Under the pieces are notes generated by a model, which saw only the letters and a program-made list of their open reading frames with translations, was not told where the DNA came from and made no database searches. The position numbers and the translations under genes were made by a program. 64,000 bases of DNA from Acidobacteriota bacterium (GTDB taxonomy: Bacteria > Acidobacteriota > Terriglobia > Bryobacterales > Bryobacteraceae), in the NCBI GenBank assembly GCA_026393985.1, contig JAPKZB010000006.1, positions 17,891-81,890 of the forward strand, written 5' to 3'. The number at the start of each line of letters is the position of its first letter. Position 1 is the stretch's first letter. Positions 1 through 64,000 of this stretch are shown piece after piece.

Positions 1-60
1 GCGAGGAACGCGCCCCTCCTGCCGGGCCGAAGCGAGTCCGTTGTGCGCGTTCCTCAGAAG
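1..60 (+). repeat. Dispersed hairpin element, copy 1 (cut by window edge)
   Basis: Positions 1-51 match 13627-13677 at 50 of 51 bases by hand alignment, and AGAAG at 56-60 matches 13682-13686. The left end of the element lies outside the window. It sits beyond the 3' end of the VWFA-like gene, so it is intergenic here, whereas the second copy lies inside a coding sequence. No ORF is evident in it. A short dyad, AGGAG-CGG-CTCCT, follows at 59-71. The element type is unknown; REP-like or MITE-like is an inference from size and hairpin. Confidence 0.7.
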
Positions 61-114
61 GAGCGGCTCCTCACACGCCTATTGCGGACGTCGCCGCCAA
101 CTCGAAGCCCTACT

Positions 115-1017
115 TCACCCCCGCGGCGCGTAGTAGCCCTTCCGGGCCCGCACAATCAGATCCTTCCGCGTCTTCACCCGCACATTCACCTCGTGAAATA
201 AGCCATCCGCCTTCAGCGGCTCCGGCCGGTACAGCACGTTGTACTGGTGCCGCAGTTCGTTCGAGATGTTCTCAAACGACTGCGCCAACTCCCGCGCCTG
301 AAACGGGAAAAACGCCATCCCACCCGTCTCGCTCGAAAAATACCGCAAAACCTTATCGCCGTCTTTCTCCTGCTTGCTGTTGTTGGTCGAAATCGTGTAC
401 ACCACCACGTCCGCCTTCTGCGCCATCTCCAGCGCTTGGTCGCGCGTGTAGCGGCTCGCGTTGTCGTCGCCGTCCCCCAGCACCACCATCGCCCGCCGGA
501 ACTTATGTCGCGGCTGGTCCTGCATCAGCTTATCCCGGCACGCAAAATAAATCGCCTCGTACAGCGCCGTCCCGCCCCCCGGCCGCAGGCCCCGTATCGC
601 CTTAGCCAACTGCTCCGTGTTGCCCGTCAGGTCCGCCACCAGTTCCGCGCCGGAGTCGTAGCTCACAATCACGGCTTTATCTTCCGGGCGCACCACGGAG
701 TTCACAAACTCCACCGCCGCCTCTTGTTGAAACTTGAAACGGTCCCGCACGCTGTTTGACGAGTCCACCAGAATGCCCAAACGCAGCGGTAGGTCCGATT
801 CCGCCACAAATTCGAGAATCTGCTGCGGCTTCTTCTCCTCGCGGATCTCGAAATCCTCCTTGGCCAGGTTGGTGACGAACCGCCCCTTCTTATCCGTCAC
901 GGTGAACAGCATGTTCACCCGGGCGACATCCAGCACAATGCGGCTCTGCTCGTCCGCGGCCTGCTGCGCCGCGGCCGGAAGAGCCGCCAGGGAACTGAGA
1001 AACGTGCGTCGGTTCAT
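115..1017 (-). CDS. VWFA-related (acidobacterial type) secreted protein
   Basis: A 300-residue protein starting MNRRTFLSSLAALPAAAQ, a twin-arginine-like or Sec export signal. A von Willebrand factor A fold follows. The metal-ion-dependent adhesion site is visible as DSSNS after a hydrophobic strand, a Thr in GGGTALYEA and an Asp in VVLGDGDDNAS. Families of this kind are abundant in Acidobacteriota, and their ligands are mostly unknown. The ORF is open further upstream, but ATG 1017 is chosen because it overlaps the stop of the pseudouridine-synthase gene as ATGA, implying translational coupling, and because the signal peptide begins there. Binding role is inferred from the fold. Confidence 0.85.
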   Translation of the reverse strand: MNRRTFLSSLAALPAAAQQAADEQSRIVLDVARVNMLFTVTDKKGRFVTNLAKEDFEIREEKKPQQILEFVAESDLPLRLGILVDSSNSVRDRFKFQQEAAVEFVNSVVRPEDKAVIVSYDSGAELVADLTGNTEQLAKAIRGLRPGGGTALYEAIYFACRDKLMQDQPRHKFRRAMVVLGDGDDNASRYTRDQALEMAQKADVVVYTISTNNSKQEKDGDKVLRYFSSETGGMAFFPFQARELAQSFENISNELRHQYNVLYRPEPLKADGLFHEVNVRVKTRKDLIVRARKGYYAPRG

Positions 1018-1916
1018 AAACTGCCTGACTCGATTATAGCTTCGAGCTCCGGGGGCAAAGGAGCTTCCACCGTCACCCGCTCCCCCGTGCTCGGCAGCTG
1101 GAACCCTAGCCGCGCCGCGTGCAGAAAAAAGCGCTCCGGCAGCAGCTCCGTGGCCCGCGCCCCGTAAAGCCGGTCCCCGAGAATCGGATGCCCCAGCGAC
1201 GACAGGTGCACCCGGATCTGGTGCGTCCGCCCCGTCCCGATCTTCACCTCCAGCAGCGCGTGCCGCCGGAAGCGCTCCAGCACCTTCCAGTCCGTCAGCG
1301 CGTGCCGCCCCGTCTCGAGGCGGCACGTCATCTTCGTCCGGTGCACCGGATCCCGCGTAATCGGCTTCTCCACCCGCCCGCTCGCCGCCGCGGGCAGCCC
1401 CTGCACCACCGCCAGATAAATCTTCTCCACCTCGCGCGAGGAAAACTGCTCGCTCAGCGCCCGGTGCGCCGCGTCCGTCCGCGCCACCACCAGCACTCCG
1501 CTCGTCTCCTTATCCAGCCGGTGCACAATGCCCGGCCGCTCGTCCCCCCCGGCCGTCGAAAGCTGCCCGAAATGGTAGAGCAGCGCGTTCACCAGCGTCC
1601 CCGAATGCTGCCCCGCCCCGGCGTGCACCACCACCCCTGCGGCCTTGTTCACCACCACCACGTCCTCATCCTCGTACAGCACCGCCAGCGGCAGTTCCTC
1701 CGCCTCGGCCCGCAGCGGCGGCCGCTCCATCGGCTCCACCCCAATCCGCTCCCCCCCCTTCAGCACCAGCGACGCCTTCGCCGCCCCGCCGTCCACCCGC
1801 ACCCGCCCCGCCTTCACCCACTCCTGCAAACGCGACCGGCTGAACTCCGGCAGCTTCCCCTGCAGAAAGTGATCAAGGCGCTGTCCCCGCCCGCTGTCAT
1901 CAACATGAAACTCCAC
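1014..1916 (-). CDS. RluA-family (RluC/RluD-like) pseudouridine synthase
   Basis: A 300-residue enzyme converting specific uridines of 23S rRNA to pseudouridine, judged by family. The N-terminus is an S4 RNA-binding domain (QRLDHFLQGKLPEFSRSRLQ, then VRVDGG). The catalytic motif IVHRLDKETSG carries the nucleophilic Asp, and GRTHQIRVHLSSLGHPI is the conserved C-terminal motif. The start is GTG at 1916. It is divergent from galU, with only 20 nt between the start codons. A -10-like GATACT lies 6 nt before the GTG, leaving no space for a ribosome-binding site. Which of RluA, RluC or RluD it matches cannot be fixed from sequence alone; RluD is likeliest from the S4 domain. Confidence 0.92.
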   Translation of the reverse strand: MEFHVDDSGRGQRLDHFLQGKLPEFSRSRLQEWVKAGRVRVDGGAAKASLVLKGGERIGVEPMERPPLRAEAEELPLAVLYEDEDVVVVNKAAGVVVHAGAGQHSGTLVNALLYHFGQLSTAGGDERPGIVHRLDKETSGVLVVARTDAAHRALSEQFSSREVEKIYLAVVQGLPAAASGRVEKPITRDPVHRTKMTCRLETGRHALTDWKVLERFRRHALLEVKIGTGRTHQIRVHLSSLGHPILGDRLYGARATELLPERFFLHAARLGFQLPSTGERVTVEAPLPPELEAIIESGSL

Positions 1917-1936
1917 CTGTCCAGTATCCTGTGTAA
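1917..1936. promoter_or_regulatory. Bidirectional leaderless-type promoter core
   Basis: The 20-nt gap between two divergent GTG starts contains AGTATCCT at 1923-1930. Read on the plus strand, TATCCT ends 6 nt before the galU GTG. Read on the minus strand, GATACT ends 6 nt before the rluD-like GTG. The two -10-like hexamers overlap, and neither gene has room for a Shine-Dalgarno. No good -35 was seen for either direction. The hexamers are observed; promoter activity is inferred. Confidence 0.5.
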
Positions 1937-2821
1937 GTGATCCGCAGCGCGATAGTTCCCGTAGCCGGCCACGGCACCCGGCTCCTGCCGGCCACCAAGT
2001 CCCAGCCCAAAGAGATGCTTCCGGTCGCCCGCAAGCCCATCGTGCAGTACGTTGCCGAAGAGCTCGTCTCCAATGGCATCGAGAACATCTGCTTCGTCAC
2101 CGGACGCAGCAAAACCTCCATCGAAAACCACTTCGACTCCGACCCCGAACTCACCCGCGTCCTCACCGAAGGCAACAAACAGGACCTGCTCGACGAACTC
2201 AAGTTTGAAGAGCTTGCCGCCAAGTTCTACTACACCCGCCAGCGCGTCCAGCGCGGACTCGGCGACGCCATCCTCTGCGGCGAAAACTTCGCCGGCGAGT
2301 CAGCTTTCCTGGTCGCCCTCGGCGACTCCATCCTCGGCCTCAACGCCCAGTCCCGCAGCGTCTCCCGCATGGGCGAACTCTTCGCCGAACTGCGCGCTAC
2401 CTGCGTCATCGCCGTCGAAGAGGTCCCTGCCGAAGAGGTCCACCACTACGGCATCATCGACCCCGGCGAAGGGGAAGGCGATTGGACGCGCATCCGCAAC
2501 ATCGTCGAAAAACCCTCCCGCGACGCGGCCCCCAGCCGCTGGGCCGTCGCCGGCCGCTACGCCTTCTCCCCCATCATCTTCGACATGATCCGCCGCGTCA
2601 AACCCGACAAACGAGGCGAAATCCAACTCACCAACGCCATTCAACTCCTCTGCGAAGAGGGCAAACGCGTCATCGCCCTCAAACTCCCCCCGCAGGACAA
2701 ACGCTACGACATCGGCAACTTCCCCAGCTACTTTGAAACCTTCGTCGAGTTTGCCCTCGCCGACCCCCTCTACGGCGCCGAATTCCGCGTCACCCTAGAA
2801 AGGTTACTCAACCGCAAATGA
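1937..2821 (+). CDS. galU: UTP-glucose-1-phosphate uridylyltransferase
   Basis: A 294-residue cytoplasmic enzyme making UDP-glucose from UTP and glucose-1-phosphate. The N-terminal nucleotide-binding signature GHGTRLLPATKSQPKEML is complete, followed by KPIVQYVAEE and NICFVTGRSKTSIENHFD. Later family motifs include VALGDSI, VEKPS and GRYAFSP, and GEIQLTNAI. Length matches GalU. The start is GTG 1937, with no ribosome-binding site but a TATCCT hexamer 6 nt upstream. The stop overlaps the next gene's ATG (ATGA), so it is probably translated with the glycosyltransferase, and galE lies 3 kb away. Together these suggest UDP-glucose and UDP-galactose supply for surface glycans. Confidence 0.95.
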   Translation: MIRSAIVPVAGHGTRLLPATKSQPKEMLPVARKPIVQYVAEELVSNGIENICFVTGRSKTSIENHFDSDPELTRVLTEGNKQDLLDELKFEELAAKFYYTRQRVQRGLGDAILCGENFAGESAFLVALGDSILGLNAQSRSVSRMGELFAELRATCVIAVEEVPAEEVHHYGIIDPGEGEGDWTRIRNIVEKPSRDAAPSRWAVAGRYAFSPIIFDMIRRVKPDKRGEIQLTNAIQLLCEEGKRVIALKLPPQDKRYDIGNFPSYFETFVEFALADPLYGAEFRVTLERLLNRK

Positions 2822-4167
2822 CCCGCGCGCGCGTCCTGTTTCCGCTGCTATTCGCAGTGGTGCTGGCCGTGCGGCTCGGACACGCGGGCCTCGTCTGGGT
2901 CGAAGAGGGCTATCCCGCCGCCGCCGCGCTCGCCATCCGGCACGGCGCGTGGCTCTACCGCGATCTCTGGTTCGATAAGCCACCCGGCTCGGCCTATCTC
3001 TATCTGCTCTGGGGCGCCCAAACCGGCTGGCCGCTCCGCCTCGCCGGCGCGCTCTACATCACCCTCGCGAGCTACACCGCCTACCGCTTCGCCCGCTCCG
3101 AATGGGGCCGCCGCGAAGGCGCCATCGCCGCCGCCCTGCTCGCCTTCTTTCTCACCTTCGCCCCCCACGGCGCCGCCCTCGTCCTCGGGCCCGACATGCT
3201 CCTCATCGTCCCCCATCTCCTGGCCGTCCACTACGCCTGGCGCGGCCGCCCCTGGCTCAGCGGCTTCTGGTGCGGCGCCGGCCTGCTCGTCAACACCAAA
3301 GCCGCCCTCGTCGCCGCCCTCTGCGCCTTCTGGCTCCACAGCTCCCTCCCCGCCTTCGCCACCGCCGTCCTCGCCCCGCAACTCCTCCTGCTGCCCGTCG
3401 CCCGCGACTACTGGCAACAGGTTTGGGTCTGGGGCGCGGCCTACTCCCGCGATACCTTCCTCGCCCATCCCTGGCGCGAAGCCCTCGTGCGCACCGCCAA
3501 CTGGCTCGGCTTCCAATCCGCCGCCGTCGTCCCCGCCGCCTGGTTCCTCCGCCAGGGCCCCGGCCGCCGCCGCTGGCTCCTCTGGCTGGCCGTCTCCCTC
3601 CTCGCCGTGGCGGCCGGGCTGCGCTTCTTCCCCCGCTACTACTTCCATATCCTGCCCGTCGTCGTACTGCTCGCCAGCCGCGGCCTTCTCCTCCTCCCCC
3701 GCCGCTGCGCCTGGGCCGTCAGCCTCCTGCTCCTCATCCCCCTCGTCCGCTTTGGCCCCCGCTACTACTGGCACGCCGGCTGGACCGACCTCGCCATCGA
3801 ACGCGACAGCCGCGCCGCCGCCGCCCGCCTACCCGGCTGCCAAAGCCTCTTCGTCTGGGGCTACCGGCCCGATATCTACGCCATCAGCGGCTGCCCCCCC
3901 GGCGCTCCCTACCTCGACTCCCAACCCCTCAACGGCGTCCTCGCCGACCGCCATCTCTCCTCCGCCGTAGCCACTACCCCCGGCGACCGGAGCCGGTTCA
4001 TCCTCTCTCGGCCCCACTACCTCATCGACGGCCTCGGCCTCTATAACCCCCGCCTCGCCCTCACCCAATACCCCGACCTCGCCCCCTGGCTCGCCCGCCA
4101 CTACGAAGAGATCGCCCGCACCTCCGGCTCCATCATTTACCGCGTCCGTCCAACTGCCACTGAGTAA
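2818..4167 (+). CDS. GT-C fold (GT39/ArnT-like) membrane glycosyltransferase
   Basis: A 449-residue polytopic inner-membrane protein with about ten hydrophobic segments. The N-terminal loop reads WVEEGYPAAAALAIRHGAWL and then YRDLWFDKPPGSAYLY, which resembles the acidic-residue and DKPP region of the PMT_2 family. Those enzymes use polyprenyl-phosphate sugars to glycosylate lipids, glycans or proteins on the periplasmic side. It is coupled to galU by an ATGA overlap, which supports a role in glycan assembly. Its 3' end overlaps the thiamine-diphosphate gene on the other strand by 35 bp. The acceptor and donor are unknown. Confidence 0.75.
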   Translation: MTRARVLFPLLFAVVLAVRLGHAGLVWVEEGYPAAAALAIRHGAWLYRDLWFDKPPGSAYLYLLWGAQTGWPLRLAGALYITLASYTAYRFARSEWGRREGAIAAALLAFFLTFAPHGAALVLGPDMLLIVPHLLAVHYAWRGRPWLSGFWCGAGLLVNTKAALVAALCAFWLHSSLPAFATAVLAPQLLLLPVARDYWQQVWVWGAAYSRDTFLAHPWREALVRTANWLGFQSAAVVPAAWFLRQGPGRRRWLLWLAVSLLAVAAGLRFFPRYYFHILPVVVLLASRGLLLLPRRCAWAVSLLLLIPLVRFGPRYYWHAGWTDLAIERDSRAAAARLPGCQSLFVWGYRPDIYAISGCPPGAPYLDSQPLNGVLADRHLSSAVATTPGDRSRFILSRPHYLIDGLGLYNPRLALTQYPDLAPWLARHYEEIARTSGSIIYRVRPTATE

Positions 4168-5758
4168 ACGGGCTCCGCGCCCCCTGCACATTCACATTCA
4201 GCACATAAGGCACCTGCGACCGGAATGCCCTTTCGAGCGCCGGACCCACCTGGCTCAGCTTCGTAATATTCTCCCCCCCGCACCCAAACCCCTTCGCAAT
4301 CTGGTCATACCGCGTCCGCCGCAACTCGCACGCCACCGTCTACCCCAACAGCTCCCCCTGCAACTCCCGCTCCAGCCCCCACCCCCCGTCGTTGCCCACA
4401 ACAATCACCAGCGGCAGCTTGTACCGCACCGCCGTGTCCAGCTCCGCCAGATAAAACCCAAACGAACCATCCCCCGTCACCATCATCACCGGCTGCTTCG
4501 GCCGGTGCATCTGCAGCGCAATCGCGTTCGGCAGCGCCGCCCCAATCGTCGCCATCGGCCCCAGCCGCAGCCACCCGCCCGGATGATTCGCCGGCAGCAT
4601 CACCCGCCCCCAGTGCACAAAATCCCCCCCGTCCCACGACAGCAGCGGATCCACCGGCAGCGTCCGCCGCAGCTCGGCGTAAAACGACGCCGGATGCATC
4701 ACCTTATCTCCCGCGTGCGCCGCCGCCAAGGCATCCATATCCGCCGTCCACGTCGACGCCGGCACCCACCCCGGCGCCGTCCACTTGCCCAGCTTCCCGT
4801 TTAGCGCCGTCAACACCGCCCGGACATCGGCACACAGCCCCACCGCCAACTCCCGGTTCAGCCCCAGCTCCGGCGCGTGAATATCCACCTGCGCAAACTT
4901 CGCCTCCGGCGAAAACAGCCGCGGCCCACCCATCGCCAGCCGGTAGTCGATCCGCTTGCCCAGCACCACCACCACATCCGCCTGCCGGAACACCTCCACG
5001 CACGCCCGGTTCAACGACGGGTCCGCGTAGCCCAGACTCGGCGCCAAACCCCGCGCCATCGTCACGTCATAGTACGGCAGCCGCGACCGCTCCAGAAACT
5101 CCCGCAGCGCCAGCCCGGCATCGGCCCACCACAAGCCGCTCCCGCCAATCACCACCGGCCGCTTCGCCCCCTTCAGTAGCTGCAGCAGAGGCGCCACGTC
5201 CGGCGCCCCGCTCGCCACCGTCGCCTGCGGCACCCGCGGCGCTCCGTTCGCCGCCCCGCGAAAACAGTCCACCGGAATCGTCAGATGCGCCACCCCCATC
5301 CGCCCCGTCGAAGCCTCGCTATAAGCCTTCCCCAATGCAAACGGAATCTGCGCCGCCGACGTCACCGTATGCGTCCACTTCGCCGCCGGCGCCGCCATCG
5401 CCGCCTGGTCCAGGTCCTGAAACACCACCCGGTGCCGCATCATCTGCGCCGGCGCCCCGCTCACCGTAATCAGCGGCGTGCCGTTCGAGTTGGCCGTAAT
5501 CAACCCCGTCAGCGAGTTCGTATGCCCCGGCCCCCCCGTCACCAGCGACAGCGCCGGCCGCCGCGTACAGCGCGCCCACGCATCCGCCGCATGCACCACC
5601 GCCGCCTCGTGGCGCATATGGATCACCTCGATCCCCGCGCCCTCCGACTGCGACAGCACCTCGTTCAAATGGTCTCCCACCAGGGTAAACATCCGGTCAA
5701 TCCCGAGCCTCTTCAGCGTGCCGAGGAAAGCCGCGGCGCCATTAGCGTTCTCTGCCAT
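4133..5758 (-). pseudogene. Thiamine-diphosphate (acetolactate-synthase-like) enzyme with in-frame TAG
   Basis: The frame encodes about 541 residues, normal for the ThDP-dependent decarboxylase family, but TAG at 4340-4342 stops it after residue 472. The same frame then continues as TVACELRRTRYDQIAKGFGC to a TGA/TAA-type end at 4133, clearly the missing C-terminus. Visible motifs are RHEAAVVHAADAW with the activating Glu near the N-terminus, GGPGHTNS, and the cofactor site VTGDGSFGFYLAEL followed by VVGNDGGWG. The stop removes about 67 residues next to the active site. A Gln or Trp codon one base away would restore it. It may be a sequencing error, a recent nonsense mutation or readthrough. 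The substrate is unclear: acetolactate synthase, benzoylformate decarboxylase-like and oxalyl-CoA decarboxylase-like members are all possible. Confidence 0.8.
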
Positions 5759-5775
5759 ACTTAAGATACTCTCGC
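5759..5775. promoter_or_regulatory. Second short bidirectional promoter core
   Basis: Only 17 nt separate the ATG of the ThDP enzyme (minus) and the ATG of galE (plus). The gap contains TAAGATACT. GATACT at 5765-5770 ends 5 nt before the galE ATG, and TATCTT on the minus strand ends 4 nt before the other ATG. As at galU, there is no space for two leaders or ribosome-binding sites. Promoter function is inferred. Confidence 0.4.
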
Positions 5776-6750
5776 ATGTCCAACATCCTCGTCACTGGTG
5801 GTGCGGGCTACATCGGCTCCCATACCGTCCACCAACTCACCCAGCGCGGCCACCAGGTCACCGTCCTCGACGATCTCTCCACCGGCTTTCGCGACGCCGT
5901 TCCCGAACCCCAACTCCACATCTGCTCCCTATTCGACACCGAGCAGGTAACCCACCTCCTCCAGCGCCTCCAAATCGACGCCGTCGTCCACTTCGCCGCC
6001 TTCATCGCCGTCGGCGAATCCACCCAGGAGCCCGAGCGCTACTTCACCAACAACGTCGCCGGCAGCCTCTCCCTGTTCAGCGCCATGGCCGCCGCCGGCG
6101 TCAAAAAACTCGTCTTCTCCTCCACCGCCGCCGTCTACGGCAACCCCCTCTCCACCCCCATCCCCGAAACCGCCCCCATCGCCCCCGTCAACCCCTACGG
6201 CGAAACCAAGGCCACCGTCGAACGCACCCTCGAATGGCTCGACCGCTGCCGCGGACTCCGCAGCGTACGCCTCCGCTACTTCAACGCCTGCGGCGCCAAC
6301 GAAGCCGCCGGCCTCAGCGAGCGCCACGTCCCCGAAACCCATCTCATCCCCCTGCTCATGAAGGCCGTCGTCACCGGCCAGCCCGTCACCATCTTCGGCA
6401 CCGACTACCCCACCCCCGACGGCACCTGCATCCGCGACTATATCCACGTCGACGACCTCGCCAAAGCCCACATCGCCGCCATCGATCACCTCCTCTCCGG
6501 CGGCCCCAGCGAAGTCTTCAACGTCGGCACCGGCCGCGGCTTCTCCGTCCGCGAAGTCCTCGCCGCCGTCGAACAGGTCACCGGCCGCCCCGTCCCCCAC
6601 GTCTTCGGCCCCCGCCGCGACGGCGACCCCGCCGAACTCGTCGCCGACTCCTCCAAACTCCGCGCCCGTCTCGGCTGGAACCCCGACCACAGCACCCTCC
6701 ACCAAATCGTCGCCTCCGCCTGGCCCAGCCAACAGCGCCGCTGGGCGTAA
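5776..6750 (+). CDS. galE: UDP-glucose 4-epimerase
   Basis: A 324-residue short-chain dehydrogenase/reductase that interconverts UDP-glucose and UDP-galactose using bound NAD. The Rossmann motif GGAGYIGS is at residues 8-15, followed by the Ser of SSTAAVYG and YGETK with the catalytic Tyr and Lys. RYFNACGA, GTDYPTPDGTCIRDYIHV and NVGTGRGFSV are diagnostic GalE blocks. The length is typical. The start is ATG 5776, with GATACT 5 nt upstream and no ribosome-binding site. With galU and the membrane glycosyltransferase nearby, it fits a nucleotide-sugar supply role. Confidence 0.96.
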   Translation: MSNILVTGGAGYIGSHTVHQLTQRGHQVTVLDDLSTGFRDAVPEPQLHICSLFDTEQVTHLLQRLQIDAVVHFAAFIAVGESTQEPERYFTNNVAGSLSLFSAMAAAGVKKLVFSSTAAVYGNPLSTPIPETAPIAPVNPYGETKATVERTLEWLDRCRGLRSVRLRYFNACGANEAAGLSERHVPETHLIPLLMKAVVTGQPVTIFGTDYPTPDGTCIRDYIHVDDLAKAHIAAIDHLLSGGPSEVFNVGTGRGFSVREVLAAVEQVTGRPVPHVFGPRRDGDPAELVADSSKLRARLGWNPDHSTLHQIVASAWPSQQRRWA

Positions 6751-6753
6751 AAT
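6748..6753 (+). promoter_or_regulatory. -10-like hexamer 6 nt before amidohydrolase start
   Basis: TAAAAT overlaps the galE stop codon and ends exactly 6 nt before ATG 6760. This is the spacing expected if transcription starts at the A of the ATG. No Shine-Dalgarno is present. No convincing -35 was found, so this is tentative. Confidence 0.4.
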
Positions 6754-6759
6754 AGCGGG

Positions 6760-8043
6760 ATGCGATTCCTGCTCCCACTCTGTCTGGCCGCCTCGCTCGC
6801 GGCCCAGCCCGCTTACGACCTCCTGCTCAAAAACGGCACGGTCATCGATCCCAAAAACAACATCAACGCCCGGCGCGACGTCGCCATCGCCGGCGGAAAA
6901 ATCGCCGCCGTCGAAGCCTCCATCGATCCCGCCCGCGCCAAAAAAGTCATCGACGTCGCCGGCCTCTACGTCTCCCCCGGCTTCATCGACCTCCACGTCC
7001 ACGTCTTCTACGGCGACGGCCCCAGCTACCGCGACGGCGGCCTCAGCGTCCTGCCCGACGCCCACTCCTTCCGCAGCGGCGTCACCACCATGGTCGACGC
7101 CGGCACCGCCGGCGCCAAGAACTTCGAAGTCTTCAAAAAACGCATCATCGACCGCTCCAAAACCCGCGTCCTCTCCTTCGTCAACATCGTCGGCGCCGGC
7201 ATGGGCGGAGCCGTCGAACAGAACCAGAACGATATGGATCCGGCGCTCCTCATCGCCCTCGCCAAAAAGTACCCGGATCTCATCGTCGGCGTCAAAACCG
7301 CCCACTACGCCGGCCCCGAATGGACCGCCGTCGATAACGCCGTCAAAGCCGGCACCGGCGCCAACATCCCCGTCATGGTCGACTTCGGCGCCTTCCGCCT
7401 CGACCGGCCCCATGAAGAACTGATCACCAAGCGCCTCCGCCCCGGCGACATGTACACCCACGCCTACCTCGCCGCCGTGCCCATGCTCGACAAAGACGGC
7501 AAGGTCCGTCCCTATCTCCTCGAAGGCCGCAAGCGCGGCGTCCTGTTCGACGCCGGCCACGGCGGCGGTAGCTTCGTCTTCCGCCACGCCGTCCCCGCCA
7601 TCAAACAGGGCTTCATCCCCGACTCCATCTCCACCGACCTCCACGCCTCGTCCATGATCGGCGGCATGAAGGACATGACCAACGTCATGTCCAAATTCCT
7701 TAACATCGGCATGTCGCTCGAACAGGTAATTCGCGCCTCCACCTGGCACCCCGCCCGGCAGATCAAACGCCCCGAGTTAGGCAATCTCTCCGTCGGTTCC
7801 CCGGCCGACGTCGCCGTTTTTTCCGTTCAACAAGGTAAATTCGGCTTCGTCGATGTCTACGGCGCCAAGATGAACGGCACGCAGATGATCACCGCCGAAA
7901 TGACCTTCCGCGATGGGCGTATGTATTGGGATCTCAACGGCTTAGCCCGCGAAAGCTGGGATAAGCTGCCCAAAGATTACGGCCCCCAGGCCGATTGGAC
8001 CTGGGATGGAGTAGTCTCCTCCGGCGTGCGCGGCAGAAAGTAG
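6760..8043 (+). CDS. Secreted amidohydrolase/deacetylase-family metallohydrolase
   Basis: A 427-residue protein with a Sec signal peptide (MRFLLPLCLAASLAAQPA). An amidohydrolase-superfamily TIM barrel follows: composite N-terminal strand DLLLKNGTVIDPKN, metal-binding FIDLHVHVFYGD, a candidate carboxylated Lys in IVGVKTAHY, then DAGHGGGSF and STDLH, with the closing NLSVGSPADVAVF strand. This resembles the amidohydrolase/deacetylase (dihydroorotase-like) group. The signal peptide implies a periplasmic or extracellular hydrolase of amides or acetylated compounds; the substrate is unknown. It lies 9 nt after galE but has its own -10-like TAAAAT. The S41 peptidase gene follows 17 nt later. Confidence 0.82.
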   Translation: MRFLLPLCLAASLAAQPAYDLLLKNGTVIDPKNNINARRDVAIAGGKIAAVEASIDPARAKKVIDVAGLYVSPGFIDLHVHVFYGDGPSYRDGGLSVLPDAHSFRSGVTTMVDAGTAGAKNFEVFKKRIIDRSKTRVLSFVNIVGAGMGGAVEQNQNDMDPALLIALAKKYPDLIVGVKTAHYAGPEWTAVDNAVKAGTGANIPVMVDFGAFRLDRPHEELITKRLRPGDMYTHAYLAAVPMLDKDGKVRPYLLEGRKRGVLFDAGHGGGSFVFRHAVPAIKQGFIPDSISTDLHASSMIGGMKDMTNVMSKFLNIGMSLEQVIRASTWHPARQIKRPELGNLSVGSPADVAVFSVQQGKFGFVDVYGAKMNGTQMITAEMTFRDGRMYWDLNGLARESWDKLPKDYGPQADWTWDGVVSSGVRGRK

Positions 8044-8057
8044 ACTGCTACAGTCTA
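8041..8057 (+). promoter_or_regulatory. -10 hexamer inside a perfect dyad before the S41 gene
   Basis: TAGACTGCTACAGTCTA is a perfect inverted repeat with 7-bp arms and a 3-nt loop. It starts at the amidohydrolase stop codon. It contains TACAGT (8049-8054), which ends 6 nt before ATG 8061. It could be a -10 element covered by an operator, or simply a small hairpin. No ribosome-binding site is present. Confidence 0.4.
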
Positions 8058-8060
8058 CGA

Positions 8061-9731
8061 ATGAAGCGATTTTTCGCCGTCTTTTTCCTTCTCCTCTGCC
8101 CCACGTTTGCGGCCCTCACCAAAGAGCAAAAGATCTTTGACGTTACGGTTCTGGCGCAAACCTTCGCCGCCAATTACGGGCCCTATCACTGGAAAGTGAG
8201 GGCCCTTAAATTTGACGCCATGGATTTAAAACCATGGCTCGCCAAAGTCGAGGCCACCAAGGACGACCTCGAGTTCCTCGATGTCCTCATTGACTACGTG
8301 GCCAGCCTCCAGGATGGCCACTCGTCCCTGTCCTTTTTCGCAACCTTCCGCGCCTCGCTCGGCTTTAGCACCGACCTATACGATGGTAAGGTCCTGATCG
8401 ACAGCATCAGCCGGAAGCAGCAGCCGCTCAGCCGTTTCCCCGCCGTCATTGGCGATGAGTTGGTATCGATGGACGGCGTTCCGGTAAGCCAGTTACTCGA
8501 CCGCCTGTCGAAGTACCAAATGACCGGCAACCCCCGCGCCACCCGCCGCCAGGCCGCCAACCTGCTCACCATCCGTCCGCAATCGTTGATTCCTACCGCC
8601 GCCGCGCTCGGCGACACGGTCGAAGTCGAGGTGCGCCGCGCCGCCACCGACGAACTCGAAAAATACACCCTCCCCTGGACCAAAACCGGCATCCCCTTCA
8701 CCGATCTCGGCCGCGTCCCCACCGCCCGCTCCACCGCCAAGCCCGTCGTGCGCCAGTTGGAGCTCGAAGACGACACCCTCCCCCCCTACATGCGGCCCCT
8801 CGCCCCGCTCCTGAACGCCCGTCTCCCGCGCGACCCGGAAGGCGTACTCAACTACGGCAGCGTCGTCCCCATCTACGCCTTCCCCACCGGCTTCCGCCTC
8901 CGCCTCGCCGGCGGCCCGGACTTCTTCGCCAGCGGCACCTACGTCGCCGAAGGCAAGACGCTCGGCTGGATCCGCATCCCGAGCTTCTCGCCCCCCAGCA
9001 CCGCGCTGGCCCTCCAGCTTTTTGAGCGAGAAATGGCGTTCCTCCAGGAAAACACGAGTGGCCTCGTCATCGATGTCATGCGCAATCCCGGCGGGTCAGT
9101 CAACTTCGCCGAAGCCCTCCTCCAGCGGGTGATTCCCAACCCCTTCCGCACCATCGGGTACGAGATCCGCGCCACCAACTCCTGGGTCCAGTCCTTTGGC
9201 AGTGCTCTGTCCCAGGCCCGCCAGTTCGGCGTCGAACCCTGGATCGTCCAGCATCTCGAAAACAACTATAACGATCTCCTGCAGGCGAACCGCGAAGGCG
9301 GCATCACCGGATCCCTCTCGTTCAACAGCACCGGGTCCCTCATCCTCCTGCCGGCCCCGGTCACGTATCGCAAGCCGCTGATAGTACTCGTCGATGATTT
9401 CTCGGCCTCCGGGGGAGACATCTTTCCCGCCGTGATGCAGGACAACGCCCGCGGCAAAATCGTCGGTTACCGCACCATGGGAGCGGGAGGAAACGTCTTC
9501 CATTACGATGGCACGGTCTACTCGCAGGTCGCTGTCAGCGTCACCCAATCCCTCATGACCCGCCGCGAACCCATCGTCACCACCGACCTCCCCACCGCGC
9601 CCTACATCGAAAACATCGGCGTCCGCCCCGACATCGAACTCGACTACATGACCCGCGAAAACCTCATGAACCGCGGCACCCCCTTCGTCAACGCCTTCAC
9701 CCGCATCCTCCTCGATCAAATCGGCAACTAA
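8061..9731 (+). CDS. S41-family C-terminal processing peptidase-like protein
   Basis: A 556-residue exported protein starting MKRFFAVFFLLLCPTFAAL, a clear signal peptide, which is why ATG 8061 is chosen over the in-frame upstream start inside the previous gene. LQDGHSSL near residue 95 is the usual S41 N-terminal motif, followed by a PDZ-like segment (ALGDTVEVEVRRA). The catalytic domain contains LVIDVMRNPGGSVNFAE near residue 337 and VLVDDFSASGGDIFPAVMQD, whose Ser near residue 447 is the likely nucleophile, and YRTMGAGG. It probably cleaves peptides in the periplasm or outside the cell. It is followed by a good terminator. Confidence 0.85.
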   Translation: MKRFFAVFFLLLCPTFAALTKEQKIFDVTVLAQTFAANYGPYHWKVRALKFDAMDLKPWLAKVEATKDDLEFLDVLIDYVASLQDGHSSLSFFATFRASLGFSTDLYDGKVLIDSISRKQQPLSRFPAVIGDELVSMDGVPVSQLLDRLSKYQMTGNPRATRRQAANLLTIRPQSLIPTAAALGDTVEVEVRRAATDELEKYTLPWTKTGIPFTDLGRVPTARSTAKPVVRQLELEDDTLPPYMRPLAPLLNARLPRDPEGVLNYGSVVPIYAFPTGFRLRLAGGPDFFASGTYVAEGKTLGWIRIPSFSPPSTALALQLFEREMAFLQENTSGLVIDVMRNPGGSVNFAEALLQRVIPNPFRTIGYEIRATNSWVQSFGSALSQARQFGVEPWIVQHLENNYNDLLQANREGGITGSLSFNSTGSLILLPAPVTYRKPLIVLVDDFSASGGDIFPAVMQDNARGKIVGYRTMGAGGNVFHYDGTVYSQVAVSVTQSLMTRREPIVTTDLPTAPYIENIGVRPDIELDYMTRENLMNRGTPFVNAFTRILLDQIGN

Positions 9732-9747
9732 CCCGCCTCCAACCCCC

Positions 9748-9785
9748 AGCCTCCCGCCCCACCGGACGGGAGGCTCTCTCTTTTT
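9748..9785 (+). terminator. Rho-independent terminator after the S41 gene
   Basis: A 9-bp perfect GC-rich stem, AGCCTCCCG (9748-9756) with CGGGAGGCT (9767-9775), is closed by a 10-nt loop and followed by a pyrimidine run ending in TTTTT at 9781-9785. It lies 16 nt beyond the S41 stop codon, between two convergent genes. Confidence 0.8.
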
Positions 9786-9796
9786 CCGCCACCCGC

Positions 9797-11818
9797 CTAC
9801 GGCTTCACCGGCTCCCCCAGCGCATCCACATAGCGCCGCACCACGACCGGCCGGGGCGCGATCGCCCGCACCACATCGGCAATCTCCAAGTGCTGCAGCA
9901 CCCCGGGCAGTACGTGCTCATAAACGCCACGGTGCAGCCGCGACTCCACCACCGATTGATACGACTGCAGCAGACCATCCAGTTCCACCTCCGCAATCCG
10001 CTGGTCCAACGCCGCCGCGAACAACATCGGCGCCGCCGCCGTCCCTATCCCCATCGCCTTCACCTGGCTCACGCCCAAACCCGTCCGGGCGTTCAGCAGG
10101 TCGATGCCCGCCGTAATATCCAGCACCCGCAGCCCCACCATCGTACGGCCCAGCAGCAACGCCGCCGTCGTGTTCCGATAGTCGTCGTACCAGGGATTGG
10201 GGCCCCGCGGCCCCCGGATCGTCAGCTCCCCGCAGCCGCGTATGTCGATCGCCAGCACCACGCTGCCCGCCCGGGCCAAAGCGTCCACCCGCTCCCCCGA
10301 CGCCGACTTCCCCGCGCAGTTGGCCAACAGCACCGCCGGGGCTCCCGCCTTCGGCTTCTCCGGAATGGCCAACACCGCGGGGATCTGAATCCCCGGCTCG
10401 GATTCGTACGTGAGCTTCTCCACGCGGTAGCCAGAGCGCGGCAGCACCCCGTAGGCCGCCACGGCCGGCGGCCGCGGGTTCGGCGTGTACCGCGTCAGCT
10501 CCCGCACCTTGGCGATCACCCCGGCCGCGGAAAGACCGGGCCGGCGCAGCGCCCGCGCCCGCGCCAGGTTCAGACTGTGCACGCTCTCGCCGCCCAGCGA
10601 AGTAAGCACCTGCCCGGTGCGCGTACACCAAAGCTCCTCCTCGCTCAGCAGCGCAATCGCGGGCTCCGTGCCCTCGTCCTCCCGGTTGGCCAGCCACCGG
10701 GAAAACCAGGCGTAGGCCGCCAGGCGCCGGGGCTTCGTATAGCCGTGCCCATCGTCGGCATCCACCATGCGGATCTTCTGCCCCTCGCCAAACTGGTCAT
10801 AAACCCGCTTGGCCTCGGCCACCGTCGACCGGGCGCCGCCAATCGGAAAGAAGTCCCGGATCGCCGAGAGCACCAGATAGGGTTTCAGGCCGAAAGCGTA
10901 AAGGAAGTCCGGGAAGTCGAGACCCGCCGAAAGCCACGGGGGCAGGTTCTGCTCGGCGTCCTGCGGCCCCAGTTGTGTCAGGAGCGATCTCCACGACGTG
11001 ATGTAGCAACTCGGCGCCGCCACCTGCAGACGGTCGTCGATGGCGGCCAGATACGCGGTCATCATGCCGCCGCCCGAGTTGCCCGTCACCCCCACGCGGC
11101 TAGCATCCACCTCCGGCCGGCTCACCAGATAGTCGAGCGCGCGAATGCCATCGTGGATCATATACCGGGCCATGTGATCGCCCACCAGCAGCGCCTGGAT
11201 GCCCAGCATCGTGTGCTCCGTGGTGGACTGCACGAGTTTGGAGGCGCGGGTATCGGTGTCCCAGAACTGGGAGCGTTCGCCCTGCCCCACCGGGTCCCAC
11301 GCCAGCGCGACAAACCCCTTTGTAGCGAAGGAGCCAAGCACGTATTGCCACGCCTCGTGGGCCTTGGCGCCGCTCTCGTGGCCCAGGGGAAAGAGGATAG
11401 CGGGGTAGGGGCCCCCGGCGCCGTTCGGCCCGGCGCTATTAGGAATATAAAGGTTCGCGGTGACGTAGAAGCCGGGCTGGCTTTCGAAGACGACCTTCTC
11501 GATGCGGTACCGGCCCCGGTCGAGGGTAGCGACGGTGCGCGCGTTCAGCGGCGTCTTGGCGGGAAGGCCGCCGATAGTGGCGAGGATCTGCGCGCGCACC
11601 CGCGCCCCGCGCTCCCGCACCTCGGCGGACGAGGCAAACGTGGGCCGCTTGGCCAGGTAGCGGTTGCCTTCGGCGATCAGGGCCTGGGTAGTGGCCTGCG
11701 GAAGATCCCGGAGTTCGCCAATCGCCCCCGTGAAGTCCAGTTCGGAGACCGGCTGGCCCGGCGCGAGGGCCACGAGAAAAAAGAAGGAGGCGAAGAAGCG
11801 GAACATAAAGGCCTTCAT
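9797..11818 (-). CDS. Secreted two-domain alpha/beta hydrolase (acetylxylan-esterase-like)
   Basis: A 673-residue protein starting MKAFMFRFFASFFFLVALAP, a signal peptide; the ORF is open further upstream but without an export signal. The first alpha/beta-hydrolase domain has a cap-like N-terminus, the nucleophile elbow GVTGNSGGGMM near residue 245 and DDGHGY near residue 355 supplying the likely His. A second hydrolase-like domain begins near residue 460 (LTYESEPGIQIPAVLAIPEK). Its elbow reads MGIGTAAAP, so the nucleophilic Ser is replaced and it is probably inactive or structural. Domains of this type deacetylate polysaccharides, but the substrate is not determinable. It converges on the S41 gene. 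Confidence 0.75.
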   Translation of the reverse strand: MKAFMFRFFASFFFLVALAPGQPVSELDFTGAIGELRDLPQATTQALIAEGNRYLAKRPTFASSAEVRERGARVRAQILATIGGLPAKTPLNARTVATLDRGRYRIEKVVFESQPGFYVTANLYIPNSAGPNGAGGPYPAILFPLGHESGAKAHEAWQYVLGSFATKGFVALAWDPVGQGERSQFWDTDTRASKLVQSTTEHTMLGIQALLVGDHMARYMIHDGIRALDYLVSRPEVDASRVGVTGNSGGGMMTAYLAAIDDRLQVAAPSCYITSWRSLLTQLGPQDAEQNLPPWLSAGLDFPDFLYAFGLKPYLVLSAIRDFFPIGGARSTVAEAKRVYDQFGEGQKIRMVDADDGHGYTKPRRLAAYAWFSRWLANREDEGTEPAIALLSEEELWCTRTGQVLTSLGGESVHSLNLARARALRRPGLSAAGVIAKVRELTRYTPNPRPPAVAAYGVLPRSGYRVEKLTYESEPGIQIPAVLAIPEKPKAGAPAVLLANCAGKSASGERVDALARAGSVVLAIDIRGCGELTIRGPRGPNPWYDDYRNTTAALLLGRTMVGLRVLDITAGIDLLNARTGLGVSQVKAMGIGTAAAPMLFAAALDQRIAEVELDGLLQSYQSVVESRLHRGVYEHVLPGVLQHLEIADVVRAIAPRPVVVRRYVDALGEPVKP

Positions 11819-12147
11819 CGTATCGCGGCGGACGGAGCTTCTGGAGAGGGCCTGGCCTGCTCTCCCGCCGCCAGGAAAGACCAGGGGCCCCAGCCAAGCG
11901 ACCACCCGCGCTTGCCCTCCGCCTCATCTACCAGCCATGGAACCGCCGCACCGATGTCCTCCTGAAATTCAAACCATACCGCCCGTAACCTGTTCGTAAC
12001 CCGCCACCATTTCCCCTCATTTTCTAGAAAATAAACCTTTACAAACTACCCCTTTTTGTCTTAGTCTGGCAAAACAACAACGGTTACTCCCTGGCGACGG
12101 ACTGATTCTCCGCCCGTCATACCTTTCCGTCGATGAACAGGACTTAT
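11819..12147. other. Gene-free spacer upstream of the hydrolase and repeat-tract genes
   Basis: This 329-nt divergent region has no supported ORF. It becomes AT-richer near 12000-12075. It holds a perfect 12-bp palindrome TTTTCTAGAAAA (12020-12031) and a candidate promoter for the rightward gene. Nothing else is seen. Confidence 0.6.
12038..12066 (+). promoter_or_regulatory. Candidate promoter of the tetranucleotide-tract gene
   Basis: TTTACA (12038-12043) and TTAGTC (12061-12066) are separated by 17 nt, in the only AT-rich stretch before ATG 12148. The palindrome TTTTCTAGAAAA abuts it upstream. The -10 match is weak. Confidence 0.3.
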
Positions 12148-12622
12148 ATGAAACTTCCTTCCTTCCTTCCTTCCTTCCTTCCTTGTAAGTAATGGATGCG
12201 CCCTCCTCCTGGCCGCCTCCCTCGCCGCCCAGACCCGCTCGCCCCTCCCCTCACCCGAAGCCCTTGATCCCGGCCAGCTCTACCGCCGCGTCCTCGTCGT
12301 CTGCCCCTTAGTCGGCGAAGGCACTTACTCCGACCCCAAACGCCCCGCCCTCATCCCCGCCCAGTTCAACCCCGAACCCACCTCCGGCCTCGAACTCATC
12401 CGCGCCTTCGCCTGGCTCCCCTCCGACGACGGCACCCAGGCCATCGTCGAAATCGTCGTCCGCGACGCCGCCGCCCTCACCCAACTCCGCCGCGCCGCCC
12501 GCTCCGTCGCCGGCACCACCTTCTACGACCGCGCCTCCCCACCCCGCTCCGCCTCCCACCAAGCCCTCCGCCGCCTCCGCAAAGACTTCGACCCCGACTC
12601 CCTCCGCGCCGTCGCCCCCTAA
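12148..12622 (+). CDS. Small secreted protein, contingency-locus candidate, out of frame here
   Basis: ATG 12148 is preceded by AGGA at 12139-12142 and opens MKLPSFLPSFLPCK, then stops at 12190-12192. The coding body lies in the next frame, from CALLLAASLAAQ through LYRRVLVVCPLVGEGTYSD and AFAWLPSDDGTQAIVEIVVR to TAA at 12620-12622. That frame has no ATG, GTG or TTG near its beginning. Removing one 4-nt unit of the CTTC tract, or adding two, fuses the ATG to the body. The result is a 156-residue protein with a plausible signal peptide ending ASLAAQ. The mature domain is not recognised. The RHS gene starts 27 nt downstream, so the two may be co-expressed. As sequenced the gene is OFF. Confidence 0.7.
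12154..12184 (+). repeat. CTTC tetranucleotide tract (7.75 units)
   Basis: A perfect 31-nt tract of CTTC units begins 6 nt after the ATG of the small secreted-protein gene, in its signal-peptide region. Because the unit is 4 nt, each slippage changes the reading frame. No comparable simple repeat was noticed elsewhere in the window. Confidence 0.95.
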
Positions 12623-12649
12623 CTCACCAAACCCCAGGAGCCCACCACC

Positions 12650-15600
12650 ATGAAACTCGCTCTCCGTCTGCTTACCCTTCTCCTTGCTCCCGCGCCCCTC
12701 GCCGCCGCCCCCTCCTCCTGGCTCACCGATAACTTCAAGAGCCTCAACGCCAATACCTGGCAAATCAACGGCGCCCCCAACGCCTCCCTCATCCTCAAAA
12801 CCCCCGTCCCCGATAACTCGAGCCACTACGAAATCCGCGCCCGCCTCAGCCTCCCCTCGAGCGGCGGCTCCTACATCCTCTATCTCCGCGCCACCCCCGA
12901 CGCTCGCCTCAACCCCGACGGCGCCCCCACCGGCCAGTTCCTCGCCTTCGAAATCAAAGACCCCACTTACGCGAACGGCGCCTGCCAAGCCACCCTCAAC
13001 ACCTGGCGCGCCCTCAACAACACCCTCACCCAACTCGCCGCCACCACCATCCCCTGCTACGACGACATGGAGGTCCGCGCCGTCTCCGCCCCCCAGGACA
13101 TCCGCTTCTATCTCGACGACATCTCCTACGTTACCTACCCGGAGACCCTCCTCACCGCCGGCCAACCCGGACTCGGCAGCATCAACACGCCCGCCGGCAA
13201 CGCCATCTCCCGCCTCGACCTCGGCCTCCTCAACCGCCTCGCCCCCACCCTCGCCCCCGCCTCCATCGCCACCGCCGTCTTCGATACCCGCGTCGAACTC
13301 CAGTGGTCCCCTGCTGCCGATGGCCCGAACGCGCTCAGCGCTATCGGCTACCACCTATTCCGCAACGGCGCCTACCTCGGTCTCCGCCGCGCCGCCGAAG
13401 CCGTCGACCTCACCGTCCAACCCAACACCACCTACACCTACGAGTTACAGCCCGAAGACGCCCAGGGCAATCGCGGCCCCCGCACCGCCCTCACCGTCCG
13501 CCCCCCCCGGCCGGCCATCGCGACCCCCGCCGCACCGGCGTCCGCCCCCTCGGAACCTACTGGGGCGGCCTCGGCGAACAGATCGACCTCCACAGCGCAC
13601 AGGCCGCGCAGGTCCGGCACCAACGGGCGAGGAACTCGCCCCTCCTGCCGGGCCGAAGCGAGTCCGTTGTGCGCGTTGATTAGAAGCGGCAACGTCAACT
13701 TCGCCATGCCCCTGTTCAAAGCCCAGGCCCGCGGCGGCTGGGGAGTCACCTTCGCCCTCACCTACAACTCCCAAAACTGGCGCCGCGACACCGCCAACCT
13801 CCCCCGCACCTGGAACCACGGCCGCGACCTCGGCTACGGCTACGGCTGGCGATTCCTCGCCGGCGCCCTCACCCCCCTCTACACCGACTACCAGACCATC
13901 GGCATGTACCGCTTCCTCGACGCCTCCGGCGCCGAATACCGCCTCACCCAAACCGCCCCCAACTCCGGCGAATGGACCACCCGCGAAGGCCTGTTCCTCA
14001 CCTACAAATCCACCGAAGAGCGCCTCTACTTCCCCGACGGCTCCTGGTGGCAGTTCGGCGCCATCGCCGGCGCCTCCGAGATGGACGCCGGCACCCGCTA
14101 CCCCACCCTCTTCCAGGACCGCAACGGCAACCAGATCAAAGTCCGTTACCGCCCCGCCCGCGGCGCCACCCAGCCCGATAGCAGCGGCCGCCTCGCCGAA
14201 GTGGACGACGTCCGCGCCAACGCCGCCTACCGCTGCGAATACGTCAACGATGCCTTGCAGCACCTCAACGTCTGCCGCGGCATCGACGCCAACTACCAGG
14301 TCGGCATCGGTGCCCCCTCCCCCCTCACCGATCCCTTCCTCGGCCAATCCTTCGGCGAAAAACAGCTGCTCGGCGGCATCACCAACATCACCGACAATAT
14401 CAACGCGCCCTTCTCCTTCGGCTATGACAACGGCGCAACCAGCGGCCCGGGCGAACTCACCGCCGCCGTCTTCCCCTACGGCGGCTCCCTCCACTGGAGC
14501 TACACTACCGGAACTCTCGCCGCCGGCCGCCAGTTCCGTAGAGTCTCCGCCCGCGCCTACAACGCCAACGACGGCCAGGGCGGCAAGTGGGCCTATCTGC
14601 ACTTCAATCCCGGCCCCAACGCCGAGCTACCTGTCCACGAATGGACCGTCCTCTTTGACCCCACCCTCACCGCCGACAAAGCCTGGTGGTGGGACACCAA
14701 CCTCAGCTCCCCCACCCTGGGCCTCAACCGCGATCAGGCCGACCGCAAGATGCCGTCCTACGAAAACGTGGCCTACCGGAACCTCGCCTGGAGCCTCACC
14801 CCCAACGGCAACCCCTACATCGCCGCCGTAACCGAGACCGTCGACCCCGGCCATCCCGACGCGAAGATCCGCCGTACCGAACAGGCCATCAACGATTACG
14901 GCAATCTCCTCTGGAAGCGCGAGTACGCCCACGGCTCGACGACGGCCATCGCCCGGGAGCACGTCTACACCTACGAGACCGCGCCCGCCTACACCAACAA
15001 GTTCATCCGCAACCTGGTCAAGACCGTCACCCTCAAACGCCCCGGCGACGCGGACGTCCTGGTCGTCTCCAATACCTATGACGGCTACGGTCGCTTTGAT
15101 TGCACCCGGTACTTCCAGGATGGCAACGGCTTGGTTCTACTGACCGAAATGCCTGGTGCTACCTTGCACGACTCCTCCAACTTCGGCGCGATGTTCAGCA
15201 TGCCCCAACGTGGCAATCTCACGCGATCCGACTCGCTAGGCCAGGCGCGCTACATGAACTATACGACCGGCGGAACCGTAACGCGAATTTGGGATTCGTC
15301 CGGGCGCACGATCATGGTCAACCCGAACTCCGGAAGAAACTACGCCGTGCCCGCTGCGGTCACGGCGAACGGCATCACCACCAACGCCACCTTCGACGCC
15401 GTCCTCAACCTCACTCAAACCACCGGCGCCAACAACGCCACCGCCACCTTCACCTGGGACGGCATGCGCCGCGAAAAATCCCAGACCCTCCCCACCGGCC
15501 AAACCGTCACCCACACCTACGGCCTCGGCTCCGTCCCCGGCGCCAGTTGGCACAAAGTCACCACCGGCCTCGCCCCCAACCTCCGCTGGACCAGAACCGT

Positions 15601-16045
15601 CTTCGACGGCTTCGGCCGCAGCCTCGAAGTCACCACCGGCCACCAGGTCAACTCCACCGAAACCCCCGTCAGCAAAGTCAAAACCGAGTACACCCCCTGC
15701 GCCTGCTCCTCCATCGGCAAGGTCCTCCGCGTCTCCATGCCCTACGCCGCCAACGCCTCGCCCCTCCACTGGACCACCTACACCTACGACGCCATGGGCC
15801 GCACCCTCCGCGTCACCCCGCCCGGCAACGCCGGCTTCACCAGCTACGAATACGGCGGCACCACGGTCAAAACCATCGACCCCAAGGGCAAATGGAAGAA
15901 GTTTGAAAACGACGCCCTCGGCAACCGGATCCGCGTCCGGCAGTCTCGCACCGGCGGCGGCCCCCGCCTTTGCGGGAACGAATCGGCAGGGAAGCGTAGC
16001 GGCGGTCCCGGCGGGCTGCGCCTGGGTACGAGGCGGCCGGATTAA
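12650..16045 (+). CDS. Secreted RHS/YD-repeat protein, damaged
   Basis: The reading frame is 1131 codons. ATG 12650 follows CAGGAG and begins a signal peptide (MKLALRLLTLLLAPAPLAAA). Next come a lectin-like beta domain (about residues 20-190), a fibronectin-III-like domain (about 195-285) and, from SGNVNFAMPLFKAQ near residue 346, an RHS region with YD-type units such as TYDGYGRF, WDSSGRT, VFDGFGRS and TYDAMGRT. Residues about 286-345 are out of frame or encoded by an inserted 91-bp element. The expected GTYWGGLGEQIDLHS lies in another frame just before the insertion. The frame then ends prematurely after ALGNRIRVRQ, where homologues would continue. RHS proteins are wall or surface filaments that often deliver toxins; this copy looks decayed or reshuffled. 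Confidence 0.75.
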   Translation: MKLALRLLTLLLAPAPLAAAPSSWLTDNFKSLNANTWQINGAPNASLILKTPVPDNSSHYEIRARLSLPSSGGSYILYLRATPDARLNPDGAPTGQFLAFEIKDPTYANGACQATLNTWRALNNTLTQLAATTIPCYDDMEVRAVSAPQDIRFYLDDISYVTYPETLLTAGQPGLGSINTPAGNAISRLDLGLLNRLAPTLAPASIATAVFDTRVELQWSPAADGPNALSAIGYHLFRNGAYLGLRRAAEAVDLTVQPNTTYTYELQPEDAQGNRGPRTALTVRPPRPAIATPAAPASAPSEPTGAASANRSTSTAHRPRRSGTNGRGTRPSCRAEASPLCALIRSGNVNFAMPLFKAQARGGWGVTFALTYNSQNWRRDTANLPRTWNHGRDLGYGYGWRFLAGALTPLYTDYQTIGMYRFLDASGAEYRLTQTAPNSGEWTTREGLFLTYKSTEERLYFPDGSWWQFGAIAGASEMDAGTRYPTLFQDRNGNQIKVRYRPARGATQPDSSGRLAEVDDVRANAAYRCEYVNDALQHLNVCRGIDANYQVGIGAPSPLTDPFLGQSFGEKQLLGGITNITDNINAPFSFGYDNGATSGPGELTAAVFPYGGSLHWSYTTGTLAAGRQFRRVSARAYNANDGQGGKWAYLHFNPGPNAELPVHEWTVLFDPTLTADKAWWWDTNLSSPTLGLNRDQADRKMPSYENVAYRNLAWSLTPNGNPYIAAVTETVDPGHPDAKIRRTEQAINDYGNLLWKREYAHGSTTAIAREHVYTYETAPAYTNKFIRNLVKTVTLKRPGDADVLVVSNTYDGYGRFDCTRYFQDGNGLVLLTEMPGATLHDSSNFGAMFSMPQRGNLTRSDSLGQARYMNYTTGGTVTRIWDSSGRTIMVNPNSGRNYAVPAAVTANGITTNATFDAVLNLTQTTGANNATATFTWDGMRREKSQTLPTGQTVTHTYGLGSVPGASWHKVTTGLAPNLRWTRTVFDGFGRSLEVTTGHQVNSTETPVSKVKTEYTPCACSSIGKVLRVSMPYAANASPLHWTTYTYDAMGRTLRVTPPGNAGFTSYEYGGTTVKTIDPKGKWKKFENDALGNRIRVRQSRTGGGPRLCGNESAGKRSGGPGGLRLGTRRPD
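13501..13508 (+). repeat. C8 homopolymer at an apparent frameshift
   Basis: Eight consecutive C residues lie between the last in-frame fibronectin-like residues (EDAQGNRGP) and the downstream conserved block LGTYWGGLGEQIDL, which is in the +2 frame relative to the upstream part. The tract is the simplest place for the frame change, whether by polymerase slippage or base-calling error. Confidence 0.55.
13597..13687 (+). repeat. 91-bp dispersed hairpin element inserted in the RHS gene, copy 2
   Basis: The flanks CACAGC and GGCAACGTC would join to encode the continuous LHSGNVNF. The 91 nt between them are foreign to the RHS sequence and match copy 1 at positions 1-60. AGC occurs on both sides of the insert and could be a 3-bp target duplication. 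The element contains the perfect hairpin GGGCGAG-GAA-CTCGCCC (13625-13641) and a second imperfect stem near 13650-13666. Since 91 is not a multiple of 3 it shifts frame, and it happens to return the ORF to its original frame. Confidence 0.75.
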
Positions 16046-16655
16046 CGAGCTCTACTCCTACAACTACGGCTACGACGACGAGGGCAAGCCCTTGGTCACC
16101 ACCTACGACGCCATGGCGCGCCCGAATAGCCTGACGCAGCAGTATCAGCCGCCGGGCGTGCCGGACTGGTTTACCCGCACCTGGGTATCCGGCGTCAGTT
16201 ATGGCATAGCGGGGGCTCTGTTAGAATACGGAGCGATGAGCTCATCACTGACTGATATCCTTCATCACGCCGCCCCTGGCACCACAGTACTTAATGGCGC
16301 AGACAACCTCCGCGACAACATAGCAATATTTCACTTCTTTCTAGGCCAAAAGCCAGGCGACACTGCAAAGCCAGGGCAGGGTAGAATCCCAGTTTCCGAC
16401 GTGCGGGGATCTGGGGCAGCTATCGACGTTACCGAGGGATGCTACAGCATCATCACTGCTTACCAATCAAGTGCCGGACTAGCCTCGGGCGCCCTCAGTC
16501 TTAACACCACCGGAGGTTTTCCCACGACCTGGAGAGTCAACAAACCTATGGGCACTCCGAAGTTTGCAGCCGGTGTAGAATCCCTGCTCGGGGCTGTTGG
16601 CTCCGCCACTGGTAACCCTCTCGGAAATACCCTCTTTGGTTCCACGGATTGGTAG
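15903..16655 (+). CDS. Out-of-frame RHS continuation fused to an unrecognised C-terminus
   Basis: The first 25-40 codons only shadow the upstream RHS frame. From about 16026 this frame encodes genuine RHS-type sequence (INELYSYNYGYDDEGKP, TYDAMARPNSLTQQY, WVSGVSYGIAGALLEYGAM). From about 16237 it continues into about 140 residues unlike RHS core (SLTDILHHAAPGTTVLNGAD, then VTEGCYSIITAYQSS) and ends at 16655. The usual RHS core end, with its hyperconserved repeat-terminating motif, is absent. Base composition becomes visibly less GC-rich at the junction. This could be a swapped C-terminal tip, or the scar of a deletion joining a fragment to unrelated sequence. No function is assigned. Confidence 0.5.
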   Translation: MKTTPSATGSASGSLAPAAAPAFAGTNRQGSVAAVPAGCAWVRGGRINELYSYNYGYDDEGKPLVTTYDAMARPNSLTQQYQPPGVPDWFTRTWVSGVSYGIAGALLEYGAMSSSLTDILHHAAPGTTVLNGADNLRDNIAIFHFFLGQKPGDTAKPGQGRIPVSDVRGSGAAIDVTEGCYSIITAYQSSAGLASGALSLNTTGGFPTTWRVNKPMGTPKFAAGVESLLGAVGSATGNPLGNTLFGSTDW

Positions 16656-16675
16656 TCCGTATCGAGGAGAACTTT

Positions 16676-17434
16676 GTGAGGATGTTTGTCGCGATTCCCT
16701 TACGTCACCTCGCATTGCAGGCACTGTTATTCAGCTTCGGGGCGAGTCCGGCCGTAGCGGCACCAGAAACGATACGGATCGCTGTCGATAAGGCGGTTGA
16801 AGTCTGGAGATGGCAAAGATATTGGGAAGGAGAGAGCGCACTCGATTTTGCCTTCAGCGCGCCCGCGCCGAAGCGCATCATGTTGTTTTGGGTTAAAGAA
16901 TCCGATTCACTCCCGTTCGCAGTCTGCAAGGAAGACTTGACAATCTGTGCCGTTCCCTGGCAACGGCCATTTTCCCTCGCCGGCTTTGGTCCCTTGGCGG
17001 CGAAGAAACGATTTCTTTCGCAGATATCGCCGATATCAGAGAGCATGGATAACATCCCACTCCGACAGGTGTTGAGTGCCTCTATTCCTAATACTCCCCC
17101 GGCACCGCTGCCCCCACAATCGGTTCGGGAGAAGAGGCGCTTGTCATCGACATCCCTAAAGCTACTGCTAGGACATCTTGGATGTAATGGATCGAACGCC
17201 TGTCGCCGAACCGTACTTATTCCGTACTGCACCAACAGTGATCCAGGCCTGTATGTTTATCTAGGTTGCGGTCAAGGATGTAAGCGGGAGATAAACAGCA
17301 TACAGACTCTCGTTCCTATCCCGGATACAGAGGACTGGTCACTTGGCGCCACGTCCGCCATTTCTTCGCCCCAGGAAGTTCAACGAATGCGCAAGCAGAT
17401 TGAGGCGGCGTTGCAGTTCCGGCTTGATGACTAA
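16676..17434 (+). CDS. Secreted cysteine-containing protein of unknown function
   Basis: GTG 16676 is chosen because AGGAGA (16665-16670) stands 5 nt upstream. It yields 252 residues with a signal peptide ending near FGASPAVAAPET. An alternative ATG lies two codons later. The mature part has no recognised domain. Seven Cys are seen, in pairs such as CKEDLTIC, LGCNGSNAC and LGCGQGC, suggesting disulfides. It starts 20 nt after the RHS C-terminal fragment and shares its lower GC content and different codon choice, so the two may have arrived together. An immunity or accessory role for the RHS tip is only a positional guess. Confidence 0.55.
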   Translation: MRMFVAIPLRHLALQALLFSFGASPAVAAPETIRIAVDKAVEVWRWQRYWEGESALDFAFSAPAPKRIMLFWVKESDSLPFAVCKEDLTICAVPWQRPFSLAGFGPLAAKKRFLSQISPISESMDNIPLRQVLSASIPNTPPAPLPPQSVREKRRLSSTSLKLLLGHLGCNGSNACRRTVLIPYCTNSDPGLYVYLGCGQGCKREINSIQTLVPIPDTEDWSLGATSAISSPQEVQRMRKQIEAALQFRLDD

Positions 17435-17955
17435 TATGGGTCCAGGGACCGGTGCTTCCTCCGCGCCCGCCAGTACATCCGCGACTACCCGGTACATCCC
17501 CGACTACAATGACCGTCTGCCGTTGACCCTCCAGTGCGCACCTACCCACCGCCCGGCCCGTCACCCGTCCAGCCCACACCAAGGAAGACGAGCGCCTCGC
17601 GCCAAAACGCTCGCCTCGCCGCCTTGGGCCAGCCTCGCTTGCCCACCTTGAATGGGTACTCCTCGAACTTGCACGTCGATGACCCCGCCCGGCCAATAGG
17701 CCCAGGTGGACTACCGCATCGGTTCGCCTGTCCCGACCGCCGCGCAATCCCGACACGACGATTCACGACCCATCAAAATTTTTTCCCCCAATAACCACGG
17801 GCCTCCCGCGACACCCCCACCCCGCTTCCCCCCGGCCCCCCTGCCACCATCAAAGCATCCAGGACAGCGTTTCTCCCATGCCCAACCAACAGCCCAATTC
17901 GCCAGCGTCCCTAACGCCAATCACCACGCGGCCGCAGCCAGCCAACCCACCGGCT

Positions 17956-17990
17956 GCGGCCCGGCGGGGTATCGAACCCCGCCGGGCCGC
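17956..17990. repeat. Strong 15-bp GC-rich hairpin
   Basis: A perfect 15-bp stem (17956-17970 with 17976-17990) closes a 5-nt loop ATCGA. There is no T-run on either side, so it is not a typical intrinsic terminator. It may be a cruciform, an RNA structure or a repeat-family remnant. Confidence 0.75.
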
Positions 17991-18023
17991 CGGTTCCACC
18001 CGCCAATCGGAAAAAACCCGTCC

Positions 18024-18044
18024 GCGCGCGCGTCACGCGCGCGC
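18024..18044. repeat. Alternating CG hairpin
   Basis: Nine-nt alternating GC arms (18024-18032 and 18036-18044) flank TCA. Alternating purine-pyrimidine GC tracts can also adopt left-handed DNA. The function is unknown. Confidence 0.65.
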
Positions 18045-18116
18045 AAGGAAGAACCCAGGAAATCGCTCAAAAGAAATCACTTACAAGTTCGGTTCTTTCG
18101 ATTACCGTACCCGGTT

Positions 18117-18166
18117 AGAACCCAACAGAACCCAGGAAGAACCCAAAATCAACCCACCAGAACCCA
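18117..18166 (+). promoter_or_regulatory. Helically phased AGAACCCA direct-repeat array
   Basis: AGAACCCA occurs at 18117, 18127, 18138 and 18159, with the variant TCAACCCA at 18149. The steps are 10, 11, 11 and 10 bp, about one helical turn, so all copies face the same side of the DNA. The array lies directly upstream of TTGACA (18175-18180) and 84 bp before the M14 peptidase ATG. This is the layout of a cooperatively bound activator or repressor site. The binding protein is unknown. Confidence 0.5.
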
Positions 18167-18249
18167 GTTTTGCGTTGACACCGGTCCCAACCGTCTGTCA
18201 CCCTCACCCTATCTGTCAACCGCGACGTTGCCGAACCCCCAAGGAATCC

Positions 18250-21003
18250 ATGCGCCTGTTCTCCCTGTTCGCCGCTTTTGCCCTCGTGGCCATGCCGCTG
18301 GCCGCCCAGAAACTCACGAGCCCCAAGGATCACTACGGCTTCGCCATCGGGGATGACTACCACCTCACCACCTACAAACAAACCGAAGCCTACTTCAAGA
18401 AACTCGCCGCCGAGTCCAATCGCCTGCGCCTCGTCGACATCGGCAAAACCGAAGAAGATCGCACCCAGTACATGATGATCATCTCGGCCCCGGCCAACCT
18501 CGCCAAACTGGCCCGCTACCAGGACATCGCCCGGCGCCTCGCCCGTGCCGAAAATCTCACCGAAGCGGAAGCCCGCGCCCTGGCCGCCGAAGGCAAAGCC
18601 GTCGTCTGGATCGACGGCGGCCTCCATTCCACCGAAACCGTCGGCACCCATCAGCTCATCGAAACCATCTGGCAGTTCGCCAGCCGCAACGACCCCGAAA
18701 CTCTGCGCATCCTCAACGACGTCATCATCCTCTGTACCCACGCCAATCCCGACGGCCACGACCTCATCAGCGAATGGTACATGCGCGAACCCGTCCCCGA
18801 AAAACGCGTCATGACCGGCGCGCCCCGCCTCTATCAAAAGTACGCCGGACACGACAATAATCGCGACTTCTACATGGCCAACCTCCGCGAATCCGTCAAC
18901 ATGAATCGCCAGCTCTTCCTCGAGTGGTTCCCTCAGGTCATGTACAACCACCATCAAACCGGGCCCCTCGGCACCGTCATCTTCGCGCCGCCCTTCCGCG
19001 ACCCCTTCAACTACAACATCGACCCCCTCATCGTTACCTCGCTCGACCTCGTCGGCGCCGCCATGCACTCCCGCTTCGTCCAGGAAGATAAGCCCGGCTC
19101 CACCATGCGCAGCGGCGCCAACTACTCCACCTGGTACAACGGCGGCCTGCGCACCACCACCTACTTCCACAACATGATCGGCCTCCTCACCGAAATCATC
19201 GGCTCCCCCACCCCCATGGACGTCGCCTTCGTCCCCAATCGCCAACTGCCCGCCGGCGACCTCCCCATGCCCATCGCCCCCCAAAAATGGCACTACCGCC
19301 AGTCCATCGACTACTCCATTACCGCTAACCGCGCCGTGCTCGATCTCGCCTCCCGCCAACGCGAACACTTCCTGTTCAACATCTGGAAAATGGGCAAAAA
19401 CTCCATCGACCGCGGCAGCAAAGATAGCTGGACCATGACCCCCAAGCGCATCGAAGCCGTCAAAGCCCTCATCGCCAAAGAGTCCTCCGGACGGCAGGCC
19501 AACGCGCAGTCCGCCCCGGCCCGCTTCTATGAAGCCATGAAGCGCCCCGAACTGCGCGACCCCCGCGGCTACATCATCCCCGCCGATCAGCCCGATTTCC
19601 CTACCGCTGTCAAGTTCATCAACGCGCTCGTCAAAAACGGCATCCAGATTCATAAGGCCACCGCCGCCTTCACCGTCGCGGGCAAAACCTATCCCGCCGG
19701 CTCCTACATCGTCAAGACCGCCCAGGCCTTCCGGCCCCACGTCCTCGACATGTTCGAGCCCCAGGACCATCCCAACGACTTCCGCTACGAAGGCGGCCCG
19801 CCCATCCCCCCGTATGACAACGCCGGCTGGACCCTCGCCTATCAGATGGGCATCCGCTTCCATCGCGTCCTCGACGCCTTCGACGGACCCTTCGCCAAGC
19901 TCCCGTGGGGCGCCCTCGAAAAGCCTCCCGTCGGCAAGGTCGAAGGCGGCGGCGCCGGCTACCTCATCAGCCACAAAGTCAATGACAGCTTCATCCTCAC
20001 CAACCGCTTAATCGCCGCCAAGCAGGAGGTCTTCTGGCTCAAGCAGGGCCTCAAGGACGATCCCCTCCATGGCCCCGGCGCTCTCTATGTGCCGGCCAAC
20101 CCGGCCACGCGGCCGCTCATCGAAAAGGCCGCCGCCGAGTTCGGCTTTAACGCCAAAGCCGTCGCCGCCCGCCCCGCCGGTGAGGCGCTCAAACTGGCGG
20201 CCCCGCGCATCGCCCTCTGGGACCAATACGGCGGCTCCATGCCCTCGGGCTGGGTGCGCTTCCTGCTCGAGCGCTTTGAGTTCCCCTTCGACGTCCTCTA
20301 TCCCCAGGCCATCGACGCGGGCAACCTCCGCCAGAAGTATGACGTCATCCTCTTCGTCGGCGGCGCCATCCCCCGGCCCGCGGGCATGGGGCCGGAAAAT
20401 GGCCGCGGCGCCGGGCGCGCTGCGGAAACCAATCGCGAGGACGTCCCCGCGCAGTTCCAGCCCTGGCTCGGCCGCGTCACCGCCGAGAAATCCGTCCCGC
20501 AGCTCAAAGCCTTCCTGGAGTCCGGCGGCGCCGTCATCACCATCGGCTCGAGTAACTACCTCGCGGCCCATCTCGGCCTCCCCGTCAAGGACGCCATGGT
20601 CGAACGCGGCCGCGACGGCCGCGAACGCTCCCTCCCGCGCGAAAAATACTACGTCCCCGGCAGCGTCCTCGAAGCGAACGTCGATAACTCGCAGCCCGTC
20701 GCCTATGGTCTCGACGACAAAGTCGACGTCTTCTTCAACGATAGCCCCGTCTTCAAGCTCGCTCCGGAAGCCATGGCCCGCGGCGTCAAGCCCGTCGCCT
20801 GGTTCGGCTCCTCGCCCCTGCGCAGCGGCTGGGCCTGGGGCGAAAAGTACCTCGAAGGCGGCGTCGCTGTTGCGGAAGTTCCGGTCGGCGAAGGCAAGCT
20901 GATGATGATGGGCCCGGAAATCACCTTCCGCGCCCAACCCCACGGGACCTATAAACTCCTGTTCAACTCCCTGTTGCTGAGCACCGCCACCCAGCAAAAG
21001 TAA
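18250..21003 (+). CDS. M14-family zinc carboxypeptidase-like secreted protein
   Basis: A 917-residue exported protein. ATG 18250 follows AAGGAA and starts the signal peptide MRLFSLFAAFALVAMPLAAQ; upstream in-frame codons are non-coding in character. The M14 zinc site appears as GGLHSTE (His and Glu ligands near residues 125-128) and the third ligand region VMYNHHQTGP near residue 233, with HDNNRDFYMANLRES between them. The long C-terminal part (residues about 400-917) contains a class-I-amidotransferase-like or beta-rich segment of unclear role. Large M14 proteins of this build are common in Acidobacteriota and probably degrade extracellular peptides. The DUF1549 gene follows after 35 nt. Confidence 0.82.
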   Translation: MRLFSLFAAFALVAMPLAAQKLTSPKDHYGFAIGDDYHLTTYKQTEAYFKKLAAESNRLRLVDIGKTEEDRTQYMMIISAPANLAKLARYQDIARRLARAENLTEAEARALAAEGKAVVWIDGGLHSTETVGTHQLIETIWQFASRNDPETLRILNDVIILCTHANPDGHDLISEWYMREPVPEKRVMTGAPRLYQKYAGHDNNRDFYMANLRESVNMNRQLFLEWFPQVMYNHHQTGPLGTVIFAPPFRDPFNYNIDPLIVTSLDLVGAAMHSRFVQEDKPGSTMRSGANYSTWYNGGLRTTTYFHNMIGLLTEIIGSPTPMDVAFVPNRQLPAGDLPMPIAPQKWHYRQSIDYSITANRAVLDLASRQREHFLFNIWKMGKNSIDRGSKDSWTMTPKRIEAVKALIAKESSGRQANAQSAPARFYEAMKRPELRDPRGYIIPADQPDFPTAVKFINALVKNGIQIHKATAAFTVAGKTYPAGSYIVKTAQAFRPHVLDMFEPQDHPNDFRYEGGPPIPPYDNAGWTLAYQMGIRFHRVLDAFDGPFAKLPWGALEKPPVGKVEGGGAGYLISHKVNDSFILTNRLIAAKQEVFWLKQGLKDDPLHGPGALYVPANPATRPLIEKAAAEFGFNAKAVAARPAGEALKLAAPRIALWDQYGGSMPSGWVRFLLERFEFPFDVLYPQAIDAGNLRQKYDVILFVGGAIPRPAGMGPENGRGAGRAAETNREDVPAQFQPWLGRVTAEKSVPQLKAFLESGGAVITIGSSNYLAAHLGLPVKDAMVERGRDGRERSLPREKYYVPGSVLEANVDNSQPVAYGLDDKVDVFFNDSPVFKLAPEAMARGVKPVAWFGSSPLRSGWAWGEKYLEGGVAVAEVPVGEGKLMMMGPEITFRAQPHGTYKLLFNSLLLSTATQQK

Positions 21004-21038
21004 CCCGCGCGGAGGGTATACGATAGAGGCAGCAAGCT

Positions 21039-24000
21039 ATGTCGAAGAAGTTGCTCCTCTGTCTGCTCCCCGCCGGAGCCGCGTTTTTCTCCTGGGCCCA
21101 GACCGCCGAGCCCCCCATGCAAAAGGTGGACTTCGAGCGCGACGTCCGCCCCATCTTCGAAAAATCCTGCGCGAGCTGCCACGGCCCCCAAGTCCAACTC
21201 GGGGCCCTGCGGCTCGACTCGAAATCCCTGGCCTTCGCCGGTGGCCAAAGCCGCCAAGCCGGCATCGTCCCCGGCAAGCCCGAACAAAGCACCCTCTTCC
21301 AGCGCATCGCCGGAACCACCGACCAGGCCCGCATGCCCATGGGCGGCAAACCCCTCGACGCGGCCGCCATCAATACGATCAAAAACTGGATCGCCCAGGG
21401 CGCTGAATGGCCCGAAGCCGCCAGCGCCAAAGCCGCCGAAATCAAAAAACACTGGGCCTACATCCCGCCCGTCCGGCCCAGCATTCCCCAAAATGCCGGC
21501 CATCCTATCGACTATCTCGTCCGCGCCAAACTCGCCGCCGAAGGCCTCTCCCCTTCGCCCGAGGCCGACCGGACCACTCTGCTCCGGCGCCTCGCGCTCG
21601 ACCTGACCGGCCTGCCGCCCACCCCGGCCGAAGTCGACGCCTTCCTCGCCGACAAAAGCAAAAACGCCTTCGAAAAGCAGGTCGAACGACTCCTCGCCTC
21701 GCCCCATCACGGGGAACGCTGGGGCCGCCACTGGCTCGACGCCGCCCGCTACGCCGACTCCGACGGCTTTGAAAAAGATAAACAACGCTTCGTCTGGTTC
21801 TACCGCGACTGGGTCATCAAAGCCATCAACGAAGACAAACCCTACTCCCAGTTCGTCATCGAGCAGCTCGCCGGCGATCTGCTCCCGAACCCCACGCAAG
21901 ACCAGCTCGTCGCCACCGGCTTCCTCCGTAACTCCATGGTGAACGAAGAAGGCGGCGTCGACCCCGAACAGTTCCGCATGGAAGCCATGTTCGACCGCGT
22001 CGACACCGTCGGCAAGAGCATCCTCGGCGTCACCATCGGCTGCGCCCAGTGCCACAACCACAAATTCGACCCCCTCACCCAGGAGGAGTACTACAAAATC
22101 TTCGCCTTCCTGAACGACTCGGCCGAAGGCAGCGTCAGCGTCTACACCCCCGAGCAGCAGATGCAGCGCGCCGACCTCCTCCGGCGCATCAAGGAAATCG
22201 AAGACGACCTCCAACACAAGAATCCCGACTGGCGCGAGCGCCTGAACGCCTCCGCCAAGCCCCAACTCGCCTGGACGACCCTGACCCCCGCGGTCGAGGA
22301 CATCTCCACCGGCGGCCAGAAGTACCTGCCCAAAGGCGACGGCTCCATGCTCGCCGCCGGCTACGCTCCCACGCGCCATCGCGCCAAAATGGTCGTCAAA
22401 ACCAGCGAGACCGGCCTCCAGGCCATCCGCGTCGAACTGCTCAAAGATCCCAACCTGCCGCACGGCGGCCCCGGGCGGTCCATCGAGGGCACCGGCGCGC
22501 TGACGGAAATCGAACTCGAAGTCGCCCCGCAGGACGCTCCGGACAAGATCGAAAAGATCAAGTTCGTCCGCGCCTCGGCCGACTTCGAAATGGCGCCCAC
22601 CCCGCTCAAACCCATCTACTGGGACAAGACCGACAACTCAAAACGCCTCCTCGGTCCCGTCTCTTACGCAATCGACGGCGACGACAAAACCGCCTGGGGC
22701 ATCGACGCCGGCCCCGGCCGCCGGAATCAACCCCGGCAGGCCGTCTTCATCACCGAAAAGCCCTTTGGCTACCCCCAGGGCACCATCCTGAACATCTACC
22801 TCAAGCAGAACCACGGAGGCTGGAACAGCGACGATAATCAGAACAACAATCTGGGACGCATGCGCCTGTCCGTCTCTACCGCCGCCGACGCCGTCGCGCA
22901 GGGGCCGCTCCACTTCTCCACCTGGCGGCGCACCGTCCCCGAGTGGAAAGAGCAAAACGAAGCCATAGAGGCGCTATGGAAGCAGCACCCGGAGCCGACC
23001 TCGCAACTGGTCCTCGGCCGGGCCGAAACCATGCGCGACACCAAGCTCCTCCTGCGCGGCGACTTTCTCAAACCCGGCAAAGCCGTCCAACCCGGCGTGC
23101 CTGCCTTCCTGAACCCGCTCCCGCCCGGCGCTGAACCCAGCCGCCTGACCTTCGCCAAATGGCTCGTCGATCGCCAGTCGCCCACTACTGCCCGCGCCTT
23201 CGTCAACCGCGTCTGGCAGGCCTACTTCGGCCAGGGCCTCGTCACCACGCCCGAAGACCTCGGCAAACAAAGCGACGCTCCGTCCAATCCGGAGCTGCTC
23301 GACTACCTCGCCGTCGAGTTCATGGACTCCGGCTGGAGCATGAAGAAGCTGCACCGCCTGATCGTGTCGAGCGCCACCTACAAGCAAAACTCGAAGGCAA
23401 CGCCGGAACTGCTCTCGAAAGATCAATTTAACAAGTGGTTAGCCCGCGGGCCCCGCCTCCGCGTCGAAGGCGAAGTGGTTCGCGACATCACGCTCGCCGC
23501 CGCCGGCCTGCTCAATCCAAAGATCGGCGGCCCGGCCGTCTATCCCGCCGCGCCCGAGTTCCTCTTTCTGCCGCCCAACTCCTACGGGCCCAAGATCTGG
23601 AAGGAGGAGAAGGGCGAGGACCGGTACCGCCGGGCGGTGTACACGCACCGCTACCGCTCGGTGCCCTATCCGATGCTCTCGAACTTCGATACCCCGAACG
23701 GCGACGTCGCCTGCGTGCGCCGCTCCCGTTCGAACACCCCGCTGCAGGCGCTCACGGCGCTGAACGAACCGATGTTTCTTGAAGCCGCCCGCGCGCTCGC
23801 GCTGAAGACGCTGCGCGAAGGCGGCAAATCCGACGCCCAGCGCGTCGAGTTTGCCTTCCGCCGCGTGGCGGCGCGCAAGCCGGCGCCGGAGGAGCGGACG
23901 ATTCTGCTCGCGCTGCTCGAAAAACAGACGCAGCGCTTCACCAGCGGCAGCCTGAACCCGAAGGACCTGCTCGGCGGCGACCCGCCCGCCGGCGTCGCCC

Positions 24001-24074
24001 CGGCCACCGCCGCGGGTTGGACCGCCGTGGCCCGGGTTCTTCTCAACCTCGACGAAACCATCACGAAGGAATAA
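21039..24074 (+). CDS. PSCyt1 cytochrome + DUF1549/DUF1553 protein
   Basis: A 1011-residue exported protein with a signal peptide (MSKKLLLCLLPAGAAFFSWA). A planctomycete-type cytochrome c domain follows with haem motif CASCH near residues 44-48. DUF1549 begins near IDYLVRAKLAAEGLSPSPEA and contains GERWGRHWLDAARYADSDG and a second haem-like CAQCHNHKFDP near residues 331-335. DUF1553 occupies the C-terminal third (RLTFAKWLVDRQSPTTARAF, then SNTPLQALTALNEP). Such proteins occur next to DUF1501 genes in Planctomycetes, Verrucomicrobia and Solibacteres, where a role in complex-carbohydrate or sulfated-glycan use is suspected but not proven. The DUF1501 gene follows after 3 nt. Confidence 0.9.
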   Translation: MSKKLLLCLLPAGAAFFSWAQTAEPPMQKVDFERDVRPIFEKSCASCHGPQVQLGALRLDSKSLAFAGGQSRQAGIVPGKPEQSTLFQRIAGTTDQARMPMGGKPLDAAAINTIKNWIAQGAEWPEAASAKAAEIKKHWAYIPPVRPSIPQNAGHPIDYLVRAKLAAEGLSPSPEADRTTLLRRLALDLTGLPPTPAEVDAFLADKSKNAFEKQVERLLASPHHGERWGRHWLDAARYADSDGFEKDKQRFVWFYRDWVIKAINEDKPYSQFVIEQLAGDLLPNPTQDQLVATGFLRNSMVNEEGGVDPEQFRMEAMFDRVDTVGKSILGVTIGCAQCHNHKFDPLTQEEYYKIFAFLNDSAEGSVSVYTPEQQMQRADLLRRIKEIEDDLQHKNPDWRERLNASAKPQLAWTTLTPAVEDISTGGQKYLPKGDGSMLAAGYAPTRHRAKMVVKTSETGLQAIRVELLKDPNLPHGGPGRSIEGTGALTEIELEVAPQDAPDKIEKIKFVRASADFEMAPTPLKPIYWDKTDNSKRLLGPVSYAIDGDDKTAWGIDAGPGRRNQPRQAVFITEKPFGYPQGTILNIYLKQNHGGWNSDDNQNNNLGRMRLSVSTAADAVAQGPLHFSTWRRTVPEWKEQNEAIEALWKQHPEPTSQLVLGRAETMRDTKLLLRGDFLKPGKAVQPGVPAFLNPLPPGAEPSRLTFAKWLVDRQSPTTARAFVNRVWQAYFGQGLVTTPEDLGKQSDAPSNPELLDYLAVEFMDSGWSMKKLHRLIVSSATYKQNSKATPELLSKDQFNKWLARGPRLRVEGEVVRDITLAAAGLLNPKIGGPAVYPAAPEFLFLPPNSYGPKIWKEEKGEDRYRRAVYTHRYRSVPYPMLSNFDTPNGDVACVRRSRSNTPLQALTALNEPMFLEAARALALKTLREGGKSDAQRVEFAFRRVAARKPAPEERTILLALLEKQTQRFTSGSLNPKDLLGGDPPAGVAPATAAGWTAVARVLLNLDETITKE

Positions 24075-24077
24075 ATC

Positions 24078-25436
<1,359 letters not shown>

Positions 25437-25468
25437 CCGGAATCTCGCATTTTTCGCGTAGGATTAGT

Positions 25469-28400
25469 ATGGGTCGATACCTCCTTCTGTTTTGCCTGCC
25501 GGCGTTGTGGGCAGCTCCAGTTCCCTCGCTCAAGCTGAAAACAGTGGAGGCGCCGGCGGCGCGCCGGCCGCTGGCGCGAGCGGCGCGGGTGGCCGAGTAC
25601 TGGCTCGGGCCGATGGCGGCGGTCGAGATCGCTCCCAGCGTGCTGAAGCCGGGGGTGACCCGGGCCGGGGCACACCGGACGGGGGGACGGGAGTGGCTCG
25701 CGCAGGGCCAGTGGAGCGATCTAGCGGACGGCCGGGCGGTGTTTCAGGCGGCGCTGCGGAGTCCGGGGGCCAAGGGCCTGCGGCTCGAAATTCTCGGCCT
25801 GGCGCCGGGGGCGGGCCGCTTGTGGATGTACCCGGGCGATGAGGCCAGCCCGGCGCAGCCGGTGGGACCCTACGAGGGCGGGGAGGATTTCTGGACCGGT
25901 CTTGTGGAGGGTGAGTCGCTGGTGCTGGAGTTCGAGGTTCCGGCGGGAGCGCCCCGGATACTTCCCTTTGCGGTGGGACGGATCAGTCACCTGTTCGCGA
26001 ATCTCGCGCCGGGAAAGGCCGGGGCACGGGCAGCGGCACTCCCGTGCAATCTGGACGTGGCTTGTTACCCCGATTGGGACGAGCGCGCGCGCAGCGTGGG
26101 ACGGTATCTGTTTGAAACCGATGGCGGCGGGGCGTTCTGTTCGGGCTCGCTCATTAATACGCGGAACAACAGCGGCATCCCTTACTTTCTGACGGCGGAC
26201 CATTGCGTCAGTAACCAGGCCGAAGCCCGAAGTGTGCAGGTGTTCTGGTTCTATCAGTCGAGCATTTGCAATGGTCCGCCGCGCAACCTGCGGGACGTGC
26301 CGACCACCCTGGGTTCGACCTTCCTGACCAGCGGATCGCTCGAGTTGGGCGACTATTCGCTGCTGCGCCTGACCGGGACGCTGCCGAATGGTGTCACGCT
26401 GTCGGGGTGGACGTCGACGGATCCGGAGGTGGGGGCGGAGGTGACCGGGATTCACCATCCGACCGGGGATTACAAGCGGATTTCGTTTGGCAACCGGGCC
26501 GAACCGATTCTGACGCGGGGCCGGCCGGAGCCGATGTACCACACGATTACGTGGCGGGAAGGGGTAACCGAGGGGGGATCGTCCGGTTCGCCGATTTTCA
26601 ACCGGGACGGGCAGATTGTCGGGATGTTATCTGGCGGACCGAAGCCGCCGCCGGGAAAGACCGAGTGTGATTTGCGGCCGGCCTACGACTGGTACGGGCG
26701 GTTTTCGGTGGCCTATCCGGCGCTGCAGAGCTATCTCGAGGAGCGGACGACGGGCACGACGCCGACCCCGCCGCCGACCGGGGGGACGACGGGGACGCTG
26801 CTGGCGAGCGGGGTACCGGCGAACTTCACGGTGGGGCCGGTGGATTCGCCGATGCTGCTCAGCGGATCGTCCATCTATCGCGTGGAGGTGCCGGCGGGGG
26901 CGACGCGGCTCGAGGTTCGTTTGCGGACGAGTACGGCGGGCGCGGATCTGGACCTGTTTTTGCGGCGGGGGAGCGCGCCGGTGCTGAGCGGCGGGCGGGT
27001 GGTGGCAGATACCTCCTCGACGACGGACAGCGGCGATGAAACGATTGTGATTACCCCGAGTTCGGCCCCGGCGCTGCAGCCGGGCACCTACTTTATCGGG
27101 CTGGCGTTGTTCACGACCGAGACGACGGTGCGCGGTACGCTGACGGCGACGGTAACCGGCGGGACGGTGACGCCACCGGCTTCGGCGGCGGTGGCGTTGA
27201 CTTCGGGGCAGACGCGGACGATTACGATTGAACCGACGACGGCGGGGAGTCTGTTAACGGGGGCAGCGGCTTACCGGATTGACGTGCCGCAGGGGGCGAC
27301 GCGCCTGGAGATCCGGCTGGCGACGGATACGGCGAGCGTGGATGTGGACCTCTATGCGCGGCTCAATGCCGAGGCGGTGGTACAGAATCAGCAGGTGTTG
27401 GCGGATCACCGGTCGGAGGGTCCGGCGGGGAGTGAGGTGATTACGATCACGCCGACGTCGAGTCCGGCGCTGCGGGCGGGGACGTATTTCATCCACCTGG
27501 GGGTGTTTACTGCGAACACGCGGATAACGGCGCGGCTGACGGCGACGGTGACGGGTGGGACGACCACGCCGCCGGTCTCGGCGGCGGTAGCGCTGACTTC
27601 GGGACAGACGCGGACGATTACGATTGAACCGACGGACGTGCCGCAGGGGGCGACGCGCCTGGAGATCCGGCTGGCGACGGATACGGCGAATGTGGATGTG
27701 GACCTCTATGCGCGTTTCAATGCCGAGGCGGTGGTACAGGATCGGCAGGTGGTGGCGGATCACCTTTCGGAGGGCCCCGCGGGGAGCGAGTTGATTACGA
27801 TCACCCCAACTTCGAGCCCGGCGCTGCGGGCGGGGACGTACTTCATCCACCTGGGGGTGTTTACCGCGAACACGCGGATAACGGCGCGGCTGACGGCGAC
27901 GGTGACGAGCGGGACGGTGACCCCTCCGGTAACGACGACGCGGACGCTGACTTCGGGTGCGCCGGTGGCGTTTAACCTGGCGCCGGTGAATTCGCCGACC
28001 GTGTTTGGCGGGGAGGAGGCCTACCAGATTGCGGTGCCGGCCGGGGCGACGCGGTTGGAGGTGCGGGTGCGGACTACGACGCCGGGCGCGGATGTAGACC
28101 TTTACGTGCGGGCCGGGGAGGTGCCGCGGGTGAGCGGCGGGAGCGTGGTGGCGGACTACTTGTCGGAGGGCGATACGGGCGATGAGACGATTGTCATCAC
28201 CCGATCCGATACCCCGGCGCTGCGGGCGGGCACCTACTTCATTGCGCTGGGCCTGTTTACACGGAATGTCCGGGTGCAGGGTACGGTGCTGGCGACGGTG
28301 ACGACGGGCGGGGCCTCGAACACGGTATCCCAACCTTTGATTGCGGGGCTGCCGCAGCGCTTCCGGATTGCGCCGGTTTCGAGCGCCTCGCTGATCCTCG

Positions 28401-29662
28401 ATCCTTCGTTCCGGATCGCGGTGCCGGAGAACGCCACGCGGGTACGGGTGGTACTGCAGACGACGACGCCGGGTGTCGATGTGGATCTCTACGCGCGGCT
28501 CGGACAGACTCCGGTGGTGGCCGATGGCCGGATTGCGACCGATTATCGGAGTGAGGGGCCGGCGGGGGAGGAGGCGATCAGCATTACGGCGACTTCGACG
28601 CCGCCTTTGCGGGCGGGGACGCTGTTTATCTCCCTCGGACTCTTCACGACGAACGTGGAGGTGCAGGGGCAGTTGACGGTTTACGTCGATACCGCGGCGC
28701 CGCCGCCGGCGGCGGCCGTGCAGCTGACTTCCGGGGTGGCGGCGCGCTTCACGCTGCCGGCGACCGCGGAGGCGGAGTTGTACGCCGGGACGGCGGGCTT
28801 CCGGATTCAGGTGCCGGCGGGCTCGACGAGCCTGACGGTGCGGTTGAATACGACGACGCCGAATGCGGACGTGGACCTCTACGTGCGGCGCGGGGCCGAC
28901 GTGGAGTTGGCCGATGGCGAGCTGATAGCGGACTACTATGCCGAGGGGACGACGGGCAACGAGACGATCGTGATTACGCGAACATCGGAGCCGCCGCTTG
29001 AAGCGGGCACCTACTTTATCGGGCTGGGCAATTTTGCGCGGAACGTGCAGGTGACCGGGGTGGTGACGGCGACCGTAGAGCGGGCGCCGGCGCCGCCGGC
29101 GGCGGGACAGGCCCGGACGTTAGTCTTGAACCAACCGTTGAGCTGGAGCTTCCCCGCGGTGGAGGGGCCGACGCTGTTGTCGGACGCCAACGCCTTCCGG
29201 CTCGATGTGACCAACGTTTCGCGGATGGAGATTGTACTGTCGACTGGCACGCCCGGGGCGGATGTGGACCTGTACGTGCGATACGGTTCGCCGCCGGAGG
29301 TGCGGGAGGGACGCGTGGTAGCCGATTTCAGTTCGGCGGGGGCGACCGGGGAGGAGCGTGTTACGATCACGCCGGGAGCGAACTCGCCGCTGCGGAGCGG
29401 AACGTACTGGGTGGCCCTGGTGGTCTACACGCCGGATGTGGCAACGGCCGGGCGGCTCGAGGCGCGTGATCTTTCCGGGGGGAACGCGGAGGCGCCGAAG
29501 CTGCGGCTGCGTCCCCGGTTTGGGGATAAGGGCAGCCAGGGCGGGCTCGAACAGGCAGAGGAACATCTGTTGGTGAAGCCGGTGCTTAAAGGGAAACACG
29601 GGCCGATTCGGGAGGCGGGGGAGCCGTCTCCTGACGGAGCAGTTCGACGACGGCCACGGTGA
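25469..29662 (+). CDS. Secreted trypsin-like protease with seven PPC domains
   Basis: A 1397-residue exported protein (MGRYLLLFCLPALWAAPVPS). After a propeptide-like segment, a chymotrypsin-fold domain of lysyl-endopeptidase type shows the triad: His in FLTADHC near residue 240, Asp in LELGDYSLLRL near 295 and Ser in TEGGSSGSPIF near 372. A TPTPPPTGG linker leads to seven tandem pre-peptidase C-terminal (PPC) beta domains, each with a GADVDLYVR-type strand and PALRAGTYFI. Domains 2 and 3 are nearly identical in DNA, but domain 3 lacks 42 bp. The start has TAGGAT 4 nt upstream and no ribosome-binding site. The last 60 or so residues run antisense into the next gene and may follow a lost stop or frameshift. 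Confidence 0.85.
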   Translation: MGRYLLLFCLPALWAAPVPSLKLKTVEAPAARRPLARAARVAEYWLGPMAAVEIAPSVLKPGVTRAGAHRTGGREWLAQGQWSDLADGRAVFQAALRSPGAKGLRLEILGLAPGAGRLWMYPGDEASPAQPVGPYEGGEDFWTGLVEGESLVLEFEVPAGAPRILPFAVGRISHLFANLAPGKAGARAAALPCNLDVACYPDWDERARSVGRYLFETDGGGAFCSGSLINTRNNSGIPYFLTADHCVSNQAEARSVQVFWFYQSSICNGPPRNLRDVPTTLGSTFLTSGSLELGDYSLLRLTGTLPNGVTLSGWTSTDPEVGAEVTGIHHPTGDYKRISFGNRAEPILTRGRPEPMYHTITWREGVTEGGSSGSPIFNRDGQIVGMLSGGPKPPPGKTECDLRPAYDWYGRFSVAYPALQSYLEERTTGTTPTPPPTGGTTGTLLASGVPANFTVGPVDSPMLLSGSSIYRVEVPAGATRLEVRLRTSTAGADLDLFLRRGSAPVLSGGRVVADTSSTTDSGDETIVITPSSAPALQPGTYFIGLALFTTETTVRGTLTATVTGGTVTPPASAAVALTSGQTRTITIEPTTAGSLLTGAAAYRIDVPQGATRLEIRLATDTASVDVDLYARLNAEAVVQNQQVLADHRSEGPAGSEVITITPTSSPALRAGTYFIHLGVFTANTRITARLTATVTGGTTTPPVSAAVALTSGQTRTITIEPTDVPQGATRLEIRLATDTANVDVDLYARFNAEAVVQDRQVVADHLSEGPAGSELITITPTSSPALRAGTYFIHLGVFTANTRITARLTATVTSGTVTPPVTTTRTLTSGAPVAFNLAPVNSPTVFGGEEAYQIAVPAGATRLEVRVRTTTPGADVDLYVRAGEVPRVSGGSVVADYLSEGDTGDETIVITRSDTPALRAGTYFIALGLFTRNVRVQGTVLATVTTGGASNTVSQPLIAGLPQRFRIAPVSSASLILDPSFRIAVPENATRVRVVLQTTTPGVDVDLYARLGQTPVVADGRIATDYRSEGPAGEEAISITATSTPPLRAGTLFISLGLFTTNVEVQGQLTVYVDTAAPPPAAAVQLTSGVAARFTLPATAEAELYAGTAGFRIQVPAGSTSLTVRLNTTTPNADVDLYVRRGADVELADGELIADYYAEGTTGNETIVITRTSEPPLEAGTYFIGLGNFARNVQVTGVVTATVERAPAPPAAGQARTLVLNQPLSWSFPAVEGPTLLSDANAFRLDVTNVSRMEIVLSTGTPGADVDLYVRYGSPPEVREGRVVADFSSAGATGEERVTITPGANSPLRSGTYWVALVVYTPDVATAGRLEARDLSGGNAEAPKLRLRPRFGDKGSQGGLEQAEEHLLVKPVLKGKHGPIREAGEPSPDGAVRRRPR
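27172..27916 (+). repeat. Recent tandem duplication of a PPC domain
   Basis: The DNA of PPC domain 2 (about 27172-27560) and domain 3 (about 27570-27916) is nearly identical. Domain 3 lacks the 42 nt present at 27239-27280 in domain 2. The deleted block is bordered by GACG on both sides, as expected for slippage or recombination between short repeats. The deletion is in frame. Confidence 0.8.
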
Positions 29663-30668
29663 CCGAGAGCGTGGCCGGGCCGATGAAGAGGCCGAGGAAG
29701 CCGAAGGCCTGCGCCCCGCCGAGCAGGGCGAAGAAGACGAGCAGCGGATGGAGATTTACGCGTCCGCTGATGACGTAGGGCCGGATGAAGTTGTCGGCCA
29801 GGCCGATGACGCCGGCGCCAAAGGCGGCCAGAATGAGGGCCTTGCCCCAGCTTCCGGCGGCGGCCAGGAGGATGGCGGCCGGAACCCAGACGATGGGCGG
29901 TCCGATGACGGGCACCATCGAGAAGATACCGGCGACGGTGCCCCAGAGGATGGGGGATTTTAGATCGAGCAGGATGAAGATGAGCGCCGTGAGGCCGCCC
30001 TGGGCGAGGGCGACGGCGCCGATGCCGTAGACGTTGGCCAGCACGCTGCGGCCGATGTCGGTGAACAGCCGGTGGAAGGCGCCGGGGGGGAGCGGGGTGA
30101 GGCGGGCGAGGGTGTGGCGGAGGCGGTTGCCGTCCCGAAACAGGAAAAAGAGGCTGAAGAGGGTGACAACGGCGTTGACGATCAGCGAGATGAGATTGCT
30201 GAGCAGTTGGCGGGTGAACTCGAGCAGAAGACTGCCCAGCGCCTGAAGGCGGCCGAGCAGGGCGGTGCGGATCTGGTCTTCGGTTTCGGGCGAATGGACG
30301 CCGGCCCAGTGCAGTGTGCGGTGGAGGAGGTTGGCCGTCCAGGCGGCCCAGCCGCCATCGGCGGCGGTGCGGCTGGTGGCGACGTCGTAGAGATCTTTAA
30401 TTTCGCGGGCGACGGCGGTGCCGAGCAGGAAGGACGGGAGGAGGAGGAGCGCGATGACGAGGACCACGGAGATGCCAGCGGCGAGGCCGGGGCGGTGCAG
30501 GGCGTGGTGGATACGGATGTGAAGGGGATAGAAGAGAATGGCGAGGGCGACGGCAGCGACCAGCGGCATCAGGAACGGCTGGAGAATGGCGAAGCAGACG
30601 GTGAGCGTCGCGGCGCCGAGGGCGATCAGGAAACCGAGTTGAAATCGCCGCGATTCGACGAGGGCCAT
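29586..30668 (-). CDS. AI-2E-family transporter (PerM/UPF0118-like)
   Basis: A 360-residue inner-membrane protein with about seven to eight hydrophobic helices: FQLGFLIALGAATLTVCFAI, then AISVVLVIALLLLPSFLLG, and the family-typical late segment GLADNFIRPYVISGRVNLHP followed by LLGGAQAFGFLGLFIGPA. Family members include an AI-2 exporter and sodium-proton antiporters, so the cargo here is open. ATG 30668 is chosen because it starts just before the first membrane segment; upstream in-frame sequence is antisense to mtgA. It overlaps the end of the protease gene by 77 bp and is divergent from mtgA with 52 nt between. Confidence 0.85.
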   Translation of the reverse strand: MALVESRRFQLGFLIALGAATLTVCFAILQPFLMPLVAAVALAILFYPLHIRIHHALHRPGLAAGISVVLVIALLLLPSFLLGTAVAREIKDLYDVATSRTAADGGWAAWTANLLHRTLHWAGVHSPETEDQIRTALLGRLQALGSLLLEFTRQLLSNLISLIVNAVVTLFSLFFLFRDGNRLRHTLARLTPLPPGAFHRLFTDIGRSVLANVYGIGAVALAQGGLTALIFILLDLKSPILWGTVAGIFSMVPVIGPPIVWVPAAILLAAAGSWGKALILAAFGAGVIGLADNFIRPYVISGRVNLHPLLVFFALLGGAQAFGFLGLFIGPATLSVTVAVVELLRQETAPPPPESARVSL

Positions 30669-30720
30669 TGGGAGTAACGTACCATGGAGAGAACGTGCGG
30701 CGGGGAGGCGAGAAACCGGG

Positions 30721-31392
30721 TTGCGAGTGAGGTGGCGGCGAGGGCGAACGTATCTGCTTCCCGGGGCCTTGGGGATTTTGCTGCTGCCGTTTGGTTTGCT
30801 GCTGCCGTTTCGGTGGGTGGACCCCTGGTTTACGGGGGTACAGGCGCAGCGGCGGGTGGAGAGCTGGTTTGCCAAGGGGAATTATCAGAAGCGGTACGCG
30901 CCGGTGGCGTTGGCGCGGATATCCGCGCATCTGCGCCACGCGGTGGTGGCGGCCGAGGATGGGCGGTTTTATCAGCACTGGGGGATTGACTGGGCGGAGA
31001 TTGAGAAAGTGGCGGGCGGCGAGGAGGAGGGGCGGCAGCAGCGGCGGGGCGCTTCGACGATTACACAGCAGCTCGTGAAGAACCTGTTTTTTACCACGCA
31101 CCGGAATCCGGTGCGGAAGGTGGCCGAGTTTGGCCTGGCGCCGGCGGCGGAGCTGGTATTGGGGAAAGAGCGGATTCTCGAGTTGTATTTGAATTCGGTC
31201 GAATGGGGGCCGGGGGTGTTCGGGGCCGAGGCGGCGGCGCGATATCACTACGGGGTGGGGGCGGCGGGGTTGAGCCGGGAGCAGGCGGCGCGTCTGGCGG
31301 CGTGTTTGCCCTCGCCGCGACGGCGGCGGCCGGCGGCGATGCATCAATATTCCGCCATTATCCTTGACCGGATGGGGATGATGGGCTGGTAG
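30721..31392 (+). CDS. mtgA: Monofunctional peptidoglycan glycosyltransferase
   Basis: A 223-residue GT51 enzyme that polymerises lipid II into glycan strands. An N-terminal membrane anchor (residues 12-31) is followed by the catalytic motif VAAEDGRFYQHWGID with Glu79, then GASTITQQLVKNLFF, RKVAEFGLAPAAELVLGKER and ILELYLNSVEWGPGVFGAEA. There is no transpeptidase domain, and the length matches MtgA. TTG 30721 follows GGGGAGG at 30702-30708; an in-frame GTG lies two codons later. The tRNA-Val gene converges just downstream. Confidence 0.93.
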   Translation: MRVRWRRGRTYLLPGALGILLLPFGLLLPFRWVDPWFTGVQAQRRVESWFAKGNYQKRYAPVALARISAHLRHAVVAAEDGRFYQHWGIDWAEIEKVAGGEEEGRQQRRGASTITQQLVKNLFFTTHRNPVRKVAEFGLAPAAELVLGKERILELYLNSVEWGPGVFGAEAAARYHYGVGAAGLSREQAARLAACLPSPRRRRPAAMHQYSAIILDRMGMMGW

Positions 31393-31403
31393 CTGCGGGG
31401 AGA

Positions 31404-31480
31404 TGGTGGGCGGTCACGGACTCGAACCGTGGACCCCCTGCTTGTAAGGCAGGTGCTCTAACCGACTGAGCTAACCGCCC
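31404..31480 (-). tRNA. tRNA-Val (anticodon UAC)
   Basis: On the minus strand the sequence starts GGGCGGTTAGCTCAG, has an anticodon arm CCTGC-CTTACAA-GCAGG, a T-arm with GGTTCGAGTCC and an encoded CCA end, 77 nt in all. The loop places UAC at positions 34-36, decoding Val. It lies downstream of the frameshifted lipoprotein gene on the same strand, but has promoter-like sequence of its own immediately upstream. Confidence 0.96.
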
Positions 31481-31489
31481 GCGTCATTT

Positions 31490-31521
31490 CAGTCTACGCT
31501 ATTAGGCCAGTCTACGCTATT
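31490..31521 (-). promoter_or_regulatory. Tandem 18-bp repeat carrying a duplicated -10-like element
   Basis: CAGTCTACGCTATT occurs at 31490-31503 and again at 31508-31521. On the minus strand each copy contains TAGACT, and the nearer one lies about 11 nt before the mature 5' end of tRNA-Val, the expected place for a -10. The distal copy overlaps the TAG stop of the lipoprotein gene. It looks like a duplicated promoter core. Confidence 0.4.
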
Positions 31522-32130
31522 GGGCGATGGTTACGGTGACCTGCATACGATCGGTCGAGCCGGCGGCGTCGCGGGCGGTGAGGATGTAGCTGGTGGTTTT
31601 GGTGACGGTGGCGGTGAAGCACTGGTTCTGGCCGGGCTTGAGGGCGCCGGCGGCGGGTGGGGTGAGGGAGACGGAGACGGTTTCCGGGCGGGTGGAGTAG
31701 CAGAACTGGACGGGTTTGCCGGGGGCGACCACGCCGCCGCCGATGGACTGGAAGCTGGTAATGAGCGGGGTGGCGGAGGAGGCGGGAGCGGATGAGGTGG
31801 GGGCGCCGCCGATGGCGAGGGTGAGGGTGCTGGTGGTTTGCCCGCCCGGGCCTTTGGCGGTGAGGGTGTAGGTGGTGGGCCGGGTGGGCGTCAGGGCGAT
31901 GCAGCGGTTCATGGAGGGCTTGAGGGTGTCGGAGTAGGGCGACAGGGTGACTTCGGTCGCTTCGGCGGTGCCGTAGCAGACCGTGGCGGATTCGCCGGGG
32001 GGGACGGGGTTGGTATTCGAGTAGAAGTGCGTAATTTTCGGCGGCTGGGGGGGCGGGCCGGGGTGGCAGGCTTTTTCGGGGCGGTGCAGGCGGCGGTGAG
32101 GACGAGGAAGGGGAAAAGAAGACGGTGCAT
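31517..32130 (-). pseudogene. Frameshifted lipoprotein with Ig-like repeats
   Basis: ATG 32130, preceded by GGAG at 5 nt, opens MHRLLFPFLVLTAACTAPKK, a lipoprotein signal with Cys at the lipobox. About 25 codons later, at a G7 run on the plus strand (32047-32053, C7 in the mRNA), the frame is lost. The rest continues in another frame with two similar beta domains (NPVPPGESATVCYGTAEATE and TYTLTAKGPGGQTTSTLTL; PGKPVQFCYSTRPETVSVSL and SYILTARDAAGSTDRMQV). Restored, it would be about 205 residues. One extra base in the tract repairs it. The cause may be slippage, phase variation or a base-call error. The function is unknown, probably an outer-membrane-anchored surface protein. Confidence 0.75.
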
Positions 32131-32153
32131 TCTCACTCCATCAGTGTAAACGC

Positions 32154-32182
32154 TTGCGGGTGGCCGTCTGGTTTGCTACTCT
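32154..32182 (+). promoter_or_regulatory. Promoter of tRNA-Asp
   Basis: TTGCGG (32154-32159) and TACTCT (32177-32182) are separated by 17 nt. Predicted initiation is a few nt before the tRNA 5' end at 32198. It lies in the gap between the divergent lipoprotein and tRNA genes. Confidence 0.5.
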
Positions 32183-32197
32183 AATAAAAGACCTCGC

Positions 32198-32274
<77 letters not shown>

Positions 32275-32281
32275 TATTTTT

Positions 32282-32578
32282 ATGCATCCTGTATCCGGTC
32301 CGAAGATTTCGTTAGTAAATGGATCGGATTATCGCGAAGGCTACGCGAATAGCGTGCAAATTCGACCGAACCTGTGGGATTTCCTATTGATGTTTGGTAT
32401 CGCCACCCAGACTGGTCCGGATGTGGTAAACATTCAGAACTTTCAGGGCGTTTATTTGAGCCCGCAGCAAGCGAAGGCGCTGTCTAATTTACTGCAGGAT
32501 AATATCCGGCAGTATGAGTCTACTTTCGGGGAGATCCACTTAGAACAGCGGCCGGGGACTAGCGGTCCGCTGCAATAA
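32282..32578 (+). CDS. DUF3467 family small protein
   Basis: A 98-residue cytoplasmic protein. The core SVQIRPNLWDFLLMFGIATQ, VVNIQNFQGVYLSPQQAKAL and NLLQDNIRQYESTFGEI is the DUF3467 pattern, a conserved bacterial family without known function. ATG 32282 is 7 nt after the tRNA-Asp end and has no ribosome-binding site, so the message may arise by processing of a tRNA transcript. Its 3' end overlaps the hyuA-like gene on the other strand by 20 bp. Confidence 0.85.
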   Translation: MHPVSGPKISLVNGSDYREGYANSVQIRPNLWDFLLMFGIATQTGPDVVNIQNFQGVYLSPQQAKALSNLLQDNIRQYESTFGEIHLEQRPGTSGPLQ

Positions 32579-34424
32579 GCAAGGCGCCGGCATCGTCGCA
32601 ATGGAAGTGCCAATGCGGCGGGATGAGGGTAGTGGAGCCGTAGTCGAGAACTAGAGCCGGCCCGGCGATGGGCGTGGCGGGGACTTCGGCGCGGGTGTAG
32701 GCGGGCAGGGAGCGGAAGCGGCCGTCGACCCAGACGCGGCGCATTTCGGGCGTGGCGGCGGAGCGTCCGGGGTGGCGCAGGGCCGGGGGGCGGACGGGAT
32801 GGGTGACGCGGAGGCGGAGGGTGACGACTTCGACGGGGCGGGCGGGGATCGAGTAGCCGTACATTTTTTCGTGGGCGGCGGCGAAATCGGCGGCGAGGGT
32901 TTTCGACCAGGGGATGGTGAGTTCGTAGCTCTGGCCGGCGTAGCGGACGTCGGCGAAGCGTTCGCGGCGGCCGCCGCGCGGGGCGCGGGCGGCGAGGGCG
33001 GCGAAGGCGGCGGCTTGGCGGGACTGGCCGAGGACGCCGATGGCGAAGTCGCGGACGTGGTCGGCGAGGAGCATGCCGAGGGCGGAGAGGGCGCCGGCGA
33101 ACTGGGGGACGAGGACCTGGCGGATGGAGAGGGCGGCGGCGATTTCGCAGGCGTGGAGGCCGCCGCCGCCGCCGAAGGCGAGGAGGGTGAACTGGCGGGG
33201 GTCGTAGCCGCGTTCGACGCTGACGGCGCGGATGGCGCGTTCCATGCTGGCGTTGGCGACGCGGAGGATGCCGGCGGCGCCGGCTTCGAGGCCGAGGCCT
33301 AGGGAGGCGACGGCGGCGGCGGCGCGTTCCGGGAAGATGGGACGGGAGCCGCCGGCGAGCTGCGTGGCGGCGATGCGGCCGAGGACGACCTGGGCGTCGG
33401 TGACGGTGGGGCGGAGGCCGGCGCCGTAGCAGGCGGGGCCGGGGTCGGCGCCGGCGCTTTCGGGACCGACGCGGAGGAGGCCGCCTTCGTCGATGCGGGC
33501 GAGGGAGCCGCCGCCGGCGCCGAAGGTGTGGATATCGAGCATGGGGACGCGGAGGGGGAGGCCGTCGACCATGGCTTCGACGGTCATGCGGGGGGTGCCT
33601 TCCGAGAGCGAGACGTCGGTGGAGGTGCCGCCCATGTCGAAGGCGAGGATGTGGGAGAGGCCCGAGGCTTTGGCGGCGCCGACGGCGCCGATGATGCCGC
33701 CGGCGGGGCCGGAGAGGATGGTGCGGACGGGTTCGCGGCGGGCCTGTTCCGCGGACAGGAGGCCGCCGCTGGACTGCATGATGTGGACGGGGCGGCCGAG
33801 GGCGCCGAGGTAGGAGTCCATGAGGGGGCCGACGTAGGCGTTGACGGCGGTGGTGGCGGCGCGTTCGTATTCGCGGAACTCGGGGGCGATCTGGTGGGAG
33901 ACGGAGAGGAAGAACTCGTCGCCGAGGGCGGCGGCGAGGAGTTGTTCGTTGGCGGGGGTCTGCCAGCCGTGGAGGAGGCAGATGGCGACGCTGCGGACGC
34001 CGCTTTGGCGGAGGCGGCGGCGGAGGCGGGCGAGTTCGGCCGGGGTGGGGGAGCGGGCGATGGAGCCGTCGGCGTGGGTGCGTTCGGCGACGCCGTGGCA
34101 GTCGGCGGGGTCGATGAGGAGACGGCGGGGGGCGGGGGAGAGGTTATAGAGTTCGGGGCGGTTCTGGCGGCCGATGAGGAGGAGGTCTTCAAAGCCGGCG
34201 GTGGTGACGAAGGCGGTGTGGGCGCCTTTGCGTTCGAGCAGGGCGTTGGTGGCGACGGTGGAGCCGTGGATGATTTCGAGTTTGCGGGCGGCGGGGAGGC
34301 CGGCGAGGATGACGGCGGCGGGGTTGCGGGGGTTCGAGGGGAGCTTGAAGGATTCAAGGCGCCCGTCGTCGTGCTGGATGACGAAGTCGGTAAAGGTGCC
34401 GCCGGCGTCGATACCGATTCTCAT
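32559..34424 (-). CDS. hyuA: Hydantoinase A / oxoprolinase-like ATPase subunit
   Basis: A 621-residue protein with the ASKHA-fold N-terminus MRIGIDAGGTFTDFVI, HGSTVATNALLERKGA and SGPAGGIIGAVGAAKASG, then FDMGGTSTDVSL, and a typical HyuA C-terminus (YAGQSYELTIPW). Members hydrolyse hydantoins, 5-oxoproline or N-methylhydantoin with ATP, usually with a HyuB partner. No hyuB-like gene is adjacent in the window, so the substrate and completeness are uncertain. The start overlaps the stop of the mscS-like gene (ATGA). Confidence 0.85.
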   Translation of the reverse strand: MRIGIDAGGTFTDFVIQHDDGRLESFKLPSNPRNPAAVILAGLPAARKLEIIHGSTVATNALLERKGAHTAFVTTAGFEDLLLIGRQNRPELYNLSPAPRRLLIDPADCHGVAERTHADGSIARSPTPAELARLRRRLRQSGVRSVAICLLHGWQTPANEQLLAAALGDEFFLSVSHQIAPEFREYERAATTAVNAYVGPLMDSYLGALGRPVHIMQSSGGLLSAEQARREPVRTILSGPAGGIIGAVGAAKASGLSHILAFDMGGTSTDVSLSEGTPRMTVEAMVDGLPLRVPMLDIHTFGAGGGSLARIDEGGLLRVGPESAGADPGPACYGAGLRPTVTDAQVVLGRIAATQLAGGSRPIFPERAAAAVASLGLGLEAGAAGILRVANASMERAIRAVSVERGYDPRQFTLLAFGGGGGLHACEIAAALSIRQVLVPQFAGALSALGMLLADHVRDFAIGVLGQSRQAAAFAALAARAPRGGRRERFADVRYAGQSYELTIPWSKTLAADFAAAHEKMYGYSIPARPVEVVTLRLRVTHPVRPPALRHPGRSAATPEMRRVWVDGRFRSLPAYTRAEVPATPIAGPALVLDYGSTTLIPPHWHFHCDDAGALLIAADR

Positions 34425-35398
34425 GGGCGGCCCGGGACCTCGGGGAGGGGGATATTTTCCTCACGGAAGCGCTGGAGGATGGTTTTGAGAATGGCGGAGC
34501 GGATGAGGGAGGAGCCGAGCTGCTTTTCGACCTGGAAGACGAGGCGGAACTGGAGATGGGTGGCGGTGATGCCGGGGTCGGCGACGAGGAGGGGTTCGGC
34601 ATCGGGGAGGACCTGGGGGTGGGCTTTGGCGGCTTCGACGCAGATTTTTTCGGCGAGGGTGAGGTCGGCGGTGTGGCCGAGGAGGATGGGGATGCCAGTG
34701 CCGACGCGGGGTTGGGGGAGGTCGTAGTTGAGTAGGGTCCCGTTGGTGATGGTTTTGTTGGGGACGATGATGGTGGAGTTGTTGGGGGTTTGGATGCGGG
34801 TGGTGCGCCAGCCGATGTCGGTGACGGTGCCTTCCTCTTCGGCCGACAGGCGGATGAACTGGCCGACGGAGATGGGAGCTTCGACGAGGAGATGGACGCC
34901 GGCAAAGAGGTTGCCGAGGGTGTCCTGGAGGGCGAGGGCGACGGCGAGGCCGCCGACGCCGAGGGCGGTGAGGATGGGGGTGATGGAGATACCCCAGAAG
35001 CGTAGGAGGATGAGCAGGCCGATGCCGAAGACGATGAGGCGGGTGAGGGTGCGCGACAGGCCGGCCATGGCGAAGGGCAGGCGGGAGATGCCGCGCTGGA
35101 CCATGGCGTTGAGCATGAGGGCGATGCTGAAGATGACGAAGCCGACGATGGAGTCTTCGGCGAGGTTGCGCCAGCGGGGGTCGACCACGAAGGCTTCAAT
35201 GCCGAGTTGGACGGAGGCGGCGAGGACCCAGAACAGAGAGGGCGTTTTGAGATACTGCCAGGCGATGTGGGGGAAGGAGTCGGAGCCGCTGGCGGCGCGC
35301 AGCAGGCCGCGGAGGATCCACCAGCGGACGATGAGCAGGACGGAAATGGAGCCGCAGAACACGGCAAGCGCTTCGAGTGCGTTGAAGTTCCAGTTCAC
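34421..35398 (-). CDS. MscS-family mechanosensitive ion channel
   Basis: A 325-residue inner-membrane protein with four to five N-terminal hydrophobic helices, the pore-lining Gly/Ala-rich helix ALGVGGLAVALALQDTLGNL, the beta domain (FIRLSAEEEGTVTDIGWRTT, TIIVPNKTITNGTLLNYD) and an alpha/beta C-terminus. It would release solutes on osmotic downshock. GTG 35398 is chosen because it begins just before the first membrane helix; longer in-frame versions run into the divergent ABC promoter region. It is coupled to the hyuA-like gene by ATGA. Confidence 0.87.
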   Translation of the reverse strand: MNWNFNALEALAVFCGSISVLLIVRWWILRGLLRAASGSDSFPHIAWQYLKTPSLFWVLAASVQLGIEAFVVDPRWRNLAEDSIVGFVIFSIALMLNAMVQRGISRLPFAMAGLSRTLTRLIVFGIGLLILLRFWGISITPILTALGVGGLAVALALQDTLGNLFAGVHLLVEAPISVGQFIRLSAEEEGTVTDIGWRTTRIQTPNNSTIIVPNKTITNGTLLNYDLPQPRVGTGIPILLGHTADLTLAEKICVEAAKAHPQVLPDAEPLLVADPGITATHLQFRLVFQVEKQLGSSLIRSAILKTILQRFREENIPLPEVPGRP

Positions 35399-35456
35399 GT
35401 GTCTCTCATTATGAGCCGCGCCGATACCGCGTGTCATCATAAACAAGTAGCCGGGA

Positions 35457-36131
35457 ATGATAGAGCTCACTGGGGTAACCAAGCGGTTTGACGGTAAAAA
35501 ACAGGTCACCGCGCTGAACATGGTCAATCTGCGGATTGACAAAGGGGAGATGGTCTCGCTGGTGGGGCCGTCGGGGTCGGGCAAGTCGACCCTGCTCAAC
35601 CTGATTGGCGGGCTGGATAAGCCGTCGACGGGGGAGATTGCGCTGGACGGGGCGGTGCTGAGCGGGTTGAGCGACGACGCGCTGACGAAGCTGCGGCGGG
35701 ACAAGATCGGCTTTATTTTTCAGTTTTTCAACCTGCTGCCGACGTTGAGCTGTCTTGAAAACGTGTCGCTGCCGCTGCATTTGCGGGGATGGAAAAAGGC
35801 GCAGATTGCCGAGCGGGCGCATGAGTTGTTGACGCTGGTGGGTTTGGGCAAGCGGCTCGAGCACCTGCCGGAGGAGTTGTCGGGCGGGGAGCGGCAGCGG
35901 GTGGCGATTGCGCGGGCGTTGAGCGTCTATCCGCCGATACTGCTGGCGGATGAGCCGACGGGGAACCTGGATTCGGCGACGGGGGTGGAGATTCTGGGCC
36001 TGATCCGGGATTTGCACGCGCGGCTGCAGACGACGGTGCTGATTGTGACGCACGACCGGAGCGTGGCCGAGAACTGCCCGCGGCAGATTGCGTTGAAAGA
36101 CGGCGTGGTGGTGCAGGACCGGCGCGTATGA
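35457..36131 (+). CDS. LolD/MacB-like ABC transporter ATP-binding protein
   Basis: A 224-residue ATPase with Walker A GPSGSGKST (residues 37-45), Q-loop FIFQFFNLLPTLS, signature LSGGERQR, Walker B ILLADEPTGNLD and switch His VTHD. The spacing and FQFFNLLPTLS place it in the MacB/LolD/FtsE-like group that works with FtsX-fold permeases. The stop overlaps the permease ATG (ATGA). It is the first gene of a four-gene operon with a LolA-like and a beta-barrel protein, which suggests moving lipids or lipoproteins toward the outer membrane. Confidence 0.92.
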   Translation: MIELTGVTKRFDGKKQVTALNMVNLRIDKGEMVSLVGPSGSGKSTLLNLIGGLDKPSTGEIALDGAVLSGLSDDALTKLRRDKIGFIFQFFNLLPTLSCLENVSLPLHLRGWKKAQIAERAHELLTLVGLGKRLEHLPEELSGGERQRVAIARALSVYPPILLADEPTGNLDSATGVEILGLIRDLHARLQTTVLIVTHDRSVAENCPRQIALKDGVVVQDRRV

Positions 36132-38667
36132 TCCTGCTGCGGCTGATCAGCTGGCAGTATGTGCGGAAGCATCTGCTGCGGAGCCTGCTGACGATAGCGG
36201 GAATTGTGCTGGGCGTGGCGGTGTTTGTCGGGATGCACACGGCCAACCAGAGCGTGCTGACGGCGTTTACCAATACCGTGGACCGGATTGCCGGGGCGAC
36301 GCAGCTGCAGATCACGGCCGGGGAGGCGGGCTTTGAGGAGGAGATTCTCGAGCGCGTGCAGGGGGTGCCGGAGGTGCGGGTGGCCGTGCCCGTGATTGAG
36401 GCCGTGGCGATGCCGGAGACGCGGGCGAAGGGGAACCTGCTGATTCTGGCCGTGGATATGACCGGGGACCGTTCGCTGCGGGAGTATGCGCTCGAAGACG
36501 GGGACGATTCGTTTATTGAAGATCCGCTCGTGTTTCTGGCGCAGCCGGATTCGATTATGATTACGCGGGAGTTCGCGGCCGAGAACGGGTTGAAGGCCAA
36601 CGATGCGTTGACGCTGCGGTCGATGGACGGGCCGAAGCGGTTTGTGGTGCGGGGGATTATGAAGTCGAGCGGGTTGACGTCGGCCTTTGGCGGCAATCTG
36701 GCGATTATGGACGTCTACGCGGCGCAGAAGGTGTTTGGCCGGGGGCGGCGGTTTGACCGGATTGATCTGGCGGTGCAGGAGGGGTTGCGGCCGGAGGAGG
36801 TAGGCAAACGGCTGGAGCAGTTGCTGGGGGCGGGCTACCAGGTGGAGTCGCCGTCGTCGCGGGGTAAGCAGTTTGAGTCATTGTCGAGTGTGTACGGGAT
36901 GCTCGCGAACATCACGAGCCTGTTTGCGCTGTTTATCGGGATGTTCATCATTTACAACTCGTTTGCGATTGCGGTGACGCAGCGGCGGAGCGAGATTGGC
37001 ATTCTGCGGGCGCTGGGGGCGACGCGGGGGCAGATTCAGGGGCTGTTTCTGGCCGAGAGCGCGGTGGGCGGGCGTTGGGGGCGGGGTTGGGGGTATTGAT
37101 TGCGCGGGGGATGGCGGGTTCGCTGGGCAATCTGCTGGGGGGGATTTACGGCGTGGCGCAGAAGGCCGAGGAGGTTTCGAGCGATCCGCGGCTGTTGGCG
37201 GGGGCGGTGGGTTTGGGGCTGATTACGAGTCTGGTGGCGGCGTGGATTCCGGCGCGGAACGCGGCGCGGGTGGACCCGGTGCAGGCGCTGCAGAAGGGGA
37301 AGTTTCAACTGCTGACGGCGGGGGAGAACCGGGCGCGGCGGGTGCTTGCGTTTGTCTTCCTGGCGTTGGTGGCGTTGACGCTCGTCTACGGCGAGGGGCG
37401 GCTAATCTTCTACGGCGGCTATTTTCTGAGTATTTTCGCGGGTGTGCTGATGGTGCCGACGCTGGGGCTGTGGCTGGCGAAGGGGATGCGTCCGCTGCTG
37501 AAGGCGATCCGGCCGGTGGAGGGGGCGCTGGCGGCGGATTCGCTGATTCAGTCGCCGCGGCGGACCTCGGGAGCCGTGGCGGCGCTGGCGCTGTCGGTGT
37601 CGTTGATTGTGGCACTGGGGGGGATGACGCAGGCGGCTTATGCCTCGATTGAGGAGTGGCTGCGGATTGCGTTGAACCCGGACATGTATTTGAGCCCGTC
37701 GCAGAACCTGACCGACCGGAGCTTCCGGTTTCCGGCGGCGTTTGCCGAGGAGGTGGTGAAGCTGCCCGGGGTGCGGCGGACGCAGTTGGTGCGGACGGTG
37801 CGGGTGCCGGTGGATGGGGAACCGGTGATGGTGGTTGCGCTGGAGATCGCGAGCATCCGGAAGGAGGTGCGGCTGCCGGTGGTGAGCGGGGACGGGGACC
37901 GGATGTATGGCGAGGCGGCGGCAGGGCGGGGGGTGATTGTCTCCGATAACTTTGCCCTGCAGCACCGGCGGAAGGCGGGCGAGATGCTGCGGCTGAATAC
38001 GCCCGAGGGGCCGCTGGAGCTGCCGATTCTGGGGACGGTGGTGGATTACTCGGATCAGAAGGGGTCGATTCTGCTCGACCGGGCGGTGTATCAAAAGTAC
38101 TGGAAAGATGATTCGGTGAATGTGGTCCGGATGTATCTTGAGGAAGGGGTGACGGTGGCGCAGATGCGGAACCGGGTGGCGGCGCAGGTGGGCGACCGGT
38201 ATAAGTATTTCGTTTTCACCAATGAAGATCTGCGGAGTTACATTCTGAAGATGACCGATCAGTGGTTCGGGTTGACTTACATCCAGATTGCCGTGGCGGT
38301 GCTGGTGTCGATTCTGGGGATTGTGAACACGCTGACCGTTTCGATTACGGACCGGCGGCGGGAGTTGGGCGTGCTGCAGGCGGTGGGCGGGCTGCGGATG
38401 CAGATCCGCGGGACGATCTGGCTCGAGGCGGTGACGATCGGGGCGATTGGGCTGGTGCTGGGGTGGGTGTTTGGCGCGGTGGCGCTGTACTATGCGCTCG
38501 AAACCTCGGCGCGGGATCTTTCGGGGATGCGGCTCGAATATACGTATCCGTTTCGGATGGCGCTGGTGCTGATTCCGGTGATTTTGGGCAGTTCGTTTCT
38601 GTCGGCGTTGGGTCCGGCGGAGACGGCGGTGCGGGGATCGTTAGTGGAGGCTTTGGAGTATGAGTAA
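36128..38667 (+). pseudogene. FtsX-fold ABC permease split by a one-base frameshift
   Basis: Two overlapping frames, 36128-37099 and from 37075, together make one permease of about 846 residues. The break falls in GGCGGGCG at 37069-37074; one extra G would turn it into the expected AVGGALGAGLGVLIARG. The N-terminal half has a membrane anchor, a MacB-like periplasmic domain and an FtsX domain with FIIYNSFAIAVTQRRSEIGI followed by LRALGATRGQ. The C-terminal half has a second periplasmic domain and a second FtsX domain (VSILGIVNTLTVSITDRRRE). This is the build of large LolC/LolE-like or YbbP-like permeases. As the neighbours are intact and coupled, a sequencing error is quite likely. Confidence 0.85.
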
Positions 38668-39421
38668 GTGGGTCTGGTTGTTGGCGGCGGTTGCGCTGTG
38701 GGGGCGGGATGCCTGGGGACAGGATGCCCGGCAGATTATCGAGGAGTCGCAGCGGCGGCACCGTTCCGCGAGCCAGCAGTATGAGGGCGTGCTGGAGGTT
38801 TACGACGCCAAGGGCGGCCGGAACGAGAAGCGGTGGCAGTATGCGCGGACGGGCTCCTACGGGCAGTCGAAGTCGGTGCTGCGGTTTGTGGCGCCGCCGC
38901 TTGTGAAGGGTGTGGCGCTGCTCGTGCACAACCATCCGGACCGGGCGAGCGATCAGTGGATGTGGACGCCGGAGTTGAACCGGGACCGGCGGATTGCGCT
39001 GCAGGACCGGTCGACGCGGTTTTTCGGGACGGATTTTTCGTTTGAGGATCTCGAGGAGCGGGACGCGGAGCAGAGCGACTACCGGCTGCTGGGCGAGCAG
39101 GTGGTGGGTGGTCAGGCCTGCTACCAGATTGAAGCGGTGCCGCGGAAGACGCGGGTTTCGCAGTATGCCAAGACGGTGATCTGGGTGCGGAAGGATATTC
39201 TGCTGCCGGTGCAGTTTGAGATGTACGTCAAGACCGAACTGGTGAAACGGATGGTGCACCGGCGGGTGGAGCAGGTGCAGGGGGTGTGGTCGACGCTGGA
39301 GTTGGAGATGCAGGATCTCAAGAAGAAAACGCGGACGGTGCTGAAGACCGAGAAGCTGAAGTACGACGTGGCGCTGCCCGAAGAGCGGTTCACGCTGCAG
39401 GCGCTGCGCCGCGGCGAATGA
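38660..39421 (+). CDS. LolA-like outer-membrane lipoprotein-sorting protein
   Basis: A 253-residue exported protein (MSKWVWLLAAVALWGRDAWG). The half-barrel LolA-like fold is suggested by ARQIIEESQRRHRSASQQYE, FVAPPLVKGVALLVH, WMWTPELNRDRRIALQD and DFSFEDLEERDAEQSDYRLL, the pattern of 'outer membrane lipoprotein-sorting' proteins. Such proteins carry lipids or lipoproteins across the periplasm. It overlaps the permease stop by 8 bp and the next gene by ATGA, so its production is tied to the ABC permease. Confidence 0.82.
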   Translation: MSKWVWLLAAVALWGRDAWGQDARQIIEESQRRHRSASQQYEGVLEVYDAKGGRNEKRWQYARTGSYGQSKSVLRFVAPPLVKGVALLVHNHPDRASDQWMWTPELNRDRRIALQDRSTRFFGTDFSFEDLEERDAEQSDYRLLGEQVVGGQACYQIEAVPRKTRVSQYAKTVIWVRKDILLPVQFEMYVKTELVKRMVHRRVEQVQGVWSTLELEMQDLKKKTRTVLKTEKLKYDVALPEERFTLQALRRGE

Positions 39422-40674
39422 GGCGGTGGGTTTTAGCCGGGCTCTGCGCGGTTCCGCTGTGGGGGCAGGGGTTTACGCAGCGGGGGTTCGTCGAGACACG
39501 GGGGGCGTTTTTCCCGCAGACGGGGGCGAACGATAGCGGGCGGGCGATCGGGGATATTCTGCTGCGGTACGAGGTGGGTTGGAAGCTGACGCCGTGGCTG
39601 CGGGTGGACGGGGCGATGGACGGGCGGGCGGACACGCACCGGCAGACGGACCGGCAGGGGCGGATCGATTGGCAGGACCGGGGGATGCTGCGGCCGGCGG
39701 TTTCCCTGCGGCGGTTCAGCGTGACGGCGAACCGGGGGAAGTGGACGGCGGAGGCGGGCAAGCAGTTCATCCGCTGGGGAAAGGCGGATATTTTGAACCC
39801 GCTCGACCGGTTTGCGCCGCGTGATTTTTTGAACGTGGTGGATACGGAGTACCTGGCGGTGATGGCGGGGCGGGTGGCGTGGGAGAGCGGGGGGGAGTCG
39901 GTGGACCTGGTCTGGCAGCCGCGATTTACGCCGGGCCGGAGCCCGCTGCTGGTGCAGCGGTGGGGCGGGGCGGGCGGGGGGTTGGGGCAGGGTCCGGAGG
40001 CACCGGGCGGCTTTGCGGTGGATCTGGTGCTGCGGCAGGGACGGGCGACGCTGCCGAGGGGGCAGCAGTTTGGGGTGCGGTGGAATCACGTGGGGCGGGG
40101 GTATGAGGCCTCCGGGGTGTACTATCAGGGCCACAACCATCTGCCGTTGATCGAGGGGCGGATTTCGACCTTTCCGGATTTGCGGCTCGAGCTGTACAAC
40201 TACTTCGCGCAGTTGCGGATGGCGGGTGGGGCGTTGGCGGCGCCGAACCGGTGGTTCACGATCAAGGCCGAAGGCGGGTACTTTTTCAGTTCGACGCCGG
40301 CGGCGGATAACTATTTTCAGTACGTGGTGCAGGCCGAGCGGCAGAGCGGGGAGTGGACGTTCGTGGGGGGCTATGCCGGGGAGTACGTGACGGCGCGGCG
40401 GAATCTGTTTGATTTTGCGCCGGACCGGGGATTGACGCGGAGTTTTTTGGGGCGGGCGAGCCTGCAGTTGAATTCACGTGATACGGTCGCTGTCGATGCC
40501 GCACTAAGACAGAATGGAGAGGGAGTTTGGATTCGTGGCGAATTCACCCATTCTTTCAACGATCACTGGTCGGTGCGTTCCGGGGCGACTTTCATTCGAG
40601 GCGAGAGTACTGATTTTCTCGGACAGTTCCGGCGGAACTCGCACGTGTCGGTGGCCTTCCGCTACAGTTTTTGA
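39418..40674 (+). CDS. Outer-membrane beta-barrel protein, DUF1302/porin-like
   Basis: A 418-residue exported protein (MRRWVLAGLCAVPLWGQG) rich in alternating amphipathic strands and aromatic residues, ending in VAFRYSF with a C-terminal Phe, the usual mark for insertion by the BAM complex. EAGKQFIRWGKADILNPLDR, with FAPRDFLNVVD, resembles the DUF1302-type family. ATG 39418 forms an ATGA overlap with the LolA-like gene. As the last gene of the ATPase-permease-LolA-like operon it could be the outer-membrane end of a transport route. The cargo is unknown. Confidence 0.75.
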   Translation: MRRWVLAGLCAVPLWGQGFTQRGFVETRGAFFPQTGANDSGRAIGDILLRYEVGWKLTPWLRVDGAMDGRADTHRQTDRQGRIDWQDRGMLRPAVSLRRFSVTANRGKWTAEAGKQFIRWGKADILNPLDRFAPRDFLNVVDTEYLAVMAGRVAWESGGESVDLVWQPRFTPGRSPLLVQRWGGAGGGLGQGPEAPGGFAVDLVLRQGRATLPRGQQFGVRWNHVGRGYEASGVYYQGHNHLPLIEGRISTFPDLRLELYNYFAQLRMAGGALAAPNRWFTIKAEGGYFFSSTPAADNYFQYVVQAERQSGEWTFVGGYAGEYVTARRNLFDFAPDRGLTRSFLGRASLQLNSRDTVAVDAALRQNGEGVWIRGEFTHSFNDHWSVRSGATFIRGESTDFLGQFRRNSHVSVAFRYSF

Positions 40675-40728
40675 TCGCTTTTCACCCGCGATTGCGCGTT
40701 GTCTAATGGAGATCAGGAGTATTCCTTT

Positions 40729-42051
40729 ATGAACCCGTTTGTTCGCAGTTCCCTTGCCCTGGCCGTCGGTGGCGCGCTTCTGTTGGCTCAGACGCCGAAG
40801 CCGGCGCCGGCCAAGCCCGCGGTTGCCAAGCCGGCCGCGCCGGCCGCTTCGGGGCTGGACAAGATCTTGAAGATGGTCACGCTCAAGCTGCCGGACGCCA
40901 GCGTGGTTTCGTCGATCCAGGCGGCGGGCCCTTCGCTGCGGGTGACGCCGGATGATCTGATCCGGTTTAAAGAAGCCGGGGCTTCGGATAACGTGATTGT
41001 GGCGCTGAGCAATGCCATGAGCGGGGCGGGGCCGGCGGCGGCCGCGCCGGCGATGAAGAGCACGGTTGCGGCGACGGCCGCGGCGGGGTCGAGTTGGAAC
41101 ACGAACCTGGCTTCGATCGTTTGTGATGCGCCGGCGGGGGACCGCAAGCGCGTGGTCGCCGTCGATGAGTTTGACTACGGGACGGTGCAGAGCCAGGTGG
41201 CGGCGATCTTCGGTACGCAGGTGGACATCGGCAAGGGGATTCTCGCGATGTTCACCAAGCGGCTGGCCGAGCAGGGCAAGTTCCGGATTGTGGAGCGGGC
41301 GAATATCAAGAAAGTGATGGCGGAGCAGGACCTGGGGGCGTCGAACCGGGTGAAGCAGGGGACGCAGTCCCGGCTGGGGCGGATTACGGGCGCCGATGCG
41401 ATTCTGATGGGCACGATTGTGACCTTCGGGCGGGACGATAAGCGGAAGACGATTGGCGGGTTTGGGGTGGGACCGCGGGTGCTTGGCGGGCTGAAGATCA
41501 AGACGGGCGAGGACAAGGCGGTGGTGGTGATCTCGTTCCGGCTGGTGGACGCCGAAACGAGCGAGGTGATTGCGACGGGCGAGGCGCGGGGCGAGTCGAC
41601 GCGGAAGCAGAACGGCGTGGACGTGGGCGCGCTGGTGAACCGGGGCGGCGGCGCGGCGACGGTGGACATGACTGCGGCCAACTTCGGGGAGACGATCATC
41701 GGGGAGGCGACAACGCAGAGCGTGGACAAGTTGGCTGGGGAACTGAACGCGAACGAGGGGAAGATTGCGATGCGGAGCCTGGATATCGAGTCGCGGATTG
41801 CCGAGGTGGTGGGGGCGCAGATCTACCTGGCGTCGGGGGCGACCGAGGGGGTGCGGAAGTGCGACCGGTTCGAGGTGCACAAGATTGTGAAAGAGGTGAA
41901 GGATCCGGTGACTAAGGACGTGATTGACATGGTGACGGAGAAGGTGGGCGAGCTGCTGGTGACTGAGGTGCGGGACCGGGTGGCGATTGGGGCTTACAAC
42001 GGGGCGGTGAAGCCGGAGGTGGGGTATCTCGCCAAGAAGGTGCAGAAATGA
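40729..42051 (+). CDS. CsgG-family protein, first paralogue
   Basis: A 440-residue exported protein. ATG 40729 follows AGGAG at 9 nt; the signal peptide MNPFVRSSLALAVGGALLLA is followed by a Pro/Ala-rich linker. Residues about 35-90 form a small helical module (LKMVTLKLPDASVVSSIQAA). The CsgG-like domain follows (KRVVAVDEFDYGTV, FTKRLAEQGKFRIVERANIK, then GADAILMGTIVTFG and VVISFRLVDAETSEVIATGE), and a C-terminal beta-domain. CsgG forms the curli secretion pore, but no lipobox Cys or curli partners are seen, so a periplasmic or outer-membrane assembly role is inferred. The second paralogue overlaps by ATGA. Confidence 0.82.
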   Translation: MNPFVRSSLALAVGGALLLAQTPKPAPAKPAVAKPAAPAASGLDKILKMVTLKLPDASVVSSIQAAGPSLRVTPDDLIRFKEAGASDNVIVALSNAMSGAGPAAAAPAMKSTVAATAAAGSSWNTNLASIVCDAPAGDRKRVVAVDEFDYGTVQSQVAAIFGTQVDIGKGILAMFTKRLAEQGKFRIVERANIKKVMAEQDLGASNRVKQGTQSRLGRITGADAILMGTIVTFGRDDKRKTIGGFGVGPRVLGGLKIKTGEDKAVVVISFRLVDAETSEVIATGEARGESTRKQNGVDVGALVNRGGGAATVDMTAANFGETIIGEATTQSVDKLAGELNANEGKIAMRSLDIESRIAEVVGAQIYLASGATEGVRKCDRFEVHKIVKEVKDPVTKDVIDMVTEKVGELLVTEVRDRVAIGAYNGAVKPEVGYLAKKVQK

Positions 42052-43016
42052 CGATGAACCGGCGGGAGATGGCGTTATTGCTGGCCGGCGCGGCGGGGCT
42101 GCGCGGGCAGGGGAAGCGGAGTTTGGCCGTAGAAGACTTTGATTTTTCGACGGTGCGGGATGTGAGCGCGGCGATCTTCGGCACGCAGGTGGACCTGGGT
42201 AAGGGGATGAGCGCGCTGATGGTGAAGCGGATTGCGCAGGGCGGGAAGTTCACGGTGGTGGAGCGCAACAAGGTGGGGACGGTGCTGAAGGAACAGGACT
42301 TTGGCGCGAGCGGGCGGGTGAAGAAGGGGACGCAGGCGCGGATCGGGCAGATTCGCGGGGCGGACTTCACGATTATGGGCGATGTGGTGGTGTTCGGCCG
42401 GGACGACCGGCGGCGGAGCGGGGCCGTGGGGGTGATGGTGCCGGGGGCGGGCGGGGTGGGCGGCCTCAAGAACAACGAGGGGAAGGCGGTGGTGGTGCTG
42501 AACTTCCGGATGGTGGACAACGAATCGTCCGAGATTGTGATGGCGGGCGAGGCGCGGGGCGAATCGAAGCGGAGTTCGCGGGGCGGGTTTGCCGGGGTAT
42601 TCGCGGGCGGGGTAGGCGTGGGCGGCGGGGTGGATTTCACGGCGGCGAACTTTGCCGAGACGATTATCGGGGAGGCGGTGATTGACGCCTGCGATAAGCT
42701 GGCCGCGCAGGTGAACGCGCAGGCCGGGGGCGTGGCGGGGGCCCGGCAGATTGACATTGAAGGCCGGGTGGCGGCGGTGGAGGGCGGGAGCGTTTATATC
42801 AACGTCGGCTCGTCGGCGGGGGTGCAGGTGGGGGATACGTTCGCGGTGTCGCGGATTGTGAAAGAGGTGAAGGATCCGGTGACGAAAGAGGTGCTCGATG
42901 TGGTGACGGCGCCCTTGGGGACGTTGCAGATTACGACGGTGCGGGAGAAGATTGCGATCGGGGCCTTTACCGGTGGCCAGCCGCCACAGGTGGGCGACCG
43001 GGTGGAGAAGAAGTAA
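42048..43016 (+). CDS. CsgG-family protein, second paralogue
   Basis: A 322-residue protein homologous to the upstream gene along its length: KRSLAVEDFDFSTV, FGTQVDLGKGMSALMVKRIA, KFTVVERNKVGTVLKEQDFG and KEVKDPVTKEVLDVVTAPLG all have close counterparts there. It lacks the long Pro/Ala linker and helical module. The N-terminus MTMNRREMALLLAGAAGL is a weak signal or Tat-like sequence; ATG 42054 is an alternative start. Tandem duplication and coupling suggest a hetero-oligomer, which is an inference. Confidence 0.82.
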   Translation: MTMNRREMALLLAGAAGLRGQGKRSLAVEDFDFSTVRDVSAAIFGTQVDLGKGMSALMVKRIAQGGKFTVVERNKVGTVLKEQDFGASGRVKKGTQARIGQIRGADFTIMGDVVVFGRDDRRRSGAVGVMVPGAGGVGGLKNNEGKAVVVLNFRMVDNESSEIVMAGEARGESKRSSRGGFAGVFAGGVGVGGGVDFTAANFAETIIGEAVIDACDKLAAQVNAQAGGVAGARQIDIEGRVAAVEGGSVYINVGSSAGVQVGDTFAVSRIVKEVKDPVTKEVLDVVTAPLGTLQITTVREKIAIGAFTGGQPPQVGDRVEKK

Positions 43017-43017
43017 G

Positions 43018-43947
43018 ATGCGCGGGGCGTGGATGGTGATGCTGGCGGCGCCGATGTGGGGGCAGCCGATGGGCTTCCTGCAGGGGTTGGAGAACCGTTT
43101 TGAGCAGACTGCGCCGCGGGGCAACGCGCCGGTTTCGGCGGCCTACCGGCAGGAGCGGCTGCGGGATGTGAACGCTTTCAATGCCTGGTTCGATCAGCAG
43201 TACCTGCCGGCGTTTCAGGCGCAGCCGGGGTGGACGCCGCAGCGGCGGGCGTTTGTGGGCCGGGCGTCGGCGTATTTGGGCGCGGTGCGGGGATTGGCGG
43301 GGAATGATGCGGCGCTGGGGTTGGCGCTCTCAGGAGCGTTTCACCGGTTGGGGCGGATGCAGGAGGCCGACCAACGGTACCTTGACCGCGAGGGTGCCCT
43401 GCACAGCTACAGCAACGCAGCGCTGATTCTTTCGCAGCTGGCGAATGAGAATCCGGACGATCCGAACGTGCGGGGGCAGTTGGCGTTCGTGGGCGGGCGG
43501 GTGAATGCGCTGGGCGGGTCGATTCCGATCTGGATGAGCGTGCCGGTGGGCGGGCAGGCGCGGGCGCGGGAGCAGCGCGGGATTCCGGAGGCGTACCGGC
43601 AGGCGCCCGTAAAGACGGCGGCGCCGACGAGTGGGGAGTATCCGCGGCTCGATGAGGCGACGCTGACGGCGGAGGAGCGGGCGCAGTGGCGCGAGCTGCG
43701 GGAGCGCTACTACAGCGTGCTGGCGACGGTGTACGCGGCCAAGAACGCGGTGGCGCCGGTGCAGGCGAGCGTGGAGGGGCGGGGTTTGGCACTGACGCCG
43801 GACCTGGTGCGGTCGTCGACGCGGATGAGCCTGTCGCTTGATCTGGCGCGGGAGTATCTTGAGCAGAAGCAGTTTGGTGAGGCGCGGGAGAACCTGCAGA
43901 TTGCCGATGGTGAGGCGCGGAAGATCTTGCGCTACGTTGGATTGTAG
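43018..43947 (+). CDS. Exported helical protein of unknown function
   Basis: A 309-residue protein starting just after the CsgG-like stop. MRGAWMVMLAAPMWGQP is a short signal peptide. The rest is helical and rich in Ala, Arg and Gln, with segments resembling TPR helices (VGRASAYLGAVRGLAGNDAA, ALGLALSGAFHRLGRMQEAD, YLEQKQFGEARENLQIADG). No family was recognised. Its position behind two CsgG-like genes suggests a periplasmic scaffold for the same assembly. Confidence 0.65.
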   Translation: MRGAWMVMLAAPMWGQPMGFLQGLENRFEQTAPRGNAPVSAAYRQERLRDVNAFNAWFDQQYLPAFQAQPGWTPQRRAFVGRASAYLGAVRGLAGNDAALGLALSGAFHRLGRMQEADQRYLDREGALHSYSNAALILSQLANENPDDPNVRGQLAFVGGRVNALGGSIPIWMSVPVGGQARAREQRGIPEAYRQAPVKTAAPTSGEYPRLDEATLTAEERAQWRELRERYYSVLATVYAAKNAVAPVQASVEGRGLALTPDLVRSSTRMSLSLDLAREYLEQKQFGEARENLQIADGEARKILRYVGL

Positions 43948-44984
43948 TGACGACACGGCGAACGTTTTTGATGGCGGCCTCGACGGCCATGGCGATGGGA
44001 CAGGGGCGGGCGCCCGTGGTGGGGGAGGGCGCGCATCAGTACGAGGCGCTCCACGACTGGCCGCAGCTGCCGGCCACGCACCGGTTCGGGAACACGCACG
44101 GGATTGTGGTGGACCGGCAGGGGCGCGTGATTGTGGCGCACACGGTGCATAAAGAGAGCCAGTCGCCGGATGCGATCGCGATGTTTGATCCGGACGGCAA
44201 GTTCATCAAGAGCTGGGGCGCGGAGATGCGGGGCGGGGCGCACGGGTTGACGCTGCGGCAGGAGGGCGGCGAGGAGTTCCTCTACCACTGCGACAACGTG
44301 AAGGGGTTTGTGCGGAAGACGACGCTCGATGGCGAGGTGGTGTGGACGCTGCATGTGCCGTTCATGTCCGGGGTGTACGCGAAGGCGAGCGAGTATAAGC
44401 CGTCGAACCTGGCGATTGCGCCGAACGGGGATTTTTATGTCGCCGATGGGTACGGCAAGTTTTATATTCACCACTACGATGCCAAGACCAACTACATCCG
44501 GACGTTTGGCGGGACGCGGCAGTTGATGGACCAGAACAAAGACCGGGAGACCGGGCCGGGGACGACGATCTGGCCGCACGCCATCGGGATCGATACGCGA
44601 AGCGGGACGCCGCTGCTGATGGTGGGCGAGCGGGGGGCGAACTCGCGGATTCAGTACTTTGAGTTGAACGGACGGCCGGGAGCGGTGGTGAAGGACGGGG
44701 TGCGGTGGCCGAGCACGTTTGACTTTCTGGGCGATACCTTGCTGATGCCGGATTTGAAGGCCGTGGTGACGCTGTTTGATAAACATAATCGGCCGCTGGT
44801 ACAGCTCGGCGATGGCCGTCAGGCGGACGGCCGGACCTACGAGGGGATTCGTAACCAGGAGCGGACGGCGTTTACGCCGGGGCGTTTCGTGGCCCCGCAC
44901 GCGGCCTGCTTTGCATCCAACGGCGATATCTACGTGGCCGAATGGGTCGAGGTGGGACGGGTAACCAGACTGCGGAAACTGTAA
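43947..44984 (+). CDS. Exported NHL/six-bladed beta-propeller protein
   Basis: A 345-residue protein with a twin-arginine-like start (MTTRRTFLMAASTAMAMGQG) at GTG 43947, which shares one base with the preceding stop. NHL-type strands recur: GNTHGIVVDRQGRVIVAHTV, SPDAIAMFDPDGKFIKSWGA, SNLAIAPNGDFYVADGYGKF and AACFASNGDIYVAEWVEVGR. Such propellers act as binding proteins or as peptidylglycine-lyase-like enzymes. No catalytic set can be assigned. It is the last gene of the CsgG cluster and ends 7 nt before the convergent ABC-2 permease gene. Confidence 0.78.
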   Translation: MTTRRTFLMAASTAMAMGQGRAPVVGEGAHQYEALHDWPQLPATHRFGNTHGIVVDRQGRVIVAHTVHKESQSPDAIAMFDPDGKFIKSWGAEMRGGAHGLTLRQEGGEEFLYHCDNVKGFVRKTTLDGEVVWTLHVPFMSGVYAKASEYKPSNLAIAPNGDFYVADGYGKFYIHHYDAKTNYIRTFGGTRQLMDQNKDRETGPGTTIWPHAIGIDTRSGTPLLMVGERGANSRIQYFELNGRPGAVVKDGVRWPSTFDFLGDTLLMPDLKAVVTLFDKHNRPLVQLGDGRQADGRTYEGIRNQERTAFTPGRFVAPHAACFASNGDIYVAEWVEVGRVTRLRKL

Positions 44985-44991
44985 CGGCGCG

Positions 44992-46032
44992 CTATTCGGC
45001 GCCGTAGTTGATCTCGAGGCGGCGGGCGGTGCGGGTGGCGAGGTAGAGCACGAGCGCGGTGACTACGAGCAGGCCCGGCAGGGCGGTCCAGGCCGAGGCG
45101 GGCGCGGCGGGCGAGAGGATCATCCGGGCCAGCGGCGGGGCCGAGGGATCGAGCGGCGCTGGCACCGGACACAGCGATTGCAGGTAATGCAGCACGCTCA
45201 GCTTCTGCAGCAGTTCGGGCAGAAAGCCGTTGATGGACTCCCAGAGGAGCATGACCAGGGCGGGGATGATGGGGTTGCGGAGGACGAGGCCGGCGGCGAG
45301 GAAGACGCTGCCGTAGCCGGCGCAGCCGAGCACGGCGGCCAACACGTACCAGAAGCCGTGCGCGAGGGCCTCCGTCCGCAGGTAGGTTTCTATATCGGCG
45401 GTCGTCTGATAGCTCAGCAGCGCGCCGAAGCTCAACAGCGCGCCGCCGCCGAAGATGACCGCGGCGGCGATGAGTCCGGCGCAGTACTTGCCGAGGACGA
45501 GGATCTCGCGGCGGACCGGGGCGAGGAACCAGTAGTGGAGCGACTTGTCTATCATCTCGCCGCGGAAGAGGTTGAGGAAGATACCCAGGCAGCCGAAGAA
45601 TACGGCGAGGCGGAGATAGAAGTACTGAAAAACGCCGGCGTAGATGCGGCTGTCCTGCGCAAAGGAGTGGAGCGGAACGCGGCGCGTCGATTGAAGCGCG
45701 CCGTTTTCGAACTGGAGCCAGACGCGGTTGTAGCCGTCGAAGTAGTGGAGCGAGCGGTGTTCGACCTTGCCGCGGCGCCACTGGCGGTCGCGGATCGGCG
45801 GACCGGCGGCGGCGAGGGCGTCTTTGTCGGTCGTGCCGGTGGGCAGCCGGTCGAGGAGGGTGGCGGGGGTGACCGGTTTGGCGGCGTACTCCCGGCGGTC
45901 GTAGTTGACGCTGACGCCGCGGCCGAGGAACAGCGCGGCGGGGAAGAGGGCGAGCAGGTAGACCCACAACGCGCGGCGCGAAAAAAACGCCCGACGGATT
46001 TCGAGCCTAGCGATGATCCAGATCTGGTTCAC
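44992..46032 (-). CDS. ABC-2 type transporter permease (second pair)
   Basis: A 346-residue inner-membrane protein with six or so hydrophobic segments (RALWVYLLALFPAALFLGRG, FYLRLAVFFGCLGIFLNLFR, YVLAAVLGCAGYGSVFLAAG) and a large extracytoplasmic loop after the first helix. MNQIWIIARLEIRRAFFSRR is the usual N-terminus of this family. The start is coupled to the upstream ATPase (GTG/ATGA-type overlap of 4 bp). It is the last gene of a six-gene operon led by an ECF sigma factor. Confidence 0.85.
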   Translation of the reverse strand: MNQIWIIARLEIRRAFFSRRALWVYLLALFPAALFLGRGVSVNYDRREYAAKPVTPATLLDRLPTGTTDKDALAAAGPPIRDRQWRRGKVEHRSLHYFDGYNRVWLQFENGALQSTRRVPLHSFAQDSRIYAGVFQYFYLRLAVFFGCLGIFLNLFRGEMIDKSLHYWFLAPVRREILVLGKYCAGLIAAAVIFGGGALLSFGALLSYQTTADIETYLRTEALAHGFWYVLAAVLGCAGYGSVFLAAGLVLRNPIIPALVMLLWESINGFLPELLQKLSVLHYLQSLCPVPAPLDPSAPPLARMILSPAAPASAWTALPGLLVVTALVLYLATRTARRLEINYGAE

Positions 46033-46961
46033 TTACCGCCTCCAATCAGGTACTCGTAGAGCGCGTCGACGTTTTCGTCCACGGGCAGGAGGCCGTCGAT
46101 GGCCACGCCGCTCAGGGCGATGCGTTGGATGGCATCGGCGAAGGCGGCGCGCTGGCGGGTGAGCACCCGGAGGCCGCTGCCCGCGGGGTCGATTCTGGCT
46201 TCGAGAATCTCGGCCTGCTCAAACAGCAGCGCGGCCACGCGGGCCGGCTGCCGGCACTGGAGGAGAAACTGGCTGGGATGTTCGTGGATCTCATCCCGCA
46301 CGCTGCGGATGGCGCCTTCGGCGACGATCCTGCCGTTGGCGATGAGGATGACCTGGTCGGAGAAGACATCGACTTCCTGCAAGACGTGGCTTGAGAGGAT
46401 AACGTGGTGGCCGCGGGCGGCGTAGTTGCGGAACAGGGCGATGGTTTCGGCGCGGACGAGCGGGTCGAGGCCGTTGAGGGGTTCGTCGAGGACGAGGACG
46501 GCGGGGTCGTGCGCGATGGCCTGCGCGAGGCGGATGCGTTGGCGCATTCCCTTGGAGTAGGCGGCGATTTTTCGCTGCGCGGCGTGGGTAAGCGAGACGG
46601 TGGCGATGGCGGCTTCGGCGCGCCGCGCGGCTTCGGCGGGGGGAAAGCCATGGAGCAGCAGGCCGGCGCGGACGAAGTCGAGGCCGGTGATGCCGCGCGG
46701 GGCCGCATCGTACTGCGTGGCGTAGCCGAGAATCCGCATCAGCTTTTCGGGGGCAAACGGCGAGATGCCGCGCACGTAGACCGATCCGCTGCCGGGATGG
46801 ATGAGGCCGGCCATCAGGTTCATCAGCGTAGTCTTGCCCGAGCCGTTCGGGCCGACGAGGCTCGTGATGCCGGGTGGAATTTGGAGATCGACTTTGTTGA
46901 CGCCGAGCACCTCGCCATAGAACTTCGACACGCCGTCGAATAAAATCAGGTCGTGGCTCAC
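46029..46961 (-). CDS. ABC-2 exporter ATP-binding protein (second pair)
   Basis: A 310-residue ATPase with Walker A GPNGSGKTT (residues 37-45), signature YSKGMRQRI, Walker B AVLVLDEPLNGLDP and switch SSHVLQEV, plus a C-terminal extension of about 80 residues. GTG 46961 is chosen because it overlaps the permease stop as GTGA and begins the conserved strand SHDLILFDGVSKFYG. It pairs with the downstream permease. The CcmA/NatA-like type exports drugs, lipids or polysaccharide; the cargo is unknown. Confidence 0.9.
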   Translation of the reverse strand: MSHDLILFDGVSKFYGEVLGVNKVDLQIPPGITSLVGPNGSGKTTLMNLMAGLIHPGSGSVYVRGISPFAPEKLMRILGYATQYDAAPRGITGLDFVRAGLLLHGFPPAEAARRAEAAIATVSLTHAAQRKIAAYSKGMRQRIRLAQAIAHDPAVLVLDEPLNGLDPLVRAETIALFRNYAARGHHVILSSHVLQEVDVFSDQVILIANGRIVAEGAIRSVRDEIHEHPSQFLLQCRQPARVAALLFEQAEILEARIDPAGSGLRVLTRQRAAFADAIQRIALSGVAIDGLLPVDENVDALYEYLIGGGK

Positions 46962-47830
46962 GAGACCACCTCCACCGGGCGGAGTTTGCGGAGCAGGACG
47001 GCGAGCAGCGCCCCGAGCAGCACCAGCACCGCGGCCAGGCACTCGCCCGCGTCGGGAGCGTCGGCGGCGGTTTCGACGCCGAGCAGGGCGCACCAGATGG
47101 TGTAGATGGTGTAGCCCGGGCTGAGCAGGGAGCCCCATTCGACGCGAAAGACCTGGTTGACGATCTGCGCGGCTCCGGCCAGCACAAAGAAGAAACCGAG
47201 CACCAGCGCGCCCGCCACCACCCGCCACTTCACATAGGCCGAACAGGCAAGAGCGACCAGCGAAAGCAGCAGGATGTAGAGCAGGAAGCCCAGCAGCATG
47301 CCCTGGCCGAGCGTCCAGTGGCCGGCCAGCCAGGAGGAACCGGCCAGGCTCGCCTGCAGGCCGAACACGAACAAGCCCGGCAGCAGCGTGACGAGCGAGA
47401 GCAAGCCAAAGAGCACGACCAGGCGCGCGCCGATGTAGCTGGCCAGCGAGACCGGCCGCGAGAAGTAGAGCGGCAGGGCGTTGTTGGCCAGGTCCGGGGC
47501 GATCAGTCCAGGGCCGGCGACGGCCGCCAGGATGATGGCGAAGGTGGACTGAATATTCATGAAGGTGGCGAAGAACCTGCCGTCGATGCGGAGGAGTTTC
47601 TGGATCGCGTCGCCGCCCTCGTTGAGGTTGGGCAGGAGGTTGGCGTGGTTCGAGAGATAGATAAAAATGGCGCACAGCAGGGGCCAGAACAAAGAGACAA
47701 GCAGCAGGACGAGGACGAAGCGCTCGGCGAGCAGCCGGGGCCAGACGAAACGGGGGACGGCGAGAAAGCGGGTGACGGCGCCGGTGAGCGGCCCGTCGTA
47801 GCGCTCGTAGCCGCGCTTAAAGACGGCCAT
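46958..47830 (-). CDS. ABC-2 type transporter permease (first pair)
   Basis: A 290-residue inner-membrane protein with about six hydrophobic segments (FVLVLLLVSLFWPLLCAIFI, then FAIILAAVAGPGLIAPDLAN, and ILLLSLVALACSAYVKWRVV). The motif DLANNALPLYFSRPVSLASY is typical of ABC-2 permeases of this sort. It overlaps the upstream ATPase gene by 14 bp and the following ATPase gene by 4 bp, so the two exporter pairs are tightly coupled. Confidence 0.85.
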   Translation of the reverse strand: MAVFKRGYERYDGPLTGAVTRFLAVPRFVWPRLLAERFVLVLLLVSLFWPLLCAIFIYLSNHANLLPNLNEGGDAIQKLLRIDGRFFATFMNIQSTFAIILAAVAGPGLIAPDLANNALPLYFSRPVSLASYIGARLVVLFGLLSLVTLLPGLFVFGLQASLAGSSWLAGHWTLGQGMLLGFLLYILLLSLVALACSAYVKWRVVAGALVLGFFFVLAGAAQIVNQVFRVEWGSLLSPGYTIYTIWCALLGVETAADAPDAGECLAAVLVLLGALLAVLLRKLRPVEVVS

Positions 47831-48785
47831 GGGCCACCTCCGGCCGCGGCGAAGCCGGCAGATGGCCCATGGCTTTGAGGAAGATCTCTTCGAGAGTGTC
47901 GCGGCGATAGGCCAGCTTGGTGATCCGCAGATTTTCGCGTGCCGTGAGCTGCCACAGAACCTCGACTTCGATTCCGGCGGGCAGGACGACGCGCCAGACG
48001 CCGGGCGCCTCCGAGGCGCCTTCGGCGCCGACTTCGCGCAGGGCCGCGTCGAATCTGCGATCGCTGCCCGAGACGTGCAACTGCACGAAACGTAGGTTGG
48101 CCTGCCGTTCGGCGGCGAGGTCGCACTGGTGGACGATCTGGCCGTCTTTGAGTATGACGACCTCGTCGCAGACCTGTTCGACGTCAGGGAGCAGGTGGGA
48201 GCAGAGCAGAACGTTCATGCCGTGCTGCTCTTTCATCTGGCGGATGAGGACGAGCATGCGCTGGCGGGCGGCCGGGTCGAGGCCGTTGGTGGGTTCGTCG
48301 AGAATGACGAGTTCCGGGCCGTGGATGATGGCCTGGGCGAGCTTGGCCATCTGCCGCATGCCGAGCGAGTAGGTTCCGACCTTACGGTAGCGCGCCTCGC
48401 CGAGGCCGACGTGAAAGAGCGTTTCGTGGGCCTTTTCGAGGGCGGCCGGCGCGGGCAGGCCGGAGAGTTCGCCCATCAGGCGGAGGAAGGCGACGGCCGT
48501 CATGTCGGCGATGAGCGAGTCGTTCTCGGGCATGTAGCCGATGCGGGTTTTGACGGCGAGCGTTTGCCGGTGGCAGTCCAAACCGAGAATCTGCGCCGTG
48601 CCGGCCGCGGGGCGGTGGAAGCCGAGTAGCGTTTGGATGAGCGTGGATTTGCCGGCGCCGTTGGGGCCGAGCAGGCCGATGGCGCGGCCCACGCCGGAGG
48701 CGCCGAGGCGGCAGGAGATGCCTTTGAGGATCTCTCGCTTGCCGAGGCGCACGCGTAACTGATCGACGGCGATGATGGGGGTCAT
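47817..48785 (-). CDS. ABC-2 exporter ATP-binding protein (first pair)
   Basis: A 322-residue ATPase: GPNGAGKST, signature YSLGMRQMAKLAQA, Walker B LVILDEPTNGLDP and CSHLLPDV, then a C-terminal domain of about 90 residues. ATG 48785 overlaps the FecR-protein stop (ATGA); the upstream open frame is antisense-like and ignored. It pairs with the next permease gene. Co-transcription with a sigma/anti-sigma pair suggests that export is induced by an envelope signal. Confidence 0.9.
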   Translation of the reverse strand: MTPIIAVDQLRVRLGKREILKGISCRLGASGVGRAIGLLGPNGAGKSTLIQTLLGFHRPAAGTAQILGLDCHRQTLAVKTRIGYMPENDSLIADMTAVAFLRLMGELSGLPAPAALEKAHETLFHVGLGEARYRKVGTYSLGMRQMAKLAQAIIHGPELVILDEPTNGLDPAARQRMLVLIRQMKEQHGMNVLLCSHLLPDVEQVCDEVVILKDGQIVHQCDLAAERQANLRFVQLHVSGSDRRFDAALREVGAEGASEAPGVWRVVLPAGIEVEVLWQLTARENLRITKLAYRRDTLEEIFLKAMGHLPASPRPEVAHGRL

Positions 48786-51055
48786 GGTTGTTGGCCCGGC
48801 CTTTGCGCCGGATTGGCCGGCTGACTCACCAGGAGACCGGCGAGCAGGCTCGAAAGACGAGTACGCGAGCCGAAGCGGATTTGTTCCGCTTCTCCCGTCA
48901 GGGTGAGCAGGGCGGGCTCGGGATTCGTCAACAGTTGCTGCCAGGCGGGGTCGGGCGCCAGAGCGGCCAGGCTGCTCAGGGCGGCGCCGGGGTTGGCCCA
49001 GACAAAGCCCGAGTAGTGCAGGGCGCTGCCGGCGGGCAACTGCTGGCGGAAGGGCGCGGAGCGGACCAGGGGGAAGCCGCTCGCGCGCGTGGCCAGCGCG
49101 CGCTGGATGGTGGCGCGGTCGCTGCCGTGGACGAGGTAGCCGCGGTCGAAGGTCCAGTGGAACTGAAAGGGCTGACCGGGGGCGCGGAGTGCGTACCAGG
49201 TGCGGCCATTGGCCTGCTCCTCGTGGAGGGTGAAGGTTGTGGCGAGGCGCCGGATGGCGTCGGCGTACAGTTCGGGGCGGTAGGCTTCGATGGCGAGGAT
49301 CCAGCCGGGCACCGGCAGCGAGGGGGTTTCGAGGGCGAAGGTGAAGTCGGTGCCGAGGGCGGCGGCCAGATCGGCGGCCTCCGACTGGCTCAGGGCGTCG
49401 GCGAAGCCGGGGCTGCGGAGGCCGAGCCGGGCGGTGAGTTCGTCGAGCATCTGCCGGGGGTTGCCTGTGTTGGCCGAAAGGGCGAAGAGGGCGTCGGCGG
49501 AGACGTATTCGGCCGAGGCGGCGGCGGCCGGCGCGGCGAGCCACGCGGCGAGGCCGGTGCGGGGGCCGCTAAAGGAGAGGGCGAGTTCGGTGTCGCTGGC
49601 GCGCTGATGAAAGAGCAGGTAGCGCATGCCGCTCGTGGGTTCTCGCGGAGTCATCGCCTCCAGGTCCACCCCGAACAGCGAGACGACGCCGCGTTGATAG
49701 TGCCGGGCGATTTCGCGGGCGAACGGTGTCGAGGCGCCGCCGCCGAGCCGGGGGAGGAGTTGGGCGAGATGGGCCGGGCTATCGGAGATTACCAGGAGGC
49801 CGCCGGTGAAAGCGCTGGCCACCGGGCCGAGCGGCGCGAGAGCCGCCTGGACAGCGGCCTGCCGGCCGGGGGCGACCGTGGCGAGGACGACGGGGAGCTG
49901 CTCTTGCGTTAGCGCGAAGACCAGCTCCTCGCCGAGCAGCGGCGAGAGCGTACGAATGCGGTGGACGATCTGCTTGATTTCGGTCGCCTCGGCCGACTGC
50001 CACCAACTCTTGAGGGCGGCGTTTTCCTGCGAGCGCTGCTCAATCAGCGCGATGGCTTCGTTCACGGTGGGGCCGGCGTTGGGCAGGGCGCCGTAGACGA
50101 CCGTACCACGCGGGAGGGCGGCAAGGAGCCGGGCCTCGGTTCGTTCGGCCACCGGCGTCAACTGCTTTTCGATGCGGGAAAGCTCGCTGAGCAGCGTGAA
50201 GTACTCCGGGGCCCGGGGGCTCCAGGCGACGGCGTCTTTTACGCTAACGCGCTCAAGCGTGGCGGTGGAGGCAGCACGCTCGCCCGGTTGGAGCAGCGTT
50301 TGGGCGTTGGGCTGATTGACGCCCACCGAGCCTTCGATGACGCCGACCAGGGAGCCGGCCGTGCCGGTGGAGACGGTGAAGATGGTGCCGCGGACGGTGG
50401 CTACCGAGTCGCGGGTGAGGACGCGGAGGCCGCCGCGGCGCTGTTTGGCGGCGTGTACGATGATGTCGCCGCGTTCGAGATCGATCGACTGGCCGGACCA
50501 GGCGGCGCGGACCGCCAGCGCCGAGCTTTCGTTGACTTCGACGGTGGAGCCGTCGGCGAGCCGGAGCGTGGCGCGGGCGTCGCGGCCGGTGCGCAGGAGC
50601 TGGGCTTCGCCGAGCGTGGCGCCGATGGCGAGCGGTTCGCCCGCGAGGGTGTAGGCGGGGCCAGAGAGGGATTCGAGCGTGGCGCGGGGGCCGGCGGGGG
50701 CGAGCAGAGAGTCGATCCGGTGGCGGCCGGCGAACAGGCCGATGGCGGCGAGGCCGGCGGCGATGACCCACTTCGGCACGGAGAAACGCCGAACGGGCCG
50801 GGGAGACAGGGCGATGGGCTGGGGGCCTGGAGTCAGCCGGCGGCGGCATTCGACGCAGCGGGCAAGATGGTCTTCAAGCAGCTGCTGGCGGGCTTGGCGG
50901 AGGTTCGGCCGGCCGTAATCGGCGCGGAACTCGGCGCAGACCGCCGGGGCAGCCAGTTTGGCCCAGACGCGTTCCTGCGCGGCGGCGAGCGCGGCGGGGT
51001 CCGGGGCTTGCTGCTGCATTTCGTCGAGGATCTGATCGAGGTCTTTTTCGTTCAT
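48782..51055 (-). CDS. ZAS anti-sigma / FecR / DUF3352-like fusion protein
   Basis: A 757-residue protein with an unusual domain order. At the N-terminus HLARCVEC (His63, Cys67, Cys70) is an HxxxCxxC zinc anti-sigma motif. A single membrane segment lies at residues 95-110. A FecR domain follows (about 125-270: GDARATLRLADGSTVEVNES and TVRGTIFTVSTGTAGSLVGV). The C-terminal about 470 residues resemble DUF3352-like proteins (VLATVAPGRQAAVQAALAPL; LGTDFTFALETPSLPVPGWI). So the cytoplasmic end could hold the ECF sigma factor encoded 15 nt upstream, while the periplasmic part senses a signal. Its gene is followed by the ABC exporters with ATGA coupling. Confidence 0.8.
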   Translation of the reverse strand: MNEKDLDQILDEMQQQAPDPAALAAAQERVWAKLAAPAVCAEFRADYGRPNLRQARQQLLEDHLARCVECRRRLTPGPQPIALSPRPVRRFSVPKWVIAAGLAAIGLFAGRHRIDSLLAPAGPRATLESLSGPAYTLAGEPLAIGATLGEAQLLRTGRDARATLRLADGSTVEVNESSALAVRAAWSGQSIDLERGDIIVHAAKQRRGGLRVLTRDSVATVRGTIFTVSTGTAGSLVGVIEGSVGVNQPNAQTLLQPGERAASTATLERVSVKDAVAWSPRAPEYFTLLSELSRIEKQLTPVAERTEARLLAALPRGTVVYGALPNAGPTVNEAIALIEQRSQENAALKSWWQSAEATEIKQIVHRIRTLSPLLGEELVFALTQEQLPVVLATVAPGRQAAVQAALAPLGPVASAFTGGLLVISDSPAHLAQLLPRLGGGASTPFAREIARHYQRGVVSLFGVDLEAMTPREPTSGMRYLLFHQRASDTELALSFSGPRTGLAAWLAAPAAAASAEYVSADALFALSANTGNPRQMLDELTARLGLRSPGFADALSQSEAADLAAALGTDFTFALETPSLPVPGWILAIEAYRPELYADAIRRLATTFTLHEEQANGRTWYALRAPGQPFQFHWTFDRGYLVHGSDRATIQRALATRASGFPLVRSAPFRQQLPAGSALHYSGFVWANPGAALSSLAALAPDPAWQQLLTNPEPALLTLTGEAEQIRFGSRTRLSSLLAGLLVSQPANPAQRPGQQP

Positions 51056-51070
51056 GGGTGGATCCTGGTC

Positions 51071-51589
51071 CTAGCGCGTAATGAGTTTCCGCAGAGCTTG
51101 GCGGATGCGGTGGAGCCGGCTGGCCACCGTTCCGCGTTCGATGGCGAACTGGCTGGCGAGTTCGTCGTAGGAGAAGCCTTCGAGGTTGCGGAGGACGAAG
51201 AGCTGGGCGTCGTCCGGGTCGAGGCGGCTGAGGGCGCGGCGTACCTGTTCTTTGAGCAGGGCGGTGTTGGCGGGGCCGGGCTGGTCGGGGCCGTTGTCGA
51301 GCGGCAGTTCGCCGCGGGAGGCCTTCTGGCGGAGGATGTCGATGGCGGCGTTGGTGGCGGCGCGCCGCAGGTAGCTGTCGTTGACGGCGGCCAGGTCGGG
51401 CGGCGGATTGAGGTTCAGAATCCGCAGGAAGACGGTTTGGAGAGCGTCTTCGGCGTCGGCGTCATTGCCGGTCACGCGCAGGGCGGCCCGGTAGACCGTG
51501 GGCGCGTGGCGGTGGTAGAACTCTTGAAACGAGATGGCCGGCGGCAAGGGCAGTGGCTCGGGAAAAACGGCTAGCCCAAAGGTTCCCAT
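51071..51589 (-). CDS. ECF-type RNA polymerase sigma factor
   Basis: A 172-residue sigma-70 family protein with region 2 (FYHRHAPTVYRAALRVTGND, then DALQTVFLRIL) at about residues 24-58 and region 4 (VLRNLEGFSYDELASQFAIE, then RGTVASRLHRIRQALRKLI) at about 122-170. There is no region 3, as in ECF factors. It lies 15 nt upstream of the gene for its likely anti-sigma partner. No self-promoter was recognised. The predicted regulon includes the downstream exporters. Confidence 0.93.
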   Translation of the reverse strand: MGTFGLAVFPEPLPLPPAISFQEFYHRHAPTVYRAALRVTGNDADAEDALQTVFLRILNLNPPPDLAAVNDSYLRRAATNAAIDILRQKASRGELPLDNGPDQPGPANTALLKEQVRRALSRLDPDDAQLFVLRNLEGFSYDELASQFAIERGTVASRLHRIRQALRKLITR

Positions 51590-51636
51590 AAATTCAGCTT
51601 GCCGGGAAGACGCGCCGGCCGCCGGATTTCTTCCCT

Positions 51637-53913
51637 TTATTTTTTCCTCTGGAAACGATCGAGCAGGCCGGCGGCGCCGGTGCGGCCGGCGTCCGGGGCG
51701 AGGCGCGGCTTGGTGAAGGTTCCCGTGAGGGTGGTGGGGATGACGATCTGCCCCTGCGGCCCCGCGAGGATGGCGCCGAGGACGGCGCCGAGGCCGCCCG
51801 AGCGGGCGGGGGCGGCGGCCTCGCGGCCGAGGAGCGTGGTCAGCCGGAGGTTGAGCGTCTGGTCGGCGAGGCCGATGGCGCCTTCGCCGGTGAGTTGGCC
51901 GGAGCCGAAGTTGAGGGTGAGATCGCTTGTGTTGGCGACGCCGTTCGCAAGACGGAATGTGCCGCGGAACTGGACGATTTCCGTGAAGGTCTCCCTGCGT
52001 TTGAGAAAGCCGAGCAGCTTGCCGGCTACGGCCATTTCGTTGAGCATCTGCACGCCGGTGAGTTTGCCGTTGGCCATGAGGAGTTCGACGTTGCCGTTCA
52101 GCGACCGGGCGGGCGGTTCGCCGGCCCGGGGGGCGAGGGTGATCTGCATCCGGCCGGAGAGCGGGCCGGAGACGAAGCTGCGGCCGGGCGAGGCGGCGGC
52201 GAGCAGTTGGGCGGCTTCGATGTTCTGGAACTTGGAGTCGAGCGTGAGGGCGGCGGGAGATTTGCCGAGGTCGACGGTGGCGGTGCCGGAGTGCTGGCCG
52301 CCGAACAGACGGGCGGTGAAGGGCTGGAGGGTCAATTGCCGGTTGGCAAAGGCAATGGTGGCTTTCACGTCTTCAAGGGGGAGGTTGGCGAAGAGGACGC
52401 GGCCGGCGGTGAGCGTGCCGTGGGCGGTGAGTGGGGGCGCGGCGGACGGTGGGCCGGCGGTCTGCCATTCGGCGGGGTTGATCTGATCGACGGAGGCCTG
52501 GAAGGTGAGTTTGGGGCGGGTGAAGGATTGCAGGGTAAAGCTGCCGCGGCCGTGCGTCGATCCGATGGCGAACTGGGCGTTGTCGAGGATCAGCGAGTCG
52601 GCGGCGAACTTTACGCTGGCCTGCGCAAGCTGCAACGGTTTCGGCAGAGCCGGCGCGGCGAGGGTGACGCCGCGGAGCGAGCCGGAGCCGGAGTAGACGC
52701 TGTTGTTGATCCGCAGATCGAGCGAGACGGAGCCCGAACCGGTTACCCCGGGGGGACGGAGACCGTAGGCGCTGGCCATGGCGAGGAGCTCTTCGACGCT
52801 GGCGCCGTCGGTGCGGAGCGAGGCTTCGACGAGTGGGTCCTTGCCGCTGTAATCGCGGATGGTGGCGCGGGCGAGGAGTTTCGCGCCGCCGGTTTCGAGG
52901 GTAAAGGGCTCGGCGGTGAGGGTGGTGGGGGTCATGGCGACGCGGAGCGCGGAGGCGCGGACCGGGGCGGCGAGTTCCTTGCTCGAGAACTCGGATTGCG
53001 TGGCCTCGAGCCGGCCGTTGAGCAGGGGATGGCTGGTGGTGCCGGAGATGGCGAGATCGGCAGAGAGCAGGCCGTTTACTTTTAGGTCCGGCGGGAGCCT
53101 GCCGCCGAAGATTCCGGCCAGCTGCAGGACGTCGCCCACGGGCGCTTTTTCGGTTTTCGCCGTGAGTTCGAGTTGGCTGCCGGAAACGGTGCCGGCGACG
53201 GCCACGGTGAGCGCGCCGAGTTTGGCGGTGAGCTGTCTGGCGCGCCAGGTGGCGCTCGAGAGCTCGAGGTCGAAGGCGGCGGTGAGCGGTTGGGGGGCAC
53301 CGTCGGCCTGGAGGGTGAGGGTGCCCTGGGCGCGCCCGTTTTCATAAACGGCGTCGGCGGAGGCATTGGCGCGAAGGGTTTCGAGGCGGGCCTTGGCTTC
53401 GAGGCGGCGGTTGGCGGACCAGCGGGCGTCGATGTGGTCGTAGACGCTGCGCGGGCTCGGGGATTGGGGATCGGTGAGGGCGAGTGAGCCGTCGCGGATG
53501 CTCCAGGCGGGGATGGTGTCGCCCTGGCCAGCGCTTGTGGAGGTGTAGTTCCACTCCCCGGCCGGGTTGCGGAGGAGTTCGATGGCGGGTGACTGGAGTT
53601 CGATGTCCAGCACGTCGACTTCGCCGCGGAGCAGGGGCAGCAGGGCGAAGGCGACGAAAACCTCTTTGGCCTGGAGAAATGGATTTTGCGAAACGAAGCC
53701 AACGGGCTGGCCGATGGTGACGTTGGCAACGCGGAGCGAAAGGGGGAACAGTTTCAGGCTCATGGGGCCGGCCGAGACGCGGCGGCCCAGCCTTTTTCCG
53801 AGGTTGGCTTCGAGGGGGCCGCGGAGGCGGTTGGCGTCGAAAAAGAGGACAAACGCTACCAGGGCGGTGAGCAGAAGCGCGGCGGCGGTGGCGATCGCTT
53901 TGCGGTGCGGCAT
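51637..53913 (-). CDS. AsmA-family envelope protein
   Basis: A 758-residue inner-membrane-anchored protein: one N-terminal segment (ATAAALLLTALVAFVLFF), then an AsmA N-terminal domain (RVSAGPMSLKLFPLSLRVAN, EVDVLDIELQSPAIELL) and a long series of beta-rich repeats ending with the AsmA_2-like LNGNVELLMANGKLTGVQML and a C-terminal TLTGTFTKPRLAPD. AsmA-like proteins are thought to bridge the periplasm and help move phospholipids to the outer membrane. It follows the aldehyde-dehydrogenase gene by 46 bp and precedes the sigma-factor gene by 47 bp. A separate promoter is possible but not obvious. Confidence 0.87.
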   Translation of the reverse strand: MPHRKAIATAAALLLTALVAFVLFFDANRLRGPLEANLGKRLGRRVSAGPMSLKLFPLSLRVANVTIGQPVGFVSQNPFLQAKEVFVAFALLPLLRGEVDVLDIELQSPAIELLRNPAGEWNYTSTSAGQGDTIPAWSIRDGSLALTDPQSPSPRSVYDHIDARWSANRRLEAKARLETLRANASADAVYENGRAQGTLTLQADGAPQPLTAAFDLELSSATWRARQLTAKLGALTVAVAGTVSGSQLELTAKTEKAPVGDVLQLAGIFGGRLPPDLKVNGLLSADLAISGTTSHPLLNGRLEATQSEFSSKELAAPVRASALRVAMTPTTLTAEPFTLETGGAKLLARATIRDYSGKDPLVEASLRTDGASVEELLAMASAYGLRPPGVTGSGSVSLDLRINNSVYSGSGSLRGVTLAAPALPKPLQLAQASVKFAADSLILDNAQFAIGSTHGRGSFTLQSFTRPKLTFQASVDQINPAEWQTAGPPSAAPPLTAHGTLTAGRVLFANLPLEDVKATIAFANRQLTLQPFTARLFGGQHSGTATVDLGKSPAALTLDSKFQNIEAAQLLAAASPGRSFVSGPLSGRMQITLAPRAGEPPARSLNGNVELLMANGKLTGVQMLNEMAVAGKLLGFLKRRETFTEIVQFRGTFRLANGVANTSDLTLNFGSGQLTGEGAIGLADQTLNLRLTTLLGREAAAPARSGGLGAVLGAILAGPQGQIVIPTTLTGTFTKPRLAPDAGRTGAAGLLDRFQRKK

Positions 53914-53959
53914 TGTCTTTATGGATGGGCGTGGAGGCGGGAGCGTTACCTCGATTACT

Positions 53960-55366
53960 TCAGGAGACGTTCCAGCAGATGAGCTTGCGTTCGGTCATCT
54001 CTTCAAGGGCGTAGCGGGGGCCTTCGCGGCCGGTACCGCTGCGTTTGACGCCGCCATAGGGCATCTGGTCGGCGCGGAACTGCGGGACGTCGTTGATGAG
54101 GAAGCCGCCGACGTGGACGCGGCGGGCAGCGCGGAAGGCGGTGGCGAGGTCCTTGGTGAAGATGCTCGCCTGGAGGCCGTAGACGGAGGCGTTGACGCGG
54201 TTGATGGCTTCGTCGAGGGTGCGGAAGGGGTTGGCCGAGACGACGGGGCCGAAGACCTCGTCGGCGAAGACGCGGGCGGTATCGGGTACGCCGCGGAGGA
54301 CGATGGGAGCGATGGTAGCGCGGCCGGAGCGGACGGCGGCGCCGCCGGCTTCGGCGACCCAGGCGGCGACGCGGTCGGCTTCGGCCGGGGAGATGAGGGA
54401 GCTGACGGCGGTGGATTCGTCGAGGGGATGGCCGATGGGGAGTTGGGCGGCGGCGGCGTGGAGCGCGTCTTCAAAGGCGGCGGCAACGGGTTCGGCGACG
54501 AGGATGCGCTGGACGGAGATGCAGACCTGGCCTGAGTTAGCGAAGGCGCCGGCGGCGCAGCGCCGGGCGGCGTCTTCGATGTCGGCGTCGGCGGCGACGA
54601 TGACGGCGGAGTTACTGCCGAGTTCGAGGGTCATCCGTTGCAGGCCGGCTTTGGCGCGGAGGGCAAGGCCCACTTCGGCGCTGCCGGTGAAGGTGACCAT
54701 GGCGATGGCGGGATGGCCGACGAGTGCGTCGCCGACGCGGCCGCCGGGGCCGGGGATGACGTTGAGCGCGCCCGGGGGCAGGCCGGCCTCGGCGAAGAGC
54801 TGAGCGAGGCGGAGGGCGGAGACGGGCGTGGCGGAGGCGGGTTTGTGAACGACGGCGTTGCCGCCGGCGAGGGCGGGGCCGATTTTGTGCAGGGACAGGT
54901 TCAGGGGGAAGTTGAACGGGGTGATGGCGGCGATGACGCCGAGCGGTTCGCGGATGACCATGGCCATCTTGCCGGCGCCGTTGGCGGCGGCGTCCATCGG
55001 CACCTCTTCGCCGGCGAGGCGGTTGGCCTCTTCGGCGGAGAAGAGCAGGGTGGCGGCGCCGCGGTCGACTTCGAGGCGGGCTTCGCGCAGCGGCTTGCCG
55101 CTTTCGCTGGCGATGATGACGGCGAACTCTTCTTTGGCGTCGAGGAGCAGTTGGCGGGCTTGGCGGAGGATAGCGCTGCGCTGGGCGCGGGTGAGGTCGC
55201 GCATGGTGGGGGCGGCGGCGGTGGCGGCGTCAATGGCGGCCTGCGTCTGCGCCGGACCGGCTTCGGCGACCGCGGCGAACGGGGCGCCGTCAAAGGGTAC
55301 GTGCACGGTGCGGACGCTTTCGCCGGCGGTTTCCGCGCCCTGAATCCATAAGCCGTAACTGTTCAT
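53960..55366 (-). CDS. NAD(P)-dependent aldehyde dehydrogenase
   Basis: A 468-residue ALDH-superfamily enzyme oxidising an aldehyde to an acid. ITPFNFPLNLSLHKIGPALA is the cofactor-binding block, VTFTGSAEVGL the Rossmann Gly motif, MTLELGSN carries the general-base Glu, and ANSGQVCIS the catalytic Cys. DEVFGPVVSANPF and GLQASIFTKD are the usual C-terminal motifs. Length is typical. Glyceraldehyde-3-phosphate (non-phosphorylating) or succinate-semialdehyde-like specificity cannot be decided. The ATG overlaps the upstream membrane-hydrolase gene (ATGA). Confidence 0.93.
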   Translation of the reverse strand: MNSYGLWIQGAETAGESVRTVHVPFDGAPFAAVAEAGPAQTQAAIDAATAAAPTMRDLTRAQRSAILRQARQLLLDAKEEFAVIIASESGKPLREARLEVDRGAATLLFSAEEANRLAGEEVPMDAAANGAGKMAMVIREPLGVIAAITPFNFPLNLSLHKIGPALAGGNAVVHKPASATPVSALRLAQLFAEAGLPPGALNVIPGPGGRVGDALVGHPAIAMVTFTGSAEVGLALRAKAGLQRMTLELGSNSAVIVAADADIEDAARRCAAGAFANSGQVCISVQRILVAEPVAAAFEDALHAAAAQLPIGHPLDESTAVSSLISPAEADRVAAWVAEAGGAAVRSGRATIAPIVLRGVPDTARVFADEVFGPVVSANPFRTLDEAINRVNASVYGLQASIFTKDLATAFRAARRVHVGGFLINDVPQFRADQMPYGGVKRSGTGREGPRYALEEMTERKLICWNVS

Positions 55367-56327
55367 CGCTTCAAGCTCCCGTAACTAAAGGTACTCGAAA
55401 CGACCTGGAGATTCTGGTCGAGGACGACGCGGAGCTGGAAGCGGCCGTCTTCGGGTGAGCCGAAGCGGACGTCGACGCCTTCGACGGCGATGCCGCCCTC
55501 GGGCTCCGTGACGGGGACCATGCGCCAGACGGGGTATTGGCTGAAGCGGAGGAAGCCCTGGGCTTCGGGGGTGCGTTTGGCGGCGTTGATGCGGGCGGCG
55601 TCGGTGGGTTTGAAGTAGGTGCGGCCGGCGTCGGGGTCGAAGGGGAGCAGGAGGTTGACATCCTGCAGGCGCCAGAAGGTTTCCGTGGAGACGTAGCCGG
55701 TCCAGCGGAAGGGGTTGAGCGGGGTGGGCCAGGCGGCGATGCGGAGGGGTTCCTGGCCGGCGAAGCGCCGGGCGGCGAGGGTTTCGACGGCGCGCTGATG
55801 GAGCGCGACGCGACCGCCGGTCCAGGCGAGCAGGAACAGAAGGGCGAAGATGGCCCAGCCGCGTCCGGAGGGTTTTTGGCGGGAGCCGATTTCGCTGGCG
55901 ACGAGGCGGGAGAGCCACGGGGCGGCGAGGGCGAGGGCGAGGACGGCGAGGATCCAGACGTCGACGACATAGACGCTGTCGAGCCCGAACCACTCGGTGG
56001 AGAAGGGAAGCAGGAGGCGGACGCCGTAGTTGTTCCAGAAGTCCATGAAGAGATGGACGAGGACGCCGAGGGTGGCGATGGCGAGGGCAGGGAACCAGGC
56101 GAAGGGGCGGCCGCGGTCGAGCCAGCGGAGCAGGGCGACGGGCGGCAGAGCCATCAGGGGAGCGACGACGAGGGCGTGGGTGAGGTGGCGGTGGTAGTCG
56201 AGATAGGGGACGGGGCCGAGGGCGCGCGTGACGATATCGGCGTCCGGGATGTTCGAGCAGAGTACGAGCAGGAGGGTTGCGCGGGGGTACCAGCGGTTCA
56301 GGCCGGCGCGCGAGAGCATGACGCCGG

Positions 56328-56352
<25 letters not shown>
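55363..56352 (-). CDS. Membrane-bound metal-dependent hydrolase (YbcI/DUF457-like)
   Basis: A 329-residue inner-membrane protein. The N-terminus MDNVTHSLAGVMLSRAGLNR, with SNIPDADIV and YHRHLTHALVVAPLMALPP, carries the His and Asp residues typical of the LexA-binding/YbcI (DUF457) family, proposed to be metal-dependent hydrolases. Several membrane segments follow, then a periplasmic C-terminal domain. It overlaps the lipid-kinase gene by 25 bp and the ALDH gene by 4 bp. The substrate is unknown. Confidence 0.85.
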
Positions 56353-59807
<3,455 letters not shown>

Positions 59808-59822
59808 CTCGGCGGCTTTTCA

Positions 59823-59828
59823 TACAAT
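59823..59828 (+). promoter_or_regulatory. -10 hexamer 6 nt before the enolase-superfamily gene
   Basis: TACAAT ends exactly 6 nt before ATG 59835. The gap between genes is only 27 nt and holds no Shine-Dalgarno, so the message would be leaderless. Confidence 0.45.
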
Positions 59829-59834
59829 AGGCGC

Positions 59835-61244
59835 ATGGCACTTACCTCCCGCCGCGCCTTCCTAGGCTCGCTGCTTGCTGCTGCTCCGGCGATTCACGCG
59901 CAGACGATGTCGACCGACGTCCGCATCAAGGAGCTGTCGACGTCGACCGAGGATTTTCTCTACCGCACGCCGATCAAGTTCGGCGGCACGGAGGTGGACC
60001 GCGTCACGCTGTTGAATGTCAAGGTGACGCTCGAGTCGCGGGCCGGGAAGACGGCGCAGGGTTTCGGGTCGATGCCGATGGGCAACGTTTGGAGCTTCCC
60101 TTCCAAGACGCTGCGCTATGACGAGACGCTGGGGGCGATGCGGACGCTGGCCGCGAAGGTAGAAAAGATCACGCGGGAGCACAAGGAGTACGGCCATCCG
60201 GTGGACCTGAACCATTCGCTGGAGCCGCTGTGGCTGGCCGCGGCCAACGAAATCAAGCTCGCGCAGCCGATGCCGAAGCTGTGTACGCTGACCACCTGCA
60301 GCCCGTTTGAAGCGGCGATTGCCGATGGCTTCGGCAAGCTCGTGAACCGCAGCGCGTACGCGATTTACGGCCCGGACCTGATGCGGCATGACTTATCGCA
60401 CTACCTGGGCAAGGGGTTTGAGGGCGAGTATCTGCAGAAGTACGTGTTGACGAAGCCGAAGCCGAGCATGCCGCTGTATCATCTGGTAGGCGCGGTGGAC
60501 CCGATCACGGCTAGCGATATCAAGAAGCGGATCAACGACGGCCTGCCCGAGACGCTGCCCGAATGGATCAACCATTCGGGGTTGACGAACATCAAGATCA
60601 AGCTGAACGGCGAGGACATGGCGTGGGATACCGAGCGCGTGCTGGCCGTCGATCGCACGGCGACCGAGGTGCAGAACCAGCGCCGGGTGGCGGATTGGGT
60701 CTACTCGCTCGACTTCAACGAGAAGTGCCCGAGCGTGAAGTACCTGATGGAGATGCTGGCCAAGATCAAAGAGAAGACGCCGCGGGGCTTTGCGCGCATT
60801 CAGTACATTGAGCAGCCGACCAAGCGCGATTTGAAGGCCGACCGGGCGAACGTGATGCACGAGGCGGCCAAGCTGCGGCCGGTGGTGATTGACGAGTCGC
60901 TGACCGATCTTGAGTCACTGCTGCTGGCGCGGGAGATGGGCTATACGGGTGCGGCGCTGAAGGCGTGCAAGGGCCAGTCGCAGGCGCTGCTGATGGCGGC
61001 GGCGGCGCAGAAGTTCAAGATGTTTTTGTGCGTGCAGGATCTGACCTGTCCGGGTGCCTCTTTCATCCATTCGGCGGGCATTGCGGCGCACGTGCCGGGC
61101 GTGGCGGCCATTGAAGGCAACTCGCGGCAGTACGTGCCGGCGGCGAATGCCGGTTGGGACCGCAAGTTCCCGGGCATGTTCGATGTCCGCAACGGCCGGG
61201 TGAATACCGGCCTGATCAAGGGACCGGGCTTAGGCGCTATGTAG
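59835..61244 (+). CDS. Exported enolase-superfamily (mandelate racemase-like) protein
   Basis: A 469-residue protein with a twin-arginine-like signal (ALTSRRAFLGSLLAAAPAIH). Barrel segments LTNIKIKLNGEDMAWDTERV, FARIQYIEQPTKRDLK and RPVVIDESLTDLESLLLARE match the mandelate racemase/muconate lactonizing group, with Glu/Asp metal-ligand candidates in YIEQP and IDES, and AALKACKGQSQAL carrying the late Lys. The substrate is unknown, and the export signal is unusual for the superfamily although frequent in Acidobacteriota and Planctomycetes. It converges on the ABC ATPase gene with a 15-bp overlap. Confidence 0.82.
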   Translation: MALTSRRAFLGSLLAAAPAIHAQTMSTDVRIKELSTSTEDFLYRTPIKFGGTEVDRVTLLNVKVTLESRAGKTAQGFGSMPMGNVWSFPSKTLRYDETLGAMRTLAAKVEKITREHKEYGHPVDLNHSLEPLWLAAANEIKLAQPMPKLCTLTTCSPFEAAIADGFGKLVNRSAYAIYGPDLMRHDLSHYLGKGFEGEYLQKYVLTKPKPSMPLYHLVGAVDPITASDIKKRINDGLPETLPEWINHSGLTNIKIKLNGEDMAWDTERVLAVDRTATEVQNQRRVADWVYSLDFNEKCPSVKYLMEMLAKIKEKTPRGFARIQYIEQPTKRDLKADRANVMHEAAKLRPVVIDESLTDLESLLLAREMGYTGAALKACKGQSQALLMAAAAQKFKMFLCVQDLTCPGASFIHSAGIAAHVPGVAAIEGNSRQYVPAANAGWDRKFPGMFDVRNGRVNTGLIKGPGLGAM

Positions 61245-61901
61245 TTCGCCGTCGCGCATCTGCACGGTCCGGTCGGCGAAGGCGGCGGCTTCCGGATCGT
61301 GCGTGATCATGAGGACGGTCTGGCCGGTTTTCTTGTTGAGATGGCGGAGCAGGTCGAGCACCATATTGGAGTTTTCGGTGTCGAGGTTGCCGGTGGGTTC
61401 GTCGGCGAGGAGAATGGCCGGCTGGTTGACGATGGCGCGGGCGATGGCGACGCGCTGCTGTTCGCCGCCGGAGAGTTGGCGGGGTTTGCGGTCGAGCTTC
61501 TGGGCGATGCCGAGGAGTTCGAGGACTTCGAGGAAGGTGGCGTCCCAGGGTTCGGAGCGGCCGGCGATGTCGCGGGCGATGTCGATGTTGTCGCGGACGG
61601 TGAGGGTCGGCAGCAGGTTGTATTTCTGGAAGACGAAGCCGACGCTATTGCGGCGCAGGCGGGTGCGGCCGGCCTCGTCGAGTGAGGTGAGGCTTTGGCC
61701 GTCGATTTTGATGGTGCCGGAGGTGGGCGGGGTCAGACCGCCGAGGATGTGGAACAGGGTCGATTTGCCGCTGCCGGAGCGGCCGACGACGGCGAGGAAC
61801 TCCCCCTTCTGGACCACCAGGTTTACGCCGCGCAGGGCATGGACGTCGACGTCGCCGCTGCGGAAGGTTTTGCGTAAGTTGTCGATTTCGATGATGGCCA
61901 T
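61230..61901 (-). CDS. LolD/MacB-like ABC ATP-binding protein
   Basis: A 223-residue ATPase: Walker A GRSGSGKST (residues 40-48), Q-loop FVFQKYNLLPTLTV, signature LSGGEQQR, Walker B ILLADEPTGNLD and THD switch. ATG 61901 shares one base with the permease stop (TAATG); the open frame further upstream is antisense in character. It forms an ATPase/permease pair with the preceding FtsX-fold gene. Confidence 0.92.
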   Translation of the reverse strand: MAIIEIDNLRKTFRSGDVDVHALRGVNLVVQKGEFLAVVGRSGSGKSTLFHILGGLTPPTSGTIKIDGQSLTSLDEAGRTRLRRNSVGFVFQKYNLLPTLTVRDNIDIARDIAGRSEPWDATFLEVLELLGIAQKLDRKPRQLSGGEQQRVAIARAIVNQPAILLADEPTGNLDTENSNMVLDLLRHLNKKTGQTVLMITHDPEAAAFADRTVQMRDGELHSA

Positions 61902-62995
61902 TAGTCGTAGGAGAGAGAGTCGAGCGCGTCCTGGCGGGCGGCCTTGAGCGCGGGGTAGAGCACGCCGAGTATGGCGCCGGCGAGCGTGATGAGCGAAGCG
62001 ATGGGCCACCAGGAGTAGACGATGGCCTGGACCATGGAGGCGGGGATGAAGGTGGCGATGAGCCAGCGGGTGCCGTAGCTCATGGCGATGCCGCAAAGCG
62101 AGCCGATGATGGCGAGCAGGACGGTTTCGCGGAGCAGAATGCCGAGGACGTAGCCGGGTCCGGCGCCGAGGGCTTTGAGAATGCCGATTTCGCGGGTGCG
62201 TTCGAGCACGGCGGTGTACATGGCGAGGAAGACGACCAGGAAGCCGAACAGAACGGCGAGGGAGACGACGACGCCGATGAAGGCCTTCAGCTCCGGCAGG
62301 TTGTTGACGGAAAACTGCTTGATGAGCTCTTCCATGGCGTAGATGGGATACTCGGGCAGGTCCTGCTTCATCGCGTTGATGACGGCCTGGGTGTTGGCCG
62401 GGTTGTCGAGCTTGACATAGATCATGGTGATCTTGCCGTTGGCGCTGGCGAGTTCCTGCAGGACGGTGAGCGGGATCATGACGCGGGCCAGTTTGCCGGA
62501 GGCGAAGATGCCGGAGACGCGCCAGTCGCGGTTCATGGTGTGGAGCAGGGAGCCGACCTTGAGCTTCTTTTCGCGGGCGTAGAGGTCGTCGATGATGACA
62601 TCGTCGGGGGCGGTGAGCTTGCCGCCTTCGCGGAAGCGGAAGCCGCCACTCATGGCGGCGAACTCGTCGTAGTTGATGCCCATGATGGAGCTGACGCCGC
62701 CGGTGGAGTGGACGCCGATGGGAGTGGCGAGGGTGACTTGTTTTTGGGCGCGGACGTAGTCGAGAATCTTCTGATTCATCGAAAGCGAACCCATGCCGAC
62801 GACGGAGCTGCCCGGGGCGCGGACGACGAGATCGGCGCCAACGCCGCGGGCGCGGTTGGCCTGATCTTCGAGCATTCCTTCGCCTACGCCTACCAAGGCA
62901 AGCATCATCGTCACGCCCAGGCCGATGGCGAGCGAGCTCAGCAGCGTCCGGACGGGACGGTGCTTCAGGTTTTCGTAAACCAGCTTATAGACCAA
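61901..62995 (-). CDS. FtsX-fold ABC transporter permease
   Basis: A 364-residue inner-membrane protein of the four-helix FtsX/MacB type: N-terminal helix TLLSSLAIGLGVTMMLALVG, a periplasmic domain, then LKAFIGVVVSLAVLFGFLVV, AVLERTREIGILKALGAGPG and a final pair of helices ending YPALKAARQDALDSLSYD. The start is TTG 62995, 9 nt after the aminotransferase stop. It is coupled to the ATPase. The cargo is unknown. Confidence 0.87.
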   Translation of the reverse strand: MVYKLVYENLKHRPVRTLLSSLAIGLGVTMMLALVGVGEGMLEDQANRARGVGADLVVRAPGSSVVGMGSLSMNQKILDYVRAQKQVTLATPIGVHSTGGVSSIMGINYDEFAAMSGGFRFREGGKLTAPDDVIIDDLYAREKKLKVGSLLHTMNRDWRVSGIFASGKLARVMIPLTVLQELASANGKITMIYVKLDNPANTQAVINAMKQDLPEYPIYAMEELIKQFSVNNLPELKAFIGVVVSLAVLFGFLVVFLAMYTAVLERTREIGILKALGAGPGYVLGILLRETVLLAIIGSLCGIAMSYGTRWLIATFIPASMVQAIVYSWWPIASLITLAGAILGVLYPALKAARQDALDSLSYD

Positions 62996-63004
62996 CTGAT
63001 TATT

Positions 63005-64000
63005 CTACAGGGCGTTGGCCGCCGCGGCTAGCGTGGCGTCAATATCGGCTTCCGTGTGGGCACCGCTGAGGTACCAGCGGCCGTCGGGGAGGACGAGCAC
63101 GCCCTGGTTGAGGAGGCCGAGGGCGAAGTCGCTGTACAGAGCCTTGTCGGCCGCCATGGTCTGGCGGTAGTTGCGGGGCACGTCGGACTGGAAGGCGAGT
63201 TGGAAGACGGGACCATCGCCGGTGGTGACCACGGCGTGGCCTTTGGCGCGGAGCAGGGATTCGAGGCCGGAGCGGAGACGGTTGCCGAGGACGTGGAGGC
63301 GGTCGTAGAAGCCGGGGACGGCCAGTTGGTCGAGCGCGGCGGCGGCGGCGGCGAGCACGAGGGGGTTGCCGTTGAGGGTGCCGGCGTGGACGACTTCGCC
63401 GCGGCTGATCAAGTCCATGTATTCGCGCTTGCCGGCGAGGACGCTGAGCGGGGTGCCGGCGCCGACGGCCTTGGCGAAGGTGGCGAGGTCCGGGGTGACG
63501 CCGTAGCGTCCCTGGCCGCCGTCGAGGGCGACGCGGAAGCCGGTGATGACCTCGTCGAACAGCAGGAGGGCTCCGTGCTGCGTGGTGATGTCGCGGAGGA
63601 ATTGAAGGAAGCCGGGTTCGGCGGGGATACAGCCGGAGTTGGCCAGCAGCGGCTCGCAGGCCACCATGGAGATTTCGGCGCCGTGCGCGGCGAAGAGGGC
63701 TTCGACGGCCGCGCGGTCGTTCCATTCGGCCACCAGGACATGATCGTGCGGCAATTGTCCTTTGCCGACGGGTTCGGGGTGGCCGAGCGGCAGATTGGCG
63801 CCGAAGCGGTAGCTGACGAGGGCCTGGTCGCCCCAGCCGTGGTAGTGGCCTTCGAACTTGAGGTACTTGGGGCGGCCGGTGAAGGCGCGGGCGAGGCGGA
63901 GGGCGAGGTTGACGACGTCGGTGCCGGCGTTGGAAAAGGCCACGAGATCGGCGCAGGGGAGGATGGAGGTGAGCCGTTCGGCGACGAGGTATTCGAGTTC
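63005..64000 (-). CDS. Class-III PLP aminotransferase (glutamate-1-semialdehyde mutase-like), partial
   Basis: The 331 codons in the window lack the N-terminus, which lies beyond position 64000; the frame is open to the edge (ELEYLVAERLTSILPCADLV). AFSNAGTDVVNLALRLARAF, KYLKFEGHYHGWGDQ, LLLFDEVITGFRV (PLP-ring Asp) and DLATFAKAVGAGTPLSVLAG (Schiff-base Lys) are the class-III signature. It is closest to HemL-type sequences, but differences around the Lys argue against calling it hemL. It is the first visible gene of a unit with the ABC permease and ATPase. Confidence 0.85.
   Translation of the reverse strand, partial: ELEYLVAERLTSILPCADLVAFSNAGTDVVNLALRLARAFTGRPKYLKFEGHYHGWGDQALVSYRFGANLPLGHPEPVGKGQLPHDHVLVAEWNDRAAVEALFAAHGAEISMVACEPLLANSGCIPAEPGFLQFLRDITTQHGALLLFDEVITGFRVALDGGQGRYGVTPDLATFAKAVGAGTPLSVLAGKREYMDLISRGEVVHAGTLNGNPLVLAAAAAALDQLAVPGFYDRLHVLGNRLRSGLESLLRAKGHAVVTTGDGPVFQLAFQSDVPRNYRQTMAADKALYSDFALGLLNQGVLVLPDGRWYLSGAHTEADIDATLAAAANAL

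Follow-up and report, generated by a model that had tools for sequence, protein, structure and literature searches.

A 20-nt gap between divergent rluD- and galU-type genes as a candidate shared leaderless promoter in Bryobacteraceae

The window analysed here (the whole stretch of DNA, 64,000 nt long) holds three intergenic sites where divergent genes start close to each other with putative -10 promoter elements between them. The genes and features concerned are:

1014-1916, minus strand: RluA/RluD-family 23S rRNA pseudouridine synthase (S4 + PseudoU_synth_2), GTG start, predicted leaderless
1917-1936: site 1, 20-nt gap between divergent genes, CTGTCCAGTATCCTGTGTAA
1923-1930, both strands: core AGTATCCT, putative overlapping -10 elements, invariant in 8 genomes
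1923-1928, minus strand: GATACT, candidate -10 hexamer for the rluD-type gene, at 6 nt from GTG 1916, the same in 8 close genomes
1925-1930, plus strand: TATCCT, candidate -10 hexamer for the galU-type gene, at 6 nt from GTG 1937
1937-2821, plus strand: GalU-type UTP--glucose-1-phosphate uridylyltransferase (best-matching model TIGR01099, cut-off not reached), GTG start, predicted leaderless
4340-5758, minus strand: acetolactate-synthase-like thiamine-pyrophosphate enzyme, ATG start at 5758
5759-5775, both strands: site 3, 17-nt divergent gap ACTTAAGATACTCTCGC, with GATACT at 5765-5770, 5 nt from the galE ATG
5776-6750, plus strand: GalE, UDP-glucose 4-epimerase, ATG start at 5776
56328-57266, minus strand: YegS/DAGK-type lipid kinase, TTG start at 57266
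57273-57280, minus strand: site 2, AGTATCCT, with GATACT (minus) 6 nt from the kinase TTG and TATCCT (plus) 14 nt from the ligA ATG
57295-59223, plus strand: LigA, NAD-dependent DNA ligase, ATG start at 57295

The window also shows a flip of the GC skew at about 24000-28000, where values of about -0.2/-0.3 give way to about +0.1/+0.3; this may mark an origin or terminus of replication, or a strand switch of another kind.

The initial annotation described site 1 as an octamer placed 6 nt from both GTG codons of a 20-nt gap, and this was confirmed: the core is centred exactly midway between the start codons, with one 6-nt spacer (1917-1922) towards the minus-strand GTG (1916-1914) and another (1931-1936) towards the plus-strand GTG (1937-1939). 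Both codons are the earliest possible starts of their respective frames, and a TAA stop stands directly 5' of the one at 1937. A Shine-Dalgarno sequence was looked for on the rluD and galU sides of the site and none was found, nor was there a recognisable -35 element. The two candidate -10 hexamers overlap on opposite strands within a few bp. Each agrees with TATAAT at just 4 of its 6 positions and has no G at -14.

The comparison among relatives bears on both sides of the gap. On the galU side, 30 of 52 relatives have TANNNT exactly 6 nt upstream of the start, whether rluD is the divergent neighbour or not, and the middle letters of the hexamer vary (TATCCT, TATATT, TATAGT, TATAAT). Around the rluD/galU pair itself two subclades could be distinguished, and their hexamers were read by eye from the printed loci. 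The near subclade (clade A, 8 genomes) keeps a gap of 20 nt with the core AGTATCCT and the rluD GATACT at 6 nt. The sister subclade (clade B, 7 genomes) has a gap of 22 nt with the core ANNNTATCCT, and there the rluD gene is preceded by TACAGT, TAACCT or TACCCT exactly 6 nt from its GTG, with the galU TATCCT still at 6 nt. Because -10 matches at 6 nt are found on both sides in the gap-20 as well as in the gap-22 subclade, both promoters appear to have outlasted a change of register. Conservation of the gap also exceeds that of four-fold degenerate sites in the flanking genes, with an identity of 0.97 in clade A (against 0.67 in galU and 0.55 in rluD) and of 0.85 in clade B (against 0.54 and 0.47). 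Taken as a TA-led leaderless gene, galU fits strictly (TATCCT at 6 nt without a Shine-Dalgarno sequence), and rluD was counted as one on the basis of GATACT in clade A, which has no T at -12, and of TANNNT in clade B. The comparison across relatives thus supports a leaderless promoter on both strands of site 1, and the -10 at 6 nt that had been proposed for both genes is borne out by conservation.

That the core drives galU alone, with the rluD-type promoter lying deeper inside galU and the minus-strand likeness to a -10 being incidental, seems unlikely. The missing T at -12 in the clade A hexamer of rluD would fit such a one-sided arrangement, as would other sites of the genome, where often one side alone matches well; the rluD match nevertheless stays exactly 6 nt from its start in either subclade, although the gap differs by 2 bp and the letters have changed, and no Shine-Dalgarno sequence precedes the gene. 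It is more improbable still that both transcripts carry leaders and start inside the opposite gene, the AT-rich core just keeping the start-codon region unstructured. The weak -10 elements of site 1 and its lack of a -35 could be read in that way, but a strict 6-nt spacing together with conserved T-12, A-11 and T-7 and a free middle is the signature of a -10 rather than of AT richness.

As a bidirectional promoter of the sigma-70 type, the gap at 1917-1936 would work through its two opposite-strand -10 elements, plus TATCCT and minus GATACT, which overlap by 4 bp, each of them setting the start of transcription on the first base of its own GTG. With transcription starting at this base, both mRNAs would therefore be leaderless and the promoter would be the entire intergenic region. 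RNA polymerase would sit on one and the same short stretch facing either way, in a single direction at a time. That transcription does start at site 1, that the messages are translated without leaders and that the two directions exclude each other is what we infer from sequence and its conservation, and competition between the two directions would be a further step.

The genomic context of such starts was addressed with 1332 genes called on 1.79 Mb, about 30% of the genome, whose starts come from a simple custom caller. In this set, TANNNT before the starts of divergent genes peaks at 6, 7 and 8 nt, with 31, 25 and 24 cases against a background of 5.3. When matches are defined as 4 of 6 positions of TATAAT with A-11 and T-7, the excess of -10-like hexamers corresponds to about 19% of divergent genes, and the share of divergent genes with the general TANNNT signal comes to about 15-19%. 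Shine-Dalgarno words, for their part, cluster ahead of co-directional genes with short gaps. Among 153 TANNNT-led starts, 56% have G at -14 and no -35 is seen, a combination that suggests extended -10 dependence of this class. A published survey reported leaderless genes, with TANNNT some 12 bp ahead of the start, in three of three Acidobacteria genomes, where they make up 9.7-19.4% of genes (PMC3160421), and the share observed in our own genome agrees with this range.

Within this general signal the octamer itself has no special standing. The window has 2 copies of AGTATCCT against 0.29 expected, a number reached in 2 of 100 shuffles and mildly unusual, and the 1.79 Mb hold 16 copies, most of them unrelated to gene starts. 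The genome-wide search advocated in the initial annotation did return 4 gene sides exactly 6 nt from the octamer in 1.79 Mb, where simple arithmetic predicts ~0.01, and the exact symmetric layout, CAY-N6-AGTATCCT-N6-RTG, occurred at a single place in the 5.9 Mb genome. The idea that the octamer is a repeated motif in its own right was rejected, other TANNNT-type 8-mers being equally or more enriched in 1.79 Mb. It is one realisation of the general TANNNT leaderless signal and not the specific promoter element that it had been taken for.

The other two sites of the window fared less well as copies of site 1. The octamer had also been reported between the kinase and ligA, and AGTATC[C/G]T beside the kinase is indeed retained in most of the genus, in most cases 6-7 nt from the kinase TTG. 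Its distance to the start of ligA shifts within the genus, from 14 nt here to about 0 in others, and with ligA at such a distance and a spacing that varies, symmetric use has no support for this gene; the promoter reading of site 2, supported by sequence conservation, would hold for the kinase only. Two of the ligA/kinase loci, L060 and L061, carry ATC where the kinase TTG would stand, 6 nt after GATACT, which may be a non-standard start codon or indicate a different start. At site 3, the GATACT that had been compared with the octamer is present, but its reading as the same element finds no support, as it is restricted to our genome and one relative (G010); further relatives have other -10-like words near galE (GAAACT, TAATCT), and all that the minus strand offers is weaker hexamers of -10 type, at 4 or 7 nt from ATG 5758. 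A promoter of like kind is thus weakly supported at site 3.

A wider class of compact gaps emerges when the search is extended from the octamer to TANNNTA, a core that reads TANNNT on both strands. It is found in 9 of 22 divergent gaps of 15-30 nt, against 1.6 in shuffles (p=0.0005, with shuffling that misses some sequence biases), and in same-length controls it occurs in 6 of 78 co-directional and 0 of 14 convergent gaps. Two-sided -10 matches at 5-9 nt occur in 5 of the 22 divergent gaps against 0.47 expected. The lpxD/lpxA gap retains the core TATGATA across the genus and family relatives while its flanks drift, and a pair at C16:89163 has the core TATCGTA, with similar strings containing TATCGTA or TATGGTA in five relatives. 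In a family relative of another genus (G025, 400 kb) divergent pairs are few, almost none has a short gap and the leaderless signal is weak, and for this lack of short divergent gaps the compact form may be genus-specific. These observations support placing site 1 in a genus-wide class of putative compact divergent promoters, many of them with a symmetric TANNNTA.

Some further patterns were followed on the way. The string CAT-N5-TANNNTA-N5-ATG occurs 59 times in the genus against 6 for the reversed pattern, and 26 against 18 times outside it, in sums that count orthologues repeatedly. A looser version in 1.79 Mb, with an open-frame filter only, is not enriched (12 against 10), and the sole readable match in our own genome is not a divergent pair; on these three grounds, repeat-counted orthologues included, the enrichment was set aside as support. 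The N6/N6 version (21 against 15) is weaker than N5/N5, and so is N7/N7, where the total is pushed up by a repeated element of genome G014, CATGACTACATATAGTAGCAATAAATG, present there in about 15 copies, mostly at contig ends.

The symmetry of these cores could also be that of an operator for a regulator instead of overlapping -10 elements, which we consider very unlikely. The cores are dyads, and in clade A the lpxA/lpxD palindrome is near-perfect over 17 bp, with a TATNATA core kept in relatives. Against an operator, the middle letters change from one gene pair to another and from orthologue to orthologue, with TA...TA and the closeness to the starts remaining constant, and the same hexamer stands at the same distance upstream of single, non-divergent galU genes. 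As for the lpxA/lpxD pair itself, it lies divergently at L210:14984-15010 (C64:94984-95010 in our own genome), with a 25-nt gap that contains the near-perfect palindrome AACGCTATCATAGCGTT. Altogether, site 1 is probably a shared bidirectional leaderless promoter of the sigma-70 type, belonging to a wider compact class for which the octamer does not serve as a dedicated element.

It had been suggested that compact symmetric promoters serve essential genes. The compact symmetric class is indeed found genome-wide, but the link with essentiality finds no support, as the gene set is mixed: by inspection, and by NCBIfam on ten proteins, it includes lpxA, lpxD, fabZ and dnaG alongside an M20 peptidase, hydrolases and uvrC. 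Nor are rluD, galU and galE essential as a general rule.

Both components of this proposal are already known, and their leaderless-bidirectional combination follows naturally from them. Bidirectional bacterial promoters with a symmetrical -10 were described by the Grainger group (PMC10268837), the commonest geometry being 18 bp between start sites (TANNNTA), where positions -7 and -11 coincide reciprocally, with other arrangements allowed. Like them, site 1 would have one AT core read as a -10 on both strands, and we count as shared the reciprocal placing of A-11 and T-7 and the location, in their case mostly between divergent chromosomal genes. Unlike their 18-bp optimum, which the TANNNTA cores found elsewhere in our genome do fit, site 1 lacks the TANNNTA geometry and predicts a distance of 21 bp; its hexamers share 4 bp, and both of its products would be leaderless mRNAs. 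With the leaderless genes of Acidobacteria it has in common the same motif at the same distance and, in this genome, a similar gene share; that survey classifies genes singly, and the part of it available to us does not describe a shared divergent arrangement (PMC3160421). No bacterial description of leaderless genes combined with bidirectional or overlapping promoters was found in the open-licence papers searched.

As a tentative proposition, for which the chances seem to us slightly below even, this genus may have systematically fused leaderless initiation with the bidirectional -10, in such a way that many divergent pairs, including lpxA/lpxD, would be separated by little beyond one shared core, their expression being coupled by competition for one polymerase site and neither 5' UTRs nor operators having any space. 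The shift of register between gaps of 20 and 22 nt shows a way in which an element of this type can change in evolution with both predicted promoters kept, and gene-start annotation in Acidobacteriota is also helped. If start sites confirm this reading, these gaps would be minimal natural promoters, about 20 bp initiating two genes, and leaderless starts would put the translation signals of both genes in the same gaps, which would then offer a direct test of whether two genes become coupled when polymerases compete for one -10.
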